Below the pieces are notes generated by a model. It was not told the origin of the DNA. It did not search any database and saw nothing but the letters and a program-made list of their open reading frames with translations. Source: Clostridiaceae bacterium (lineage in GTDB: Bacteria; Bacillota; Clostridia; Saccharofermentanales; UBA5734). From it: a stretch of DNA of 47,413 bases. Of the stretch, positions 1 through 47,413 are shown piece by piece (within the stretch, counting starts at the first letter, position 1; each line of letters starts with the position of its first letter). The translations under genes and the position numbers were made by a program. The stretch is from contig JAAYJD010000120.1 of NCBI GenBank assembly GCA_012523135.1, positions 1 through 47,413 on the forward strand, in the 5' to 3' direction.

Positions 1-643
1 ATGATGAATGAGAAAGCCACGCGAAGAAACAGCTCAGACAGGTCCAGGCCGGGATGATCTGAATATTTACTAATGATTTTGCCGCAGCTTTCATACGACC
101 CTTTGTATTTATCCTGGGTCAGCCTGTTTGAAAGCTGACAAAAATCTTCCATGGCATGCAAGCGTACACGATCGCCTCTGATCTCCCGATCAAACCGTTT
201 TGTGATATATGCCATAGCACCGTCAATTTAATCAGGGCATGCGGTACAGTCTTGATGCCGGCCGTTTCGGCAAGCCGCATGGCCAGATCCTCAAACTCCG
301 GCAGCGATCCATATTCCTCTGTTTGCGGCTTCAGAATATAGCCCGTTGCATAATCCACGCTGGTCAGTCTTGCGGCTGGTTCACCGGATAAATGCAGAGA
401 AAGCTTTTTCTGTATGCCCGGTATGGTAAATCCTTTACTGACAGCAGCATGGACCAGCTCCAGCAAGCGATTCTCGCCAATCTCCAACACGGGCATGGTG
501 TCTGTCCCGAAAAAGCTTCTGATGCATTTCCGATGCCAGCAGTTTTCTTTTTCCTGACTAGACGAAGTGTCTTTAATCAGTTTTCCGCAGCACAAGCACG
601 TTAATGATCTGCTTCGCTTCTGATGCTGACGTCGCCGACACAA
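1..643 (-). pseudogene. hipT: HipT-like Ser/Thr kinase toxin, frameshifted and cut by the window edge
   Basis: This is the kinase component of a tripartite HipBST-like toxin-antitoxin module. The readable N-terminal part has a zinc-knuckle-like CLCCGKLI...WHRKC segment, then TIPGIQKKLSL at the place of the HipA-family glycine-rich loop, then GYILKP and LPEFEDLAMRLAE, all typical of HipA-like kinases. The frame breaks after IKL, at about 223-226. One base is missing there, and the homologous sequence resumes in another frame (DGAMAYITKRFDREIRG, then MEDFCQLSNRLTQDKYKGSY) and runs open to the window edge. The start is unclear: TTG at 643 overlaps hipS, TTG at 593-595 is an alternative, and neither has a good ribosome binding site. 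It lies directly after hipS on the same strand. A sequencing error could explain the frameshift, but hipS next door is also broken. The family call is firm; loss of function is inferred. Confidence 0.8.
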
Positions 644-936
644 TCCCTGCAGGCTGCCAGCAACAATCCGAACCGGTCTTTTGGATCAATTTTCCATTTT
701 CGGCTGATAACGCTGAACAACCAGCCTTCAGGAATCAAGCCGTCAAAAAAAGGGAACAGGGTGGTCGATCAATATTCCTGGTCACGAAGCGGTAAAGTCA
801 GGCTTGCCGAAGCTGCGTTTTCTGTCCGTAAATAATCTGCATGGTAGAAAAAGGTATAGCCTTCATTTGTTTCAGCAATGCTGCCTGCACAACGATTCTG
901 GATATAAACATAGCCTTTTCGATACTCAGATGCCAA
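601..936 (-). pseudogene. hipS: HipS-like antitoxin subunit with an in-frame TGA
   Basis: The stretch between hipB and hipT encodes a protein matching N-subdomain 1 of HipA, which in HipBST systems is the separate protein HipS. The reading contains GYVYIQNRCAGSIAE, LTLPLRDQEY, then a TGA at 769-771, then LFPFFDGLIPEGW and KDRFGLLLAACRDCVGDVS, ending at TAA 601-603. LFPFFDGLIPEGW and the GDVS end are hallmarks of this domain. No ATG is present. TTG at 934-936 is the best start, overlapping the end of hipB, with an AGAAGG-like site upstream. The TGA replaces one codon and splits the protein about one half of the way along. TGA is a normal stop in neighbouring genes, so this looks like a nonsense mutation. 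No conventional gene call would show this gene because of the stop. Confidence 0.75.
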
Positions 937-938
937 AA

Positions 939-1139
939 TTACATGACCTTCTTCCCGGGTACAGCTTCCATGCCAAACATGGCCAGTGCCTGATTGATTT
1001 TATCGAGGCGTACCGTTTGCTTGCCTTGTTCCAGTTCCCTGACAAAGCGCAACCCCAGACCCGAACGCATGGCGAATTCTACCTGCGTCAATCCGGCCTT
1101 TTTTCTTTCCGTTTTAATAAATTTACCAATCGTATGCAT
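939..1139 (-). CDS. hipB: HipB-like HTH transcriptional regulator/antitoxin
   Basis: A 66-residue Cro/C1-type helix-turn-helix protein. The HTH covers nearly the whole length: IGKFIKTERKKAGLTQVEFAMRSGLG, then the recognition region LRFVRELEQGKQTVRLDKINQAL. It ends with GMEAVPGKK, as many HipB proteins do. It is the first gene of the minus-strand hipB-hipS-hipT array, overlapping hipS by a few bases. In the family, HipB binds operators upstream and represses the operon. Here three CCC-N4-GGG palindromes lie just upstream (1150-1247), and the first sits between the -35 and -10 elements. The ORF itself is intact, so it may still be expressed although hipS and hipT are damaged. ATG 1137-1139 is the start; with the proposed promoter the transcript would have almost no leader. 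Confidence 0.8.
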   Translation of the reverse strand: MHTIGKFIKTERKKAGLTQVEFAMRSGLGLRFVRELEQGKQTVRLDKINQALAMFGMEAVPGKKVM

Positions 1140-1145
1140 GTATCT

Positions 1146-1174
1146 ATAATATCCCCTTTAGGGTATAAATTCAA
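1146..1174 (-). promoter_or_regulatory. Predicted hipB promoter
   Basis: On the minus strand, -35 TTGAAT (1174-1169) and -10 TATTAT (1151-1146) are separated by exactly 17 bp. The first hip palindrome fills the spacer. Transcription would begin at or next to the hipB ATG, giving a leaderless or nearly leaderless mRNA. This is predicted from sequence only. Confidence 0.5.
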
Positions 1175-1247
1175 GACTTCTCGCAATAATTATGCCCTAT
1201 CGGGTGTAATGAAGATCAATTTGTTGCAATCATACCCGTTAGGGATC
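1150..1247. promoter_or_regulatory. Three operator-like palindromes upstream of hipB
   Basis: Three copies of an imperfect palindrome with half-sites ATnCCC and GGGnnT and a 4-bp centre: ATCCCC-TTTA-GGGTAT (1151-1166), ATGCCC-TATC-GGGTGT (1192-1207) and ATACCC-GTTA-GGGATC (1232-1247). Their starts are 41 and 40 bp apart, about four helical turns, so a bound regulator would sit on one face of the helix. The E. coli HipB operator is TATCC-N8-GGATA, which is similar in form. Binding by the HipB homologue is inferred. Confidence 0.6.
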
Positions 1248-1321
1248 AATAAATTAGTTTAACCATGCTTCCAATATGATTTCAATCATGCTGCGGCACC
1301 GCTGCTACGAATTCTTTCACG

Positions 1322-1366
1322 AAAAAATACCACCTCATGACAACTGCTGTTCTGTCATAAGGTGGT
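1322..1366 (-). terminator. Rho-independent terminator of the tRNA-Pro gene
   Basis: A 14-bp stem (1329-1342 with 1353-1366, one G-U pair) with a 10-nt loop. Read on the minus strand it is followed by a T-rich run (complement of 1322-1328). It lies just after the 3' end of the minus-strand tRNA-Pro. Confidence 0.8.
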
Positions 1367-1374
1367 AGAGGTTT

Positions 1375-1451
1375 TGGTCGAGGTGAAGGGACTTGAACCC
1401 CCGACATCCTGCTCCCAAAGCAGGCGCGCTAGCCAACTGCGCTACACCTCG
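1375..1451 (-). tRNA. tRNA-Pro (anticodon UGG)
   Basis: A complete cloverleaf on the minus strand: acceptor CGAGGTG/CACCTCG, D-arm GCGC...GCGC, anticodon stem CCTGC/GCAGG around loop TTTGGGA (anticodon TGG), T-arm with GGTTCAAGTCC, discriminator A and encoded CCA. It has its own promoter (1464-1492) and terminator (1322-1366), so it is a single-gene unit. Confidence 0.95.
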
Positions 1452-1463
1452 CCGCGCTCCCCG

Positions 1464-1492
1464 ATTATATACGATCCCGTTTCGTCCTGCAA
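1464..1492 (-). promoter_or_regulatory. Promoter of tRNA-Pro
   Basis: Minus strand: -35 TTGCAG (1492-1487), 17-bp spacer, perfect -10 TATAAT (1469-1464), a few bases upstream of the tRNA 5' end at 1451. Confidence 0.7.
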
Positions 1493-1628
1493 GTCAGCTT
1501 GCGATCGGTGCTCCTTTTTCGAATAGCGAGAAATTCGTCTATGCAGGGCAGTCTCGTCACGGTATAATAAACAATCATCCGAATTGATGCAGGTGAGAAG
1601 CGACTAAGAGCGATAAGGGGACGCGTGC

Positions 1629-2930
1629 ATGGCAAAAGGACGGGACAGCTTCACCTGGCAATTGAAATTTTCGCTGATCCTGGGCGGGCAGGCCTTTTCC
1701 CTGATCGGATCGGGGCTGGTCCAGTTTTCGATCATCTGGTGGCTGACCCGCGAAACCGATTCGACCGTGATCTTATCTTTGGCGGCCATTACCGGCCTGG
1801 TGCCGGTGATTTTGCTCTCGCCGCTGGCCGGCGTCGTGGCCGACCGGATCAATCGCCGCCTGGTCATGATCATGTCAGATGCTTTTATCGCCCTGGCCAC
1901 GCTGGTCATGGCGGTGCTGATGAGCCTGGGCTACCGGCCCATCTGGCTGATCTTCGTGCTCTTGTTCCTGCGCGCGGCGGGCAGCGCCTTCCACCAGCCG
2001 GCCTTTGAGGCCGCCATTCCCCTGATCGCCCCGGAAATCCACCTGGTCCGGACGGCCGCCGTGACCCAGATCCTGCGCTCGGCGATCAGCTTTTTGGCGC
2101 CGCTATTGGGCGCGCTCCTGATCGAATGGCTGCCCCTGGCCCAGATCCTCCTGATCGATGTCGTCAGTGCGGGGATCGCCATCCTGCTGCTGCTGCCGGC
2201 GCCCATCCCCAGTGTCAGCCAGTCGGACGGTCTGCGGCATCCGCTGGCCGGCTACCTCCAGGATATGAAAATCGGCATCCAGTATGTCTTGCGCTGGAAG
2301 GGCCTTTTAGCCCTGATCATCGTTTTCGGCCTGTCCAACTTTTTGCTGGCTCCGGTCCTGTCGATGATGCCCCTGATCATCACGCGGCATTTTAACGGCG
2401 GCGCGCGCGAATACGGCTTTTTCGAAATGGCTTTGGCCATCGGGGTGATCGCCGGCAGCCTGTCGCTGTCCATTTGGGGTGGCTTCAAACGCAAGATCGT
2501 CAGCATCAACATCGCCCAGATCGTCTGCGGTTTGGGCCTGGCCGGGATCGCCCTGGTGGCCTCGGACAGTTTCTGGGTCGTGCTGGTGCTGATCGCGCTC
2601 TGTGGCTTGTGCTCGGCCTACATCAACTCGCCTGCCACGGCGATCATGCAGGCCAAGGTGGACAAGGAGATGCAGGGGCGCGTCATGTCGATCGTGACCG
2701 TGGTCTGCATGGTGGCGATGCCGCTGAGCCTGGCCATCGCCGGACCGCTGGCCAACGTGATCGGCCTGATGCCGATCGTCTATATCCCCGGACTGATCAG
2801 CACCCTGATCGGGATCGCCTGCTTCCTGATCAAGCCCCTGATGAACATTGAAAACAGGCGTGTCTCCAAACCCGTTCCGACCGGTTTGCTGGCGGGTTCC
2901 ACCGAACAGCCGGAAAACGCCGCCCCCTAG
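1629..2930 (+). CDS. MFS transporter (macrolide/multidrug exporter-like)
   Basis: A 433-residue integral membrane protein of the major facilitator superfamily, MFS_3-like, the branch that includes EntS and Mef-type efflux proteins. About 12 hydrophobic segments are visible. The loop after segment 2 has the family's motif A-like DRINRR (GVVADRINRRLVMIMSD), and segment 4 lies in an LRAAGSAFHQPAFEAAIP context typical of these exporters. The C-terminus has a short hydrophilic tail. ATG 1629 is preceded by AAGGGG. A TATAAT box at 1563-1568 could drive it but has no clear -35. The gene converges with the AEC transporter and their ends overlap by 4 bp. The substrate cannot be told; export of a drug-like or siderophore-like compound is a family-based guess. 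Confidence 0.85.
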   Translation: MAKGRDSFTWQLKFSLILGGQAFSLIGSGLVQFSIIWWLTRETDSTVILSLAAITGLVPVILLSPLAGVVADRINRRLVMIMSDAFIALATLVMAVLMSLGYRPIWLIFVLLFLRAAGSAFHQPAFEAAIPLIAPEIHLVRTAAVTQILRSAISFLAPLLGALLIEWLPLAQILLIDVVSAGIAILLLLPAPIPSVSQSDGLRHPLAGYLQDMKIGIQYVLRWKGLLALIIVFGLSNFLLAPVLSMMPLIITRHFNGGAREYGFFEMALAIGVIAGSLSLSIWGGFKRKIVSINIAQIVCGLGLAGIALVASDSFWVVLVLIALCGLCSAYINSPATAIMQAKVDKEMQGRVMSIVTVVCMVAMPLSLAIAGPLANVIGLMPIVYIPGLISTLIGIACFLIKPLMNIENRRVSKPVPTGLLAGSTEQPENAAP

Positions 2931-3856
2931 ATGAGCAGATCGTGGACAAGGATCAGCAAGGGCATCGTCAAGATGGATAAAAACGTTGTGACCGTCACCA
3001 GCTGGGTCGCCAGCGTCGTGTCCTGCTTGTAGCGCCCGGCGAAGATCGCGGTCGCAGCCGCGGCCGGCGCGGCCGCCGGGATCAGGATGGACAGGGCCAG
3101 CACCCGGTCGAGCGGGATGAGCAGCAAGCCCAGCAACATGACCAGGGGGACGACCAGCAAGCGCAGGGCGACGGCCAGGGAAAAAGAACCCGGACCGGTG
3201 ATCCGGTGCAGGCTGACCGACGCCATCTGGGCCCCGATAATGAACATGGCGACCGGCGAGTTGACCGCCGCGACATATTCGAGCACCCGCGTCGGCAGCG
3301 CGGGCAGGCGGATGCCCGCCAAAAACAGCGGCAGCCCGATCAGGAGCGCCACCGTACCGGGATTTAACAGCGCGCGGCGCAGCTTGATTTCCTGCTGCCG
3401 CCCGGCCATCAGGATGATTCCGTACGTCCATTGGGCGATGTTGAATACGGCGATATAGACCGAGCCATAGAAGATGCCCCGGCTGCCCAGGACGGCATCC
3501 AGCAAAGGCAGACACATGAAGCCGCAGTTGGAGAAGACCACCGCATAGGACAGAACCCGGCGGCGGCCGTCCGGCTGGTGCCGAAAGCAGATACGCCCGG
3601 CGACGGCGCCGACGACATGGGTCAGGACAGCGAACCCGGCTGCGATCAGGATCCCCAGGAGCAGCGTGCGCTCAAACGGCGTCTGGAACGAGAGGATGAT
3701 CACGGTCGGCGTGATGATCACCAAAAGCAGGTTGGTCAGCTGATGAACGCCCTGCTCGTCGAGCAGATGGAAACGACGGGCCGCCAACCCGACGAAAATC
3801 AGCAAAAACAGGATCAGGACCTGATTGCCGACCAAAAGCGCGTTGTCCCAAATCAT
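2927..3856 (-). CDS. AEC (auxin efflux carrier) family transporter
   Basis: A 309-residue membrane protein with about ten hydrophobic segments. The two-half arrangement suits the AEC family (PF03547): an N-terminal LLVGNQVLILFLLIFVGLAARR region, a central NCGFMCLPLL and GSRGIFYGSVYIAVFNIAQWT block, and a C-terminal half with MFIIGAQMA and a PAAAPAAAATAIFA segment. SNCGFMGLP-like motifs followed by a Y/W-rich helix are characteristic. Bacterial members include candidate malate, malonate and other organic acid carriers, so an organic anion is the likely substrate. The gene converges with the MFS gene and lies downstream of the NYN gene on the same strand, 73 bp away. No signature decides the substrate. 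Confidence 0.85.
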   Translation of the reverse strand: MIWDNALLVGNQVLILFLLIFVGLAARRFHLLDEQGVHQLTNLLLVIITPTVIILSFQTPFERTLLLGILIAAGFAVLTHVVGAVAGRICFRHQPDGRRRVLSYAVVFSNCGFMCLPLLDAVLGSRGIFYGSVYIAVFNIAQWTYGIILMAGRQQEIKLRRALLNPGTVALLIGLPLFLAGIRLPALPTRVLEYVAAVNSPVAMFIIGAQMASVSLHRITGPGSFSLAVALRLLVVPLVMLLGLLLIPLDRVLALSILIPAAAPAAAATAIFAGRYKQDTTLATQLVTVTTFLSILTMPLLILVHDLLI

Positions 3857-3929
3857 GACAGCCCTCCCGGACGCCTGCCGCCCAGGCGCGGCGCGTCAAC
3901 CAACAGGATGCCAGATCAGGCGCGGGAGA

Positions 3930-4739
3930 TCAACTCTTTTTGTTCATGATCCGGATATATATGTGCTTGGATGAGGAATGCGCACCCTCGCGCACGTCGA
4001 TCTCGTACAACCCGATCGCCTTGATCATCGGGGTCAGCTTCTCAAAGCCGTAGTTGCGCGAATCGAACGACGGCTGCTTTTTCAGCAGCAAGCTGCCGAC
4101 TTCACCCAAGTACGCCCAGCCGTTCTCGTCCTCGACATCGCTGATCGTCGACGAGATCAGCTTGATCACGTCCGAGCTGATCTTCTTGATCGTCTTTTTC
4201 TTCTTGGCCTGGGCCGGCTGCTTGGCCGGCTTCTGTTCCGTGGCGGCAACCTCAGGTGTGCTGCTCTCGGGCTCCTCGTGGGATGACTCGTCCAGGATTT
4301 CCATGTAAATGAAGCGGTCGCAGGCGGCGATAAAGGCATTGGGCGTCTTTTGTTCGCCGATGCCATAGACGGTTTTGCCGGCCTCCCGGAGGCGGGTGGC
4401 CAGCCGCGTGAAGTCGCTGTCGCTGGAGACCAGGCAGAAGCCGTCGGCTTTTTCCGAATAGAGAATGTCCATGGCGTCGATGATCATGGCGGAGTCGGTC
4501 GCGTTCTTGCCGGTCGTATAGCCAAATTGCTGCACCGGTGTGATCGCGTAATTTAAAAGCAGGTGTTTCCAGCCGCCCAGGTTGGGCCGGGTCCAGTCAC
4601 CGTAAATCCGCTTGATTGTCGCGTTGCCGTAACGGGCGATCTCTTCCATCATGCCGCGGATGTTCGTATGCGAAACGTTGTCGGCATCAATCAGAACAGC
4701 CAGACGGATGTCGCTGGGATTTTCCTTGCCGTTTTCCAT
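3930..4739 (-). CDS. NYN-domain putative RNase with C-terminal OST-HTH/LOTUS-like domain
   Basis: A 269-residue soluble protein. Residues about 10-155 form a NYN (PIN-like, LabA/DUF88) nuclease domain. RLAVLIDADNVSH holds the first acidic motif, KNATDSAMIIDAMD the second, and CLVSSDSDFTRLATRLRE the third, so the metal-binding aspartates are present. A low-complexity Pro/Ala/Lys linker follows, including PAQAKKKKTIKK. The last about 80 residues (ISSTISDVEDENGWAYLGEV, then a KKQPSFDSRNYGFEKLTPMI segment) match an OST-HTH/LOTUS fold, which binds RNA, including G-quadruplexes in some members. The likely role is RNA cleavage or RNA-linked regulation; the target is unknown. ATG 4739 follows a strong AGGAGAGGTGA site. 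Confidence 0.85.
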   Translation of the reverse strand: MENGKENPSDIRLAVLIDADNVSHTNIRGMMEEIARYGNATIKRIYGDWTRPNLGGWKHLLLNYAITPVQQFGYTTGKNATDSAMIIDAMDILYSEKADGFCLVSSDSDFTRLATRLREAGKTVYGIGEQKTPNAFIAACDRFIYMEILDESSHEEPESSTPEVAATEQKPAKQPAQAKKKKTIKKISSDVIKLISSTISDVEDENGWAYLGEVGSLLLKKQPSFDSRNYGFEKLTPMIKAIGLYEIDVREGAHSSSKHIYIRIMNKKS

Positions 4740-4759
4740 TATTGTTCACCTCTCCTATC

Positions 4760-4789
4760 ATGATAACCGATTTACCGGCCCACATGCAA
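4760..4789 (-). promoter_or_regulatory. Predicted promoter of the NYN gene
   Basis: Minus strand: -35 TTGCAT (4789-4784), 18-bp spacer, -10 TATCAT (4765-4760), about 20 bp before the start codon. It points away from the phosphofructokinase promoter at 4828-4857. Confidence 0.45.
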
Positions 4790-4827
4790 TAAAAAGCGAA
4801 AAAAGCCGGCGCGCAGCCACCCCGTGA

Positions 4828-4857
4828 TTGTCGGAACGCCCAAATCGCGGTTATAAT
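4828..4857 (+). promoter_or_regulatory. Predicted promoter of the pfk-ppx-ppk operon
   Basis: -35 TTGTCG (4828-4833), 18-bp spacer, perfect -10 TATAAT (4852-4857), about 70 bp upstream of the phosphofructokinase ATG. The -35 is only a partial match. Confidence 0.5.
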
Positions 4858-4925
4858 GAAAGTAATCCGATCCCGTTGACTGACAGGCTCAGGCGGCGAG
4901 CGAGACCGCCGGGAGGGAACAGGAC

Positions 4926-6020
4926 ATGAAACGAATTGGCCTTCTGACCAGCGGCGGCGACTGCCAGGGTCTCAACACCGCCTTGCGCGGCGTCGCAAAA
5001 GCGCTCTACGAAGCGTGTGACGAACTGGAGCTGCATGGTTTCCAGGACGGGTACCGCGGCCTGATGCTTGATGACGCCCGCCTCATGCAGCCCGCCGACT
5101 TTTCCGGCATCCTGACCGTTGGCGGCACCATCCTGGGAACGTCGCGCCAACCGTTCAAGCAGGTGCGCGATCCGCTGGATCCGGACAAGCCGGATGGACC
5201 GGACAAGCTGGCCGGCATGCTGGCGACCATCGCCAAACGCAAGCTGGACGCCCTGGTTATCCTGGGCGGCAACGGGACGCACAAGACGGCCCACCTGCTC
5301 AGTGAAGCCGGCGTTCCGGTCGTGACCTTGCCCAAAACGATCGACAACGACCTTTGCGGCACCGACATCACCTTCGGCTTCCAGAGCGCCGTGAACATCG
5401 CGACCGCGGTCGTCGACGGCATCCATACAACCGCCACCTCGCACGGGCGGGTCTTCATCATCGAGCTGATGGGCAACAAGGCCGGCCATCTGACGTTGCA
5501 TGCCGGCATGGCGGGCGGCGCCGATGTGATCCTGATCCCGGAGATTCCCTACCGCATGGCGGCCGTCACGGCCGCTCTGGAGAAGCGTCAGCAGCAGCAT
5601 AAGCGCTTTTCGATCATCGTGATCGCCGAAGGTGCCCTGTCCGACAAGGAAGCCGCTTTGTCCCGCAAAGAACAGAAGGCCAGCCGCATGAACTGGCGTT
5701 ATCCGTCTGTCGCCTACCAACTGGCCCATGACCTGGAAAAAAGCATGGGCCAGGAGATCCGCGTGACCGTGCCCGGCCATTTTCAGCGGGGCGGCCAGCC
5801 TTGTCCGTATGACCGCGTCCTGGCGACCATGCTGGGCACGGCCGCCGCGGACCTGATCGTCAGGAACCGCTTCGGCTGCATGGTTGGCCTGCGCGACGGC
5901 CAGACGGTTCCAGTTCCGCTGGCCGAAGTCGCCGGCAAGCGGCGCCAGGTGGCGCTGGATTCCAGCCTGATCCGTTCCGGACGGGCCCTGGGCATCGCCT
6001 TTGGCGATGAAGAGGACTGA
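4926..6020 (+). CDS. 6-phosphofructokinase with mixed ATP/PPi donor signature
   Basis: A 364-residue phosphofructokinase (PFKA fold), phosphorylating fructose 6-phosphate to the 1,6-bisphosphate in glycolysis. Visible motifs are the N-terminal GLLTSGGDCQGLN, GGTILGTSR, GGNGT (114-118), PKTIDND (136-142, with the catalytic Asp), MGNKAGHLT, and PGHFQRGG near the C-terminus. E. coli ATP-PFK has GGDGS and PGTIDND, while PPi enzymes have GGDD and PKTIDND. Here the glycine after the acidic position is ATP-like, the lysine is PPi-like, and the aspartate is Asn116, so the donor cannot be assigned safely. ATG 4926 is preceded by GGGAGG. Eleven bases separate it from ppx, so it heads a pfk-ppx-ppk operon. 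A second, different phosphofructokinase lies at 45185-46429. Confidence 0.9.
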   Translation: MKRIGLLTSGGDCQGLNTALRGVAKALYEACDELELHGFQDGYRGLMLDDARLMQPADFSGILTVGGTILGTSRQPFKQVRDPLDPDKPDGPDKLAGMLATIAKRKLDALVILGGNGTHKTAHLLSEAGVPVVTLPKTIDNDLCGTDITFGFQSAVNIATAVVDGIHTTATSHGRVFIIELMGNKAGHLTLHAGMAGGADVILIPEIPYRMAAVTAALEKRQQQHKRFSIIVIAEGALSDKEAALSRKEQKASRMNWRYPSVAYQLAHDLEKSMGQEIRVTVPGHFQRGGQPCPYDRVLATMLGTAAADLIVRNRFGCMVGLRDGQTVPVPLAEVAGKRRQVALDSSLIRSGRALGIAFGDEED

Positions 6021-6031
6021 GGGGGCCCCGC

Positions 6032-7576
6032 ATGGCGCGCAAGAAGGTCTACGCCGCGATTGATGTCGGTTCGACCGAGATCATGCTCAAGATCGCTGAG
6101 CTGGACAAGGACGCGCTGCCGCGTGTCCTGGAGACGCTGCACCGCACGTTGCCGCTGGGAACGGACACCTATGCCCGCGGCGAGATCAGCCAGCCCGTCC
6201 TGGACGCGTGCCTGCAAGTCCTGGAGGGATTTGTCCGCAACCTCGAGGGCTACCGTGTCGCCGAATGCCGGGCGGTTGCCACCAGCGCGATGCGCGAAGC
6301 CGCTAACCGGGACTACGCCCTCGACCAGGTCGAACGGCACAGCCAGCTGGCGCTGAACATCCTCGACAACGCCGAGGAACGGGCGTTCCATCTGCTGGCG
6401 GCCTCATCCCGGCTGCCCGAATTCGGCAGCCTGATCAGCCAGGGGACCCTGATCGTCGATGTCGGCTCCGGCTCCATCCAGGTCAGTGTCTACGATAAGG
6501 GACAATTCATCTTCAGCCAGAACATGCTGCTTGGCTCACTGCGCATCCGCGACCTGCTGGCCGACCTCGAGCGCCGCACGGCTGATTTCGCCGGCCTGAT
6601 GGACGAGTACATCGCCAGCGATCTGGACAACTACCGCCTGCTCGAACCTAAGGGCATCGCGTACCAGCATCTCATCTTCCTGGGCGGTGAATTGCCCTAC
6701 CTCAAGAAGCTGGCCGGCCTCAACCCGGATGAGAACGCCGTCCTCAGCAAGGAGCAGCTGGACCGTTTGGTGCAGCTGTTGCTCAGCGAAAGGCCTGCCG
6801 ATCTGGCGTCGCACAGCGCCATCCCGGTCGAGCATGCGACCTTGCTGCTGCCGACGGCGCTGATTTTGCGAAAATTCGTGCTTTACACCGGGGTGAACCG
6901 CCTGCAGCTGCCGTCGGCCGACCTCTGTGACGCCATCCTGATCGATTTTGCCAGCCAGCATTACGGCTTCAAACCGCCGCATGACATCCGCCAGGATACC
7001 TTGAACGCCAGCCGCTACATCGCCAGGCGCTACCACGTCAATGTGCACCATACCGCCTTCGTCGAGAAGACCGCGCTGCTCCTGTTTGACGAGACCATCC
7101 GGCTGCATCGGCTCGACGCGCAGGCCCGGCTGCTGCTGCAAGTGGCTGTCCAGCTCCACGACACGGGTAAATACATCAACATGTCTAAGCATCACATCCA
7201 ATCGCGGAACTTGATTCTGGCCAGCGAGATCATCGGACTGAGCCAGCGCGAGATCGCCCTGATCGCCTGGACGGCGGGTTTTCACATCGGCCCCTTCGCC
7301 ATGGATCTGCCCGGATTTGCCGATCTGCCGCAAGCAGACCGGATCGAGGTGGCCAAGCTGACCGCCCTGCTGCGCATCGCGAACGCCCTGGACAGCGGTC
7401 ACCAGCAAAAGATCGGCAGCCTTGACGTCACACTGGAACCCGGCCGGCTCGTTCTGCAGGTCAAGACGCGTCACGACATCCTGCTGGAGATCTGGGCACT
7501 GGAACGGCAGGGACGATTGTTTCAGCAGCTGTTTGCCCACCAGCCGGTGATCAAGATCAGGAGCATTCGAGCATGA
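6032..7576 (+). CDS. ppx: Ppx/GppA phosphatase (exopolyphosphatase or pppGpp phosphatase)
   Basis: A 514-residue protein with an actin-like Ppx/GppA domain (residues about 5-300) and a C-terminal HD domain. The first phosphate loop is YAAIDVGSTEIMLKI, followed by VATSAMREAANR and LIVDVGSGSIQVSVY, matching the expected DVGGGS motif with one Ser change. The HD region contains HDTGK (His376-Asp377) and surrounding helices. The enzyme removes terminal phosphate from polyphosphate or from pppGpp. Its position directly before ppk, with a 4-bp ATGA overlap, argues for polyphosphate turnover. The length (514) matches the long two-domain form. Activity on pppGpp cannot be excluded. Confidence 0.92.
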   Translation: MARKKVYAAIDVGSTEIMLKIAELDKDALPRVLETLHRTLPLGTDTYARGEISQPVLDACLQVLEGFVRNLEGYRVAECRAVATSAMREAANRDYALDQVERHSQLALNILDNAEERAFHLLAASSRLPEFGSLISQGTLIVDVGSGSIQVSVYDKGQFIFSQNMLLGSLRIRDLLADLERRTADFAGLMDEYIASDLDNYRLLEPKGIAYQHLIFLGGELPYLKKLAGLNPDENAVLSKEQLDRLVQLLLSERPADLASHSAIPVEHATLLLPTALILRKFVLYTGVNRLQLPSADLCDAILIDFASQHYGFKPPHDIRQDTLNASRYIARRYHVNVHHTAFVEKTALLLFDETIRLHRLDAQARLLLQVAVQLHDTGKYINMSKHHIQSRNLILASEIIGLSQREIALIAWTAGFHIGPFAMDLPGFADLPQADRIEVAKLTALLRIANALDSGHQQKIGSLDVTLEPGRLVLQVKTRHDILLEIWALERQGRLFQQLFAHQPVIKIRSIRA

Positions 7577-9765
7577 AAGCAGCGCGCAAGAAAAAAAGCA
7601 GCGGCAAGACGGCCAGCCAGGAAACGCCCGTACCGCTCAATCGCTTCATCAATCGGGAGCTTAGCTGGCTTGCCTTCAACGACCGTGTTCTGGAGGAGGC
7701 CAGGGACAAGCAGAACCCCCTGCTCGAAAGGGTGCGTTTCCTGGCGATCACCTGTTCCAATCTCGATGAGTTTTTCATGATTCGGGTGGCGTCGCTCAAG
7801 GACCTGGTCAACGCCGGCTTCGACCGGCAGGACCCGGCCGGCATGACGCCTTTGCAGCAGCTTGACGCCATCTCTGTCCAGACGCACCAGATGGTCCATC
7901 GCCAGTATTCGACGTTCAGCCGGGCGCTGCTGCCGGCCATGGCCCGGGAGGGAATCGTCCTGCTGAAACCCGAACAGCTCAGCGAAGCGCAGCTGGATTA
8001 TGTCTCGCGCTACTACCATTCGACGCTTTACCCGATTCTGACGCCGATGGCCATCGACGCGGCCCGCCCGTTTCCCTTGATCGCCAACCGGTCGCTCAAT
8101 TTGTGTGTCAGTGTCGAAACGCAGAAAAACAGCGAAACTGATCCGGACCACGATTTCGCCATCGTTCAGGTACCGGCGGTCGTGCCGCGGCTGCTGGCCG
8201 TGCCGGCCGATGGCCAGCACGCCTGCATCCTGCTGGAGGATGTCATCCGCATGCATCTGGACACCCTCTTCAGCGGGGTCACGATCGGCCAGGCCTGGTG
8301 CTTCCGCATCATGCGCAATGCGGATCTCGATATCGACGAGGATGATGCCTCCGATTTGCTCGAGGAGATCGAAAAGCTGCTCAAGATGCGCCAGTGGGGC
8401 CAGGTGATCCGCCTGGAAGCAGAAGAAGACATGGATGAGCACCTGATGGATCAGCTGATCGGACTGCTGAGCGTCGGGCCGGAGGATATCTATACCATCG
8501 ACGGACCGCTCGACTTAACGTTCCTCAACCAGCTGTACGACGGCAACAAGCGTCCCGAACTGGTCTATCCGCCCTATCAGGCCCCTTCGTTTTGTCTGCA
8601 GGACGAAACCGACATTTTCGCCGCCATCCGCAGGCAGGACATCTACCTGCACCACCCCTTCGATTCGTTCGATCCGGTGATCGAGCTGGTGCAAAAAGCC
8701 GCCCGCGACCCCGATGTCCTGGCCATCAAGCAGACCTTATACCGGGTCAGCGGCCAGTCGCCGATCGTGCACAGCCTGGCTGAAGCCGCCGAGCGGGGCA
8801 AGCAGGTCATGGTGCTGGTCGAGCTCAAGGCCCGTTTCGACGAGGAGAACAACATCCACTGGGCCCGCCAGCTTGAACAGGCCGGCTGCCACGTGATCTA
8901 CGGCCTGGTCGGCCTCAAGACCCACAGCAAGATCACGCTGGTCGTCCGCCGGGATGAAGACGGCATCCGCCGCTATGTCCACCTGGGTACCGGCAATTAC
9001 AACGACATCACCGCCCGCTTCTACACCGATATGGGCCTGATGACCTGCGCCGAAAACATCGGCAAAGATGCCTCGGCTTTTTTCAACATGCTGTCGGGCT
9101 ACGCGGCCCCGCAGACCTGGCACCACCTGACGGTCGCCCCCTACTGGCTGCGCCGCGAACTGGAAAAGCACATCGATCTGGAAATCGGGGCCGCCCGGGC
9201 CGGCCGCCCGGCGCATATCATCATCAAGGCCAACTCCCTGGTCGACCCCCTGATGATCGACCGCCTCTACCAGGCCGCGCAGTCCGGGGTGCAGATCGAC
9301 CTGATCATCCGCGGCATCTGCTGCCTCAGGCCGGGCGTGGCAGGGCTGTCGGAAACGATCCGGGTCCGCAGCATCATCGGCCGTTTCCTGGAACACAGCC
9401 GGATTTTCTATTTTTTCCATGATGGTCGCGAAGAATTGTTCTTGTCCAGCGCCGACTGGATGCCGCGTAACCTGGACCGCCGGGTCGAGCTGATGTTTCC
9501 TGTTCAGGACCGTGCGATCCACCAGCGCGTCATGGAGGTGCTGCAGATCCAGCTGGCGGACACCGACCGCGCCCGCCTGATGCAGCCGGACGGGACGAGC
9601 GTACGCGTCGACCGGCGCGGCAAAGCCCACCTGGACTGCCAGGCCTACCTGTGCCAGCAGGCCCAGACCGCGTCCGGACCGGTGGCGGACAAGCCGGCCG
9701 AGTTCCGTTTCGAACCCCGCGACGTACCGCAGGCACAAAAAAGCCGGGGCATCGGCCCCGGCTGA
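7573..9765 (+). CDS. ppk1: Polyphosphate kinase 1
   Basis: A 730-residue PPK1, which builds polyphosphate from the terminal phosphate of ATP, reversibly. The N-terminal domain begins with the diagnostic FINRELSWLAFNDRVLEEA. The catalytic phospholipase-D-like half contains KQTLYRVSG, VELKARFDEENNI and GLKTHSK, whose His451 matches the autophosphorylated histidine of E. coli PPK. LEHSRIFYFF carries His608, matching the second catalytic histidine. A basic lysine-rich N-terminus precedes the domain. ATG 7573 overlaps the ppx stop codon, so the two are translationally coupled. The 3' end of the gene overlaps a hairpin that serves as terminator for the opposite-strand zinc-ribbon gene. Confidence 0.95.
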   Translation: MKAARKKKSSGKTASQETPVPLNRFINRELSWLAFNDRVLEEARDKQNPLLERVRFLAITCSNLDEFFMIRVASLKDLVNAGFDRQDPAGMTPLQQLDAISVQTHQMVHRQYSTFSRALLPAMAREGIVLLKPEQLSEAQLDYVSRYYHSTLYPILTPMAIDAARPFPLIANRSLNLCVSVETQKNSETDPDHDFAIVQVPAVVPRLLAVPADGQHACILLEDVIRMHLDTLFSGVTIGQAWCFRIMRNADLDIDEDDASDLLEEIEKLLKMRQWGQVIRLEAEEDMDEHLMDQLIGLLSVGPEDIYTIDGPLDLTFLNQLYDGNKRPELVYPPYQAPSFCLQDETDIFAAIRRQDIYLHHPFDSFDPVIELVQKAARDPDVLAIKQTLYRVSGQSPIVHSLAEAAERGKQVMVLVELKARFDEENNIHWARQLEQAGCHVIYGLVGLKTHSKITLVVRRDEDGIRRYVHLGTGNYNDITARFYTDMGLMTCAENIGKDASAFFNMLSGYAAPQTWHHLTVAPYWLRRELEKHIDLEIGAARAGRPAHIIIKANSLVDPLMIDRLYQAAQSGVQIDLIIRGICCLRPGVAGLSETIRVRSIIGRFLEHSRIFYFFHDGREELFLSSADWMPRNLDRRVELMFPVQDRAIHQRVMEVLQIQLADTDRARLMQPDGTSVRVDRRGKAHLDCQAYLCQQAQTASGPVADKPAEFRFEPRDVPQAQKSRGIGPG
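9737..9763 (-). terminator. Terminator of the zinc-ribbon gene, inside the ppk1 3' end
   Basis: A 9-bp perfect GC-rich stem, AGCCGGGGC/GCCCCGGCT (9742-9763), with an ATCG loop. On the minus strand it is followed by TTTTTT (complement of 9737-9742). On the plus strand no T-run follows, so it serves the minus strand. It lies within the last codons of ppk1. Confidence 0.75.
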
Positions 9766-9791
9766 TCGCGCGAGCATGGGCAGCGGCCCGG

Positions 9792-10121
9792 TCAGTTGGA
9801 GGAAGCGGGGAGACTGGTCGCGCCTGGTGTCACGGAGCCGCTTGTCTCGATGGTCACATCGGAAAAATATTCTTCGGGGATGACAAAGCGGACCAGCAGA
9901 TAGCTGATGATGCCCAGCACGAAGAACATGCCGACGATAATCAGGACAGACCACAGACAACCGAGGGCCGACCCCTTGAACAACGATTTGCGGCGTGCGC
10001 TTTTCTGTTCTTTGGTCAGCGGGACCCGGTTGTTCGGATTGGCCGAATACAGGAATGCGCCGCATTTTTTACAGACGCTTTTCCCTTTGGGGTTATCAGT
10101 CCCGCAGCGGTTGCATTTCAT
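9792..10121 (-). CDS. Zinc-ribbon single-pass membrane protein
   Basis: A 109-residue protein of unknown function. The N-terminus is a short zinc ribbon, MKCNRCGTDNPKGKSVCKKCG, with two CxxC pairs (Cys3/6 and Cys17/20). A basic stretch follows (PLTKEQKSARRKSLFKG), then one transmembrane helix (ALGCLWSVLIIVGMFFVLGI) and a Ser/Thr-rich tail probably outside the cell. This zinc-ribbon-plus-TM layout is common in Firmicutes membrane proteins of unknown role. ATG 10119-10121 is chosen because GGGAGG lies 6-7 bases upstream; a longer upstream reading has no site. It is a single-gene unit ending in the terminator at 9737-9763. Confidence 0.8.
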   Translation of the reverse strand: MKCNRCGTDNPKGKSVCKKCGAFLYSANPNNRVPLTKEQKSARRKSLFKGSALGCLWSVLIIVGMFFVLGIISYLLVRFVIPEEYFSDVTIETSGSVTPGATSLPASSN

Positions 10122-10215
10122 GGTAGACCTCCCGATCCGTTCCGTTTCTGCCTCAGAGTGTACACCAATGCCTTCTTTTTGTACAGGAAACGGAACAGAC
10201 GGATCTGCGGCCAAA

Positions 10216-10244
10216 TTGACAGGCCGCGGCAACAGGTGATAAAT
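10216..10244 (+). promoter_or_regulatory. Predicted argS promoter
   Basis: -35 TTGACA (10216-10221), 17-bp spacer, -10 ATAAAT (10239-10244), about 45 bp before the argS ATG. The -35 is perfect and the -10 is weak. Confidence 0.5.
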
Positions 10245-10291
10245 TGTCAGGATAGAAACCGGCTCCATGGCGCCGGCATCGGAGGAAAAAC

Positions 10292-12016
10292 ATGGACTTT
10301 CGCAATCAGATCGTCACATGGCTGGCCGGCCAGACCGGTCTTGAACAGGACCAGATCGACGCCTGGATCGAAATACCGCCTCAGCCGTCGCTGGGCGACT
10401 ACGCGTTTCCCTGCTTCCGCCTGGCCAAGCATCTGCGCCGCGCACCGGCGAAAATCGCAGAAGAGCTGGCCGGACTTGCCCGCGGCAGCATAACCCAGCT
10501 GGCCGATGTCCAGCCGGTGCAAGGCTACCTGAACTTTTTCGTCGACCGGGCCCGGTTTGTCCAGGCGGCCGTCCAGCATGTGCTCGCAGCCGGCGACAGC
10601 CTGGGCCGGCAGACGCTGGGTGCCGGACAGACCGTCGTCGTCGAATATTCTTCGCCCAACATCGCCAAGCCCTTCCATGTCGGGCACGCCTTCACCACGA
10701 TTCTCGGCCAGGCGCTGCATCGCCTCTACGACCACCTCGGCTACCGGACGGTGCGCGTCAACCACCTGGGCGATTACGGCACGCAGTTCGGCAAGCTAAT
10801 CGTCGCCTACCGCCTGTGGGGCGACGCGGCGGCTGTCGCGGCCGACCCGATCCGCGAGCTGCTGCGCATTTATGTCCGCTTCCACGAGCAGGCCGAAACA
10901 CACCCGGAACTGGAGGACCAGGCGCGCGAGGCCTTCCGCCAGCTCGAAGCCGGTTCCGAACCGGAAAAAGCCCTGTGGCAGACGTTCCGCGACCTCAGCC
11001 TCAAAGAATTCGCGACGGTCTACGAGCGGCTGGGCGTCACGTTTGACAGCTACCTGGGCGAAAGCTTCTATTCGGACCGCATCCCGGCCGTGGTCAACCT
11101 GCTCAGGGACCGCGGCATCCTGGTCGAAAGCCAGGGCGCCCAGGTCGTGATGCTCGACGAGTACGGGCTGCCCCCGTGCATCGTCCTCAAGTCCGATGGG
11201 ACGACCATCTATGCCTCGCGTGACCTGGCCGCCGTGCTGTACCGCTGGGAGCAGTACCGCTTCGCGCGCAACATCTATGTCGTCGGCACGCCCCAGGCCC
11301 TGCATTTCCGCCAGGTGTTTGCCGTCCTGGACAAGGCCGGTGTCACCGCCGCCAAAAACTGTGTCCATGTCGGCTTCGGCCTGGTCAAGTTTCCCGACCG
11401 CAAGCTGTCGACCCGCAGCGGCGATGTCATCTTTCTGGCCGACCTGCTCCAGGAATGCGTCGACAAGACACGCGACATCATCGCGGAAAACGCGCGGCTG
11501 CGCCAGACCGACATGCCGATGGCCGAGATCGATGAAGCCGCCGAGAAAATCGGACTTGGCGCCATCGTCTATACCTTCCTGAAGAACGGCCGCGAACGCG
11601 ACATCGTCTTTTCCTGGGAAGAAATGCTGGATTTCGACGGCGACTCCGCGCCCTATGTCCAGTACACCTATGCGCGCGCCCGCTCCATCCTGCGCAAGGC
11701 CGAAGCCGAGGGACAGGCCGTGCCGGATACCTGCGCGGCGGTGCTGACCTCTGAGGACGAATTCGCGATCGCCAAGCTGCTGGATGGCTTCGACCAGGCG
11801 ATCGTCCGGGCCGCCGAGCTGTACGAACCCTACATCCTGCTGCGCCAGGTGACCGCGCTGGCCCGCGCCTTCAACAAGTATTACAACCACGAACCAATTC
11901 TGAAGACCGAAGACGCGTTGCTGCGCCAGTCCCGCCTGGCCCTGCTGCAGGCTGTCTGCCTGGCGATCCGGGTCGGGTTGGACCTGGTCGGCATCGGCGT
12001 CGTCGAGCGGATGTGA
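10292..12016 (+). CDS. argS: Arginyl-tRNA synthetase
   Basis: A 574-residue class I aminoacyl-tRNA synthetase that charges tRNA-Arg. The N-terminal Add-1 domain (residues about 1-110) is followed by the catalytic domain with the HIGH-type motif SPNIAKPFHVGH. VNHLGDYGTQFGKLI and SDGTTIYASRDLAA are strongly ArgRS-specific. The KMSKS-equivalent region is RKLSTRSGDVI. The C-terminal anticodon-binding DALR domain contains ARAFNKYYNHEPI. ATG 10292 has GGAGGAAAA upstream. It heads a tightly packed run: argS, the M3 homologue (4-bp gap), the rRNA methyltransferase, rdgB, the ACT protein and hom. Confidence 0.96.
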   Translation: MDFRNQIVTWLAGQTGLEQDQIDAWIEIPPQPSLGDYAFPCFRLAKHLRRAPAKIAEELAGLARGSITQLADVQPVQGYLNFFVDRARFVQAAVQHVLAAGDSLGRQTLGAGQTVVVEYSSPNIAKPFHVGHAFTTILGQALHRLYDHLGYRTVRVNHLGDYGTQFGKLIVAYRLWGDAAAVAADPIRELLRIYVRFHEQAETHPELEDQAREAFRQLEAGSEPEKALWQTFRDLSLKEFATVYERLGVTFDSYLGESFYSDRIPAVVNLLRDRGILVESQGAQVVMLDEYGLPPCIVLKSDGTTIYASRDLAAVLYRWEQYRFARNIYVVGTPQALHFRQVFAVLDKAGVTAAKNCVHVGFGLVKFPDRKLSTRSGDVIFLADLLQECVDKTRDIIAENARLRQTDMPMAEIDEAAEKIGLGAIVYTFLKNGRERDIVFSWEEMLDFDGDSAPYVQYTYARARSILRKAEAEGQAVPDTCAAVLTSEDEFAIAKLLDGFDQAIVRAAELYEPYILLRQVTALARAFNKYYNHEPILKTEDALLRQSRLALLQAVCLAIRVGLDLVGIGVVERM

Positions 12017-12020
12017 TCGC

Positions 12021-13706
12021 ATGCCTGACCTTTCCGATCTGACCTATCAGCGTCCGGACCTGGACCAGGTGGAAAACCAGCTGCGCCGCGCGCGGCTGCA
12101 TCTGCGCCTGGCCATGAGCGCACCCAGTGCCCTGGCCGCCGTTCAGGACATGGAGCGCGTGACCGGCCAGTACCGGCTCGCGAAAGCCCTCGCCACGGTC
12201 GCCTGCCTGCGCGGCGGGCAAACCGGGATGGAACATGGCGAGGAACTCGATTTTTTTGGGCGGGCAGAAGGGCGCTACCTGCATCACCTGCAGCAGTTTT
12301 TCGCGGCCTTGGCCAGTTCACGCTACCGCGCTGAGCTGGAAACCCAGATCGGCCGCCTGACCTTCGAGACGGCCGGACGGTTCCGCTACAGCTTTCAGCC
12401 GGAAGCGGCCCAGGAGATGGCACGGGAAAGGCAGTTGGTGGCCGAATACCGCCAGTTCATCGACGGGCTGCGCGTCAGGCTTGACGGGCAAGACCAGACC
12501 CTCGACCAGATCGCACTGACCCTGCGCAGTCCGGACCGCGCCCTGCGCCGTCAGGCGGCCCTTGCCCTGGACGACAGCCTGGCCGCCTATGCCCAGGACC
12601 TGGACGAGCACTGCGACAACCTGATCAAATGCCGCCAGCAGGTCGCTTCCCGGCTGGGGCTGGACAGCTTCGCCGAACTGGCCGCCCGTCGCCAGGACGG
12701 GCTGCTCCAGAACCGTGCGGCCATCGAGCAGGTGCGCACAACGGTCATCCGTTACCTGGTTCCGGCCGCGCGCGAAGCCCGCCGCCTGCAGAAGCGGCGC
12801 CTGAACGTCGCACTGCTGGCCTGGTACGATCTGCCCTGCCTGTTCCCGGGCGGCGACCTGCAGCTGGCAAGCAGCCTGCCGGACAGCCTGGAACGGGCCG
12901 GCCGTGCCCTGCGCAGCTTGAGCGGCGCCGCACCGTCCCTGATCGAGGACCTGTTATCGGGCGGTTACTTGGCTGTCGCGGAAGACCCCAGCCAGATCGA
13001 GCAGGCGGCGTGGGTCGATTTGCCCGCGCCGGCGATGCCTTTCGTCCATGTCCGCTCCGCCGGCTCCAGCCGCGACCTGTTCCAGGCGCTGACGGTTATC
13101 GGGCAGGCCTATGGCGCCGTGCGCAGCCGGGAAGGGGCTGGCTCCGATTCGCTCGTGCCGCCAGACGGCCTGCTCCGTCAGGTCCAGGGGCAGACCTTTA
13201 CCTTGCTGCTTCTGCCCCAGCTGACAGACGTCATCGGTCCGGTCCATGACGATGCCGTCATGCTGCATTTGACCGAACAGCTGCTTGACCTGCCGCGCGT
13301 CTGCCTGCTGGACGAATTCGCGTCCGGCCTGTACCAGAATCAGCTGCTGACGGCGGATGAGCGCAACGCGCTCTGGCTGAACCTGGAAAAGCGTTACCTG
13401 CCGGACCTCGATTACGAGCAGATGCCCTGCTTGACATCCGGACGGGCCTGGCAGCTCGAAACCGCCTTCTGGGCCGATCCCTTCGCGGCCATCACGCCCG
13501 GCCTGGCCGCACTGACCAGTCTCGACTACCTGGGCCAGATCCGGCGCAACCCGGCCTCTGCCTGGCGGCGCTTCGATAAGCTTTGCACGCAAAGCGAGCA
13601 AATCCCCGCAGGGGACTTGCTCAGCGAAATGGGGTTTGCCTCGCCGGTCGACCCGGATACGGTCAAGAAAGCCGCCTACGTGCTGTGCGACAGCTTGTCC
13701 TTGTGA
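12021..13706 (+). CDS. M3 oligoendopeptidase homologue lacking the HExxH zinc site (pseudoenzyme)
   Basis: A 561-residue protein whose overall pattern follows M3-family oligoendopeptidases (PepF-like). Residues about 325-365 align with the active-site region, where functional enzymes read PFIFxNF.GTS.D..TLTHEAGHAF; here it reads PFVHVR, then SSRDLFQALTVIGQAYGA. The two zinc histidines and the catalytic glutamate are therefore Val359, Gln362 and Ile360, with one residue deleted, and there is no HExxH anywhere in the protein. The later WQLETAFWADPFAAI matches the family's HIYxxPFYYIDY region, again without the key residues. The frame is intact and long, and the gene sits in the argS operon, so it is probably maintained as a non-catalytic protein such as a peptide-binding scaffold. 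Its function is unknown. Confidence 0.75.
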   Translation: MPDLSDLTYQRPDLDQVENQLRRARLHLRLAMSAPSALAAVQDMERVTGQYRLAKALATVACLRGGQTGMEHGEELDFFGRAEGRYLHHLQQFFAALASSRYRAELETQIGRLTFETAGRFRYSFQPEAAQEMARERQLVAEYRQFIDGLRVRLDGQDQTLDQIALTLRSPDRALRRQAALALDDSLAAYAQDLDEHCDNLIKCRQQVASRLGLDSFAELAARRQDGLLQNRAAIEQVRTTVIRYLVPAAREARRLQKRRLNVALLAWYDLPCLFPGGDLQLASSLPDSLERAGRALRSLSGAAPSLIEDLLSGGYLAVAEDPSQIEQAAWVDLPAPAMPFVHVRSAGSSRDLFQALTVIGQAYGAVRSREGAGSDSLVPPDGLLRQVQGQTFTLLLLPQLTDVIGPVHDDAVMLHLTEQLLDLPRVCLLDEFASGLYQNQLLTADERNALWLNLEKRYLPDLDYEQMPCLTSGRAWQLETAFWADPFAAITPGLAALTSLDYLGQIRRNPASAWRRFDKLCTQSEQIPAGDLLSEMGFASPVDPDTVKKAAYVLCDSLSL

Positions 13707-13722
13707 TCTGGAGACAGGACAG

Positions 13723-15210
13723 ATGAGACAGCTGCCGGATCTTTTTCTAGCCGAAATGCGCGCGCTGTTCGGGCAGTTCGGCCGGCTCGGGCAGTGGCCG
13801 GAATTTTTGCAGGCCCTGCAGGAGCCGTCGACCGCCGGACTGCGGGCCAACAGGCTGAAAATCACCCCCGGCCTGCTGCGGCGCTACCTGGCCGCGCAAA
13901 GCGGCTTTGCCCCCGAGGATATCGAGCCGGTCGCCTGGTCGGCGGACGGCTTCCGGCTGCCTGCCGGGCTGCAGGCCGGCAAGCTGGCCGGACACGCGGC
14001 CGGCCTGTATTACATCCAGGAACCCAGCGCCATGCTGCCGGCTCAGGTGCTGGCAGCCCGCCCCGGTGTAAAGGTGCTTGACTTGTGCGCCGCACCCGGG
14101 GGCAAGTCCGCCCGGATTGCGGCCGACCTCGGCGGCGAGGGCCTGCTCTGGGCCAACGAGATATCCGCCGAGCGCGTCCGGGCTCTGCAGCGCAACCTGG
14201 AACTGACCGGCTGTACCCAGGCCGTGCTGACATCTGCCTCGCCGGAAGATCTGGCTCGGGCGCTTCCCGGCTATTTTGACGCCGTGCTGGCCGATGTGCC
14301 CTGTTCCGGATCCGGCATGATGCGCCGCGACGACCACGCAGCCAGGAGTTATCTGAGCTACGGTCCCGAATCCTGCTCGCTGCTGCAGCGCCAGATCCTG
14401 GAAAGTGCCTGGCAGATGCTGCGGCCGGGCGGGCGGCTCATCTATTCCACCTGTTCGTTTTCCCTGACCGAGAATGAAGCGCAGATCGCCCGTTTTCTGG
14501 CGGACCATCCGGAGGCTGCCATCCGCGCCATTCCCAAGGCGCCCGGTGTCGACGACGCGCTGCCGCTGACCTCTCAGCTGACCGGCGCGGCCCGGATCTG
14601 GCCGCATCGGGCGGCAGGGGAGGGCCATTTTTGCGCCTGGCTGGTCAAAGCGGCGGACTGTGCCGGGCCAGCCAGGGCCCTGCCCGAGCTGCCGGCCGAA
14701 CAAGGCTGCGCTGAAGACTGGGAAGCCTTCGCGGCTTTTAGCCGCGAGGTTCTGAGCCCGGCCGGACATGACCGGCTGGCCGCCTGGCTTGAGAACCACC
14801 GGCGGCGTGCCGAGAACGGCCGCCTGCATCTGGTGCCGCCGTGCCCGGATTTCCATGGCCTCTACAGGCTCAAAACCGGGATTTTCCTGGGCCAGGTGCA
14901 GCGCAAAGGCCGCAGCGGGGCACGCTTCTTGCCGTCGCAGGCTTTGCTGCTCAGTCTGAGCCAGCTTGAACTCAGCCATGTCCTGGCCGCGCCGGAAGGG
15001 CACAGCCTGATCCGCCAGTGCTTGCGTGGAGAAACCTTGTTTGTGCCTGAAGACCAGGATGTTTCCGGCTGGCCGTCCGGGACCCTGGCTGCGATTGCCC
15101 TGGGAACCGGCCAGGGGATTTGGCCGCTGGGCTGGGCACGGCTCACGCAGCCGCCCATCCTGAAAAATCTCTACCCCGCCGGCTGGGTGCGGCCCGGCCA
15201 GAACGTGTGA
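13723..15210 (+). CDS. RsmF/YebU-like rRNA (cytosine-C5)-methyltransferase
   Basis: A 495-residue SAM-dependent RNA m5C methyltransferase of the NOL1/NOP2/Sun family. Motif I is LDLCAAPGGKSARIA (about 119-133). Motif IV is DVPCSGSGMMRRDD with Cys193, and motif VI is YSTCSFSLTENE with Cys244; both catalytic cysteines are present. The C-terminal part (about 290-495) has the RsmF-type RNA-binding extension with DFHGLYRLKTGIFLGQV, and LHLVPPCP just before it. The likely target is 16S rRNA, as for E. coli RsmF. ATG 13723 is chosen over an upstream in-frame start because the M3 gene ends at 13706 and GGAGACAGGA precedes it. The length is close to E. coli RsmF. Confidence 0.88.
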   Translation: MRQLPDLFLAEMRALFGQFGRLGQWPEFLQALQEPSTAGLRANRLKITPGLLRRYLAAQSGFAPEDIEPVAWSADGFRLPAGLQAGKLAGHAAGLYYIQEPSAMLPAQVLAARPGVKVLDLCAAPGGKSARIAADLGGEGLLWANEISAERVRALQRNLELTGCTQAVLTSASPEDLARALPGYFDAVLADVPCSGSGMMRRDDHAARSYLSYGPESCSLLQRQILESAWQMLRPGGRLIYSTCSFSLTENEAQIARFLADHPEAAIRAIPKAPGVDDALPLTSQLTGAARIWPHRAAGEGHFCAWLVKAADCAGPARALPELPAEQGCAEDWEAFAAFSREVLSPAGHDRLAAWLENHRRRAENGRLHLVPPCPDFHGLYRLKTGIFLGQVQRKGRSGARFLPSQALLLSLSQLELSHVLAAPEGHSLIRQCLRGETLFVPEDQDVSGWPSGTLAAIALGTGQGIWPLGWARLTQPPILKNLYPAGWVRPGQNV

Positions 15211-15223
15211 TAGGAGAAAGTCC

Positions 15224-15814
15224 ATGCGCCTGATTATCGCCACAGACAACGCAGGAAAATTGAGCGAGTTTTGCCAGATCCTGCCCGATCCGCCCTGGCA
15301 GGCTGTCTCGATGCGCCAGGCCGGTTTTACCGGCCAGATCACGGAAGACGGCGCCGATTACCTGGAAAACGCCCTGATCAAGGCCCGCTCGGTGCATCGC
15401 GTGACGGGCGGCCTGGTTCTGGCGGACGATTCCGGGCTGTCGATCGACGTGCTCGACGGCGCCCCCGGACTCCATTCCGCCCGCTTTGCCGGCGAAACCG
15501 CCGGCTACCCTGAGAAAATCGCCCGTCTCCACCAGTGGCTGCAGCCGTATCCCGCACCAAGCTGGACGGCGCACTTTATCTGTGCTCTGGCTGCGGTCTT
15601 CCCGGACGGCAGCGCCGAAACCGTGCTGCGCCAGGTGGACGGCCGGATCGCCCCCGAACCGCACGGGGAGGGCGGCTTCGGCTACGACCCCATCTTTTTT
15701 CTGCCGGAGCGCGGCCTCACGATGGCTGAGCTGCCGGAAGACGAAAAGAACCGGATCAGCCATCGCGGCATGGCCCTGCGGGCCCTGGCCCAGCTGCTGC
15801 TTGACCGGCTCTAA
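15224..15814 (+). CDS. rdgB: XTP/dITP diphosphatase (RdgB/HAM1)
   Basis: A 196-residue house-cleaning pyrophosphatase that hydrolyses dITP, XTP and similar nucleotides to monophosphates, keeping them out of DNA and RNA. Motifs in order are IIATDNAGKLSEF, LVLADDSGLSIDVLDGAPGLH (acidic catalytic site), SARFAGE, GEGGFGYDPIFF, and SHRGMALRALAQL. The length matches the family. ATG 15224 follows TAGGAGAAAG and lies 13 bases after the methyltransferase stop. It belongs to the argS-hom gene run. Confidence 0.95.
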   Translation: MRLIIATDNAGKLSEFCQILPDPPWQAVSMRQAGFTGQITEDGADYLENALIKARSVHRVTGGLVLADDSGLSIDVLDGAPGLHSARFAGETAGYPEKIARLHQWLQPYPAPSWTAHFICALAAVFPDGSAETVLRQVDGRIAPEPHGEGGFGYDPIFFLPERGLTMAELPEDEKNRISHRGMALRALAQLLLDRL

Positions 15815-15895
15815 GCGCCGTGCTATAGTATCCTTCACGGACGAATGTTTTCATTCGGCGGACAAAGCCGGCTTAGGCCGGCGGAAGGTGACGGC

Positions 15896-16333
15896 ATGGA
15901 AAGCGAATATTACCTGGTCAAATCCGACATGCTTCCCGAGGTCTTTGTCAAGGTCATGGCGGTCAAGCGCCTGCTCAGCTCGGGCAAGGCCGATTCGGTC
16001 AACGATGCGGTCCAGCGCATCGGGCTCAGCCGCAGCGCCTACTACAAGTACAAAGACGCCGTGCTGCCTTTCTACGAGACGTCGCGCGGCCGCCTGGTCA
16101 CCCTGATTTTCGCCGTGGAGAACTTCCCGGGCATCTTGTCCGGCATCATCAACTGCATGGCGCGTGGCAAGGCCAACATTCTGACGATCAACCAGAACAT
16201 CCCGATCAACGGCCTGGCGGATGTTTCGATCTCGATCGAAACCGAGCGCATGACAACCGGCCTGGAGGCGATGCTCGAGGAAATCGCCAGGATCCCGGGC
16301 GTGCGCTCATACCGGATCCTGGCCAGGGACTGA
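15896..16333 (+). CDS. ACT-domain regulatory protein
   Basis: A 145-residue protein with an N-terminal helical region that resembles a small HTH (SVNDAVQRIGLSRSAYYKYKDAV) and a C-terminal ACT domain (residues about 65-145, starting GRLVTLIFAVENFPGILSGI). ACT domains bind amino acids. This PheB-like/UPF0735-type family is found beside hom, thrB or pheA genes in Firmicutes. Here hom follows by 25 bases, so a role in sensing threonine or a related amino acid is likely but inferred. ATG 15896 is preferred because GGAAGG precedes it; a start at 15845 would add residues unlike the family. Confidence 0.85.
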   Translation: MESEYYLVKSDMLPEVFVKVMAVKRLLSSGKADSVNDAVQRIGLSRSAYYKYKDAVLPFYETSRGRLVTLIFAVENFPGILSGIINCMARGKANILTINQNIPINGLADVSISIETERMTTGLEAMLEEIARIPGVRSYRILARD

Positions 16334-16358
16334 CGTGCCGCCAGCAGGAGGAAAGCAT

Positions 16359-17594
16359 ATGATCAACATCGCCATCATGGGCTACGGGGTCGTCGGTTCA
16401 GGGGTTGCGGAAGTGTGCCGCATGAACGCGGACGCGATCGAGAAGAAAGCCGGCCAGGGCATTAACATCAAGAAAATCCTGGATCTTCGCGATTTTCCCG
16501 ACGACCCGTTCGGCGACCGTGTCACCCACCGGGCCGAGGACATCTTCGAGGATCCGGACATTGCCATCGTGGTCGAAACGATCGGCGGCACCGGCATCGC
16601 CCTCGAGCTGTCCCGGCGCGCCCTTGAAGCCGGCAAGCACGTCGTCACGTCCAACAAGGAGCTGGTCGCAGCCCACGGACCTGAGCTGATGGCGCTGGCC
16701 CAGGCCAAAAGCATCAGCTACATGTACGAGGCAAGCGTCGGCGGCGGCATTCCGATTGTCCGGCCGCTGCACAAGTGCCTGTCCGCCAATGTCATCCAGC
16801 TGGTCGCCGGTATCCTGAACGGCACCACCAACTACATCCTGACGCGCATGGACGCGGCGGGCATCCGTTTCGAGCAGGCCCTGAGCGAAGCGCAGGAACA
16901 CGGCTATGCCGAGCAGAACCCGACCGCGGACCTCGACGGGCTGGACGCCTGCCGCAAGCTGGCTATCCTGGGCAGCATCACGCTGGGCGAATACATCGAC
17001 AGCCGCCAGGTGCATACAGAAGGCATCACCAGCATCATGCCGCCCGATCTGCTCTATGCCCAGCATCTGCAGATGAAACTCAAGCTGATCGGCCGCTTCC
17101 GCCTGCTTTTGGACCAGCAGGCGGACATGATCGTGGCCCCGATGCTGATCAGCCGCAGCCATCCCATCGCCGTCGCCGACGATGTCAACAACGCCATTCT
17201 GGTCGAGGGCAATGCCCTGGGGGAGGCGCTCTTTTACGGCCGCGGTGCCGGCAAGCTGCCGACCGCCAGCGCGGTGGTCGCCGATGTCATCGAATGTGCC
17301 ATGCATCTTGGCCGGCTGCCCCACCTGATCACCTGGGCCGTCAGCGACCGCACGATCGTCCGTCCGCACGACGACTGCCCCGTTCAGGCGCTGGTGCGCC
17401 TGCGCGACAGCCTGCCGGCCGAACGCGTCCGCGAGCTCTTCGGACCGTATGGGGCGGAACCGGTCCAGGCTCAGGACCTGCACGAGCATGCCTGGCTGGT
17501 CGGTCGGGACGCCGTGCTGAGTGAAGGCCAGCTGGCCGCGCGCCTGCGCCTGCTCGATGCCGATGTCATCGGGCGGATTCGCCTGTTTGTCTGA
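16359..17594 (+). CDS. hom: Homoserine dehydrogenase
   Basis: A 411-residue NAD(P)-dependent enzyme converting aspartate semialdehyde to homoserine, the branch point to threonine and methionine. Motifs are the Rossmann start NIAIMGYGVVGSGVAEV, GKHVVTSNKELVA with the catalytic lysine region, EASVGGGIPIVRPL, GILNGTTNYILTRM, and the E..AD..GLDACRKLAIL segment (NPTADLDGLDACRKLAIL). The last about 80 residues stand where an ACT domain usually sits but are poorly conserved. A separate ACT protein is encoded just upstream, which may supply or supplement allosteric control. ATG 16359 has AGGAGGAAAG upstream. Confidence 0.94.
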   Translation: MINIAIMGYGVVGSGVAEVCRMNADAIEKKAGQGINIKKILDLRDFPDDPFGDRVTHRAEDIFEDPDIAIVVETIGGTGIALELSRRALEAGKHVVTSNKELVAAHGPELMALAQAKSISYMYEASVGGGIPIVRPLHKCLSANVIQLVAGILNGTTNYILTRMDAAGIRFEQALSEAQEHGYAEQNPTADLDGLDACRKLAILGSITLGEYIDSRQVHTEGITSIMPPDLLYAQHLQMKLKLIGRFRLLLDQQADMIVAPMLISRSHPIAVADDVNNAILVEGNALGEALFYGRGAGKLPTASAVVADVIECAMHLGRLPHLITWAVSDRTIVRPHDDCPVQALVRLRDSLPAERVRELFGPYGAEPVQAQDLHEHAWLVGRDAVLSEGQLAARLRLLDADVIGRIRLFV

Positions 17595-17697
17595 GCCGCG
17601 TGCCGATTACGGCTAAATCTGCCGCATCCGTGTTATACTGAAACAAAAGACATCCAGCGGCGGTGGGTCAACACCGCAGCAGCACATGGAGCTGAGC

Positions 17698-19449
17698 ATG
17701 AACATCAGGGGACTCGAGCAGAAAGACGCCGATCGTCTGGCTGAGGAGGCCGGCATTTCGTATGCCGACCTGGTTCGTCAGGCACCCTGGGCCTGCCTGG
17801 TCCTTGACCCGGAGGGGCGGATCCTGGCGGGCAACGAAAGGGCGGACTGGCTGCTCGCCGGTGCCGGTTCTGGAGCGTTGTTCGCAGCCTGTTTCATCGC
17901 GGAAGACCAGGATGAAGTGCTGGCCTGGCTCGGCCGGGTGTTTCGCCAGCCGGAAGCCCAGACCATCGACGTCCGCCTGACCCTGGGAGAAAGCCTTCAG
18001 ACCATACGCCTGACCGGCCAGGTCCTGGCCGGTCAGACCGGTCAGGCCGCCGTTTACCTGGACGCGCTGACCGATGGCCAGACCCAGGGCCGCCAGCTGC
18101 TCAACATGGCTTATTACGACCAGCTGACCCGGCTGCCCAACCGTTACCTGATGTCAGACCGTCTGCACTGGGCCATCCGGGACGCCGGCCGCCACCAGGA
18201 AAAAATAGCCGTTTTGGCCGTCGATCTGGATCACTTCAAGCGGATTAACGACAGCTACGGCCACCAGGCCGGGGACACGCTGCTGCAGCAGATCAGCCGG
18301 AAAATGGCCGCCTGCCTGCGTGAGGCGGACACACTGGCCCGGCTCGGCGGCGATGAATTCGCGGTGATCATGCAGCACCTGACCGGCAGTCAGGATGCCA
18401 TGGCGGTTGCCGGCCGCCTGCTGGAATCCATCCGCCAGCCGGTCGATGTGATGGGCGTCCCCCAGACGATGAGCGCCAGCATCGGGATCAGCCTGTTCCC
18501 GGAAGACGGCACGCAGGTCCAGGAGCTGCTGGACAAGGCCGATATCGCCCTGTACCGGGCCAAGAACGGCGGACGTGACCGGATCGCCTTCTTCAACGAA
18601 ACGATGAAAGCTGCGGTCGATGTGAAAATCGACTTTGAGCGCCGGCTGCGCCTGGCGCTGGAGCGCGGGGAACTGCTGCTCTACTATCAGCCGATCATCG
18701 CGGCCCAGGACGGGCGCATCCTCGCGCTTGAAGCGTTGCTGCGCTGGAATTCCACGCGGGACGGCCTGCTGCCGGCGATGGCTTTCTTACCCCTGGCCCG
18801 GGAGATCGGCATCGACCGCCAACTGGCCGACTGGGCGTTGCAGGCCGCTTGCGGGCAGATGCAGCGCTGGCTGGAAAGCGGCCTGATTGACGGCCTGGAT
18901 TCCTGCCGGCTGACCGTCAACCTCAGCGACAGCCAGCTGACCGCGTCGGATTTGCCCGAACGGGTTCGCCAGGTGCTCGTCCGTACCGGTCTGCCGGCTG
19001 AACGCCTGATCCTGGAAATCCACGAAGCCGCCCTCGATCCCGGCCAGGAGCAGGTCCGCGATAACCTGGAAAAACTGTCCGGGATGTCCGTCCAGCTCTA
19101 CCTGGACGATTTCTGCCAGGGCTTCTGCACGCTGGGGCAGGCAGGCCGGATTCCGTTCACCTCGCTCAAAATCGACCAGAAGATCACCACGGTATTTCTG
19201 GACGCACCCCACGGGGAGCAGCTGCTCGACGCCATGATCCGCCTGGCGCACCAGGTAAACCTGACCGTGATCGCAGAAGGGGTGGAATCTGAACGGACCA
19301 TGAGCCAGCTGCTGGCGTTTGGCTGCGACGCGCTGCAGGGCTACCTGATCGGACCGCCGCTGCCGCCCGCGCAGACCGAAATGCTGCTCGGGCTCAACGC
19401 GGCGCAAAGCGAAATACCGGCTGAAGAGCATAAAAAAGAGCACCGCTGA
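17698..19449 (+). CDS. Dual GGDEF-EAL cyclic-di-GMP enzyme with N-terminal PAS-like domain
   Basis: A 583-residue signalling protein with no clear membrane segment. Residues about 15-125 look PAS-like (PWACLVLDPEGRILAGNERA). The GGDEF domain (about 135-300) begins AYYDQLTRLPNR and has an intact LGGDEFAVI (217-221), so it could make cyclic di-GMP. The EAL domain (about 310-560) has EALLRW (345-347), LTVNLSDSQL, LILEIHEAA, YLDDFCQGF, LKIDQKI and IAEGVES, so the main metal and catalytic residues for hydrolysis are present. Which activity dominates cannot be told. ATG 17698 is chosen because GGAG lies at good distance; ATG 17686 is possible. TATACT at 17634-17639 may be its -10. Confidence 0.9.
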   Translation: MNIRGLEQKDADRLAEEAGISYADLVRQAPWACLVLDPEGRILAGNERADWLLAGAGSGALFAACFIAEDQDEVLAWLGRVFRQPEAQTIDVRLTLGESLQTIRLTGQVLAGQTGQAAVYLDALTDGQTQGRQLLNMAYYDQLTRLPNRYLMSDRLHWAIRDAGRHQEKIAVLAVDLDHFKRINDSYGHQAGDTLLQQISRKMAACLREADTLARLGGDEFAVIMQHLTGSQDAMAVAGRLLESIRQPVDVMGVPQTMSASIGISLFPEDGTQVQELLDKADIALYRAKNGGRDRIAFFNETMKAAVDVKIDFERRLRLALERGELLLYYQPIIAAQDGRILALEALLRWNSTRDGLLPAMAFLPLAREIGIDRQLADWALQAACGQMQRWLESGLIDGLDSCRLTVNLSDSQLTASDLPERVRQVLVRTGLPAERLILEIHEAALDPGQEQVRDNLEKLSGMSVQLYLDDFCQGFCTLGQAGRIPFTSLKIDQKITTVFLDAPHGEQLLDAMIRLAHQVNLTVIAEGVESERTMSQLLAFGCDALQGYLIGPPLPPAQTEMLLGLNAAQSEIPAEEHKKEHR

Positions 19450-19465
19450 GGTGCTCTTTCCGGTT
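19432..19465. terminator. Bidirectional terminator between the GGDEF-EAL and zinc-ribbon genes
   Basis: A perfect 10-bp stem, AAAGAGCACC/GGTGCTCTTT (19435-19444 and 19450-19459), with a 5-nt loop that contains part of the GGDEF-EAL stop codon. There is a T-run on the plus side and a longer one (TTTTTT) when read on the minus strand, so it can serve both converging genes. Confidence 0.8.
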
Positions 19466-19503
19466 GCTGAACGTATTATTCAGAATCTGTCGTCGTAACC
19501 GCC

Positions 19504-19659
19504 CTACTGCTGGCGCCGGGCATTCTTGCGAGCCCTGCGGCAATCCGGGCAACGGACAGGTTCGTTCTCAAACCCTTTTTCCTTGTAAAACGCTTGCTCA
19601 CCTTCTGTAAACGCGAATTCTGCACCGCAATCTTTGCACACGAGCATTTTGTCTGGCAT
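19504..19659 (-). CDS. Small CxxC zinc-ribbon protein
   Basis: A 51-residue protein with two CxxC knuckles: LVCKDCGAEFAFT near the start and VRCPDCRRARKNARRQQ at the end, with a GEQAFYKEKGF segment between. It matches the small probable zinc-ribbon family (FYEKGF...P.RC..CR pattern) found widely in bacteria, function unknown, possibly nucleic-acid binding given the basic tail. ATG 19657-19659 has AGGAGGTAT upstream, which decides the start over a longer reading. It converges with the GGDEF-EAL gene and shares its terminator. Confidence 0.8.
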   Translation of the reverse strand: MPDKMLVCKDCGAEFAFTEGEQAFYKEKGFENEPVRCPDCRRARKNARRQQ

Positions 19660-19774
19660 GATCCATACCTCCTGAAAATTTCGGATAAGGGATGAATGAC
19701 AGTGGCTTTCCAAGACATCGAGGAGGCATAAACCTTCTATTCAGTTGGGGCACGGTCAGTAAACAAGCTATCCG

Positions 19775-19804
19775 TTGTTGCGATCATAACATAAATGGTA
19801 TAAT
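19775..19804 (+). promoter_or_regulatory. Predicted promoter of the redox-signalling cassette
   Basis: -35 TTGTTG (19775-19780), 18-bp spacer, perfect -10 TATAAT (19799-19804). The leader to the first DRTGG gene is about 75 nt and AT-rich compared with the genes. No Rex-type TTGTTAA...TTAACAA palindrome was seen. Confidence 0.5.
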
Positions 19805-19884
19805 AGCACAAGGATGTTTTGAACATATGAATTTGTTTGCCGCATCTCCACCAGCGGGAGGTGTAAATTAAGGGAGTCGTGTAC

Positions 19885-20235
19885 ATGATCTTAAAGGATT
19901 GCATCAAGGTTCTCGATGCTCAAGTGGCGGTCAGCGTCCCTGATCTGGAGATGGACATCCAGGTGGCCTGCGGGGCCGACCTGATGAGCGACGTGATGGC
20001 GTTTGCCTGTACCAGCAATGAAATGCTGCTGACCGGCCTGGTCAATCCGCAGGCGATCCGCACCGCCGAGATGATGGATGTCAAGGTCGTCGTGTTCGTG
20101 CGCGGCAAGCAGCCCGGCGAGGCGGTTCTGGACCTGGCCCGTCAGAAAAGCATTTGTGTGCTGACCACGCCGCTGCCCATGTTCACGGCCTGCGGCCTGC
20201 TCTACAACCACGGCGTCATGGGCAAGGGGGGCTGA
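19885..20235 (+). CDS. DRTGG-domain protein (first copy)
   Basis: A 116-residue protein made of one DRTGG-like domain (PF07085), a fold also found in regulatory parts of phosphotransacetylases and CBS-domain PPases. The readable core is VSVPDLEMDIQVACGADLMSDVMAF, then LLTGLVNPQAIRTAEMMDVKVVVFVRG, then VLTTPLPMFTACGLLY. Its biochemical role is not known; nucleotide or ligand binding is suspected for the domain. It opens a run of seven co-directional genes with an ATPase, a hydrogenase-like protein, a second DRTGG, a PHP protein, a second ATPase and a ferredoxin. ATG 19885 is chosen for its GGGAG site; GTG 19879 is possible. Confidence 0.85.
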   Translation: MILKDCIKVLDAQVAVSVPDLEMDIQVACGADLMSDVMAFACTSNEMLLTGLVNPQAIRTAEMMDVKVVVFVRGKQPGEAVLDLARQKSICVLTTPLPMFTACGLLYNHGVMGKGG

Positions 20236-20238
20236 CCG

Positions 20239-20664
20239 ATCGAACCGCTGCGCCTGACTTTTGCCATTGTCGGTTCTGATTTCATTCATGCTGGCGAGGC
20301 GTCCAGCGGGGCCAAGAAGGCCCTGGCCAAGCTCGGCGTCCAGGCGCCGGTGGTCAAGCGCGCAGCGATCGCCATGTACGAAGCGGAGCTGAACACGGTC
20401 ATTCACGCCGGCGGCGGCTCTGCTGAAGTGGACATATACCCCGATCATGTCCAGATCCGGATCGTGGACCAAGGCCCCGGCATCGCAGATGTCAGCCTGG
20501 CCATGCAAGAGGGCTGGTCAACCGCCCCGGAGGCCGCCCGCGAAATGGGATTCGGTGCCGGCATGGGACTGCCCAACATCAAAAAACAAGCCGATGAGCT
20601 GCATATTGAGACCGAACCCGGCCGCGGCACCACCGTGACGATCCGGATCAATTTTCCGGCCTGA
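20239..20664 (+). CDS. Anti-sigma-factor-type ATP-binding protein (GHKL), apparent ATC start
   Basis: A small GHKL-fold ATPase of the SpoIIAB/RsbW type, about 141 residues. Conserved pieces are ASSGAKKALAKLGV, the N-box region YEAELNTVIHA, the G1 motif DQGPGIADVSLAM and the G2 motif MGFGAGMGLPNIKKQADEL. The homologous N-terminus begins right at 20239, in the same frame as the preceding DRTGG gene and two codons after its TGA. There is no ATG, GTG or TTG there: the codon is ATC with GGGGGG 7 bases upstream. The next GTG (20350) would remove the first helix and strand. Either a rare ATC start is used, the base is an error, or CTG 20248 is used. In such proteins the domain binds ATP and often a partner protein. 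Confidence 0.75.
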   Translation: MEPLRLTFAIVGSDFIHAGEASSGAKKALAKLGVQAPVVKRAAIAMYEAELNTVIHAGGGSAEVDIYPDHVQIRIVDQGPGIADVSLAMQEGWSTAPEAAREMGFGAGMGLPNIKKQADELHIETEPGRGTTVTIRINFPA

Positions 20665-20684
20665 AGGCTTCTCCCGGAGGAATC

Positions 20685-22046
20685 ATGTCCAAACTGCATT
20701 CAGTTAAACTGAACCGCGACCTTTGTGTCGGCTGCACCACGTGTATCCAGCGCTGCCCGACCGAAGCGATCCGGGTGCGCAACGGCAAAGCCCAGATCGC
20801 CGAAAACCGCTGCATCGACTGCGGCGAGTGCATCCGCATCTGTCCGCACCACGCCAAGAGCGCGGTCATGGACACGCTCGAGGACCTGGGCGGCACCGCC
20901 TTCAACGTCGCCCTGGCCGCTCCCTCCCTGTATGCCCAGTTCGGCCCGCCGGCCACCCGGGGGATGGTTCTGGCCGCCCTCGGCCTGTTGGGCTTCGATG
21001 CGGTCTATGAAGTGGCGCAGGGCGCGGAAATCGTCACAGCCAGCACCGTCGCCTATGTGCAGGAGGCCCTGAGCCAGGGACGTCGCCCGCTGATTTCCTC
21101 AGCCTGCCCGGCTGTCGTCCGCTTGATCCAGATGCGTTTTCCCAGCTTGGTCGAAAACCTGGTGCCATTCGATTCGCCGATGGAAGTGACGGCCGACCTG
21201 GCGCGCCGCCAGCTGGCGGCAAAAACCGGCTTGCCCCAGGATAAAATCGGCGTCTTTTTCATCAGCCCCTGCCCGGCCAAGCGAACCGCCGTGATCAACC
21301 CGATCGCCCGTTCTTCCAGCGGTGTCAACGGGGTGATCGCCATTTCGGACCTCTATCCGCTGATCCTGGCCGGCCTGGAGAAGATGGATGCCAAGACGGC
21401 CCTGCAGGAAGGCGAGAAGCTGCTGGCAGCCGGCTCGACCGGTGTCCGCTGGGCGTATACGGGCGGTGAAGCCATCGCCCTGCACACCGAACGCTACCTG
21501 GCCGTCGACGGGATTCACAACGTGATCGAGATCCTGGAAGAAGTGGAAAACGAGCGGCTGCACGATGTTGATTTCATCGAGGCCAACGCCTGCCTGGGCG
21601 GCTGCATCGGCGGACCGCTGACGGTGGCCAACCGCTTTTCCGCGCACGCGCGCCAGCGCGCTTTTGTCAGCCGGGCATCTGACGAGGCCAAAAAGGGGCG
21701 CTCCGGTGCTGTAGCGGCAGCGGCCGTGACGCTGCAACCCTGGGCGGAACTGCCGCCGCCCAACCCGGCCATGCAGCTGGACGAGGATATCGTCCAGGCG
21801 ATGCAGAAATACGAGCAGCTCAAGCAGATTGCCGCCAGGCTGCCCGGCCTGAACTGCGGCGCCTGCGGCGCACCGGATTGCGAAGCCCTGGCCGAAGACA
21901 TTGTCCGCGGTGAGGCGGCCGAGACCGACTGCATTTTCAAACTCAAGGAACGCATCCGCACGGTGGCCGCCGTGATGAGCGAACTGGGCGAGGAAATGAA
22001 CCGCTATGCCCCGCACCGGGAGGATGAGCCGCATGACCGTCCCTGA
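20685..22046 (+). CDS. [FeFe]-hydrogenase-like protein, probable sensory type
   Basis: A 453-residue iron-sulfur protein. An N-terminal two-cluster ferredoxin domain has CVGCTTCIQRCP (Cys14, 17, 20, 24) and CIDCGECIRICP (Cys43, 46, 49, 53). The hydrogenase domain follows, with H-cluster motifs SSACP (Cys141), SPCPAK (Cys196) and NACLGGCIGG (Cys303, Cys307). All four H-cluster cysteines are kept, but the position of the proton-relay cysteine (TSCCP in catalytic enzymes) is Ala140. A C-terminal Fe-S domain has LNCGACGAPDCEA plus a later Cys (391, 394, 399, 416). Alanine at that place is known from putative sensory hydrogenases. There is no PAS domain. Beside GHKL ATPases and DRTGG proteins, a sensing role is more likely than bulk H2 turnover. 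Confidence 0.88.
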   Translation: MSKLHSVKLNRDLCVGCTTCIQRCPTEAIRVRNGKAQIAENRCIDCGECIRICPHHAKSAVMDTLEDLGGTAFNVALAAPSLYAQFGPPATRGMVLAALGLLGFDAVYEVAQGAEIVTASTVAYVQEALSQGRRPLISSACPAVVRLIQMRFPSLVENLVPFDSPMEVTADLARRQLAAKTGLPQDKIGVFFISPCPAKRTAVINPIARSSSGVNGVIAISDLYPLILAGLEKMDAKTALQEGEKLLAAGSTGVRWAYTGGEAIALHTERYLAVDGIHNVIEILEEVENERLHDVDFIEANACLGGCIGGPLTVANRFSAHARQRAFVSRASDEAKKGRSGAVAAAAVTLQPWAELPPPNPAMQLDEDIVQAMQKYEQLKQIAARLPGLNCGACGAPDCEALAEDIVRGEAAETDCIFKLKERIRTVAAVMSELGEEMNRYAPHREDEPHDRP

Positions 22047-22374
22047 GCTGAGCCGCATCCTGAACGGCTTTGTTTTGACCGCTGAACCGCCCCGGGATGC
22101 AGCCGTAACCGGCGCCTACGCCTGCGATATGCTCAGCTGGGTCATGGCCCACGCCGGACCCGGCGATGTTTGGCTGACCATCCTGAACAGCATCAACGTC
22201 GTCGCGGTGGCGGAACTGACCGGCTGCACCTGTGTCGTCCTGACCGAAGGCGTGACGATGGAGCCGGCGGTTGTGGAGCGTGCGGGAGCGCGTAACGTCA
22301 CCATCCTGAGCACATCCCTGACGACTTTCCAGGCGGCCGGACGCCTCTATCCGCTCTTGTCCGGGCCTGTCTGA
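22033..22374 (+). CDS. DRTGG-domain protein (second copy)
   Basis: A 113-residue DRTGG-like domain protein, distinct in sequence from the first copy at 19885. Recognisable pieces are YACDMLSWVMAHAGPGDVWLTI, NSINVVAVAELTGCTCVVLTEG and ILSTSLTTFQAAGRLY. The last resembles the LLTTPLPMFTACGLLY end of copy one, so the two share a fold. Its start overlaps the end of the hydrogenase-like gene by 14 bp. ATG 22033 is chosen since GGGAGG is 9 bases upstream; ATG 22024 touches that site. The two copies may pair with each other or with the two ATPases; this is a guess. Confidence 0.82.
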   Translation: MTVPELSRILNGFVLTAEPPRDAAVTGAYACDMLSWVMAHAGPGDVWLTILNSINVVAVAELTGCTCVVLTEGVTMEPAVVERAGARNVTILSTSLTTFQAAGRLYPLLSGPV

Positions 22375-22379
22375 CCGGC

Positions 22380-23114
22380 ATGAAATGCTCTTACGACCTG
22401 CATATCCACAGCGCCTTGTCCCCCTGTGCCGAAAGGGACATGACGCCGCAAAACATCGTAGCGATGGCTAAACTGAAAGGGCTCGGTGCGATCGCCGTCA
22501 CCGATCACCAAAGCTGCGCCAACTGCGCGGCGCTGATCGGCGCGTCCCGCGATCTCGCCGGCCCTGTCGTCATTCCGGGGCTGGAGATCGAGTCTGCTGA
22601 GGAAATCCACCTGCTGTGTCTGCTGCCCGGTCTGACTGAAGCGCTGCAGATGCAGCGTATCGTCCAGGCGGCCCTGCCGCCGCGCCTGAATCGCCCGGAC
22701 ATCTTCGGCGGTCAGCAGCTGCTGGACCGTCATGACCGGTTGGTGGGGGAGGAGACGCGCCTGCTGCTGCAAGCCTGTACGCTGGACTGCCAGACGCTGG
22801 CCGGGCATGCGCTCGGACTGGGCGGCGTCCTGATCCCGGCCCACGTCGACCGCGACGCCTACAGCATGCTGCAGACGCTGGGCGCGATTCCCGGCGATTT
22901 TCCCACCGCCTGGCTTGAATTCAGCAGTCCCGGCGCGGCCCGGGACTGCCTCAGGCACCATCCGGAGCTCGCCGGGTACCAGATGCTCTACAACTCCGAC
23001 GCACACCGGCTCGGTGCCATATCCGAACCCGGGTTCAGTCTGGATCTGCCCGATGGCGCGGTCGGCGAACAGGCCCTCAGGCATGCCGTTCTGCAAGCAT
23101 TGCGGCCGTGTTAG
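22380..23114 (+). CDS. PHP-domain metal-dependent phosphoesterase
   Basis: A 244-residue PHP (polymerase and histidinol phosphatase) domain protein. The metal-binding motifs are all visible: DLHIHSALSPC at the N-terminus, AVTDHQSC, PGLEIESAEEIHLL, IPAHVDRDAY and YNSDAHRLG. The enzyme class hydrolyses phosphomonoesters or nucleotide-type phosphoesters with two or three metal ions; the substrate is unknown here. An insertion of about 70 residues rich in Leu/Gln separates the third and fourth motifs. It starts 6 bases after the second DRTGG gene and ends at the internal promoter at 23100-23128. In this cassette it could make or remove a small-molecule signal. Confidence 0.88.
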   Translation: MKCSYDLHIHSALSPCAERDMTPQNIVAMAKLKGLGAIAVTDHQSCANCAALIGASRDLAGPVVIPGLEIESAEEIHLLCLLPGLTEALQMQRIVQAALPPRLNRPDIFGGQQLLDRHDRLVGEETRLLLQACTLDCQTLAGHALGLGGVLIPAHVDRDAYSMLQTLGAIPGDFPTAWLEFSSPGAARDCLRHHPELAGYQMLYNSDAHRLGAISEPGFSLDLPDGAVGEQALRHAVLQALRPC

Positions 23115-23128
23115 GTCAATGATATAAT
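23100..23128 (+). promoter_or_regulatory. Predicted internal promoter in the redox cassette
   Basis: -35 TTGCGG (23100-23105), 17-bp spacer, perfect -10 TATAAT (23123-23128), overlapping the stop codon of the PHP gene. It could drive the second ATPase, the ferredoxin and the membrane protein separately from the upstream genes. Confidence 0.5.
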
Positions 23129-23161
23129 GGCTGGAGCGAACGGGAGGATGACGAAAAACGG

Positions 23162-23728
23162 ATGCGGGAACTGGCAGAACACCTGATGGACCTGGTCCAG
23201 AATGCACGGCGGGCCCGTGCCCGGCATATCGAGATGAGCATCACAGCCCTGCCCGAATCCGATCAGCTGATCCTGAAGGTGCAAGATGACGGTTCGGGCA
23301 TCCGTCCCGATTTGCTGGCGAAGGTGACGGACCCTTACGCGACCTCCCGGACCACCCGGCCGGTCGGACTTGGTCTGCCCCTGCTCAAGGAGCAATGCGA
23401 ACAGACGGGCGGACACATGAAGATCCGCTCGCTGGCGCAAATGGGGACAACCGTCGAAGCGGTTCTGGGCCTTCGCCACATCGACAGGCTGCCGCTCGGC
23501 GACATCGGCGGAACGATGGTCTTGCTGGTGATGGACGACCCGGATCAGGAATACCGCCTGGTTCTGAAAAGCCCCAGGGGCTGCCTGGACCTGGCGACTG
23601 CCGACCTGCGCAGGCAACTGCAGGAGGTGCCGCTCCACGATATGGCGGTGCTGGACTGGCTGGCTGCCTATGTGAAAGAACAACAAGAAACAATATTCGG
23701 AGGTGTCTTAGATGAAATCATTAGCTGA
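23162..23728 (+). CDS. GHKL ATP-binding protein (histidine-kinase-like ATPase)
   Basis: A 188-residue protein with a HATPase_c fold and no dimerisation or phosphoacceptor domain. The N-box is LMDLVQNARRARARHIEM, the G1 box is VQDDGSGIRPDLLAKVTDPYATSR, cut here to its core DDGSGI, and the G2 box is PVGLGLPLLKEQCEQTGG. The rest (about 110-188) is not recognisable and ends close to the ferredoxin gene, which it overlaps by 17 bp. It is a different subtype from the SpoIIAB-like ATPase at 20239: it resembles the catalytic domain of sensor kinases. ATG 23162 follows GGGAGG with a long spacer. Confidence 0.85.
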   Translation: MRELAEHLMDLVQNARRARARHIEMSITALPESDQLILKVQDDGSGIRPDLLAKVTDPYATSRTTRPVGLGLPLLKEQCEQTGGHMKIRSLAQMGTTVEAVLGLRHIDRLPLGDIGGTMVLLVMDDPDQEYRLVLKSPRGCLDLATADLRRQLQEVPLHDMAVLDWLAAYVKEQQETIFGGVLDEIIS

Positions 23729-24089
23729 ACTGGAAGCCATTCGGGACAAAGCCCGCGAGAACCTGTCTGCCCGCGCGAGCGGCGGCCGCAAAATCGTCGT
23801 CGGTATGGCGACCTGCGGCATCGCGGCCGGTGCCCGGCCCGTGATGAACGCCCTGGTTGAGGAACTGCGTGTCCGCGGCATCCATGATGTTCATGTCACC
23901 ATGACCGGCTGCATCGGGGTCTGCCGCCTGGAGCCGATTATCGAAGTGATCGAGGAAAACGGCGACAAGGTCACCTATGTCAAGATGGACCCGCTCAAGG
24001 CCAAGCGCGTGGTTGCGGAACATATCGTCAACGGCCGGATCTGTTCCGACCTGACCATCGGGGCGGCCGAACCCAGGGTGAAAGCCTGA
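23712..24089 (+). CDS. Thioredoxin-like (2Fe-2S) ferredoxin domain protein
   Basis: A 125-residue protein of the thioredoxin-like ferredoxin type related to the NuoE/HydC family. It contains VVGMATCGIAAGARPVMNAL and MTGCIGVCRLEPIIEV, giving three visible cysteines in the motif regions, as is usual for clostridial members of this small family as far as I recall. In the well-known electron-bifurcating hydrogenases such a protein precedes hydB and hydA; here those genes are missing and a membrane protein follows. ATG 23712 follows CGGAGGTG. It is the last recognisable gene of the cassette. Confidence 0.88.
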   Translation: MKSLAELEAIRDKARENLSARASGGRKIVVGMATCGIAAGARPVMNALVEELRVRGIHDVHVTMTGCIGVCRLEPIIEVIEENGDKVTYVKMDPLKAKRVVAEHIVNGRICSDLTIGAAEPRVKA

Positions 24090-24141
24090 CCGCACATCCG
24101 GCTCACGATCCGGCAGAATCGGGAAGAGCGGGGAGGCAAGC

Positions 24142-24900
24142 GTGAGCTTTGTTATTTTGCTCGAAGCGATGAAAATACACAAGCTGCGCCATGAACGGAC
24201 GGTTCAGCTCTGGTTTGTGCTGCTGTACGCGCTTAACCTGATGCCGCTGGTGCTGCCGATCGGCGACAAAGACTTTTCGCCGCTGCTGAATGCCTTTGCC
24301 GAGATGTCAGCCGGCCGGTTTGACGTCGCACCGGTCGGCGAATTGCTGACGCCGGGCAACTGGCTGATCATCGGCCTGCTGCTGCTGACAAACCTGGTCA
24401 CGCTGTTTTTCAGCCTGATGTACGCCACGCTGTTTGTCGGCGAGAAAGACGACCGGACGCCCCGCCAGGCTGTTTTGGGCAGCCTCAGGGCTTTGCCGCC
24501 ACTGCTGGCCCTGGGCCTGCTGTTGCTGCTGCCGGCCATGTTCAGCGCGCTTTTGGCATTCATCCCTCTGATCGTTTTTTTGCTGATGATCTATTTTTTA
24601 CCGCTAAGCCTGACCCTGGAACGCCGGAGCCTGTCCCAGGCCCTGCAGGACAGCCTGACCGCGACCCAGCACCGCAAGCTGTTCATTTTTTTCAAGGGCA
24701 TCCTTTTGTCCTTTGTCCTCTCGCTGCCGCAGCGCCTGATCCAGTCATTTGTCAGCTCGTTGCTGGCATATTACGCCCTGAGCACGTTTTTCCTGGTTCT
24801 GCAGGCCTTCATGCATGCCCGCCTGATGGGTATCCTGTACCTTTATCTTGTAAAAAAAGTGCCATTTGTGATACCATCTAAGCCTGATACCGCGGTTTGA
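24142..24900 (+). CDS. Multi-pass membrane protein of unknown function
   Basis: A 252-residue protein I do not recognise. About six hydrophobic helices are visible: around residues 18-38, 72-92, 115-150 (probably two), 180-200 and 205-240. The N-terminus is MSFVILLEAMKIHKLRHERT and the C-terminus is basic. A short segment between helices 4 and 5 (RRSLSQALQDSLTATQHRKL) looks like a cytoplasmic loop. It resembles in outline the DUF975-type membrane proteins, but no motif proves it. GTG 24142 has GGGAGG 5 bases upstream. It lies 52 bases after the ferredoxin and 29 before malic enzyme, so it could be part of either unit. Confidence 0.7.
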   Translation: MSFVILLEAMKIHKLRHERTVQLWFVLLYALNLMPLVLPIGDKDFSPLLNAFAEMSAGRFDVAPVGELLTPGNWLIIGLLLLTNLVTLFFSLMYATLFVGEKDDRTPRQAVLGSLRALPPLLALGLLLLLPAMFSALLAFIPLIVFLLMIYFLPLSLTLERRSLSQALQDSLTATQHRKLFIFFKGILLSFVLSLPQRLIQSFVSSLLAYYALSTFFLVLQAFMHARLMGILYLYLVKKVPFVIPSKPDTAV

Positions 24901-24929
24901 ACGCAAAGAGTCAGCCAGGAGGAGACCCT

Positions 24930-26105
24930 ATGACCGACAGCAAACAAATTGCCAGCGACAAGCACCGTGAATGGCAGGGGAAGATCGAAGTGATCGCCCG
25001 CGCCCCTGTTTCCAACCGTGAAGATTTAGCGATCGCCTACACACCCGGTGTCGCCCAGCCCTGCCTGGAAATCCAGCAGGATGTCGACCTCTCGTACGTC
25101 TACACGCGCCGCTGGAACATGGTCGCGGTCGTGACCGACGGAACGGCCGTGCTTGGCCTGGGGGACATCGGACCTGAAGCCGGCATGCCGGTCATGGAAG
25201 GCAAGTGTGTCCTGTTCAAGGCTTTTGGCGGCGTCGATGCTTTTCCACTTTGCATCCGCTCCAAGGATGTCGATGAGATTGTCAACACGGTCCGGCTGCT
25301 GGCCGGCAGTTTCGGCGGTGTCAATCTGGAAGATATTTCGGCGCCGCGCTGCTTCGAGATCGAGGCGAAGCTCAAGGCCTGCTGCGACATCCCGATTTTC
25401 CACGACGACCAGCACGGCACGGCCGTCGTCACGCTGGCGGGTCTGATCAACGCCCTGCGCGTGGTCGGCAAGAAACTGGAAGACGTACGCGTGGTGGTCA
25501 ATGGCGCCGGAGCCGCGGCCACGGCCATCGTCAAGCTGCTGATGGCCAGCGGCCTGAAGCAGGTCGTGCTCTGTGACCGCAGCGGCGCCATCTACGAAGG
25601 ACGCGCCAACCTGAACCGCTTTAAGGCCGAACTGGCAGCCCTGACCAACCGCGAGCTGCGCAAGGGCACGCTGGCCGATGTGCTGGCCGGTGCCGACGTC
25701 TTTATCGGGGTCTCGGCGCCCGGCGTCCTGACCGGGGAGATGGTGCGCACGATGGCGCCCGATCCGATCATTTTCGCCTGCGCCAATCCGGTGCCGGAAA
25801 TCATGCCGGACGAAGCCCTGGCCGCCGGTGCGGCAGTCGTGGCAACCGGCCGGTCCGATTTCGCCAACCAGATCAACAATGTCCTGGCGTTCCCCGGTAT
25901 CTTCCGCGGCGCCCTCGATGTCCGCGCCAGCGACATCAACGATGAGATGAAAGTCGCGGCGGCCTGGGCGATCGCCGGCCTGATCGACGCCGGCACACTG
26001 CAGCGCGACGCCGTCATCCCGTCCGCCTTTGACGATCGGGTCGCTCCGGCCGTTGCCGCCGCAGTGGCCGCAGCTGCCAGAAAATCTGGTGTCGCCCGCA
26101 TCTGA
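24930..26105 (+). CDS. NAD(P)-dependent malic enzyme
   Basis: A 391-residue short-form malic enzyme, decarboxylating malate to pyruvate with NAD(P)H formation. Motifs are LAIAYTPGVAQPCLEI with the catalytic Tyr, VTDGTAVLGLGDIGPEAG, MPVMEGKCVLFKAFGGVDAFP with catalytic Lys, FHDDQHGTAVVTLAGL with the metal-binding Asp, and a Rossmann VVVNGAGAAATAIVKLL. NPVPEIMPDEA and NQINNVLAFPGIFRGALD close the domain. The length fits the bacterial NAD-type family without a phosphotransacetylase tail. ATG 24930 has AGGAGGAGA upstream. It makes pyruvate for fermentation or reducing power. A terminator follows at 26128. Confidence 0.94.
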   Translation: MTDSKQIASDKHREWQGKIEVIARAPVSNREDLAIAYTPGVAQPCLEIQQDVDLSYVYTRRWNMVAVVTDGTAVLGLGDIGPEAGMPVMEGKCVLFKAFGGVDAFPLCIRSKDVDEIVNTVRLLAGSFGGVNLEDISAPRCFEIEAKLKACCDIPIFHDDQHGTAVVTLAGLINALRVVGKKLEDVRVVVNGAGAAATAIVKLLMASGLKQVVLCDRSGAIYEGRANLNRFKAELAALTNRELRKGTLADVLAGADVFIGVSAPGVLTGEMVRTMAPDPIIFACANPVPEIMPDEALAAGAAVVATGRSDFANQINNVLAFPGIFRGALDVRASDINDEMKVAAAWAIAGLIDAGTLQRDAVIPSAFDDRVAPAVAAAVAAAARKSGVARI

Positions 26106-26127
26106 ATGGCTTTTTGTTGACAAGACC

Positions 26128-26160
26128 GAAAACCAGGCTGATGCGCTCAGTCTGGTTTTC
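26128..26160 (+). terminator. Terminator after malic enzyme
   Basis: Long inverted repeat, GAAAACCAG...CTGGTTTTC (26128-26160), with inner CTGA/TCAG pairing and a 5-nt top. The T-run lies inside the stem's right arm. It separates malic enzyme from the Lrp-type regulator gene. Confidence 0.6.
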
Positions 26161-26225
26161 ATCGCATTTGGAGATACAAGAACAGAAGATCCGTGCGGCC
26201 CGGCTGGCCGACAGGGAGGAACCAC

Positions 26226-26714
26226 ATGGAGATCAGGGAAAAACTATTGCTGCTGCTCGAAGAGAACGCCCGGCTGAGCATCGGGGAACTGGCTGTTATG
26301 ACAGGTCTGGACGCTGACGTGGTGGCCGCCACCGTGGCCCAGCTGGAAGCGGACAGCGTCATTCTCGGCTACAGCGCGGCGGTCAACTGGGAAAAGACGT
26401 CGCTCGATCCGGTTACCGCCCTGATCGAAGTCCGCGTGGCGCCTCAGCGCGACCAGGGCTTCGACCACATTGCCCGCCGGATCTACCGCTTCCCCCAAGT
26501 CAAATCCTGTTACCTGATGTCCGGCGGCTTTGACCTGATGGTCATCGTCGAGGACACCTCGCTCAAGGCTGTCGCCCAGTTCGTGTCGGAGAAAATTGCA
26601 CCGCTGGATTCGGTCCTGTCGACCCAGACGCACTTCATCCTGAAAAAATACAAGATGAACGGCCTGGAGTTCGATGTGCACAACGGGGATGACCGGGAGG
26701 CTGTCGTCTTATGA
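26226..26714 (+). CDS. Lrp/AsnC family transcriptional regulator
   Basis: A 162-residue regulator with an N-terminal winged HTH (KLLLLLEENARLSIGELAVMTGLDADVVAATVAQLEAD region) and a C-terminal RAM/ligand domain beginning about residue 60 (PVTALIEVRVAP). PQVKSCYLMSGGFDLMVIVED is the typical RAM core. Such proteins sense amino acids or related ligands and control nearby genes. The next gene, an aminotransferase, overlaps by 4 bp (ATGA), so regulator and enzyme are translationally coupled; the regulator likely responds to the enzyme's substrate or product. ATG 26226 is preceded by AGGGAGGA. Confidence 0.92.
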   Translation: MEIREKLLLLLEENARLSIGELAVMTGLDADVVAATVAQLEADSVILGYSAAVNWEKTSLDPVTALIEVRVAPQRDQGFDHIARRIYRFPQVKSCYLMSGGFDLMVIVEDTSLKAVAQFVSEKIAPLDSVLSTQTHFILKKYKMNGLEFDVHNGDDREAVVL

Positions 26715-27892
26715 ATCTGGAATCATTCCTGTCGCAGACGGCCCGCGCCATTCCGGCCTCGGCGATCCGGCGTTTTTTCGACATGGCCAGCGAAATGAAA
26801 GGCCAGGTGATCTCCCTGTCCATCGGGGAACCGGACTTCGTCACCCCCTGGAGCATCCGGGACGCCGGCATCTATTCGCTGGAGCAGGGGCACACCCACT
26901 ATTCACCCAACGCCGGGTTGCTTGCGCTGCGCGAAGCCATCTGCGCCTACATGAAGCGGCGTTTCCAGCTGGCCTACGACCCCAGGACCGAAACGGTGGT
27001 GACGGTCGGCGGCAGCGAAGCGATCGACCTGCTGGTCCGTGCCGTTGTCAATCCGGGCGACGAGGTGATCATCCCGGAACCGTGCTTTGTGGCCTACAAG
27101 GCCTGTGTCAGCCTCGCCGGCGGTATCCCGGTACCGGTCGCCCTGCAGGCGGATCAGGGCTTCAAGCTGACGCCGGAGCAGCTTGCCGGGGCCATCACGC
27201 CCAGGACCAAGCTCCTGATGCTGGGCTACCCCAACAACCCGACCGGCGCCGTGCTCAGCCGCGAGGAAGTGACAGCCCTCGCCCGGGTCCTCGAAGACAA
27301 GCCGATCCTGGTCTTGTCCGACGAGCTCTATGCCGAGCTGACCTACAGCCCGTCCCGTCATTTCTCGATTGCCGCCCTACCGGCGATGAAGGAGCGGACG
27401 GTCGTCGTCAACGGCTTCTCCAAGGCTTTTGCCATGACCGGCTGGCGCATCGGCTACGCGTGCGGCCCGGCCCCCCTGATCGCAGCCATGAACAAGATTC
27501 ACCAGTACGCGATCATGTGCTCGCCCGCGACGGCCCAGGAGGCGGCGATCGAAGCGCTGCGCGACACCGAGAGCCTGATCAGCCCGATGCGCGACGCCTA
27601 CGACCAGCGGCGCCGCCTGGTGGTCAACGCCTGCCGCAGTGCCGGCCTGCCCTGCTTCGAGCCGCTGGGCGCCTTCTATGTATTCCCGGACATTCGCGTC
27701 TCGGGCCTGTCCTCCAACGATTTTTGCGAGCAGTTCCTGCGCGAGGAGAAGGTGGCCATCGTACCCGGCAATGCGTTCGGCGCCAGCGGCGAGGGCTTCG
27801 TGCGCATCAGCTGTGCCGCCTCAGTCGACAACATCCGCGAGGCGATGGCCCGTCTGGCCCGATTCGTCGAAAGGAGACGATCCCATGCTTGA
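26711..27892 (+). CDS. PLP-dependent class I/II aminotransferase
   Basis: A 393-residue fold-type I aminotransferase. LSIGEPDFVTPW near the N-terminus, YSPNAGLLALREAI, VTVGGSEAIDLL, GYPNNPTGAVLSREE, LSDELYAELTY, and the PLP lysine in NGFSKAFAMTGWRIGY (Lys238) are all present, as is the arginine in GEGFVRISCAAS. This subgroup includes aspartate/aromatic aminotransferases such as PatA or AraT types; the exact amino acid is not readable from sequence. It is coupled to the Lrp-type regulator upstream and its end overlaps the prfB start by 8 bp. Confidence 0.92.
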   Translation: MNLESFLSQTARAIPASAIRRFFDMASEMKGQVISLSIGEPDFVTPWSIRDAGIYSLEQGHTHYSPNAGLLALREAICAYMKRRFQLAYDPRTETVVTVGGSEAIDLLVRAVVNPGDEVIIPEPCFVAYKACVSLAGGIPVPVALQADQGFKLTPEQLAGAITPRTKLLMLGYPNNPTGAVLSREEVTALARVLEDKPILVLSDELYAELTYSPSRHFSIAALPAMKERTVVVNGFSKAFAMTGWRIGYACGPAPLIAAMNKIHQYAIMCSPATAQEAAIEALRDTESLISPMRDAYDQRRRLVVNACRSAGLPCFEPLGAFYVFPDIRVSGLSSNDFCEQFLREEKVAIVPGNAFGASGEGFVRISCAASVDNIREAMARLARFVERRRSHA

Positions 27893-28994
27893 GTTTGACC
27901 AGTACCGCGCCAGGCTGTCGGAGCTGACCGAAGGTCTTGAACTGCTGCACGACGCGCTGCATATTGCGCCGACACTCGACGAAATCGCCGAGCTGGAGGC
28001 CCGCGCCCAGGAGCCGGGTTTCTGGAACGATGTCGAGGCCGCGCAGAAGGTGCAGACCCGGATCCGTCACCTGCAGAAGCGGGTCGACCACTACCGGGCT
28101 TTAAAGCAGCAGCTCGAGGACCTGGAGATTCTCTGTGAACTGGGTGATGAGGCGGAAGACCGCCAGATCATCGAGGAAGTCGGTGCCGGCCTGAAAAAAC
28201 TGGAAAACCTGTTTGAAAAAATGCGCCTGGAAACGCTGTTTACCGGCGACCTGGACGACAGCAACGCCATCCTGACCCTGCACGCCGGCGCCGGCGGCAC
28301 CGAAGCGCAGGACTGGGCCGAAATGCTCTACCGCATGTACCAGCGCTGGGCCGAAGCGCACGACTTCGAGGTCAAGCTGCTGGACTTTCTCGAAGGCGAT
28401 GAAGCGGGCCTGAAAAGCGTCTCGTTCATGGTGATCGGCGACTATGCCTACGGTTACCTCAGGGCGGAGATGGGCGTCCACCGCCTGGTGCGCATCTCGC
28501 CGTTCGACTCATCCGGCCGGCGCCACACCTCGTTTGCTTCGCTCGAGGTCATGCCCGAACTGGATGACTCGATCGAGATCAACATCCGCTCTGAGGATTT
28601 GCGCGTCGACACCTATCGCTCGTCCGGCGCCGGCGGCCAGCATGTCAACAAGACCGAATCGGCGATCCGCCTCACGCACCTGCCGACGGGTGTCGTCGTG
28701 TCCTGCCAGACCGAGCGTTCGCAGGTCCAGAACCGCGAAACGGCCATGGGCATGCTCAAAGCCAAGCTGTTTGCCCTGGCCCGGGCCGCCCAGATGGACC
28801 GGATCGAGGACCTCAAGGGCAACCAGATGGAGATCGCCTGGGGCAGCCAGATCCGTTCCTATGTTTTCTGCCCCTACACGATGGTCAAGGACCATCGCAC
28901 CGGGTATGAGACGACCGCGGTCGACGCGGTGATGGACGGGGATCTGGACGGGTTCATCAACGCCTACCTGTCCGGCATGAAAATAGAAAAGTAG
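27885..28994 (+). CDS. prfB: Peptide chain release factor 2
   Basis: A 369-residue class I release factor reading UGA and UAA stop codons. The SPF codon-recognition tripeptide is at 205-207 (VRISPFDSSGRRH) and the catalytic GGQ at 250-252 (SSGAGGQHVNKTESAIR), which triggers peptide release. An N-terminal coiled helix domain is present. Many prfB genes have a programmed +1 frameshift at a UGA around codon 25; here the frame is continuous from ATG 27885, so this gene is not autoregulated in that way. ATG 27885 has AAAGGAGACG upstream; readings that begin earlier are only the aminotransferase region in another frame. Confidence 0.95.
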   Translation: MLEFDQYRARLSELTEGLELLHDALHIAPTLDEIAELEARAQEPGFWNDVEAAQKVQTRIRHLQKRVDHYRALKQQLEDLEILCELGDEAEDRQIIEEVGAGLKKLENLFEKMRLETLFTGDLDDSNAILTLHAGAGGTEAQDWAEMLYRMYQRWAEAHDFEVKLLDFLEGDEAGLKSVSFMVIGDYAYGYLRAEMGVHRLVRISPFDSSGRRHTSFASLEVMPELDDSIEINIRSEDLRVDTYRSSGAGGQHVNKTESAIRLTHLPTGVVVSCQTERSQVQNRETAMGMLKAKLFALARAAQMDRIEDLKGNQMEIAWGSQIRSYVFCPYTMVKDHRTGYETTAVDAVMDGDLDGFINAYLSGMKIEK

Positions 28995-29001
28995 CGGCTA
29001 T

Positions 29002-29030
29002 TTGACGAAAATGGGCCCGCTTGATACGAT
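29002..29030 (+). promoter_or_regulatory. Predicted purE promoter
   Basis: -35 TTGACG (29002-29007), 17-bp spacer, -10 TACGAT (29025-29030), about 30 bp before the purE ATG. The leader is too short for a purine riboswitch. Confidence 0.5.
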
Positions 29031-29060
29031 GAAACCGACGAGTTGGCAGGAGGCAGACCT

Positions 29061-29564
29061 ATGCGGCGAAAAGTACTGGTTGTGATGGGCAGCGATTCCG
29101 ATTATCCGGTGATGGCACCGGGCCTCACGATGCTGAAATCATTTGCCATCGGCTTTGATGTCCGCATCTGTTCGGCCCACCGCAGCCCTGGGCTTGCCGC
29201 CGAGCTGGCTTGCGGCGCGGCCGCGGCCGGCTACCAGGTCATCATCGCAGCCGCCGGCCTGGCCGCCCATTTGCCGGGCGTGCTGGCCGCCTGGACGACC
29301 TTGCCTGTCATCGGTGTGCCGGTCAAGAGCGGCGCGCTGGCCGGCCAGGACGCGTTGTACGCCATTGTCCAGATGCCGACCGGCATTCCGGTCGCCACCG
29401 TTGCCATCGACGGCGCGGCCAACGCCGCCATCCTGGCGGCCCAGATCCTGGCTCTGCAGGATCAGGATCTGAGCCAGAAACTGCTCGCCTACAAGGAAGA
29501 ACTCAAGCATACGGTTGAGGAACGCCAGGCCAAACTCGAACAGAAACTGGCGGCGGAATCGTGA
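29061..29564 (+). CDS. purE: 5-(carboxyamino)imidazole ribonucleotide mutase
   Basis: A 167-residue PurE, moving the carboxylate of N5-CAIR to give CAIR in purine synthesis. [24 protein letters not shown] with the catalytic His, [16 protein letters not shown] and [21 protein letters not shown] are characteristic. SAHR supports the class I type that works with PurK rather than direct carboxylation of AIR. purK is not in this window. ATG 29061 follows AGGAGG. The gene overlaps purN by 4 bp (GTGA) and heads purE-N-H-D. Confidence 0.94.
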
Positions 29565-30262
29565 CGCGCGGCCAGCCGGATTACCCCATCGCCGTTTTCG
29601 TGTCCGGCGGCGGCACCAACCTGCAGGCGATCCTGGACCAGATCCGGGATGGCCGCCTGTTTCCGGTGCGCGTCGCCATCGTCATTGCCTCGAACGCAAG
29701 CTGTCTGGCCATCGGCCGGGCAGAACGGGCCGGCATCCCGACCCGCGTGATCCGCAAGAAGGACTACCCCGACCTGGCGTCATACGACCAGGCCCTGATC
29801 GGCGCCCTTAAGCCCTACGCCGTTTCCCTGGTCGTGCTGGCGGGTTTTCTCAGCCTGCTCGGACCGGATTTCATCGCGGCCTACCCGGACCAGATCGTCA
29901 ACATCCATCCATCCCTGATTCCGTCTTTTTGCGGTCCGGGCTTTTACGGCATCCGCCCGCATGAAGCCGCCCTGGCCTATGGCGTCAGGCTGACCGGTGC
30001 GACGGTGCACCTGGTGGACGGCGCCTACGATCACGGGCCGATCGTCTTGCAGCAGGCCGTGCCGGTCCTGCCCGAAGACACGCCGCAAAGCTTGCAGCAA
30101 CGGGTGATGCAAGAGGCGGAGCAGGTTCTGCTGCCGCGCGCCATCGCCCTTTTTGCCGCCGGCCGGGTCAGACGACACGGCCGGACCATTCAGATACTGG
30201 AGGAGACTCAAGACGATGAAACGAGCATTGATCAGCGTATCGGACAAAACCGGCCTGACTGA
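29561..30262 (+). CDS. purN: Phosphoribosylglycinamide formyltransferase
   Basis: A 233-residue PurN (GART), transferring a formyl group from 10-formyl-tetrahydrofolate to GAR. IAVFVSGGGTNLQAILDQI binds the phosphate, NIHPSLIPSF has the catalytic Asn-His pair, and LVDGAYDHGPIVLQQA has the third catalytic Asp. The start is GTG 29561, overlapping the purE stop, without a strong ribosome binding site, consistent with translational coupling. The C-terminus extends about 25 residues beyond the domain and overlaps purH by 47 bp, unusually long for this operon type. Confidence 0.93.
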   Translation: MTRGQPDYPIAVFVSGGGTNLQAILDQIRDGRLFPVRVAIVIASNASCLAIGRAERAGIPTRVIRKKDYPDLASYDQALIGALKPYAVSLVVLAGFLSLLGPDFIAAYPDQIVNIHPSLIPSFCGPGFYGIRPHEAALAYGVRLTGATVHLVDGAYDHGPIVLQQAVPVLPEDTPQSLQQRVMQEAEQVLLPRAIALFAAGRVRRHGRTIQILEETQDDETSIDQRIGQNRPD

Positions 30263-31757
30263 ACTGGCCAGCGCACTGGCGGCGCTGGACTATGAACTGG
30301 TATCGACCGGCGGAACCGCCGCCCAGCTGGAACAGGCTGGATTGGCGGTGACCCGGGTCCCGGAGGTGACCGGCTTCCCCGAATGCCTGGACGGCCGGGT
30401 CAAGACCTTGCACCCCAAGATCCACGGCGGTCTGCTCGCGGTCCGCGATAATCCGGACCATATGCGCCAGCTTGAAGAACTGGCGATCCGTCCCATCGAT
30501 TTGGTGGTCATCAACCTCTATCCGTTCCGCAGCACCATCCAGAAACCAGGTGTCAGCCACGAGACCTGCATCGAGAACATCGACATCGGCGGTCCGTCGA
30601 TGCTGCGTTCCGCGGCCAAGAACTACCGTTCCGTGACCGTCCTGACCGATCCGGACGACTATGAGCCGGTCTTGGCTGAAATCCGGTCCCAGGGCGACAC
30701 CCGCGAAGCGACGCGCCTGCGCCTGGCCCGCAAAGTGTTCGCGCATACCGCCGCCTACGACGCCCTGATCGCCGATTATCTGGGTAAGGTCGATACGAGC
30801 GGCTTCGAGCCGGGGATCCTGACCCTGGGCTATGAGCGTGTCGCGACATTGCGCTACGGCGAGAACCCGCACCAGAAAGCGGTTTTCTACCGCGACGCGC
30901 TCCCGTCAGCCGGCTCCCTGACCGAAGCGGAGCAGCTCAACGGCAAGGAACTGTCCTACAACAACATCGCTGACACGGACGCAGCCATCGGCGTGCTGCG
31001 CGAGTTCAGCCAGCCGACCGTGGTCGCGGTCAAGCACGCCAACCCCTGCGGTGTCGGCTGCGCGGACGATCTGCTGACGGCCTGGGGAAAAGCCTACGCG
31101 GCCGACCCGGTCTCCATTTACGGCGGCATTGTCGCCTGCAACCGGGTGGTGGACGAGGCGTTTGTCGCGGCGACCAAGGGCGTCTTTCTCGAAGTGATGG
31201 TCGCCCCGGACTATACGCCCGAGGCTTTGGCGCAGCTCCGGACGCGCAAGAACCTGCGCGTGCTGCGCCTGCCGGCGGTCGCCGACCCGGCGGACACGGC
31301 GCGGCCGGTGCTCAAGGCCGTCTACGGCGGCTTGCTGGTCCAGGACCAGGACACGACCGTGCTCGACTGGGCCGCGTGCCGCACCGTCACCCGCCAGGCG
31401 CTCGATCCGGCGCTCAAGGCGGATCTGGAGCTGGCCATGACGGTGGTCAAGCACGTCAAGTCCAACGCCATCGTCCTGGCCCAAGGCGGCCAGACGGTCG
31501 GTATCGGGCCCGGGCAGCTCAACCGTGTCACGTCGGTGGAGATCGCCGTCAAGCTGGCCGGCGAACACGCCGCCGGTTCCGTGATGGCCTCCGATGCCTT
31601 TTTCCCCTTTGACGACTGCGTCCGGGTCGCGGCGGCCGCCGGTATCCAGGCGATCATTCAGCCGGGCGGCTCGATCCGCGACCAGGTGTCGATCGATGCC
31701 TGCGATGAGCTGGGCTTGACGATGGTCTTCACCGGCCAGCGCCATTTCCGCCACTGA
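30216..31757 (+). CDS. purH: Bifunctional AICAR transformylase / IMP cyclohydrolase
   Basis: A 513-residue PurH, carrying out the last two steps to IMP. The N-terminal IMP cyclohydrolase (MGS-like) part has RALISVSDKTGL and ELVSTGGTA, then VTGFPECLDGRVKTLHPKIHGG. The C-terminal AICAR formyltransferase part has RYGENPHQKAVFY, NGKELSYNNIADTDAA, VVAVKHANPCGVG and VKHVKSNAIVLAQ, and ends with the typical GSIRDQVSIDAC and FTGQRHFRH. ATG 30216 has TGGAGGAGAC upstream; an earlier reading belongs to the purN region. The length equals the family's usual one. Confidence 0.96.
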   Translation: MKRALISVSDKTGLTELASALAALDYELVSTGGTAAQLEQAGLAVTRVPEVTGFPECLDGRVKTLHPKIHGGLLAVRDNPDHMRQLEELAIRPIDLVVINLYPFRSTIQKPGVSHETCIENIDIGGPSMLRSAAKNYRSVTVLTDPDDYEPVLAEIRSQGDTREATRLRLARKVFAHTAAYDALIADYLGKVDTSGFEPGILTLGYERVATLRYGENPHQKAVFYRDALPSAGSLTEAEQLNGKELSYNNIADTDAAIGVLREFSQPTVVAVKHANPCGVGCADDLLTAWGKAYAADPVSIYGGIVACNRVVDEAFVAATKGVFLEVMVAPDYTPEALAQLRTRKNLRVLRLPAVADPADTARPVLKAVYGGLLVQDQDTTVLDWAACRTVTRQALDPALKADLELAMTVVKHVKSNAIVLAQGGQTVGIGPGQLNRVTSVEIAVKLAGEHAAGSVMASDAFFPFDDCVRVAAAAGIQAIIQPGGSIRDQVSIDACDELGLTMVFTGQRHFRH

Positions 31758-31773
31758 ACCGGGGGCGGTGACC

Positions 31774-33030
31774 ATGCGCATCCTTCTGGTGGGCGGCGGC
31801 GGACGCGAACACGCCATCGCCTGGAAACTCAAGCAAAGCGCTCGTGTCAGCCAGCTGTTTTGCGCGCCCGGCAACGCCGGCATCGCCAGCCTGGCGACGT
31901 GCATCCCGATCAAGGCGACCGACCTGGACGCGCTGGTCCGTTTTGCCAGCAGCGAAGCCATCGACCTGGTGTTTGTCGCACCCGACGATCCCCTGGCCCT
32001 CGGCCTGGTCGACCGGCTTGAGGCTGCGGGTATCCGGGCGTTCGGCCCGCGCCGCAACGCGGCCGTGCTGGAATCAAGCAAGGCCTTTGCCAAGGACCTG
32101 ATGCGCCGCTACCGGATTCCGACCGCCGCTTACCAGGTTTTCGACGATGCCGGCGCGGCCCTGGCCTATGTCGACGGCGCCGAACTGCCGCTGGTGGTCA
32201 AGGCGGACGGCCTGGCCCTGGGCAAGGGCGTCGTGATCGCGCATGACCGGGAAGAGGCCCGCGCGGCCGTTCGGGACATGATGCTCAACAACCGTTTCGG
32301 CCAGGCCGGACTTAAGCTGGTCATCGAGTCCTGCCTGAGCGGGCCCGAACTGACCCTGCTGGCTTTTACCGACGGCAGAACGATTCTTCCCATGGTGACC
32401 TCGCGGGACCACAAGCGCGCCTGCGACAACGACCAGGGGCTCAACACCGGCGGCATGGGGGCCGTGGCACCCGGAGCCGATCTGGACGAGCCAGCCTGGC
32501 GCCAGCTGCGTGAGACGATCCTCCAGCCGACCGTCGACGCGATGCGCGCGGAGGGCCGGCCCTTCAAGGGCGTGCTCTATTTCGGCCTGATGCTGACCCG
32601 CGAAGGCCCAAAGGTGATCGAGTACAACGCCCGATTCGGCGACCCCGAAGCCCAGGTGGTCCTGCCGCTGCTGGAGACCGACCTGCTCGACATCGTCGAG
32701 GCGATTCTCGACGAGCGTCTCAACCAGCTGGCGATCCGCTGGAAAGCCGGCGCGGCCTGCTGCGTGGTCGCGGCCTCCGGCGGGTACCCGGCAGCCTACC
32801 AGACGGGATATCCCATCCACGGGCTGGACCAGGTGCCGTCCGACTGCCTCGTCTTCCATGCCGGAACGCGCCGGGAAGACGAGACGATCCTGACCCATGG
32901 CGGCCGCGTTCTGGGCGTGACCGCGCTGGGCCCGACGGTCGGCGAGGCGGTCACGCGCGCCTATGAGGCGCTGGGTGCCATTTCCTTCCAAGACATGCAT
33001 TTTCGGCGCGACATCGGAAGACCGGTATGA
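31774..33030 (+). CDS. purD: Phosphoribosylamine-glycine ligase
   Basis: A 418-residue PurD with an ATP-grasp fold, joining glycine to phosphoribosylamine. RILLVGGGGREHAIAWKL starts the domain, and FGPRRNAAVLESSKAFAKDLM, PLVVKADGLALGKGV, DHKRACDNDQGLNTGGMGAV and EYNARFGDPEAQVVLPLLE are typical. ATG 31774 is preferred to GTG 31768 by position relative to the GGGGGCGG site. It overlaps the nadD-yqeK fusion by 4 bp (ATGA), so pyridine nucleotide synthesis is coupled to the purine genes here. Confidence 0.95.
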   Translation: MRILLVGGGGREHAIAWKLKQSARVSQLFCAPGNAGIASLATCIPIKATDLDALVRFASSEAIDLVFVAPDDPLALGLVDRLEAAGIRAFGPRRNAAVLESSKAFAKDLMRRYRIPTAAYQVFDDAGAALAYVDGAELPLVVKADGLALGKGVVIAHDREEARAAVRDMMLNNRFGQAGLKLVIESCLSGPELTLLAFTDGRTILPMVTSRDHKRACDNDQGLNTGGMGAVAPGADLDEPAWRQLRETILQPTVDAMRAEGRPFKGVLYFGLMLTREGPKVIEYNARFGDPEAQVVLPLLETDLLDIVEAILDERLNQLAIRWKAGAACCVVAASGGYPAAYQTGYPIHGLDQVPSDCLVFHAGTRREDETILTHGGRVLGVTALGPTVGEAVTRAYEALGAISFQDMHFRRDIGRPV

Positions 33031-34253
33031 GAGTCGGGATCTGCGGCGGCACCTTCGACCCCCTGCACAACGGCCATGCCGCCCTGGTTCACGCCGCTCT
33101 GGCCAGCGGCCAGGTCGACCGGATCCTGCTGGTCCCGTCCGGAACGCCGCCGCACAAGCGCGGCGATCTGGTCTCGCTGGCCGGCTATCGCTACGAAATG
33201 GCGAGACGGGCGTTTGCCGGCCAGCCGAATGTCGACGTGTCGGACATCGAGATCCGCCGCGAGGGGCCGTCCTACACCCTGGACACCGCTCGCCTGCTCC
33301 AGGCCAGCCAGCCTGAAGACACCATTTCCCTGATCTACGGTTCCGACATCCTGCGCGACATCGAGCGCTGGCACCAGCCGATCGCCCTGCTGGCCGGTTT
33401 CCCCCTGCTGCTGGCCGACCGCGGCGGGGTTGCCCGGGCGGAAACCCGGGACCATGCCGACCGGCTGCGCGGGCAATACGGCGCGCGGCTCAGCTTTTTC
33501 AGCGCACCGTCGATCGACCTGTCCGCGACCCGGATCCGCCAGAAAGCCTCGCGGGGCGAACCGGTTACCGGCCTGGTTCCCCATCCGGTCAGCCAGTTTA
33601 TCCGCCGCCACGGCCTGTATCGCTGGCAGGATGAACTGTCTGAGCTTGAACCAGCCCTCTGGGAGGAGCTGCGCGGCATCGAGCGCCAACTCTGGACGCT
33701 CCTGACCCCCAAGCGGCTGCTCCACACCCTCAATGTCCTGCGCTACACGCTTCACCTGGCCATCCGTCACCAGGTGGACCTGGTGCAGGCCGCCCGGGCC
33801 GCGATCCTGCACGACTGCGCCAAGTGTTTGCCGGAAAAAGAACAGCTCCAGCTGGCCCGGCCGCTCGGCGACCCCAGCCTGCTGACGGTGCCGCTGGTCC
33901 ACGGGCCGGCCGGCGCAGCCCTGGCCCGGCAGCGCTTTGGCATCGACGACCCCGCGATCCTGCAGGCGATTCAGTACCACACCACCGGCCGCGGCTCGAT
34001 GACGTCGCTGGACCAGATCGTCTTTGTCGCAGACAAGGTTGAACCGGCCAGGACATATGCCCGCCTGGACGACATCCGCCGCCTGGCTGAAACAGATCTG
34101 GATCGGGCGACGGCTGTCTGCCTCGAGGAGATCGGCCTGTACCTGGAGCGGGAGCACCTGACCGATCACCCGTATGCCGATGCGGCGCGGGAAGAGATGA
34201 GCCGGCGGCTTGACATGCGATCCGACCGGCATCCGCCAGCCGATGGAAGATGA
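33027..34253 (+). CDS. nadD: NadD-YqeK fusion: nicotinate-nucleotide adenylyltransferase plus HD nucleotidase
   Basis: A 408-residue two-domain protein. Residues 1 to about 196 are NadD, which makes deamido-NAD: GGTFDPLHNGH (7-17), VPSGTPPHK, GPSYTLDTARLLQ, YGSDILRDIERWH and SATRIRQKASRGEPV. Residues about 210-408 are a YqeK-type HD hydrolase: LLHTLNVLRY with His233, LHDCAKCLPE (262-266), HGPAGAALAR, IQYHTTGRGSMTSLDQIVFVADKVEPAR. YqeK proteins cleave diadenosine polyphosphates such as Ap4A. In most Firmicutes these are adjacent separate genes; here they are one open frame with no stop. It is followed by rsfS, the usual third gene. Confidence 0.92.
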   Translation: MRVGICGGTFDPLHNGHAALVHAALASGQVDRILLVPSGTPPHKRGDLVSLAGYRYEMARRAFAGQPNVDVSDIEIRREGPSYTLDTARLLQASQPEDTISLIYGSDILRDIERWHQPIALLAGFPLLLADRGGVARAETRDHADRLRGQYGARLSFFSAPSIDLSATRIRQKASRGEPVTGLVPHPVSQFIRRHGLYRWQDELSELEPALWEELRGIERQLWTLLTPKRLLHTLNVLRYTLHLAIRHQVDLVQAARAAILHDCAKCLPEKEQLQLARPLGDPSLLTVPLVHGPAGAALARQRFGIDDPAILQAIQYHTTGRGSMTSLDQIVFVADKVEPARTYARLDDIRRLAETDLDRATAVCLEEIGLYLEREHLTDHPYADAAREEMSRRLDMRSDRHPPADGR

Positions 34254-34326
34254 AACATGAGCAGGCCGCATGGCCTGAGGATACGAAAACGTCCGTGCAA
34301 AGCGGACAGAAAGGAGAACAAGCCAT

Positions 34327-34659
34327 TTGACATCTGAACAGACTGCCCAATTGATCGCTGCCATCCTGAAGGACAAGAAGGCCAAAGACATTGAGGTCAT
34401 CGATGTCGGCGAGAAGACGATCCTGGCGGATCGCTTCGTCATCGCCACCGGTTCTTCGATCACGCACATCAAGGCGCTGGCCGGTGAAGTCGAGCAGGTC
34501 CTGAAAGACCAGCACGCACGGCTGCCAGATCACATCGAGGGCTACAGCACCGGACGGTGGATCCTGATGGACTATGCCGATGTTGTCGTTCACATTTTCC
34601 ACAGTGAAGAACGCAGCTTCTACAATCTGGAGAAGCTCTGGCGCGCCGCCCGAACCTGA
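34327..34659 (+). CDS. rsfS: Ribosome silencing factor RsfS
   Basis: A 110-residue RsfS (YbeB/Iojap) protein, which binds L14 of the large ribosomal subunit and blocks subunit joining when nutrients are short. KKAKDIEVIDVGEKTILADRF, VIATGSSITHIKALAGEVEQ and WILMDYADVVVHIFHSEERSFYNLEKLW are characteristic. The start is TTG 34327 with AAGGAG 9-10 bases upstream; no ATG lies near. A strong terminator follows at 34685. It is the last gene of the pur-nad-rsfS run. Confidence 0.95.
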   Translation: MTSEQTAQLIAAILKDKKAKDIEVIDVGEKTILADRFVIATGSSITHIKALAGEVEQVLKDQHARLPDHIEGYSTGRWILMDYADVVVHIFHSEERSFYNLEKLWRAART

Positions 34660-34684
34660 ACAGCGCGCGCTTGTCGTTTTTTGA

Positions 34685-34719
34685 CGCAAAAAAGAGGGCT
34701 CCGGTCCTCTTTTTTTGCG
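34685..34719 (+). terminator. Strong Rho-independent terminator after rsfS
   Basis: Stem CGCAAAAAAGAGG/CCTCTTTTTTTGCG (34685-34719) with loop GCTCCGGT, followed by a T-rich arm. It ends the purE-to-rsfS unit and lies only 14 bp before the ComEA-like ATG. Confidence 0.85.
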
Positions 34720-34732
34720 CTAAGATCGTTTC

Positions 34733-35368
34733 ATGCGCGAACGACACAGCCCTACGAACAAACCCAAAAGCCTGACCTGGATGGTCAGCCTGCTGCTGAG
34801 CAGTCTCGTCCTGGCCCTGCTGGCGCTGGTGAAGCTGCCGTCTCCCCAGGCGGTTCCGATCCTGACGGGCGCAATGACGGATCATGCGATCCCGACCGCG
34901 GCGGCGACATCGGCCGGGACGGCGCAGCTGCTGTATCCGGTCTACCTGGTCGGCGCGGTGGTCCGTCCCGGGATTTACCAGATCGAACCGGGAACCTGCC
35001 TTTATGAACTGATCGACATGGCCGGCGGCCTCAGCGACAGCGCGGCTTCTGACGCCGTCAACCTGGCCGCGCCGCTGGACAAGCACCAGTTCGTCCGCGT
35101 GCCGACCCGCCAGGAAGTCGAGCGGGGCATCTGGAGCGATCCCGCGACAACCGGCCAGGCCGACAGCCTGGTCGACTTGAACCGGGCCGGCCAGGCGGAC
35201 CTGGAGACGCTGCCGGGCATCGGGCCGGCCACCGCGCGGGCAATTATCGCCTTCCGTGAAAAAACGGGCCCCTTTGCCTGCATCGAGGACCTGATGAAGG
35301 TTCCCGGCATCAAGGAAGCCCGTTATGAATCGCTCAGAGATCTGGTCTGCGTCGGCAGCGGCGGCTAG
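34733..35368 (+). CDS. comEA: ComEA-like DNA-binding protein (SLBB plus helix-hairpin-helix)
   Basis: A 211-residue protein with one N-terminal membrane anchor (MVSLLLSSLVLALLALVKL), a SLBB domain (about 72-135; VVRPGIYQIEPGTCLYELI then GGLSDSA) and a C-terminal pair of helix-hairpin-helix motifs (VDLNRAGQADLETLPGIGP, IEDLMKVPGIKEARY). The order matches ComEA, which binds incoming DNA outside the membrane in natural transformation. comEC is not adjacent, so it could also serve another DNA-related role. ATG 34733 lies just behind the rsfS terminator with no clear ribosome binding site or promoter, so the start or the expression route is uncertain. It converges with the DUF4097 gene. Confidence 0.85.
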   Translation: MRERHSPTNKPKSLTWMVSLLLSSLVLALLALVKLPSPQAVPILTGAMTDHAIPTAAATSAGTAQLLYPVYLVGAVVRPGIYQIEPGTCLYELIDMAGGLSDSAASDAVNLAAPLDKHQFVRVPTRQEVERGIWSDPATTGQADSLVDLNRAGQADLETLPGIGPATARAIIAFREKTGPFACIEDLMKVPGIKEARYESLRDLVCVGSGG

Positions 35369-35375
35369 GCCGCCC

Positions 35376-36302
35376 TCAATGCGCGGTCAGGTGCAAACTG
35401 GCCGAGGTCGTGCTGACGGTGACCGTCTGGCTGCCCTGGCCCGACTGGGCGCTGACCTTGCGGCTGCCCTGGGTCGTGACATTAAGGTCCAGCCCCTCAT
35501 GGCTGAAGCGGCCGGAAACGGTCGTATAGTCCAGCTTGATGTCGGACGAGATCGGCAGGTGCAGCGTGATATCGCCGGATACGGCATGCAGTGTGGTCGG
35601 TGCGGCGCGGCTAAAGGACAGGTCCAGCTTGCCGGAGGTGGTTTTGCCGCTGACCGGCGCGCCCAGTTCCTTGAGGCTGACCTGGCCGGATACCGTGCTG
35701 AAGGTGACGCCGGCGTTCGCCGCGTTGGCCACCTGGATCGCGCCGGAGACCGATTTCAGGTCGAGGGCATCCCAGTCCTGGCTGCGGTCGGCCGGCAAGT
35801 CGATCGCGCCGGAAACGGTGGTGACCTTGACCGTGCCGCGGTAGCCTGCCGGCAGCGAAACCTGCAAGCTCAAATCGCTGAAGGACATGCCGAAGCGCGG
35901 GTAGTCGACGCGAATGCTCAATACATCGCCCTGCTTGACCACGACCAGGCCGACGTCACCCGTGCCGCGGTAGACGCCGTTCAGACGGGCCGACCCGCCA
36001 TGGTCGACGGGCAGAACCGTGACCCGGTCCGACACCGCGCTGATCTGGATGGTGCGCACCTGGGCGAGGTCCCAGTCAAGTTCGCGTGTCTCGTCGATGT
36101 CGCGGCGGGTGATGGTCAAAGGAAATATGTCCAGAGGCCCCATGCGCTCCAGCAGCGTGTCGACGCGTTCCTGCAGCTGGGTCCGGTCCAGCAGGGCCTG
36201 CCAGCCGACGGTGCGCAGCGTCAGCAGGACACCGCCGGTCAGGGCGGAAAAGAAGATGACCAGGCAAATGACGATCAGGATAATCAGGCCTGTCTTTTTC
36301 AT
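35376..36302 (-). CDS. DUF4097 beta-strand repeat protein
   Basis: A 308-residue protein with an N-terminal hydrophobic segment (GLIILIVICLVIFFSALTGG) serving as anchor or signal, and a long region of repeated short beta strands with G-S-G-x-I/V patterns: VSGAIDLPADRS, VSGAIQVANAAN, VSGQVSLKELG, KTTSGKLDLSFS, VSGDITLHLP, VSGRFSHEGL. This is the putative adhesin DUF4097 fold. The domain's role is unknown, and it is often found with PadR regulators. ATG 36300-36302 overlaps the stop of the HAAS gene. It is the third gene of the padR operon. A stress or cell-envelope role is a guess from family context. Confidence 0.85.
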   Translation of the reverse strand: MKKTGLIILIVICLVIFFSALTGGVLLTLRTVGWQALLDRTQLQERVDTLLERMGPLDIFPLTITRRDIDETRELDWDLAQVRTIQISAVSDRVTVLPVDHGGSARLNGVYRGTGDVGLVVVKQGDVLSIRVDYPRFGMSFSDLSLQVSLPAGYRGTVKVTTVSGAIDLPADRSQDWDALDLKSVSGAIQVANAANAGVTFSTVSGQVSLKELGAPVSGKTTSGKLDLSFSRAAPTTLHAVSGDITLHLPISSDIKLDYTTVSGRFSHEGLDLNVTTQGSRKVSAQSGQGSQTVTVSTTSASLHLTAH

Positions 36303-36865
36303 GCGGCTGCACCTCCGGTGACCAGGCTGCGGTTCCAGCGGAACCAGGCGACGACCCCCTTGATCATCCATTTGGTCAGGTAGACCAGGAAGATGACGGA
36401 GAGGATGGTCAGAGCGGACAGGGCGATGGCGAACAGGACCAGGATCAGGCTGATTACGCCCGCCTGGAACACCGCCAGGACAAACAGGACGACGGCGGCG
36501 GCGCCGATCGAGCCGGCTCCGGCCCAAAAACCGGCCAGCGCCGCGAACAGGCCCAGCCAGAGCGGGATGCCGATAAACAAGTTAAGCAAAATCACACCCA
36601 GCAGAGCTCCTTCGTTGATCCGGGGCGCCGCGGGCGCGGCTGCTGGCGGTACCGGCGCGGGCGGAATGGCAGACGCCGCCTCCGCGTACTGGCGGCCGAT
36701 TTCCAGCGGGTCGCCCAGCTCGGCCGCGATCGATTCCTCGGACTTCCCCCGGCTGAAGCCTGCGGCGAAATGCTCCTCGAAATCGGCGAGAATTTCAGCG
36801 ATCGCCGGGCCGTCCAGGGGAGAGAGGGCCTGGCGGAGCTGATTCATGAATTGGTGCTTGTTCAT
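36299..36865 (-). CDS. HAAS-domain (DUF1700-type) membrane protein
   Basis: A 188-residue protein. The N-terminal about 65 residues are the HAAS helical domain (MNKHQFMNQLRQALSPL, then EILADFEEHFAAGFSRGKSEESIAAELGDP), which is thought to link to PadR regulators. A Pro/Ala-rich linker follows, then three or four transmembrane helices (ALLGVILLNLFIGIPLWLGL to the C-terminus). It overlaps padR by 4 bp at its start and the DUF4097 gene at its end, so the three are tightly coupled. In Firmicutes this trio occurs repeatedly. Confidence 0.88.
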   Translation of the reverse strand: MNKHQFMNQLRQALSPLDGPAIAEILADFEEHFAAGFSRGKSEESIAAELGDPLEIGRQYAEAASAIPPAPVPPAAAPAAPRINEGALLGVILLNLFIGIPLWLGLFAALAGFWAGAGSIGAAAVVLFVLAVFQAGVISLILVLFAIALSALTILSVIFLVYLTKWMIKGVVAWFRWNRSLVTGGAAA

Positions 36866-37176
36866 AGGTCACCTCCGGTTATGACGTGGACATGCTGGAT
36901 GAATTGCTGCCATTCGGCAAGCAGCGCCTGGTGGGTCTGCCGGCCGGCCGGCGTGACGGCGTAGTACTTGCGCGGCGGCCCTTCCGACGACTCCTGCAGA
37001 TACGTCGTGACCTGGCCGTCTGAGGCCAGTTTGCGCAGAATCGGGTAAATGGTCCCGTCGGCGATCTGGATCGTCTCGGACAAGGTGCTGGCCAGTTCAT
37101 AGCCATACTGGTCACGCCGGATCAGCATCGACAAGACACACAGTTCGAGCACACCTTTTTTGAACTGGATATTCAC
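36862..37176 (-). CDS. PadR family transcriptional regulator
   Basis: A 104-residue winged-HTH regulator of the PadR-s1 type: QFKKGVLELCVLSMLIRRDQYGYEL, TIQIADGTIYPILRKLASDG, and YYAVTPAGRQTHQAL. Members usually repress their own operon and are released by small ligands or by partner proteins. It leads the padR-HAAS-DUF4097 operon, driven by the promoter at 37253-37281, which faces the thrS promoter. ATG 37174-37176 has only a weak ribosome binding site. Confidence 0.92.
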   Translation of the reverse strand: MNIQFKKGVLELCVLSMLIRRDQYGYELASTLSETIQIADGTIYPILRKLASDGQVTTYLQESSEGPPRKYYAVTPAGRQTHQALLAEWQQFIQHVHVITGGDL

Positions 37177-37252
37177 AAATCCATCATCTCACTTCCGTTC
37201 TGCTTGCGCTTGGAACACCACAACGTTTAGTACAGTGCAATAACTAATACTG

Positions 37253-37281
37253 ATCATAAGCCGGAACTGATTAATTGTCAA
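37253..37281 (-). promoter_or_regulatory. Promoter of the padR operon
   Basis: Minus strand: perfect -35 TTGACA (37281-37276), 17-bp spacer, -10 TATGAT (37258-37253). The leader before padR is about 70 nt and AT-rich. The -35 lies 15 bp from the -35 of the diverging thrS promoter. Confidence 0.7.
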
Positions 37282-37296
37282 GAGCAATTTGCGCGG

Positions 37297-37324
37297 TTGA
37301 TTTACAATGTGAGCAGAATATAAT
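37297..37324 (+). promoter_or_regulatory. Promoter of thrS
   Basis: -35 TTGATT (37297-37302), 16-bp spacer, perfect -10 TATAAT (37319-37324). The leader would be about 45 nt, too short for a T-box. Confidence 0.6.
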
Positions 37325-37374
37325 ATGATGGAAAGAACGCAAAACCCCGCCGCGATATGACAGGAGGAACTCTT

Positions 37375-39150
37375 ATGCCTGATTTTGCAGATGCGGCCTA
37401 TCGCCAGGCCTTTCGCCATACCTCGTCACACATCCTGGCGCACGCCGTCAAGCGGCTGTTCCCGGAGACGCGCCTGGCCATCGGGCCGGCGATCGAGGAC
37501 GGCTTCTATTACGATTTCGACCGGGAAGAACCCTTCACCCCCGACGATCTGAAAAAGATCGAAGATGAGATGAAGCGGATCGTCAAGGCCGATCTGCCTC
37601 TGGAGCGCTTCGAGCTGCCCCGCGCCGAGGCCCGCCAGCTGATGCTGGACAAAACCGAGTCCTACAAGGTCGAGCTGATAGACGAGCTGCCTGAAGATGC
37701 CGTGATCTCGTTTTACCGCCAGGAGGATTTCACGGATCTGTGCGCCGGTCCGCATCTCGAGCATACCGGCCAGGTCAGGGCTTTCAAGCTGACCCAGGTC
37801 GCCGGAGCCTATTGGCGCGGCAGCGAGAAGAACAAGATGCTGCAGCGTATTTACGGCACCAGCTTTCCGGATAAGGACCAGCTCAGGGACTACCTGCAGA
37901 AATTGGAGGAAGCCAGGAAGCGCGACCATAACAAGCTGGGCCGCGAACTGGGCTTTTTCACGACCACCGAATACATCGGGCAGGGTCTGCCGATCATGCT
38001 GCCCAAGGGCGCACGCGCGTTGCAGCTGCTGCAGCGCTTCGTCGAGGACGAGGAGGAAAAGCGCGGCTACCTGCTGACCAAGACGCCCTTGATGGCCAAG
38101 TCGGACTTGTATAAAATTTCCGGCCACTGGTACCACTACCGGGACAGCATGTTCATCATGGGCGACCCGGAAAAGGCCGATACCGAGGAAGTGCTGGCGT
38201 TGCGCCCGATGGCCTGCCCCTTCCAGTTCCAGGCCTACCTGACCCGGACGCGCAGCTACCGCGACTTGCCGATCCGTTATGCTGAAACCTCGACGCTTTT
38301 CCGCAACGAGTCGTCCGGCGAGATGCACGGCCTGATCCGGCTGCGCCAGTTCACGATTTCCGAGGGCCACATCGTCTGCGCGCCGGACCAGCTGGAGCGC
38401 GAGTTCCGGGCCAGCCTGGACCTGGCGGCCTTCATGCTGCAGACGATCGGCCTGGACGAGGATGTCAGCTACCGATTCTCCACCTGGGATCCCGAGAACC
38501 GCGAAAAATTCATCGGTTCCGCGGAGCAGTGGGACGCGGTGCAGGCGACCATGAAGAACATTCTCGACCACATGGGGATCGACTACGCGCACGGATTCGG
38601 CGAAGCGGCATTCTACGGCCCGAAACTGGACATCCAGATCCGCAATGTCTTCGGCAAGGAAGACACCCTGATCACGATCCAGATCGACTTCCAGCTGGCG
38701 GAGCGCTTCGAGATGTTCTATACCGACCGCGACGGCAGCCGCCGCCACCCGATCATCATCCACAGAACCTCGATCGGCTGCTACGAGCGGACCTTGGCGC
38801 TCCTGATCGAAAAGTACGCCGGAGCCCTGCCGCTCTGGATGGCCCCGGAACAAGTCCGTGTCCTGCCGATTTCGGAACGGCACCTGGAAGCGGCCGGCCA
38901 GCTGGCCGACCAGCTGCGCCAGGCCGGGCTGCGCGTCACGGTCGACGACCGCGACGAAAAGATCGGCAAGAAGATCCGCGAAGGCCAGATGGACAAACTG
39001 CAGTACATGCTTATTATGGGCGACCAGGAAGTGGATCAGGGCACCATTTCGGTGCGTTCGCGCCTGGATGGCGACCTCGGCGTCATGCCGGTCGACAGCC
39101 TGATCGAGCGTCTGCGGACCGAAGTCGCCCAAAAGCGCAACAAGGTCTGA
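37375..39150 (+). CDS. thrS: Threonyl-tRNA synthetase lacking the TGS domain
   Basis: A 591-residue class II synthetase charging tRNA-Thr. It begins directly at the editing domain (FRHTSSHILAHAVKRL and DLCAGPHLEHTGQ, the editing His/Cys site), without the about 60-residue N-terminal TGS domain of the 640-residue E. coli type. The catalytic core has RPMACPFQFQ, RNESSGEMHGLIRLRQFT and IIHRTSIGCYER, giving the zinc Cys-His-His set. The C-terminal anticodon-binding domain (about 490-591) has VTVDDRDEKIGKKIREGQ. ATG 37375 has CAGGAGGAACTC upstream. TGS-less forms are known among Firmicutes. Confidence 0.94.
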   Translation: MPDFADAAYRQAFRHTSSHILAHAVKRLFPETRLAIGPAIEDGFYYDFDREEPFTPDDLKKIEDEMKRIVKADLPLERFELPRAEARQLMLDKTESYKVELIDELPEDAVISFYRQEDFTDLCAGPHLEHTGQVRAFKLTQVAGAYWRGSEKNKMLQRIYGTSFPDKDQLRDYLQKLEEARKRDHNKLGRELGFFTTTEYIGQGLPIMLPKGARALQLLQRFVEDEEEKRGYLLTKTPLMAKSDLYKISGHWYHYRDSMFIMGDPEKADTEEVLALRPMACPFQFQAYLTRTRSYRDLPIRYAETSTLFRNESSGEMHGLIRLRQFTISEGHIVCAPDQLEREFRASLDLAAFMLQTIGLDEDVSYRFSTWDPENREKFIGSAEQWDAVQATMKNILDHMGIDYAHGFGEAAFYGPKLDIQIRNVFGKEDTLITIQIDFQLAERFEMFYTDRDGSRRHPIIIHRTSIGCYERTLALLIEKYAGALPLWMAPEQVRVLPISERHLEAAGQLADQLRQAGLRVTVDDRDEKIGKKIREGQMDKLQYMLIMGDQEVDQGTISVRSRLDGDLGVMPVDSLIERLRTEVAQKRNKV

Positions 39151-39246
39151 CCGGGAAGACTGTTAACGATGCGGGCGCTGCTCTGGAGCCGGGGCCGCGC
39201 CCGCGCTGTAAACCTGATTTCACAAGCAGCATGGTCGAAAAGTCAC

Positions 39247-39275
39247 TTGACACCCGAAAGTGAAATCAGTACAAT
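39247..39275 (+). promoter_or_regulatory. Promoter of tRNA-Pro(CGG)
   Basis: -35 TTGACA (39247-39252), 17-bp spacer, -10 TACAAT (39270-39275), 12 bp before the tRNA 5' end. Confidence 0.75.
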
Positions 39276-39287
39276 GATCAAGGCCGG

Positions 39288-39363
39288 CGGGGTGTGGCTC
39301 AGGTGGTAGAGCGCTTGGTTCGGGACCAAGAGGCCGGAGGTTCAAGTCCTCTCACTCCGACCA
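39288..39363 (+). tRNA. tRNA-Pro (anticodon CGG)
   Basis: Complete cloverleaf with acceptor CGGGGTG/CACTCCG (one G-U), anticodon stem CTTGG/CCAAG around TTCGGGA (anticodon CGG), T-arm with GGTTCAAGTCC, discriminator A and encoded CCA. It is the second proline tRNA in the window and complements the UGG one at 1375-1451. Confidence 0.95.
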
Positions 39364-39367
39364 GATA

Positions 39368-39404
39368 ACGCACTTTTGTCCGCAAGACAAAAGTGCGTTT
39401 TGCA
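39368..39404 (+). terminator. Terminator after tRNA-Pro(CGG)
   Basis: Perfect 13-bp stem ACGCACTTTTGTC/GACAAAAGTGCGT (39368-39380, 39386-39398) with a 5-nt loop and a following T-rich stretch. Confidence 0.85.
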
Positions 39405-39477
39405 TTTTACACGGTCCAGACCGGCGTTGCGCCGGCACAGGATCGGGGTTTACGGAAACGGGTGCCCTTTTCACGAA

Positions 39478-40262
39478 ATGATCCAGGTGATCGATTCGAT
39501 CCGCGATGATGACGAAACACACGATGAAGACAACCGGCTCGAGACACAGCATGGCCGCGTTGCGTTTGCGACAGCCATGGCGGACATGGCGTGTTACCTG
39601 AAGCCAGGCGCACGGATCATCGCCATCGGCGCGGGCACCGGCTGCTACAGCCATGCGCTGACCGGGCGGGGCTGGCGCGTCGATGCCGTGGAACGGGTCG
39701 CGCGCAACATCGCTGTTTTCAAAGCAGGGCCGGGGAGAACGTCACCATCCGGCAGGGCGACGCGACTGACTTAAGCGCGTTCCCATCTGAAAGCTATGAC
39801 CTGACCTTGCTGCTCGGCCCGATGTACCATTTGTTCAGCGAGCAGGCGAAGCTGAGCGCCATGCCGGAAGCCCTGCATGTGACGAAAACGGGCGGGGTGG
39901 TGTTTGTCGCCTACTGTGTCAACGACGCCTCTGTTCTGGATTATTGGTTCAAAAGAGGACACATCTTCGAGCTGATCGAAAAAGGCATGCTGGAAACAGA
40001 GCATTTCAACGCGTTCCCCAGGGAAAGCGACGTGTTCGAACTGTATCGCAAAGAGGATATCGATGATCTGATGGCCCGTTTCGCGGCCAAGCAGCTCCAT
40101 TATGTGGCAACAGACCTGGATACGAACCACATGCGTGATGCGTTCGACGCGCTGGATGACGCGACTTTCGCGCTTTATCCAAAGGAGCACCTGGCGATCT
40201 GCGCGCGTCCGGACATGATGGGCCTGACGCACCACAGATTGGATATCTTTCGCAAAGGATAG
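39478..40262 (+). pseudogene. Class I SAM-dependent methyltransferase with frameshift
   Basis: The gene reads as a small-molecule or protein methyltransferase (Methyltransf_25/11 type) of about 260 residues. The first part, from ATG 39478, has YDEDNRL-like HDEDNRLETQHGRVAF, then motif I RIIAIGAGTGCYSHAL and VDAVE. After VARNIAVFKA the frame breaks near 39724-39728, where one base appears missing. It resumes in another frame with GENVTIRQGDATDLSAF, YDLTLLLGPMYHLFS, and VTKTGGVVFVAYC. The join restores a normal SAM-methyltransferase order with no other lesion. No strong ribosome binding site precedes the ATG. It could be a real pseudogene or a base-call error. Confidence 0.75.
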
Positions 40263-40289
40263 CGGCGCCCTGCGCGCAACACGTGACAC

Positions 40290-40318
40290 TCGACTCTGGC
40301 GCTGTTTTCTTTTATACT
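40290..40318 (+). promoter_or_regulatory. Predicted thyA promoter
   Basis: -35 TCGACT (40290-40295), 17-bp spacer, -10 TATACT (40313-40318), about 43 bp before the thyA ATG. Confidence 0.4.
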
Positions 40319-40361
40319 GAAGTGAGTCAACGAGCTGCTTAAACCAGGGGAGGGATGTGCG

Positions 40362-41192
40362 ATGAGCCGCGCAGACGAACTTTTCAAGGAAAACTGCCGT
40401 GAGATCCTGGATAACGGGTATGATCAGACCGGCGAAAAAGTCCGACCCCGCTGGGAAGACGGGACACCGGCCTACACGATCAAGCGCTTCGGCCTGGTCA
40501 ACCGGTACAACCTTGCCGAGGAATTCCCGATCCTGACGCTGCGTCCGATCAACTTCCGGGCAGCCGTCGACGAGCTGCTCTGGATCTGGCAGAAAAAATC
40601 CAACAAGATCGAAGACCTCAACAGCCACATCTGGGACCAGTGGGCGGACCCTGACGGCACGATCGGCAAGGCGTACGGCTACCAGCTGGCCCAGAAACAC
40701 GAATATGCCGAGGGGGCGTTCGACCAGGTCGACCGCGTGCTCTACGACCTGAAGCACAACCCGTCGAGCCGCCGGATCATGACCAACCTGTACAACCACG
40801 GCGACCTGCACGCCATGCAGCTGTATCCTTGCGCCTACGGCCTGACCTTCAACGTCACCGGCCGCCGGCTCAACGCGATCCTCAACCAGCGTTCGCAGGA
40901 CATGCTGGTCGCCAACGGCTGGAATGTCACCCAGTACGCGGTGCTGCTGCATCTTTTCGCCCAGGTCAGCAACCTGGAGGCGGGCGAACTGGTCCACGTG
41001 ATCGCGGATGCCCATATCTACGACCGCCATGTGCCGATCGTGCAGGACTTGCTGAAACGCGAGACCTTTCCCGCGCCGACCCTGCGTCTGGATCCGGGCA
41101 TGACGGACTTTTATGCGTTTTCGCTGGACAACATCTGGCTGGAGAACTACCAGCACGGCGAAAAAGTGACCGGCATTCCGGTCGCCGTCTAG
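40362..41192 (+). CDS. thyA: Thymidylate synthase
   Basis: A 276-residue ThyA, methylating dUMP to dTMP with methylene-tetrahydrofolate and releasing dihydrofolate. The catalytic Cys lies in the LYPCAYGLTFNV segment, and QRSQDMLVANGWNVTQYAVLLHL, VIADAHIYDRHV and PSSRRIMTNLYN are characteristic; the phosphate-binding Arg region is RPRWEDGTPAYTIKRFG near the start. ATG 40362 follows GGGGAGGG. It is followed 19 bp later by folA, which recycles the dihydrofolate it produces. Confidence 0.93.
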   Translation: MSRADELFKENCREILDNGYDQTGEKVRPRWEDGTPAYTIKRFGLVNRYNLAEEFPILTLRPINFRAAVDELLWIWQKKSNKIEDLNSHIWDQWADPDGTIGKAYGYQLAQKHEYAEGAFDQVDRVLYDLKHNPSSRRIMTNLYNHGDLHAMQLYPCAYGLTFNVTGRRLNAILNQRSQDMLVANGWNVTQYAVLLHLFAQVSNLEAGELVHVIADAHIYDRHVPIVQDLLKRETFPAPTLRLDPGMTDFYAFSLDNIWLENYQHGEKVTGIPVAV

Positions 41193-41211
41193 GCGTGGCA
41201 GGTGCACGGCC

Positions 41212-41784
41212 ATGAACCTGATCGTCAATGTTGACAGCACCTGGGGCATCGGGCGCGAGGGACGTCTCCTGGCACACCTGTCGGCAGATATGCGCCGGTT
41301 CAAACACCTGACGGTCGGGCAGGTGCTCGTGCTCGGCCGCAAGACACTGGAGACATTTCCCGGCGGCCGGCCGCTGCCGGACCGGACCAACATCGTCCTG
41401 ACCCGGTCAACCACCCTGGACATCCCCGGCGCCTGTGTCTGCCGCAGCCTGGACGAACTGGCCGGCCGCCTGGCAGATGTGGCCCCGGAGCGCGTTTTTG
41501 CCGTCGGCGGCGCCAGCATCTACCGGTTGCTGCTGCCGTTTTGCCACCTGGCTTATGTTACCCGCATGCAGGCGGATCTTGAAGCCGACGCCTGGTTTCC
41601 CAACCTCGACCAGGATCCCGCCTGGCGCCTGGTCGAAAGCGAACCGGTGCAGAGCGGCTTTTCCCGGATCGGCGACCCGAATCAGGCGATTGATTTCCAG
41701 TTCTGCCTTTACGCGCAAAAGCGGCCGGCAGACCTGGACCAGTGGCTCAGAGAGCGGGGCGAGCGGCTTGGCCTGGACCGGTGA
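41212..41784 (+). CDS. folA: Dihydrofolate reductase
   Basis: A 190-residue DHFR reducing dihydrofolate with NADPH. MNLIVNVDSTWGIGREGRLLAHLSADMRRFK contains the catalytic-site helix with the acidic residue, and QVLVLGRKTLETFPGG, LPDRTNIVLTR and VFAVGGASIYRLLLP follow in order. The C-terminus carries about 25 extra residues (QKRPADLDQWLRERGERLG) beyond the usual end. It sits beside thyA in a compact operon. The lipoprotein gene starts at TTG 41768 inside this extension. Confidence 0.92.
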   Translation: MNLIVNVDSTWGIGREGRLLAHLSADMRRFKHLTVGQVLVLGRKTLETFPGGRPLPDRTNIVLTRSTTLDIPGACVCRSLDELAGRLADVAPERVFAVGGASIYRLLLPFCHLAYVTRMQADLEADAWFPNLDQDPAWRLVESEPVQSGFSRIGDPNQAIDFQFCLYAQKRPADLDQWLRERGERLGLDR

Positions 41785-43345
41785 CCGTATCCGCCGCGCG
41801 CGGTGCCTCGGCGGGCTGATCGTTTTGTGCGCCGCCCTGGTGCTGGCCTCGTGCGGGTTATCCCGCGGAACAACCTTTCCCAACCTCGAACCCGGCCAGA
41901 CGACGGCGACTGGCCAGACGGAGGGGACCGGAACCCAGCCGGACCCGCAGACAACCCAGCCGGAGCTGATCCGGCTCAGCCTGGCTGTCCCGTTCGGCGA
42001 GGACGCCGCCGTTGCGCTGCGCTTGCTGTTCCTGGCGCGCGAGTCCGGCCAGCTGCCGGAGGAGCCGGATCGCCCGATCGGCCATCAGATCAGCCTGGAG
42101 GCGCTGCAAGCTTTCGATGCGTTGCTGGAGCTGGATGTGCTGCGCGTCGCCCCTGCCGGCGGCGTCACGGCCGAGCAGGCACGCCTCTGGCAGGCGACGG
42201 CGAATCTGCCGGATATCCTGTACCTCAGCCAGGCAGCCGCGCTTCCTGGCTTGAACCACCTGCTGGAGCTCGATGACCTGCTCTATGACAGCGACTTGCT
42301 CTCAGCGGAGCGGTTGTTTCCATTTGCGGCGGATGTCGCCCGCAAGGGCACGACGGTCTACGGCCTGCCCTATCTCGCGTCCGTCCCCCTGGTTGCCTAC
42401 AACCTGGCGCAGATCGACCGGCTTGGCCTGGCGCGGCCGGAAGCGTTCTGGTCCTGGGCCGAGTGGTCCGCCTGGCTGAAACAGCTGCAGGCCGCCCTGG
42501 ACGCTGACGGAACAGGTACCGGCGACCAGGTCATGGCAACCCTGCGTGCCTCGGAAGATGCCGAAGCCTTGCGACGGCATCTGCAACAGGCCATTTTTAT
42601 CCAGGAGCGGCTGAGTGATTATCTGCCCCATATCGCCGCTTCCGGTTCGTCTGCCGGCTGGGCCATGTGGGACAAGGTCCGCTTTGCGACCGACAGCCCG
42701 CTGTTTGAAACCCGCTCAGTCTGGCTGCGCCAACTGGCCCGGCGAAGCGGGACCTGGGACATGCTCCCGCCGGAGGAGCAGACGCTGGCCCTGGCCGGGG
42801 ATACGCGCCTGCCAGACGATCGCCTGGTCTGCCGCCTGGTCGATTCCGCCGACTGGCAGAACAGCGACACCGCCTGGCTGACGGGCTTCCTGCCGTACGG
42901 GGCGCTGACCGAACAGGACGGAGCGGCCGTCAAGCCATGCCGGCTGCCGTTTGCCATCCGTATTCTGGCGGTCAGCCGGACCACGGCCTGGCCCGAGCAG
43001 GCTGCCCGGCTGGCAGCCTTTCTGGCGCTCGATGCGGATGCCCTGTTGCTGCAAAGCCGTTATGAGATCTACGAGGGGCTTGTGCCGCTTATCCGGGTGC
43101 CGTTTGTCTGGCAGACTCTGCTCAACCGCCAGGCGAACGGCGCGCGCTTGCTCCAGACCTTGGATTGCCTGCCGCACGGGTATACCGGCGGCCAGCAGCT
43201 GGTCCCCGCCTGGGACGCGATCGTTAGCCAGGCATTTGGCGAGGTCGGCAGCCGTTATTTGACAGACGACGAGGCCAGCGAGACCGCGATTGGTTTTGAA
43301 AGGATCGGGCAAACGATCAGCTCGATCCTGCGTGAGGGAGGCTAA
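41768..43345 (+). CDS. Lipoprotein resembling ABC sugar-binding proteins
   Basis: A 525-residue exported lipoprotein. The signal is clear: basic DRIRRAR, hydrophobic CLGGLIVLCAALVL, and lipobox LASC with Cys29. A Thr/Gly/Gln-rich linker follows. Parts of the mature region match family 1 solute-binding proteins (ILYLSQAAALPGLN, YGLPYLASVPLVAYNLAQIDRL, followed by PEAFWSWAEW), where sugar-binding proteins have YGLPY and a kinase-like NKDLF..AG..P.TW segment. No permease or ATPase gene is adjacent, so the ligand and partner are unknown. The start TTG 41768 overlaps folA by 17 bp and has only a weak site. Confidence 0.7.
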   Translation: MAWTGDRIRRARCLGGLIVLCAALVLASCGLSRGTTFPNLEPGQTTATGQTEGTGTQPDPQTTQPELIRLSLAVPFGEDAAVALRLLFLARESGQLPEEPDRPIGHQISLEALQAFDALLELDVLRVAPAGGVTAEQARLWQATANLPDILYLSQAAALPGLNHLLELDDLLYDSDLLSAERLFPFAADVARKGTTVYGLPYLASVPLVAYNLAQIDRLGLARPEAFWSWAEWSAWLKQLQAALDADGTGTGDQVMATLRASEDAEALRRHLQQAIFIQERLSDYLPHIAASGSSAGWAMWDKVRFATDSPLFETRSVWLRQLARRSGTWDMLPPEEQTLALAGDTRLPDDRLVCRLVDSADWQNSDTAWLTGFLPYGALTEQDGAAVKPCRLPFAIRILAVSRTTAWPEQAARLAAFLALDADALLLQSRYEIYEGLVPLIRVPFVWQTLLNRQANGARLLQTLDCLPHGYTGGQQLVPAWDAIVSQAFGEVGSRYLTDDEASETAIGFERIGQTISSILREGG

Positions 43346-43347
43346 CC

Positions 43348-44436
43348 ATGTCAGCACGACCGTATTCCAGTATTCGTCTGCGCCTTTCAGATGCCGGCCG
43401 GCTGCGCCAGGCCGGGTTGGACCTGCCCCGCCAGGCGTCGGTCGGCCAGCTGCGCCAGTCGCTGACCGAGCTGCAGCAGGGCTGCGGCCGCGATATCTGG
43501 CTGGTCGTACAGCAAGGCGCGGAAGGGGAGACGATCGCAGGGCTTTTCGGTCTTCAGGCACTCGACCGCGTCAGCCGGCGCGTCCGGCTGCACCTCTTTG
43601 GGCGACCCCAAAGTCCAGATCCTGAACTGCTGGGCGCAGCCGTCCGGCAGGCTTTGCTCGATCAGGACGCCTATCGGCTGGAATGGGAGATCGGCAGCGC
43701 CGAACGCCACTGGCTGCCTCTCTTGCTCCAGAATGGCTGGCGGGAAGAAGGCCGGCTGGAGCTGGCCCGGCCCTGCCCCGGCACGTTCCGACGCGAGGAT
43801 GTTTTGCTGCTTGCACTGCACCAGCCGGTCCAGCCCTATTGCGGCACGGCTTTTGTCCCTTTCCGGCAGGCCGTCCTGACGATCACCGCCGACGACGAGG
43901 GCATCTGGAAAACCTGTTTCATCCGCTATGGCAAACCTTGCGAGGACCGCTTCATCCAGGAGTCGGCACAATACCTGCGCCTGCTCGACAGCCAGGGCTG
44001 CATTCCGGACCGCGCGTCGTTTTCCGCCCGTCTGGGGGGACGAAAATGGATATGCCCGGATCAGGCACCGGAAATGGCAAGGCAGGCCGCCAGCCAGGTC
44101 AGCGACTATTTCCAGGGCAAGCGCCTGGTCTTCGACCTGCCCCTGCATCTGGAACAGGGCAGCCGTTTCCAGCAGCTGGTCTGGCAGGAACTGACCCGGA
44201 TCCCGCACGCGGTCACCCGAACTTACGAAGCGGTTGCCGAGACCGTCGGCCCGGAAAAGACGGACGACGCCCGTAAACTGGCCCGTGCCGTAGGCTCGGC
44301 CTGCAGCGCCAACCCAATCCCCCTGATCGTGCCCTGCCATCGGGTCATCGGCAAGGATGGCAAGCTGGTCGGGTTTAGCGGCGGACTGGACATCAAGGCC
44401 TATCTGCTGTCCTACGAGATTCTCGGTGTCAGCTGA
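43348..44436 (+). CDS. GNAT-like domain fused to O6-alkylguanine-DNA alkyltransferase
   Basis: A 362-residue protein. The C-terminal part (about 160-362) is a methylated-DNA-protein cysteine methyltransferase: QVSDYFQGKRLVFDLPL, then the HTH region RIPHAVTRTYEAVAETVG and the active-site PCHRVIGKDGKLVGFSGGL with Cys330. It repairs O6-methylguanine by accepting the alkyl group. The N-terminal part (about 1-155) looks like a GNAT acyltransferase fold (ETIAGLFGLQALDRVSRRVRL, then LLLQNGWREEGRLE), but the acetyl-CoA loop is not clear, so its activity is open. ATG 43348 follows GGGAGG. It is coupled to the lipoprotein gene by a 2-bp gap. Confidence 0.85.
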   Translation: MSARPYSSIRLRLSDAGRLRQAGLDLPRQASVGQLRQSLTELQQGCGRDIWLVVQQGAEGETIAGLFGLQALDRVSRRVRLHLFGRPQSPDPELLGAAVRQALLDQDAYRLEWEIGSAERHWLPLLLQNGWREEGRLELARPCPGTFRREDVLLLALHQPVQPYCGTAFVPFRQAVLTITADDEGIWKTCFIRYGKPCEDRFIQESAQYLRLLDSQGCIPDRASFSARLGGRKWICPDQAPEMARQAASQVSDYFQGKRLVFDLPLHLEQGSRFQQLVWQELTRIPHAVTRTYEAVAETVGPEKTDDARKLARAVGSACSANPIPLIVPCHRVIGKDGKLVGFSGGLDIKAYLLSYEILGVS

Positions 44437-44461
44437 CACGCCGCGAAAGGAGCGAGAAGTC

Positions 44462-45178
44462 ATGACTCAAAAAGGCTCCGGGCAGGAAGGTTCTTCCGCC
44501 CGTGAAACGAAACACACCCCGAAAAAACGTCGCAGCCGCCCGGTTCCGGCAACGCCGGTCGCCCGCGCCAAAAGTGCGCTGCGGCCCGGAACACTGCTGT
44601 CGCCGGTTCCGGTCGCCCTGGTTTCCTGCCGCGGTCTGCCGACCGGCGAGCGGCCGGGCGCCAACCTGATCACCCTCGCCTGGGCGGGCACGATCTGCTC
44701 GGAACCGCCGATGGTCTCGATATCCATCCGGCCGTCGCGCTATTCGCATCAGCAAATCCTGGAGACCGGCGAGTTTGTGATCAACCTGGTCGACCACGCG
44801 CTGCTCCGGGCCACCGATTTTTGCGGGGTGAAGTCCGGCCGGGACGTGGACAAGTTCGCCGACTGTTCGCTGACGCCTGTCAAAATGGCCACGATGGACT
44901 ATGCGCCGGCCGTCGCGGAAAGCCCCCTGTGCCTGGCCTGCCAGGTCAAGCAGGTGATCAGCCTGGGCAGCCACGACTGTTTTCTGGCGGAGATCACGGC
45001 GGTGGAGGTCGCACAGGATCTGGTCAATCAAAAAGACCGGCTTTGCCTGGACAAAGCCGATCTGATTGCTTATGTGCATGGTGATTACCATCGCCTGGGC
45101 GAGCGGGTTGGTTTCTTTGGGTTTTCCGTCGCCGCCCCGTCTGTCCTGGTCCGCCGGATGGGGCCGTCAGCCCGTTAG
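44462..45178 (+). CDS. Flavin reductase family protein with basic N-terminal extension
   Basis: A 238-residue flavin-binding protein of the flavin reductase-like (FMN-binding split barrel) family. The core starts about residue 45 with PGTLLSPVPVALVSCRG, then PGANLITLAWAGTICSEPPMVSISIRPSRYSH and ETGEFVINLV, typical of these FMN-binding proteins. The first about 40 residues are basic and low complexity (TPKKRRSRPVPAT), not seen in typical members. It could reduce flavin or act as an electron carrier. ATG 44462 follows GAAAGGAGCG. It converges with the PPi-type phosphofructokinase. Confidence 0.85.
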   Translation: MTQKGSGQEGSSARETKHTPKKRRSRPVPATPVARAKSALRPGTLLSPVPVALVSCRGLPTGERPGANLITLAWAGTICSEPPMVSISIRPSRYSHQQILETGEFVINLVDHALLRATDFCGVKSGRDVDKFADCSLTPVKMATMDYAPAVAESPLCLACQVKQVISLGSHDCFLAEITAVEVAQDLVNQKDRLCLDKADLIAYVHGDYHRLGERVGFFGFSVAAPSVLVRRMGPSAR

Positions 45179-45184
45179 CAAACG

Positions 45185-46429
45185 TCAGGCCTCGGCCTGA
45201 ACCTTCTTGAGCCGGGCGAAACGGGGCAGTCCGTCTTCGATGGCGACGGTCGATTCTCCCTGGATCAGGGGCAGGGCATAGTCGATGAAATGCTCGTTGA
45301 CGAAATTGCCCTCTGCGTTGATCCATTCGCGCGGCACTTTCTTCTCGGCATTGGCGACTTCACTTAGCGGAATCAGCTTGATTTCGCAGGCGTAAGGGCC
45401 GCTTTCCGGGCGCTGGAAGCCGACCATGAAATCGGTCATGCCGTCGACGGCGCAGCGCACCGCGGTCTGGCCGGCCAGGAAAGACTCGTCCACGTCTGTT
45501 TGGGATGCCAGATGCGCGGCGCAGCGCTGCATGAGTGACAACTCGATGCCGCGAACTTTGCAGCCGATCTCTTTCTTGAAGTAGTCGGCCAGGACAGAAG
45601 CGGTGCCGCCCAGCTGCTTGTGGCCAAACGCGTCGACGGAGACTTCGCCGACCAGCTCGGGGATAAACTTGCCTTCCTTGGTCTGGACACCTTCGGAGAC
45701 CGCCACGATGACTTTCTTTTCCTTTTCGTAGATGCGCTTGACATCGGCCATCATCTGGTCGAGGTCAAAATCGATTTCCGGCAGGTAGATCAGGTCCGGA
45801 CCGTGTCCCTTGTGCGCGGCCAGGGCGGCAGAAGCAGTCAGCCAGCCGGCGTGGCGGCCCATGATCTCGATGACGGTGATCATGCCGATGTCGTAGACGC
45901 GGGCGTCCAGGTAGACCTCCATGATCGTGGTGGCGATGTACTTGGCGGCGGAAGCGAAGCCCGGGCAGTGGTCGGTGCCGAACAGATCGTTGTCAATCGT
46001 CTTGGGAACACCCATGACGCGGCATTCGTAGCCGGCGTTCTGCAGGTACTTGGAGATCTTGTTGCAGGTGTCCATGGAGTCATTGCCGCCGTTGTAGAAG
46101 AAGTAGCGGATGTCATATTTCTTGAAGACGTCCAGAAGCCGCTTGTAGTCGGTGTCGTCGACCTCGGCTTTGGCCAGCTTGTAGCGGCAGGAACCGAGGG
46201 CGGAAGAGGGTGTCGTCTTGAGCAGCTCGAGCTCGCGCGGATCTTCCTGGCCCATGTCGTAAAATTTCTCGTTCAGTATGCCGACGATGCCGTGTGCCGC
46301 GCCGTACACCTTGCGGATGACGCCGGTCTGCTGCAGGGCTTCCGTAAAGACCCCGGCCGCACTGGCGTTGATCACGGCGGTGGGGCCGCCGGACTGTCCG
46401 AAAATCGCATTGCCAATCAATTTGCTCAT
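45185..46429 (-). CDS. PPi-type 6-phosphofructokinase
   Basis: A 414-residue phosphofructokinase of the long bacterial group. Motifs: AIFGQSGGPTAVINASAAG, GGNDS (114-118), PKTIDND (142-148), FASAAKYIATTIMEVYLDA, EIMGRHAGWL and LAGQTAVRCAVDGMTDFMV. The Asp after GGN and the Lys of PKTIDND match PPi-using enzymes; the usual first Asp is Asn116. A reversible PPi-dependent fructose 6-phosphate phosphorylation is likely. ATG 46427-46429 has AGGAGGAG upstream. The promoter at 46484-46512 overlaps the end of the GNAT gene. Together with the 4926 gene it gives two non-identical phosphofructokinases. Confidence 0.92.
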   Translation of the reverse strand: MSKLIGNAIFGQSGGPTAVINASAAGVFTEALQQTGVIRKVYGAAHGIVGILNEKFYDMGQEDPRELELLKTTPSSALGSCRYKLAKAEVDDTDYKRLLDVFKKYDIRYFFYNGGNDSMDTCNKISKYLQNAGYECRVMGVPKTIDNDLFGTDHCPGFASAAKYIATTIMEVYLDARVYDIGMITVIEIMGRHAGWLTASAALAAHKGHGPDLIYLPEIDFDLDQMMADVKRIYEKEKKVIVAVSEGVQTKEGKFIPELVGEVSVDAFGHKQLGGTASVLADYFKKEIGCKVRGIELSLMQRCAAHLASQTDVDESFLAGQTAVRCAVDGMTDFMVGFQRPESGPYACEIKLIPLSEVANAEKKVPREWINAEGNFVNEHFIDYALPLIQGESTVAIEDGLPRFARLKKVQAEA

Positions 46430-46483
46430 AGTACTCCTCCTGGTTGTCTGTGCACGGGACACAGTTTGTTGCATAGCAGTCCT

Positions 46484-46512
46484 ATCTTAGCATGACAGGA
46501 CGGCCTGTTCAA
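46484..46512 (-). promoter_or_regulatory. Predicted promoter of the PPi-type phosphofructokinase
   Basis: Minus strand: -35 TTGAAC (46512-46507), 17-bp spacer, -10 TAAGAT (46489-46484). The -35 overlaps the stop codon of the GNAT gene. Confidence 0.55.
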
Positions 46513-47072
46513 GGTTTCGACGCGTCCCATTCCGGCCTGAGCAGGCTGAAAATCAGCATGTCCCGAAAGCGGTCGCTGCGCCGGACATGCTCGCGCAAAA
46601 CCCCCTCGCGTGAAAACCCGAGTGACTCGAACAAGCGAACAGACGGTCCGTTGCCTTCGATGATCCGGGCCCAGACCCGGTGCAGGCCCAACTCGGCAAA
46701 ACAGAAGTCCAGCAGCAGGCGCAGCGCCTCAGAGGCCAGCCCCTGCCCCCTGGCTTCGGGGTCGGTCAGGGCAACCCCGAGTTCGACATGGCTGTTGGGC
46801 CAGTCGAGGCCGTCCAGGTTCACCAGCCCGATCAGGCGGGAATCCGTGCGCACGGCAAAGACAAAATTCTCCAGGCCGTCGTTCCAGTCGTCCAGCAAGG
46901 CACGCAGCTGACGTCCGTTCAGCGGCCGGGCGGTTGTCGGGATATAGTAGGTCAGGGAAGCCATGTCCTGGAAAAAGGGCTGCAGCAATTCCTGGTCCGC
47001 TTCCTGGAGCGCTGTCAGCCGGACACGTTCTCCGATCAAAGGCAGGCGGGCTGCCGGGCTTTGCTGTGCCAT
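46509..47072 (-). CDS. GNAT N-acetyltransferase (RimJ/RimL-like)
   Basis: A 187-residue acetyltransferase. RLPLIGERVRLTAL at the start, SHVELGVALTDPEARGQGLASEALRLLLDF with the acetyl-CoA loop RGQGLASEA, and RVWARIIEGNGPSVRLFESLGFSREGVLRE near the end are typical of the RimJ/RimL/SpeG branch. Possible substrates are ribosomal proteins, polyamines or small amines; no residue decides. ATG 47070-47072 is preceded by GGAGGAAC. It lies just before the phosphofructokinase on the same strand. Confidence 0.88.
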   Translation of the reverse strand: MAQQSPAARLPLIGERVRLTALQEADQELLQPFFQDMASLTYYIPTTARPLNGRQLRALLDDWNDGLENFVFAVRTDSRLIGLVNLDGLDWPNSHVELGVALTDPEARGQGLASEALRLLLDFCFAELGLHRVWARIIEGNGPSVRLFESLGFSREGVLREHVRRSDRFRDMLIFSLLRPEWDASKP

Positions 47073-47122
47073 AAGTTCCTCCAATGCCTGTTCTAAAAGA
47101 AGCATAGCGCCTTTCGCCACGC

Positions 47123-47151
47123 TTGACAAGGCAGGAATCAATCCGTATAAT
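47123..47151 (+). promoter_or_regulatory. Promoter of the tRNA cluster
   Basis: Perfect consensus: -35 TTGACA (47123-47128), 17-bp spacer, -10 TATAAT (47146-47151), about 30 bp upstream of tRNA-His. Confidence 0.85.
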
Positions 47152-47180
47152 TCACCTCGTGCCTTGACGGGCATCCAGAT

Positions 47181-47258
47181 GGTGGGATTAGCTCAGTTGG
47201 TTAGAGTGCCAGATTGTGGCTCTGGAAGTCGTGGGTTCAATTCCCATATCCCACCCCA
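47181..47258 (+). tRNA. tRNA-His (anticodon GUG)
   Basis: Complete cloverleaf with the extra G(-1) opposite C73, acceptor GTGGGAT/ATCCCAC, anticodon stem CCAGA/TCTGG around TTGTGGC (anticodon GTG), GGTTCAATTCC in the T-arm and encoded CCA. First of a cluster. Confidence 0.95.
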
Positions 47259-47305
47259 AAAAAATGCCGGGGCGACGGAAGTTCAAAGCCCGCAGACCGC
47301 CTCGA

Positions 47306-47380
47306 TGGGGTGTAGCCAAGCGGTAAGGCACGGGACTTTGACTCCCGCACGCGTAGGTTCAAATCCTGCCACCCCAGCCA
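47306..47380 (+). tRNA. tRNA-Gln (anticodon UUG)
   Basis: Complete cloverleaf: acceptor TGGGGTG/CACCCCA, anticodon stem CGGGA/TCCCG around CTTTGAC (anticodon TTG), T-arm with GGTTCAAATCC, and encoded CCA after discriminator G. Second in the cluster. Confidence 0.93.
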
Positions 47381-47383
47381 TAC

Positions 47384-47413
47384 GATCCACTAGCTCAGTT
47401 GGTAGAGCACTTG
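47384..47413 (+). tRNA. Partial tRNA at the window edge, possibly tRNA-Lys
   Basis: Starts GATCCAC, then TAGCTCAGTTGGTAGAGCA, a standard D-arm, and is cut within the start of the anticodon arm. The anticodon lies outside the window. A lysine identity is a guess from the D-arm and CTTG start of the anticodon stem. Confidence 0.7.

Follow-up and report, generated by a model that had tools for sequence, protein, structure and literature searches.

The reading towards which we lean is that the seven-gene cassette analysed here, which lies in a 47,413-nucleotide stretch of Clostridiaceae DNA (the window), encodes a putatively sensory [FeFe] hydrogenase of group D (M2e) together with its full set of accessory proteins, set apart from hydC, hydB and hydA, and equipped with a proposed relay. 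The cassette is a novel form of an already known putative sensor rather than the new system that the initial annotation had thought it might be, since the literature already describes a group D HydS that lies upstream of the bifurcating hydrogenase and terms it putatively sensory (PMC8163306, PMC10407848).

A seven-gene cassette around a group D hydrogenase

The seven genes (19885-24089) share the + strand and nearly overlap (Table 1), much as the initial annotation had described them. Gaps are of 3 bp (DRTGG1/ATP1), 20 bp (ATP1/HydS), 5 bp (DRTGG2/PHP) and 47 bp (PHP/ATP2), while two pairs do overlap, HydS/DRTGG2 (the start of DRTGG2 lies over the HydS stop) and ATP2/Fd. A membrane-protein gene follows 52 bp past Fd. 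Identical gene order recurs in 80 further loci, and dN/dS values of 0.04-0.23 for each of the seven genes (window versus relative G003) indicate purifying selection; together these findings put the cassette far beyond chance. No RNA families, tandem repeats or promoter patterns were found within the cassette.

Table 1. Genes of the cassette, in positions of the window
Gene	Position	Strand	Product and supporting evidence
DRTGG1	19885..20235	+	Protein of one DRTGG domain; relatives keep the ATG start at 19885
ATP1	20239..20664	+	SpoIIAB-like GHKL ATPase; HATPase_c 47.8 bits (Pfam)
HydS	20685..22046	+	Group D (M2e) [FeFe]-hydrogenase homologue; Pfam, 98-sequence alignment, tree
DRTGG2	22033..22374	+	Second single-DRTGG protein; Pfam DRTGG 34.5 bits; 88 relatives
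PHP phosphoesterase	22380..23114	+	Pfam PHP 27.8 bits; metal-binding residue set complete
ATP2	23162..23728	+	GHKL ATPase with C-terminal extension; HATPase_c 57.8 bits (Pfam)
Fd	23712..24089	+	HndB-like thioredoxin-fold [2Fe-2S]-type protein; Pfam 2Fe-2S_thioredx 20.9 bits, below cut-off

Judged by its sequence, the hydrogenase-like gene almost certainly encodes a complete group D protein. HydS has two N-terminal 4Fe-4S sites, an H-domain and a C-terminal 4Fe-4S site (Pfam Fe_hyd_lg_C 130.9 bits, FeS 50.7 bits; Fer4 matched too), and its 16 Cys are each invariant in 98/98 aligned relatives, with the H-cluster and C-terminal four-Cys ligand sets complete. The initial annotation's description of a cassette without catalytic genes thus stands for hydC, hydB and hydA, which are missing from the locus, but not for HydS, which is an [FeFe]-hydrogenase homologue and has the full complement of H-cluster Cys. 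That complete ligand set is consistent with the H-cluster-type input that had been suggested. In the numbering of Thermoanaerobacter wiegelii HydS, the protein carries A137 (Ala at the proton-path Cys), C138, S191, K196, E252, D265 and E289, among which A137, E252, D265 and E289 are the path residues taken as diagnostic of group D (PMC10407848). At position 291 the protein has Asn instead of Leu, like all members of the window's family and half of the other relatives. Pfam found no PAS domain in HydS, the mark of group C being PAS fused to the H-domain. In the tree, HydS falls in a clade with Thermoanaerobacter HydS (support 97), HydA is separate, and the HydS proteins of the window's family form one clade.

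Co-inheritance with HydS rather than HydA

Elsewhere, the usual order is DRTGG1-ATP1-HydS-DRTGG2-PHP-hydC-ATP2-Fd-hydB-hydA. The initial annotation described the set as preceding hydB/hydA in many Clostridia, and suggested surveying neighbourhoods with and without hydAB. In that survey the link to the hydrogenase proved real, with hydCBA near the cassette in 33/51 loci having enough flank; hydC sits between PHP and ATP2, and to place the set merely upstream of hydB/hydA is therefore too simple. No hydC, hydB or hydA was found within 10 kb of the cassette, either in the window or in the available stretches of 17 related loci of its family. The presence of hydA/hydB elsewhere in the genome had been named beforehand as part of what would speak against the module, and they are there, as two complete hydCBA operons (neither with ATP2 or Fd adjoining), which disposes of a hydrogenase-free reading.

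Within the window's family, 18 of the 23 genomes have HydS. PHP occurs in 17/18 of these versus 0/5 HydS-lacking genomes that retain HydA (hypergeometric p 1.8e-4, with genomes counted as independent despite their kinship), and ATP2 in 8/8 versus 0/4 genomes tested. PHP and ATP2 are therefore inherited with HydS, not with HydA, in this family, where the idea of a self-contained module is borne out. Fd is the exception: genera g2 and g8 keep the other six genes without Fd next to them. The malic enzyme gene downstream was considered as a target and rejected. Genera g1, g2, g3 and g5 have it behind the cassette, whereas g8 and g9 lack it there although the remaining block is conserved, so its position is inherited synteny.

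Accessory proteins and a possible relay

DRTGG1 matches Pfam DRTGG weakly (18.4 bits, below cut-off), has M3 invariant among 94 relatives, and among solved structures matches an inorganic pyrophosphatase in its CBS/DRTGG region (3l2b, E 6.5e-5). ATP1, which probably starts at a near-cognate ATC (20239), keeps its N/G1/G2 boxes (E49, N53, H57, D78, G80, G82, G105-G111) at 97-100% in 98 relatives. Both ATP1 and ATP2 have an ATPase domain only, with no DHp/His phosphorylation domain detected by Pfam, which sets them apart from two-component histidine kinases; the ATP2 model (pLDDT 89.6) begins inside the ATPase fold, and its residues 1-166 align best with MutL (VIA-align Z 13.2). In PHP, H8, H10, D42, H43, E69, H77, H155, D207 and H209 are present in 100% of 91 relatives, and the model (pLDDT 97.5) has as nearest folds EndoQ (Z 20.5), RNase AM (16.3) and AMP-bound 2yb1 (15.3), versus Z ≤8 for histidinol/tyrosine phosphatases. 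By this model PHP resembles a metal phosphoesterase of nucleotide/nucleic-acid type, fold alone setting no substrate. Fd has C35, C67, C71 and H104 invariant in 54 relatives, and matches the N-terminal domain of NfnB (9n5u, E 7e-17). Natural fusions join DRTGG1 to ATP1 in one locus (L058) and HydS to DRTGG2 in another (L123, a single draft genome); apparent DRTGG2-PHP fusions, hinted at by long open frames, are really overlapping frames. No description of this accessory set was found in the open-access literature, nor any of its output, much as the initial annotation had presumed.

HydS is probably sensory or regulatory, rather than a bulk catalyst. It would respond to H2 or the redox state while turning over very slowly, like its Thermoanaerobacter mathranii counterpart TamHydS, for which low activity was measured and a sensory role proposed (PMC8163306, PMC10407848). 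DRTGG2 and PHP on one side, and DRTGG1 and ATP1 on the other, would receive the state of HydS through direct contact, while ATP2 and the 2Fe-2S protein would be ATP- and redox-gated partners. Among the enzymes, PHP would most likely provide the output, with RNA or a nucleotide as its substrate and not a phosphorylated protein. A natural target would be the hydCBA complexes whose genes lie elsewhere in the genome, through either their expression or their activity. The DRTGG1-ATP1 and HydS-DRTGG2 fusions count toward direct contact. Counting against the relay, no regulator or target gene was found nearby: when all further genes up to 10 kb from each of 80 HydS loci were clustered, no family occurred in more than seven loci, and no transcription factor, sigma factor or phosphatase (including PP2C) recurred. 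A role for the C-terminal cluster in relaying the signal is weakened because its removal from TamHydS hardly altered catalysis, and because it stayed unreduced under 1 atm H2 (PMC13104023). The specific PHP-nucleotide relay is tentative, and we rate it as possible but doubtful. H2 sensing in cells is itself a putative function for every group D protein.

Three other explanations deserve attention. HydS could be a slow catalytic hydrogenase or electron sink with the 2Fe-2S protein as its partner, the rest being its ordinary regulation. It does retain every H-cluster ligand, a ferredoxin-like gene does belong to the cassette, and TamHydS does turn over H2, if slowly (PMC10407848); yet HydS has other residues in place of those of the group A proton path (A137, E252), and the putative partner is the one gene gone in g2 and g8, which makes this account very unlikely. 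We give somewhat more, but still little, credence to a partner-switching anti-sigma module, in which ATP1 would hold a sigma factor, freed by a dephosphorylated antagonist, with DRTGG1 replacing the STAS protein. SpoIIAB is indeed the best solved-structure match of ATP1, and DRTGG1 always adjoins ATP1 and is once fused to it, but the NCBIfam spIIAB score of 51.7 bits is far under the cut-off of 135 and, as noted above, neither sigma factor nor PP2C phosphatase is recurrent near the cassette. The classical SpoIIAA-type partner, a STAS protein (PF01740), was not found in the window genome, and 10/23 relatives have just one each, which at about 550 aa is as large as a transporter. The suggestion that the ATPases bind partner regulators thus found no backing.

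It is similarly improbable that the GHKL ATPases, DRTGG proteins and PHP serve HydS and HydABC as chaperone-like assembly or quality-control factors that load or check their Fe-S or H-clusters, with no sensing involved. This would fit the likeness of ATP2 to MutL/GyrB-type ATP-gated clamps, the fact that most genomes have ATP2 and Fd after hydC and before hydB, and the apparent lack of maturases in many family members, which would need other assembly factors. HydE, HydF and HydG gave no match above cut-off in the window genome (a draft 97.5% complete, in which a gap is possible), and about 15/23 family members have none detectable; a HydG/HydE-like match (C176) is PylB. However, the genomes that do carry HydE, HydF and HydG (G008, G016-G020) still retain the cassette, family genomes with HydA that lack HydS do without PHP and ATP2, which are thus not needed for HydA, and the window genome's own hydCBA operons have neither ATP2 nor Fd beside them. 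Because the three maturases were not found, H-cluster assembly in the window genome is putative, which counts against the main reading. If their lack is real, it puts in question how these bacteria make the H-cluster; no description of bacteria without HydE, HydF and HydG was found in the open-access literature. There is a slim chance that entire genera have lost the maturases yet retain both bifurcating HydA and an intact group D sensor, assembling or acquiring the H-cluster by another route or running HydS on Fe-S clusters alone, with the strictly conserved diiron pocket used otherwise; the first place to look for an alternative route would then be the six accessory proteins. A supposedly degenerate HydA was rejected: TSCSPGW (versus TSCCPGW in many hydrogenases), present in both full HydA of the window genome and first taken as a lost cubane ligand tied to the missing maturases, is not special because it is common to 46/46 HydA copies from the surveyed loci in which the stretch is visible, and to the solved Acetobacterium woodii HydA1.

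Comparison with known systems

The putatively sensory locus proposed here shares parts with several known systems. The closest is TamHydS (PMC8163306, PMC10407848, PMC13104023), with the same domain order, cofactor ligands and A137/E252/D265/E289, no PAS, and a kinase-like ATPase gene flanking, but it lies upstream of the bifurcating hydrogenase, whereas the window HydS has hydC/B/A elsewhere and Asn instead of Leu at 291. Group C PAS-linked sensors, such as TmHydS and Ruminococcus albus HydS (PMC10055695, PMC6776011), have in common a 4Fe-4S site at the C-terminus, Ala in place of the Cys of the proton path, and proposed sensing; in the window, PHP, DRTGG proteins and GHKL ATPases stand in place of the PAS-coupled kinase/phosphatase. 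ATP2 and Fd are orthologous to the two extra genes of HydABC operons (hydC-ATPase-HndB-like-hydB-hydA), but here they lie behind PHP, without hydC, hydB and hydA. ATP1 shares its ATP-binding boxes with the anti-sigma F kinase SpoIIAB, its closest solved relative, but it scores under the family cut-off and its genome lacks the STAS antagonist. PHP has the fold and all metal residues of EndoQ, RNase AM and 3',5'-nucleoside bisphosphate phosphatase, but only about 20% identity over the fold, and it is a single PHP domain.

Several biochemical groups work on group D [FeFe] hydrogenases, and the studies cited here (PMC8163306, PMC10407848, PMC13104023) describe the protein and name at most two flanking genes. 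In the window's family, evolution has separated the sensor-linked genes (DRTGG1, ATP1, DRTGG2, PHP and ATP2, with Fd optional) from hydC, hydB and hydA, which narrows the signalling candidates to a definite set, suggests that the likely output is a phosphoesterase acting on a nucleotide or RNA, and makes the sensor and its helpers amenable to study apart from the hydrogen-making genes.

The cassette, its hydrogenase homologue and the catalytic genes

The seven-gene cassette of the initial annotation is confirmed, with all genes present, and Pfam agrees with the names given to DRTGG1, ATP1 (a SpoIIAB-like GHKL ATPase), HydS, DRTGG2, PHP, ATP2 (a second GHKL ATPase) and Fd (an HndB-like protein), although weakly for DRTGG1 and this last 2Fe-2S protein. 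Upstream are the zf_Tbcl gene and a GGDEF-EAL gene, downstream a membrane protein without a family, malic enzyme, an Lrp-type regulator and an aminotransferase, and the wider block that runs from homoserine dehydrogenase to prfB is shared between genera of the window's family. The GGDEF-EAL gene has an in-frame stop inside the aligned region in the relative G003 (locus L107, ~1892-3643) and is absent from this place in several genera.

Cassette locus and hydrogenase genes elsewhere in genome G000
Feature	Location	Strand	Remarks
Seven-gene cassette	window 19885-24089	+	spacing 3 to 47 bp or overlapping
zf_Tbcl (treble clef) small protein	window 19504-19713	-	adjoins cassette in most family genomes
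hydC-hydB-hydA, full set	contig C151 (locus L005)		
Second hydCBA	contig C266 (L007)		HydB of 1032 aa, with C-terminal pyridine-nucleotide oxidoreductase part
Partial third HydA	contig C69 (L006)		at contig end, without hydB/hydC

Aligning the window HydS with 97 relatives shows that its 16 Cys are all invariant and that A137, C138, S191, C193, K196, E252, D265, E289, C293 and C297 are all present (numbered as in Thermoanaerobacter, which recovers the residues given in PMC10407848 and PMC11803613). The tree places it in one clade with Thermoanaerobacter HydS (support 97), to which neither HydA nor PAS- or MCP-type proteins belong. Judged from its sequence, the window HydS is thus a group D, putatively sensory, [FeFe]-hydrogenase homologue. 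The literature searched yielded no characterised group D enzyme besides that of Thermoanaerobacter mathranii (TamHydS), which works roughly a thousand times more slowly than group A (PMC11803613) and whose gene lies upstream of a bifurcating hydrogenase, flanked by genes for a kinase-like ATPase and an AraC regulator (PMC8163306). In a study from 2026, 1 atm H2 did not reduce the C-terminal cluster of TamHydS, and earlier relay ideas were challenged (PMC13104023). None of the papers found mentions the DRTGG and PHP genes or states an output.

The draft of G000 (3.4 Mb, 366 contigs, 97.5% complete, 4.6% contamination), in which the window is contig C2, holds four Fe_hyd_lg_C matches, the window HydS and the three HydA of the table, of which the C69 fragment may stem from contamination or from a broken assembly. 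Both full HydA pass the NCBIfam cut-off for NADH-dependent group A6, and neither hydCBA set is adjoined by ATP2 or a separate Fd gene. The bifurcating-type HydA of these two sets and 44 other copies have TSCSPGW instead of the usual TSCCPGW, so that a Ser aligns with a cubane-ligand Cys; A. woodii HydA1, whose structure is solved, shares this motif.

H-cluster maturation genes

Above cut-off, the maturases HydE, HydF and HydG are found in six, seven (one more is truncated) and seven of the 23 family genomes, nearly the same ones each time, and none has such a match in G000 or three of its four genus mates. HydA and HydS are present yet HydEFG undetectable in G000 and about 15/23 family genomes, along genus lines. 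Among 148 genomes of the order, HydG occurs in 46 and HydS in 37, and about half of the HydS-positive genomes have no HydG match (two lists compared). HydS pocket residues are identical in aligned genomes with and without HydEFG. Since the maturase genes are sometimes clustered (G006, G008), one missing contig could remove all three from a draft; as the pattern in these drafts follows genus lines, HydEFG loss in part of the family is probable.

The sole radical-SAM match of G000 (L106, 976-2025) was rejected as a maturase: it is PylB, which can be mistaken for one in loose searches (150 bits with the HydE model, 67-71 bits with HydG). This methylornithine synthase gene (456 bits) lies on contig C176 (~9.4 kb), and pyrrolysine may be produced by the G000 organism or by the source of a contaminant contig.

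Helper proteins and a proposed mechanism

ATP1 keeps every ATP-binding box residue and has SpoIIAB as nearest relative, far under the SpoIIAB cut-off in score; no STAS protein was found in G000, and neither ATP1 nor ATP2 has a DHp domain. No ATG, GTG or TTG lies ahead of the conserved ATP1 N-terminus (window 20233-20280; L107, L108, L111, L112, L118-L120, L123). The homologous start position in the family is ATC or CTG, preceded by a strong AAGGGGG motif, and in the window it is in frame after a single TGA-C stop of DRTGG1; ATP1 would be translated either from a near-cognate start or by stop read-through. The ATP2 model (pLDDT 89.6) has a GHKL ATPase fold, best matched by MutL (Z 13.2, residues 1-166) and nearly as well by GyrB and TopoVI. 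For PHP, whose metal residues are all invariant in 91 sequences, the model (pLDDT 97.5) is nearest to EndoQ (Z 20.5, 2.9 A, 212 residues), followed by RNase AM and an AMP-bound phosphatase (Z 15-16), with histidinol and tyrosine phosphatases at 8 or less. Fd (window 23712-24089) is closest to the N-terminal domain of NfnB/HydB-type subunits, and only three Cys are invariant in its family, together with His104, so that its cluster may be held otherwise than by the usual four Cys. Natural fusions of DRTGG1 with ATP1 (L058) and HydS with DRTGG2 (L123) suggest two corresponding contacts.

The gene set, ligands, selection and co-inheritance are the observed basis of our preferred proposal, in which HydS would shift state with H2 or redox, the DRTGG proteins would be contact adaptors, ATP1 and ATP2 would be ATP-gated partners that do not use the customary STAS or response-regulator route, PHP would act on a nucleotide or RNA, and the target would be hydrogen metabolism encoded elsewhere. 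The least secure part of this proposal is how HydS would connect to PHP.

The unlinked locus and the usual order

Across 80 genome loci the core order is DRTGG1-ATP1-HydS-DRTGG2-PHP, in most followed by hydC-ATP2-Fd-hydB-hydA, this second half sometimes on the opposite strand. The right flank reaches at least 8.5 kb in 51 loci; of these, full hydCBA is present in 33, the core is alone in 15, two are intermediate and one, from the window's family (L011), has ATP2 and Fd only. ATP2 is elsewhere in 15/16 core-alone genomes, inside hydC-ATP2-Fd-hydB in 13 of these 15. The remaining two (G161, G152) have it in a DRTGG1-DRTGG2-PHP-ATP2 operon without hydC (L125, L134), apart from ATP1-HydS.

In the family sample (23 genomes, nine genera), HydS occurs in 18 genomes and [FeFe] hydrogenase matches in all. 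ATP2 directly follows PHP in all related loci whose contig extends that far, with Fd after it in genera g1, g3, g5, g7 and g9, not in g2 and g8, and no hydC, hydB or hydA lies beside HydS within the stretches examined. That hydC, hydB and hydA can be lost while ATP2 is kept argues that ATP2 belongs with the sensor, and since family HydS form one clade, the unlinked arrangement is old and inherited. Kinship ignored, PHP is in 17/18 HydS-positive versus 0/5 HydS-negative genomes (the one lacking it, G014, has a short contig and 59% completeness) and ATP2 in 8/8 versus 0/4 of those tested. Values of dN/dS against G003 are 0.065 (DRTGG1), 0.079 (ATP1), 0.102 (HydS), 0.168 (DRTGG2), 0.143 (PHP), 0.230 (ATP2) and 0.037 (Fd).

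The initial reading, a self-sufficient sensing module and candidate new system, was right in part. Besides the unexpected HydEFG absence, the value of this locus is that it sets sensor genes apart from enzyme genes, as an unlinked, family-wide variant of a known putative sensor locus.
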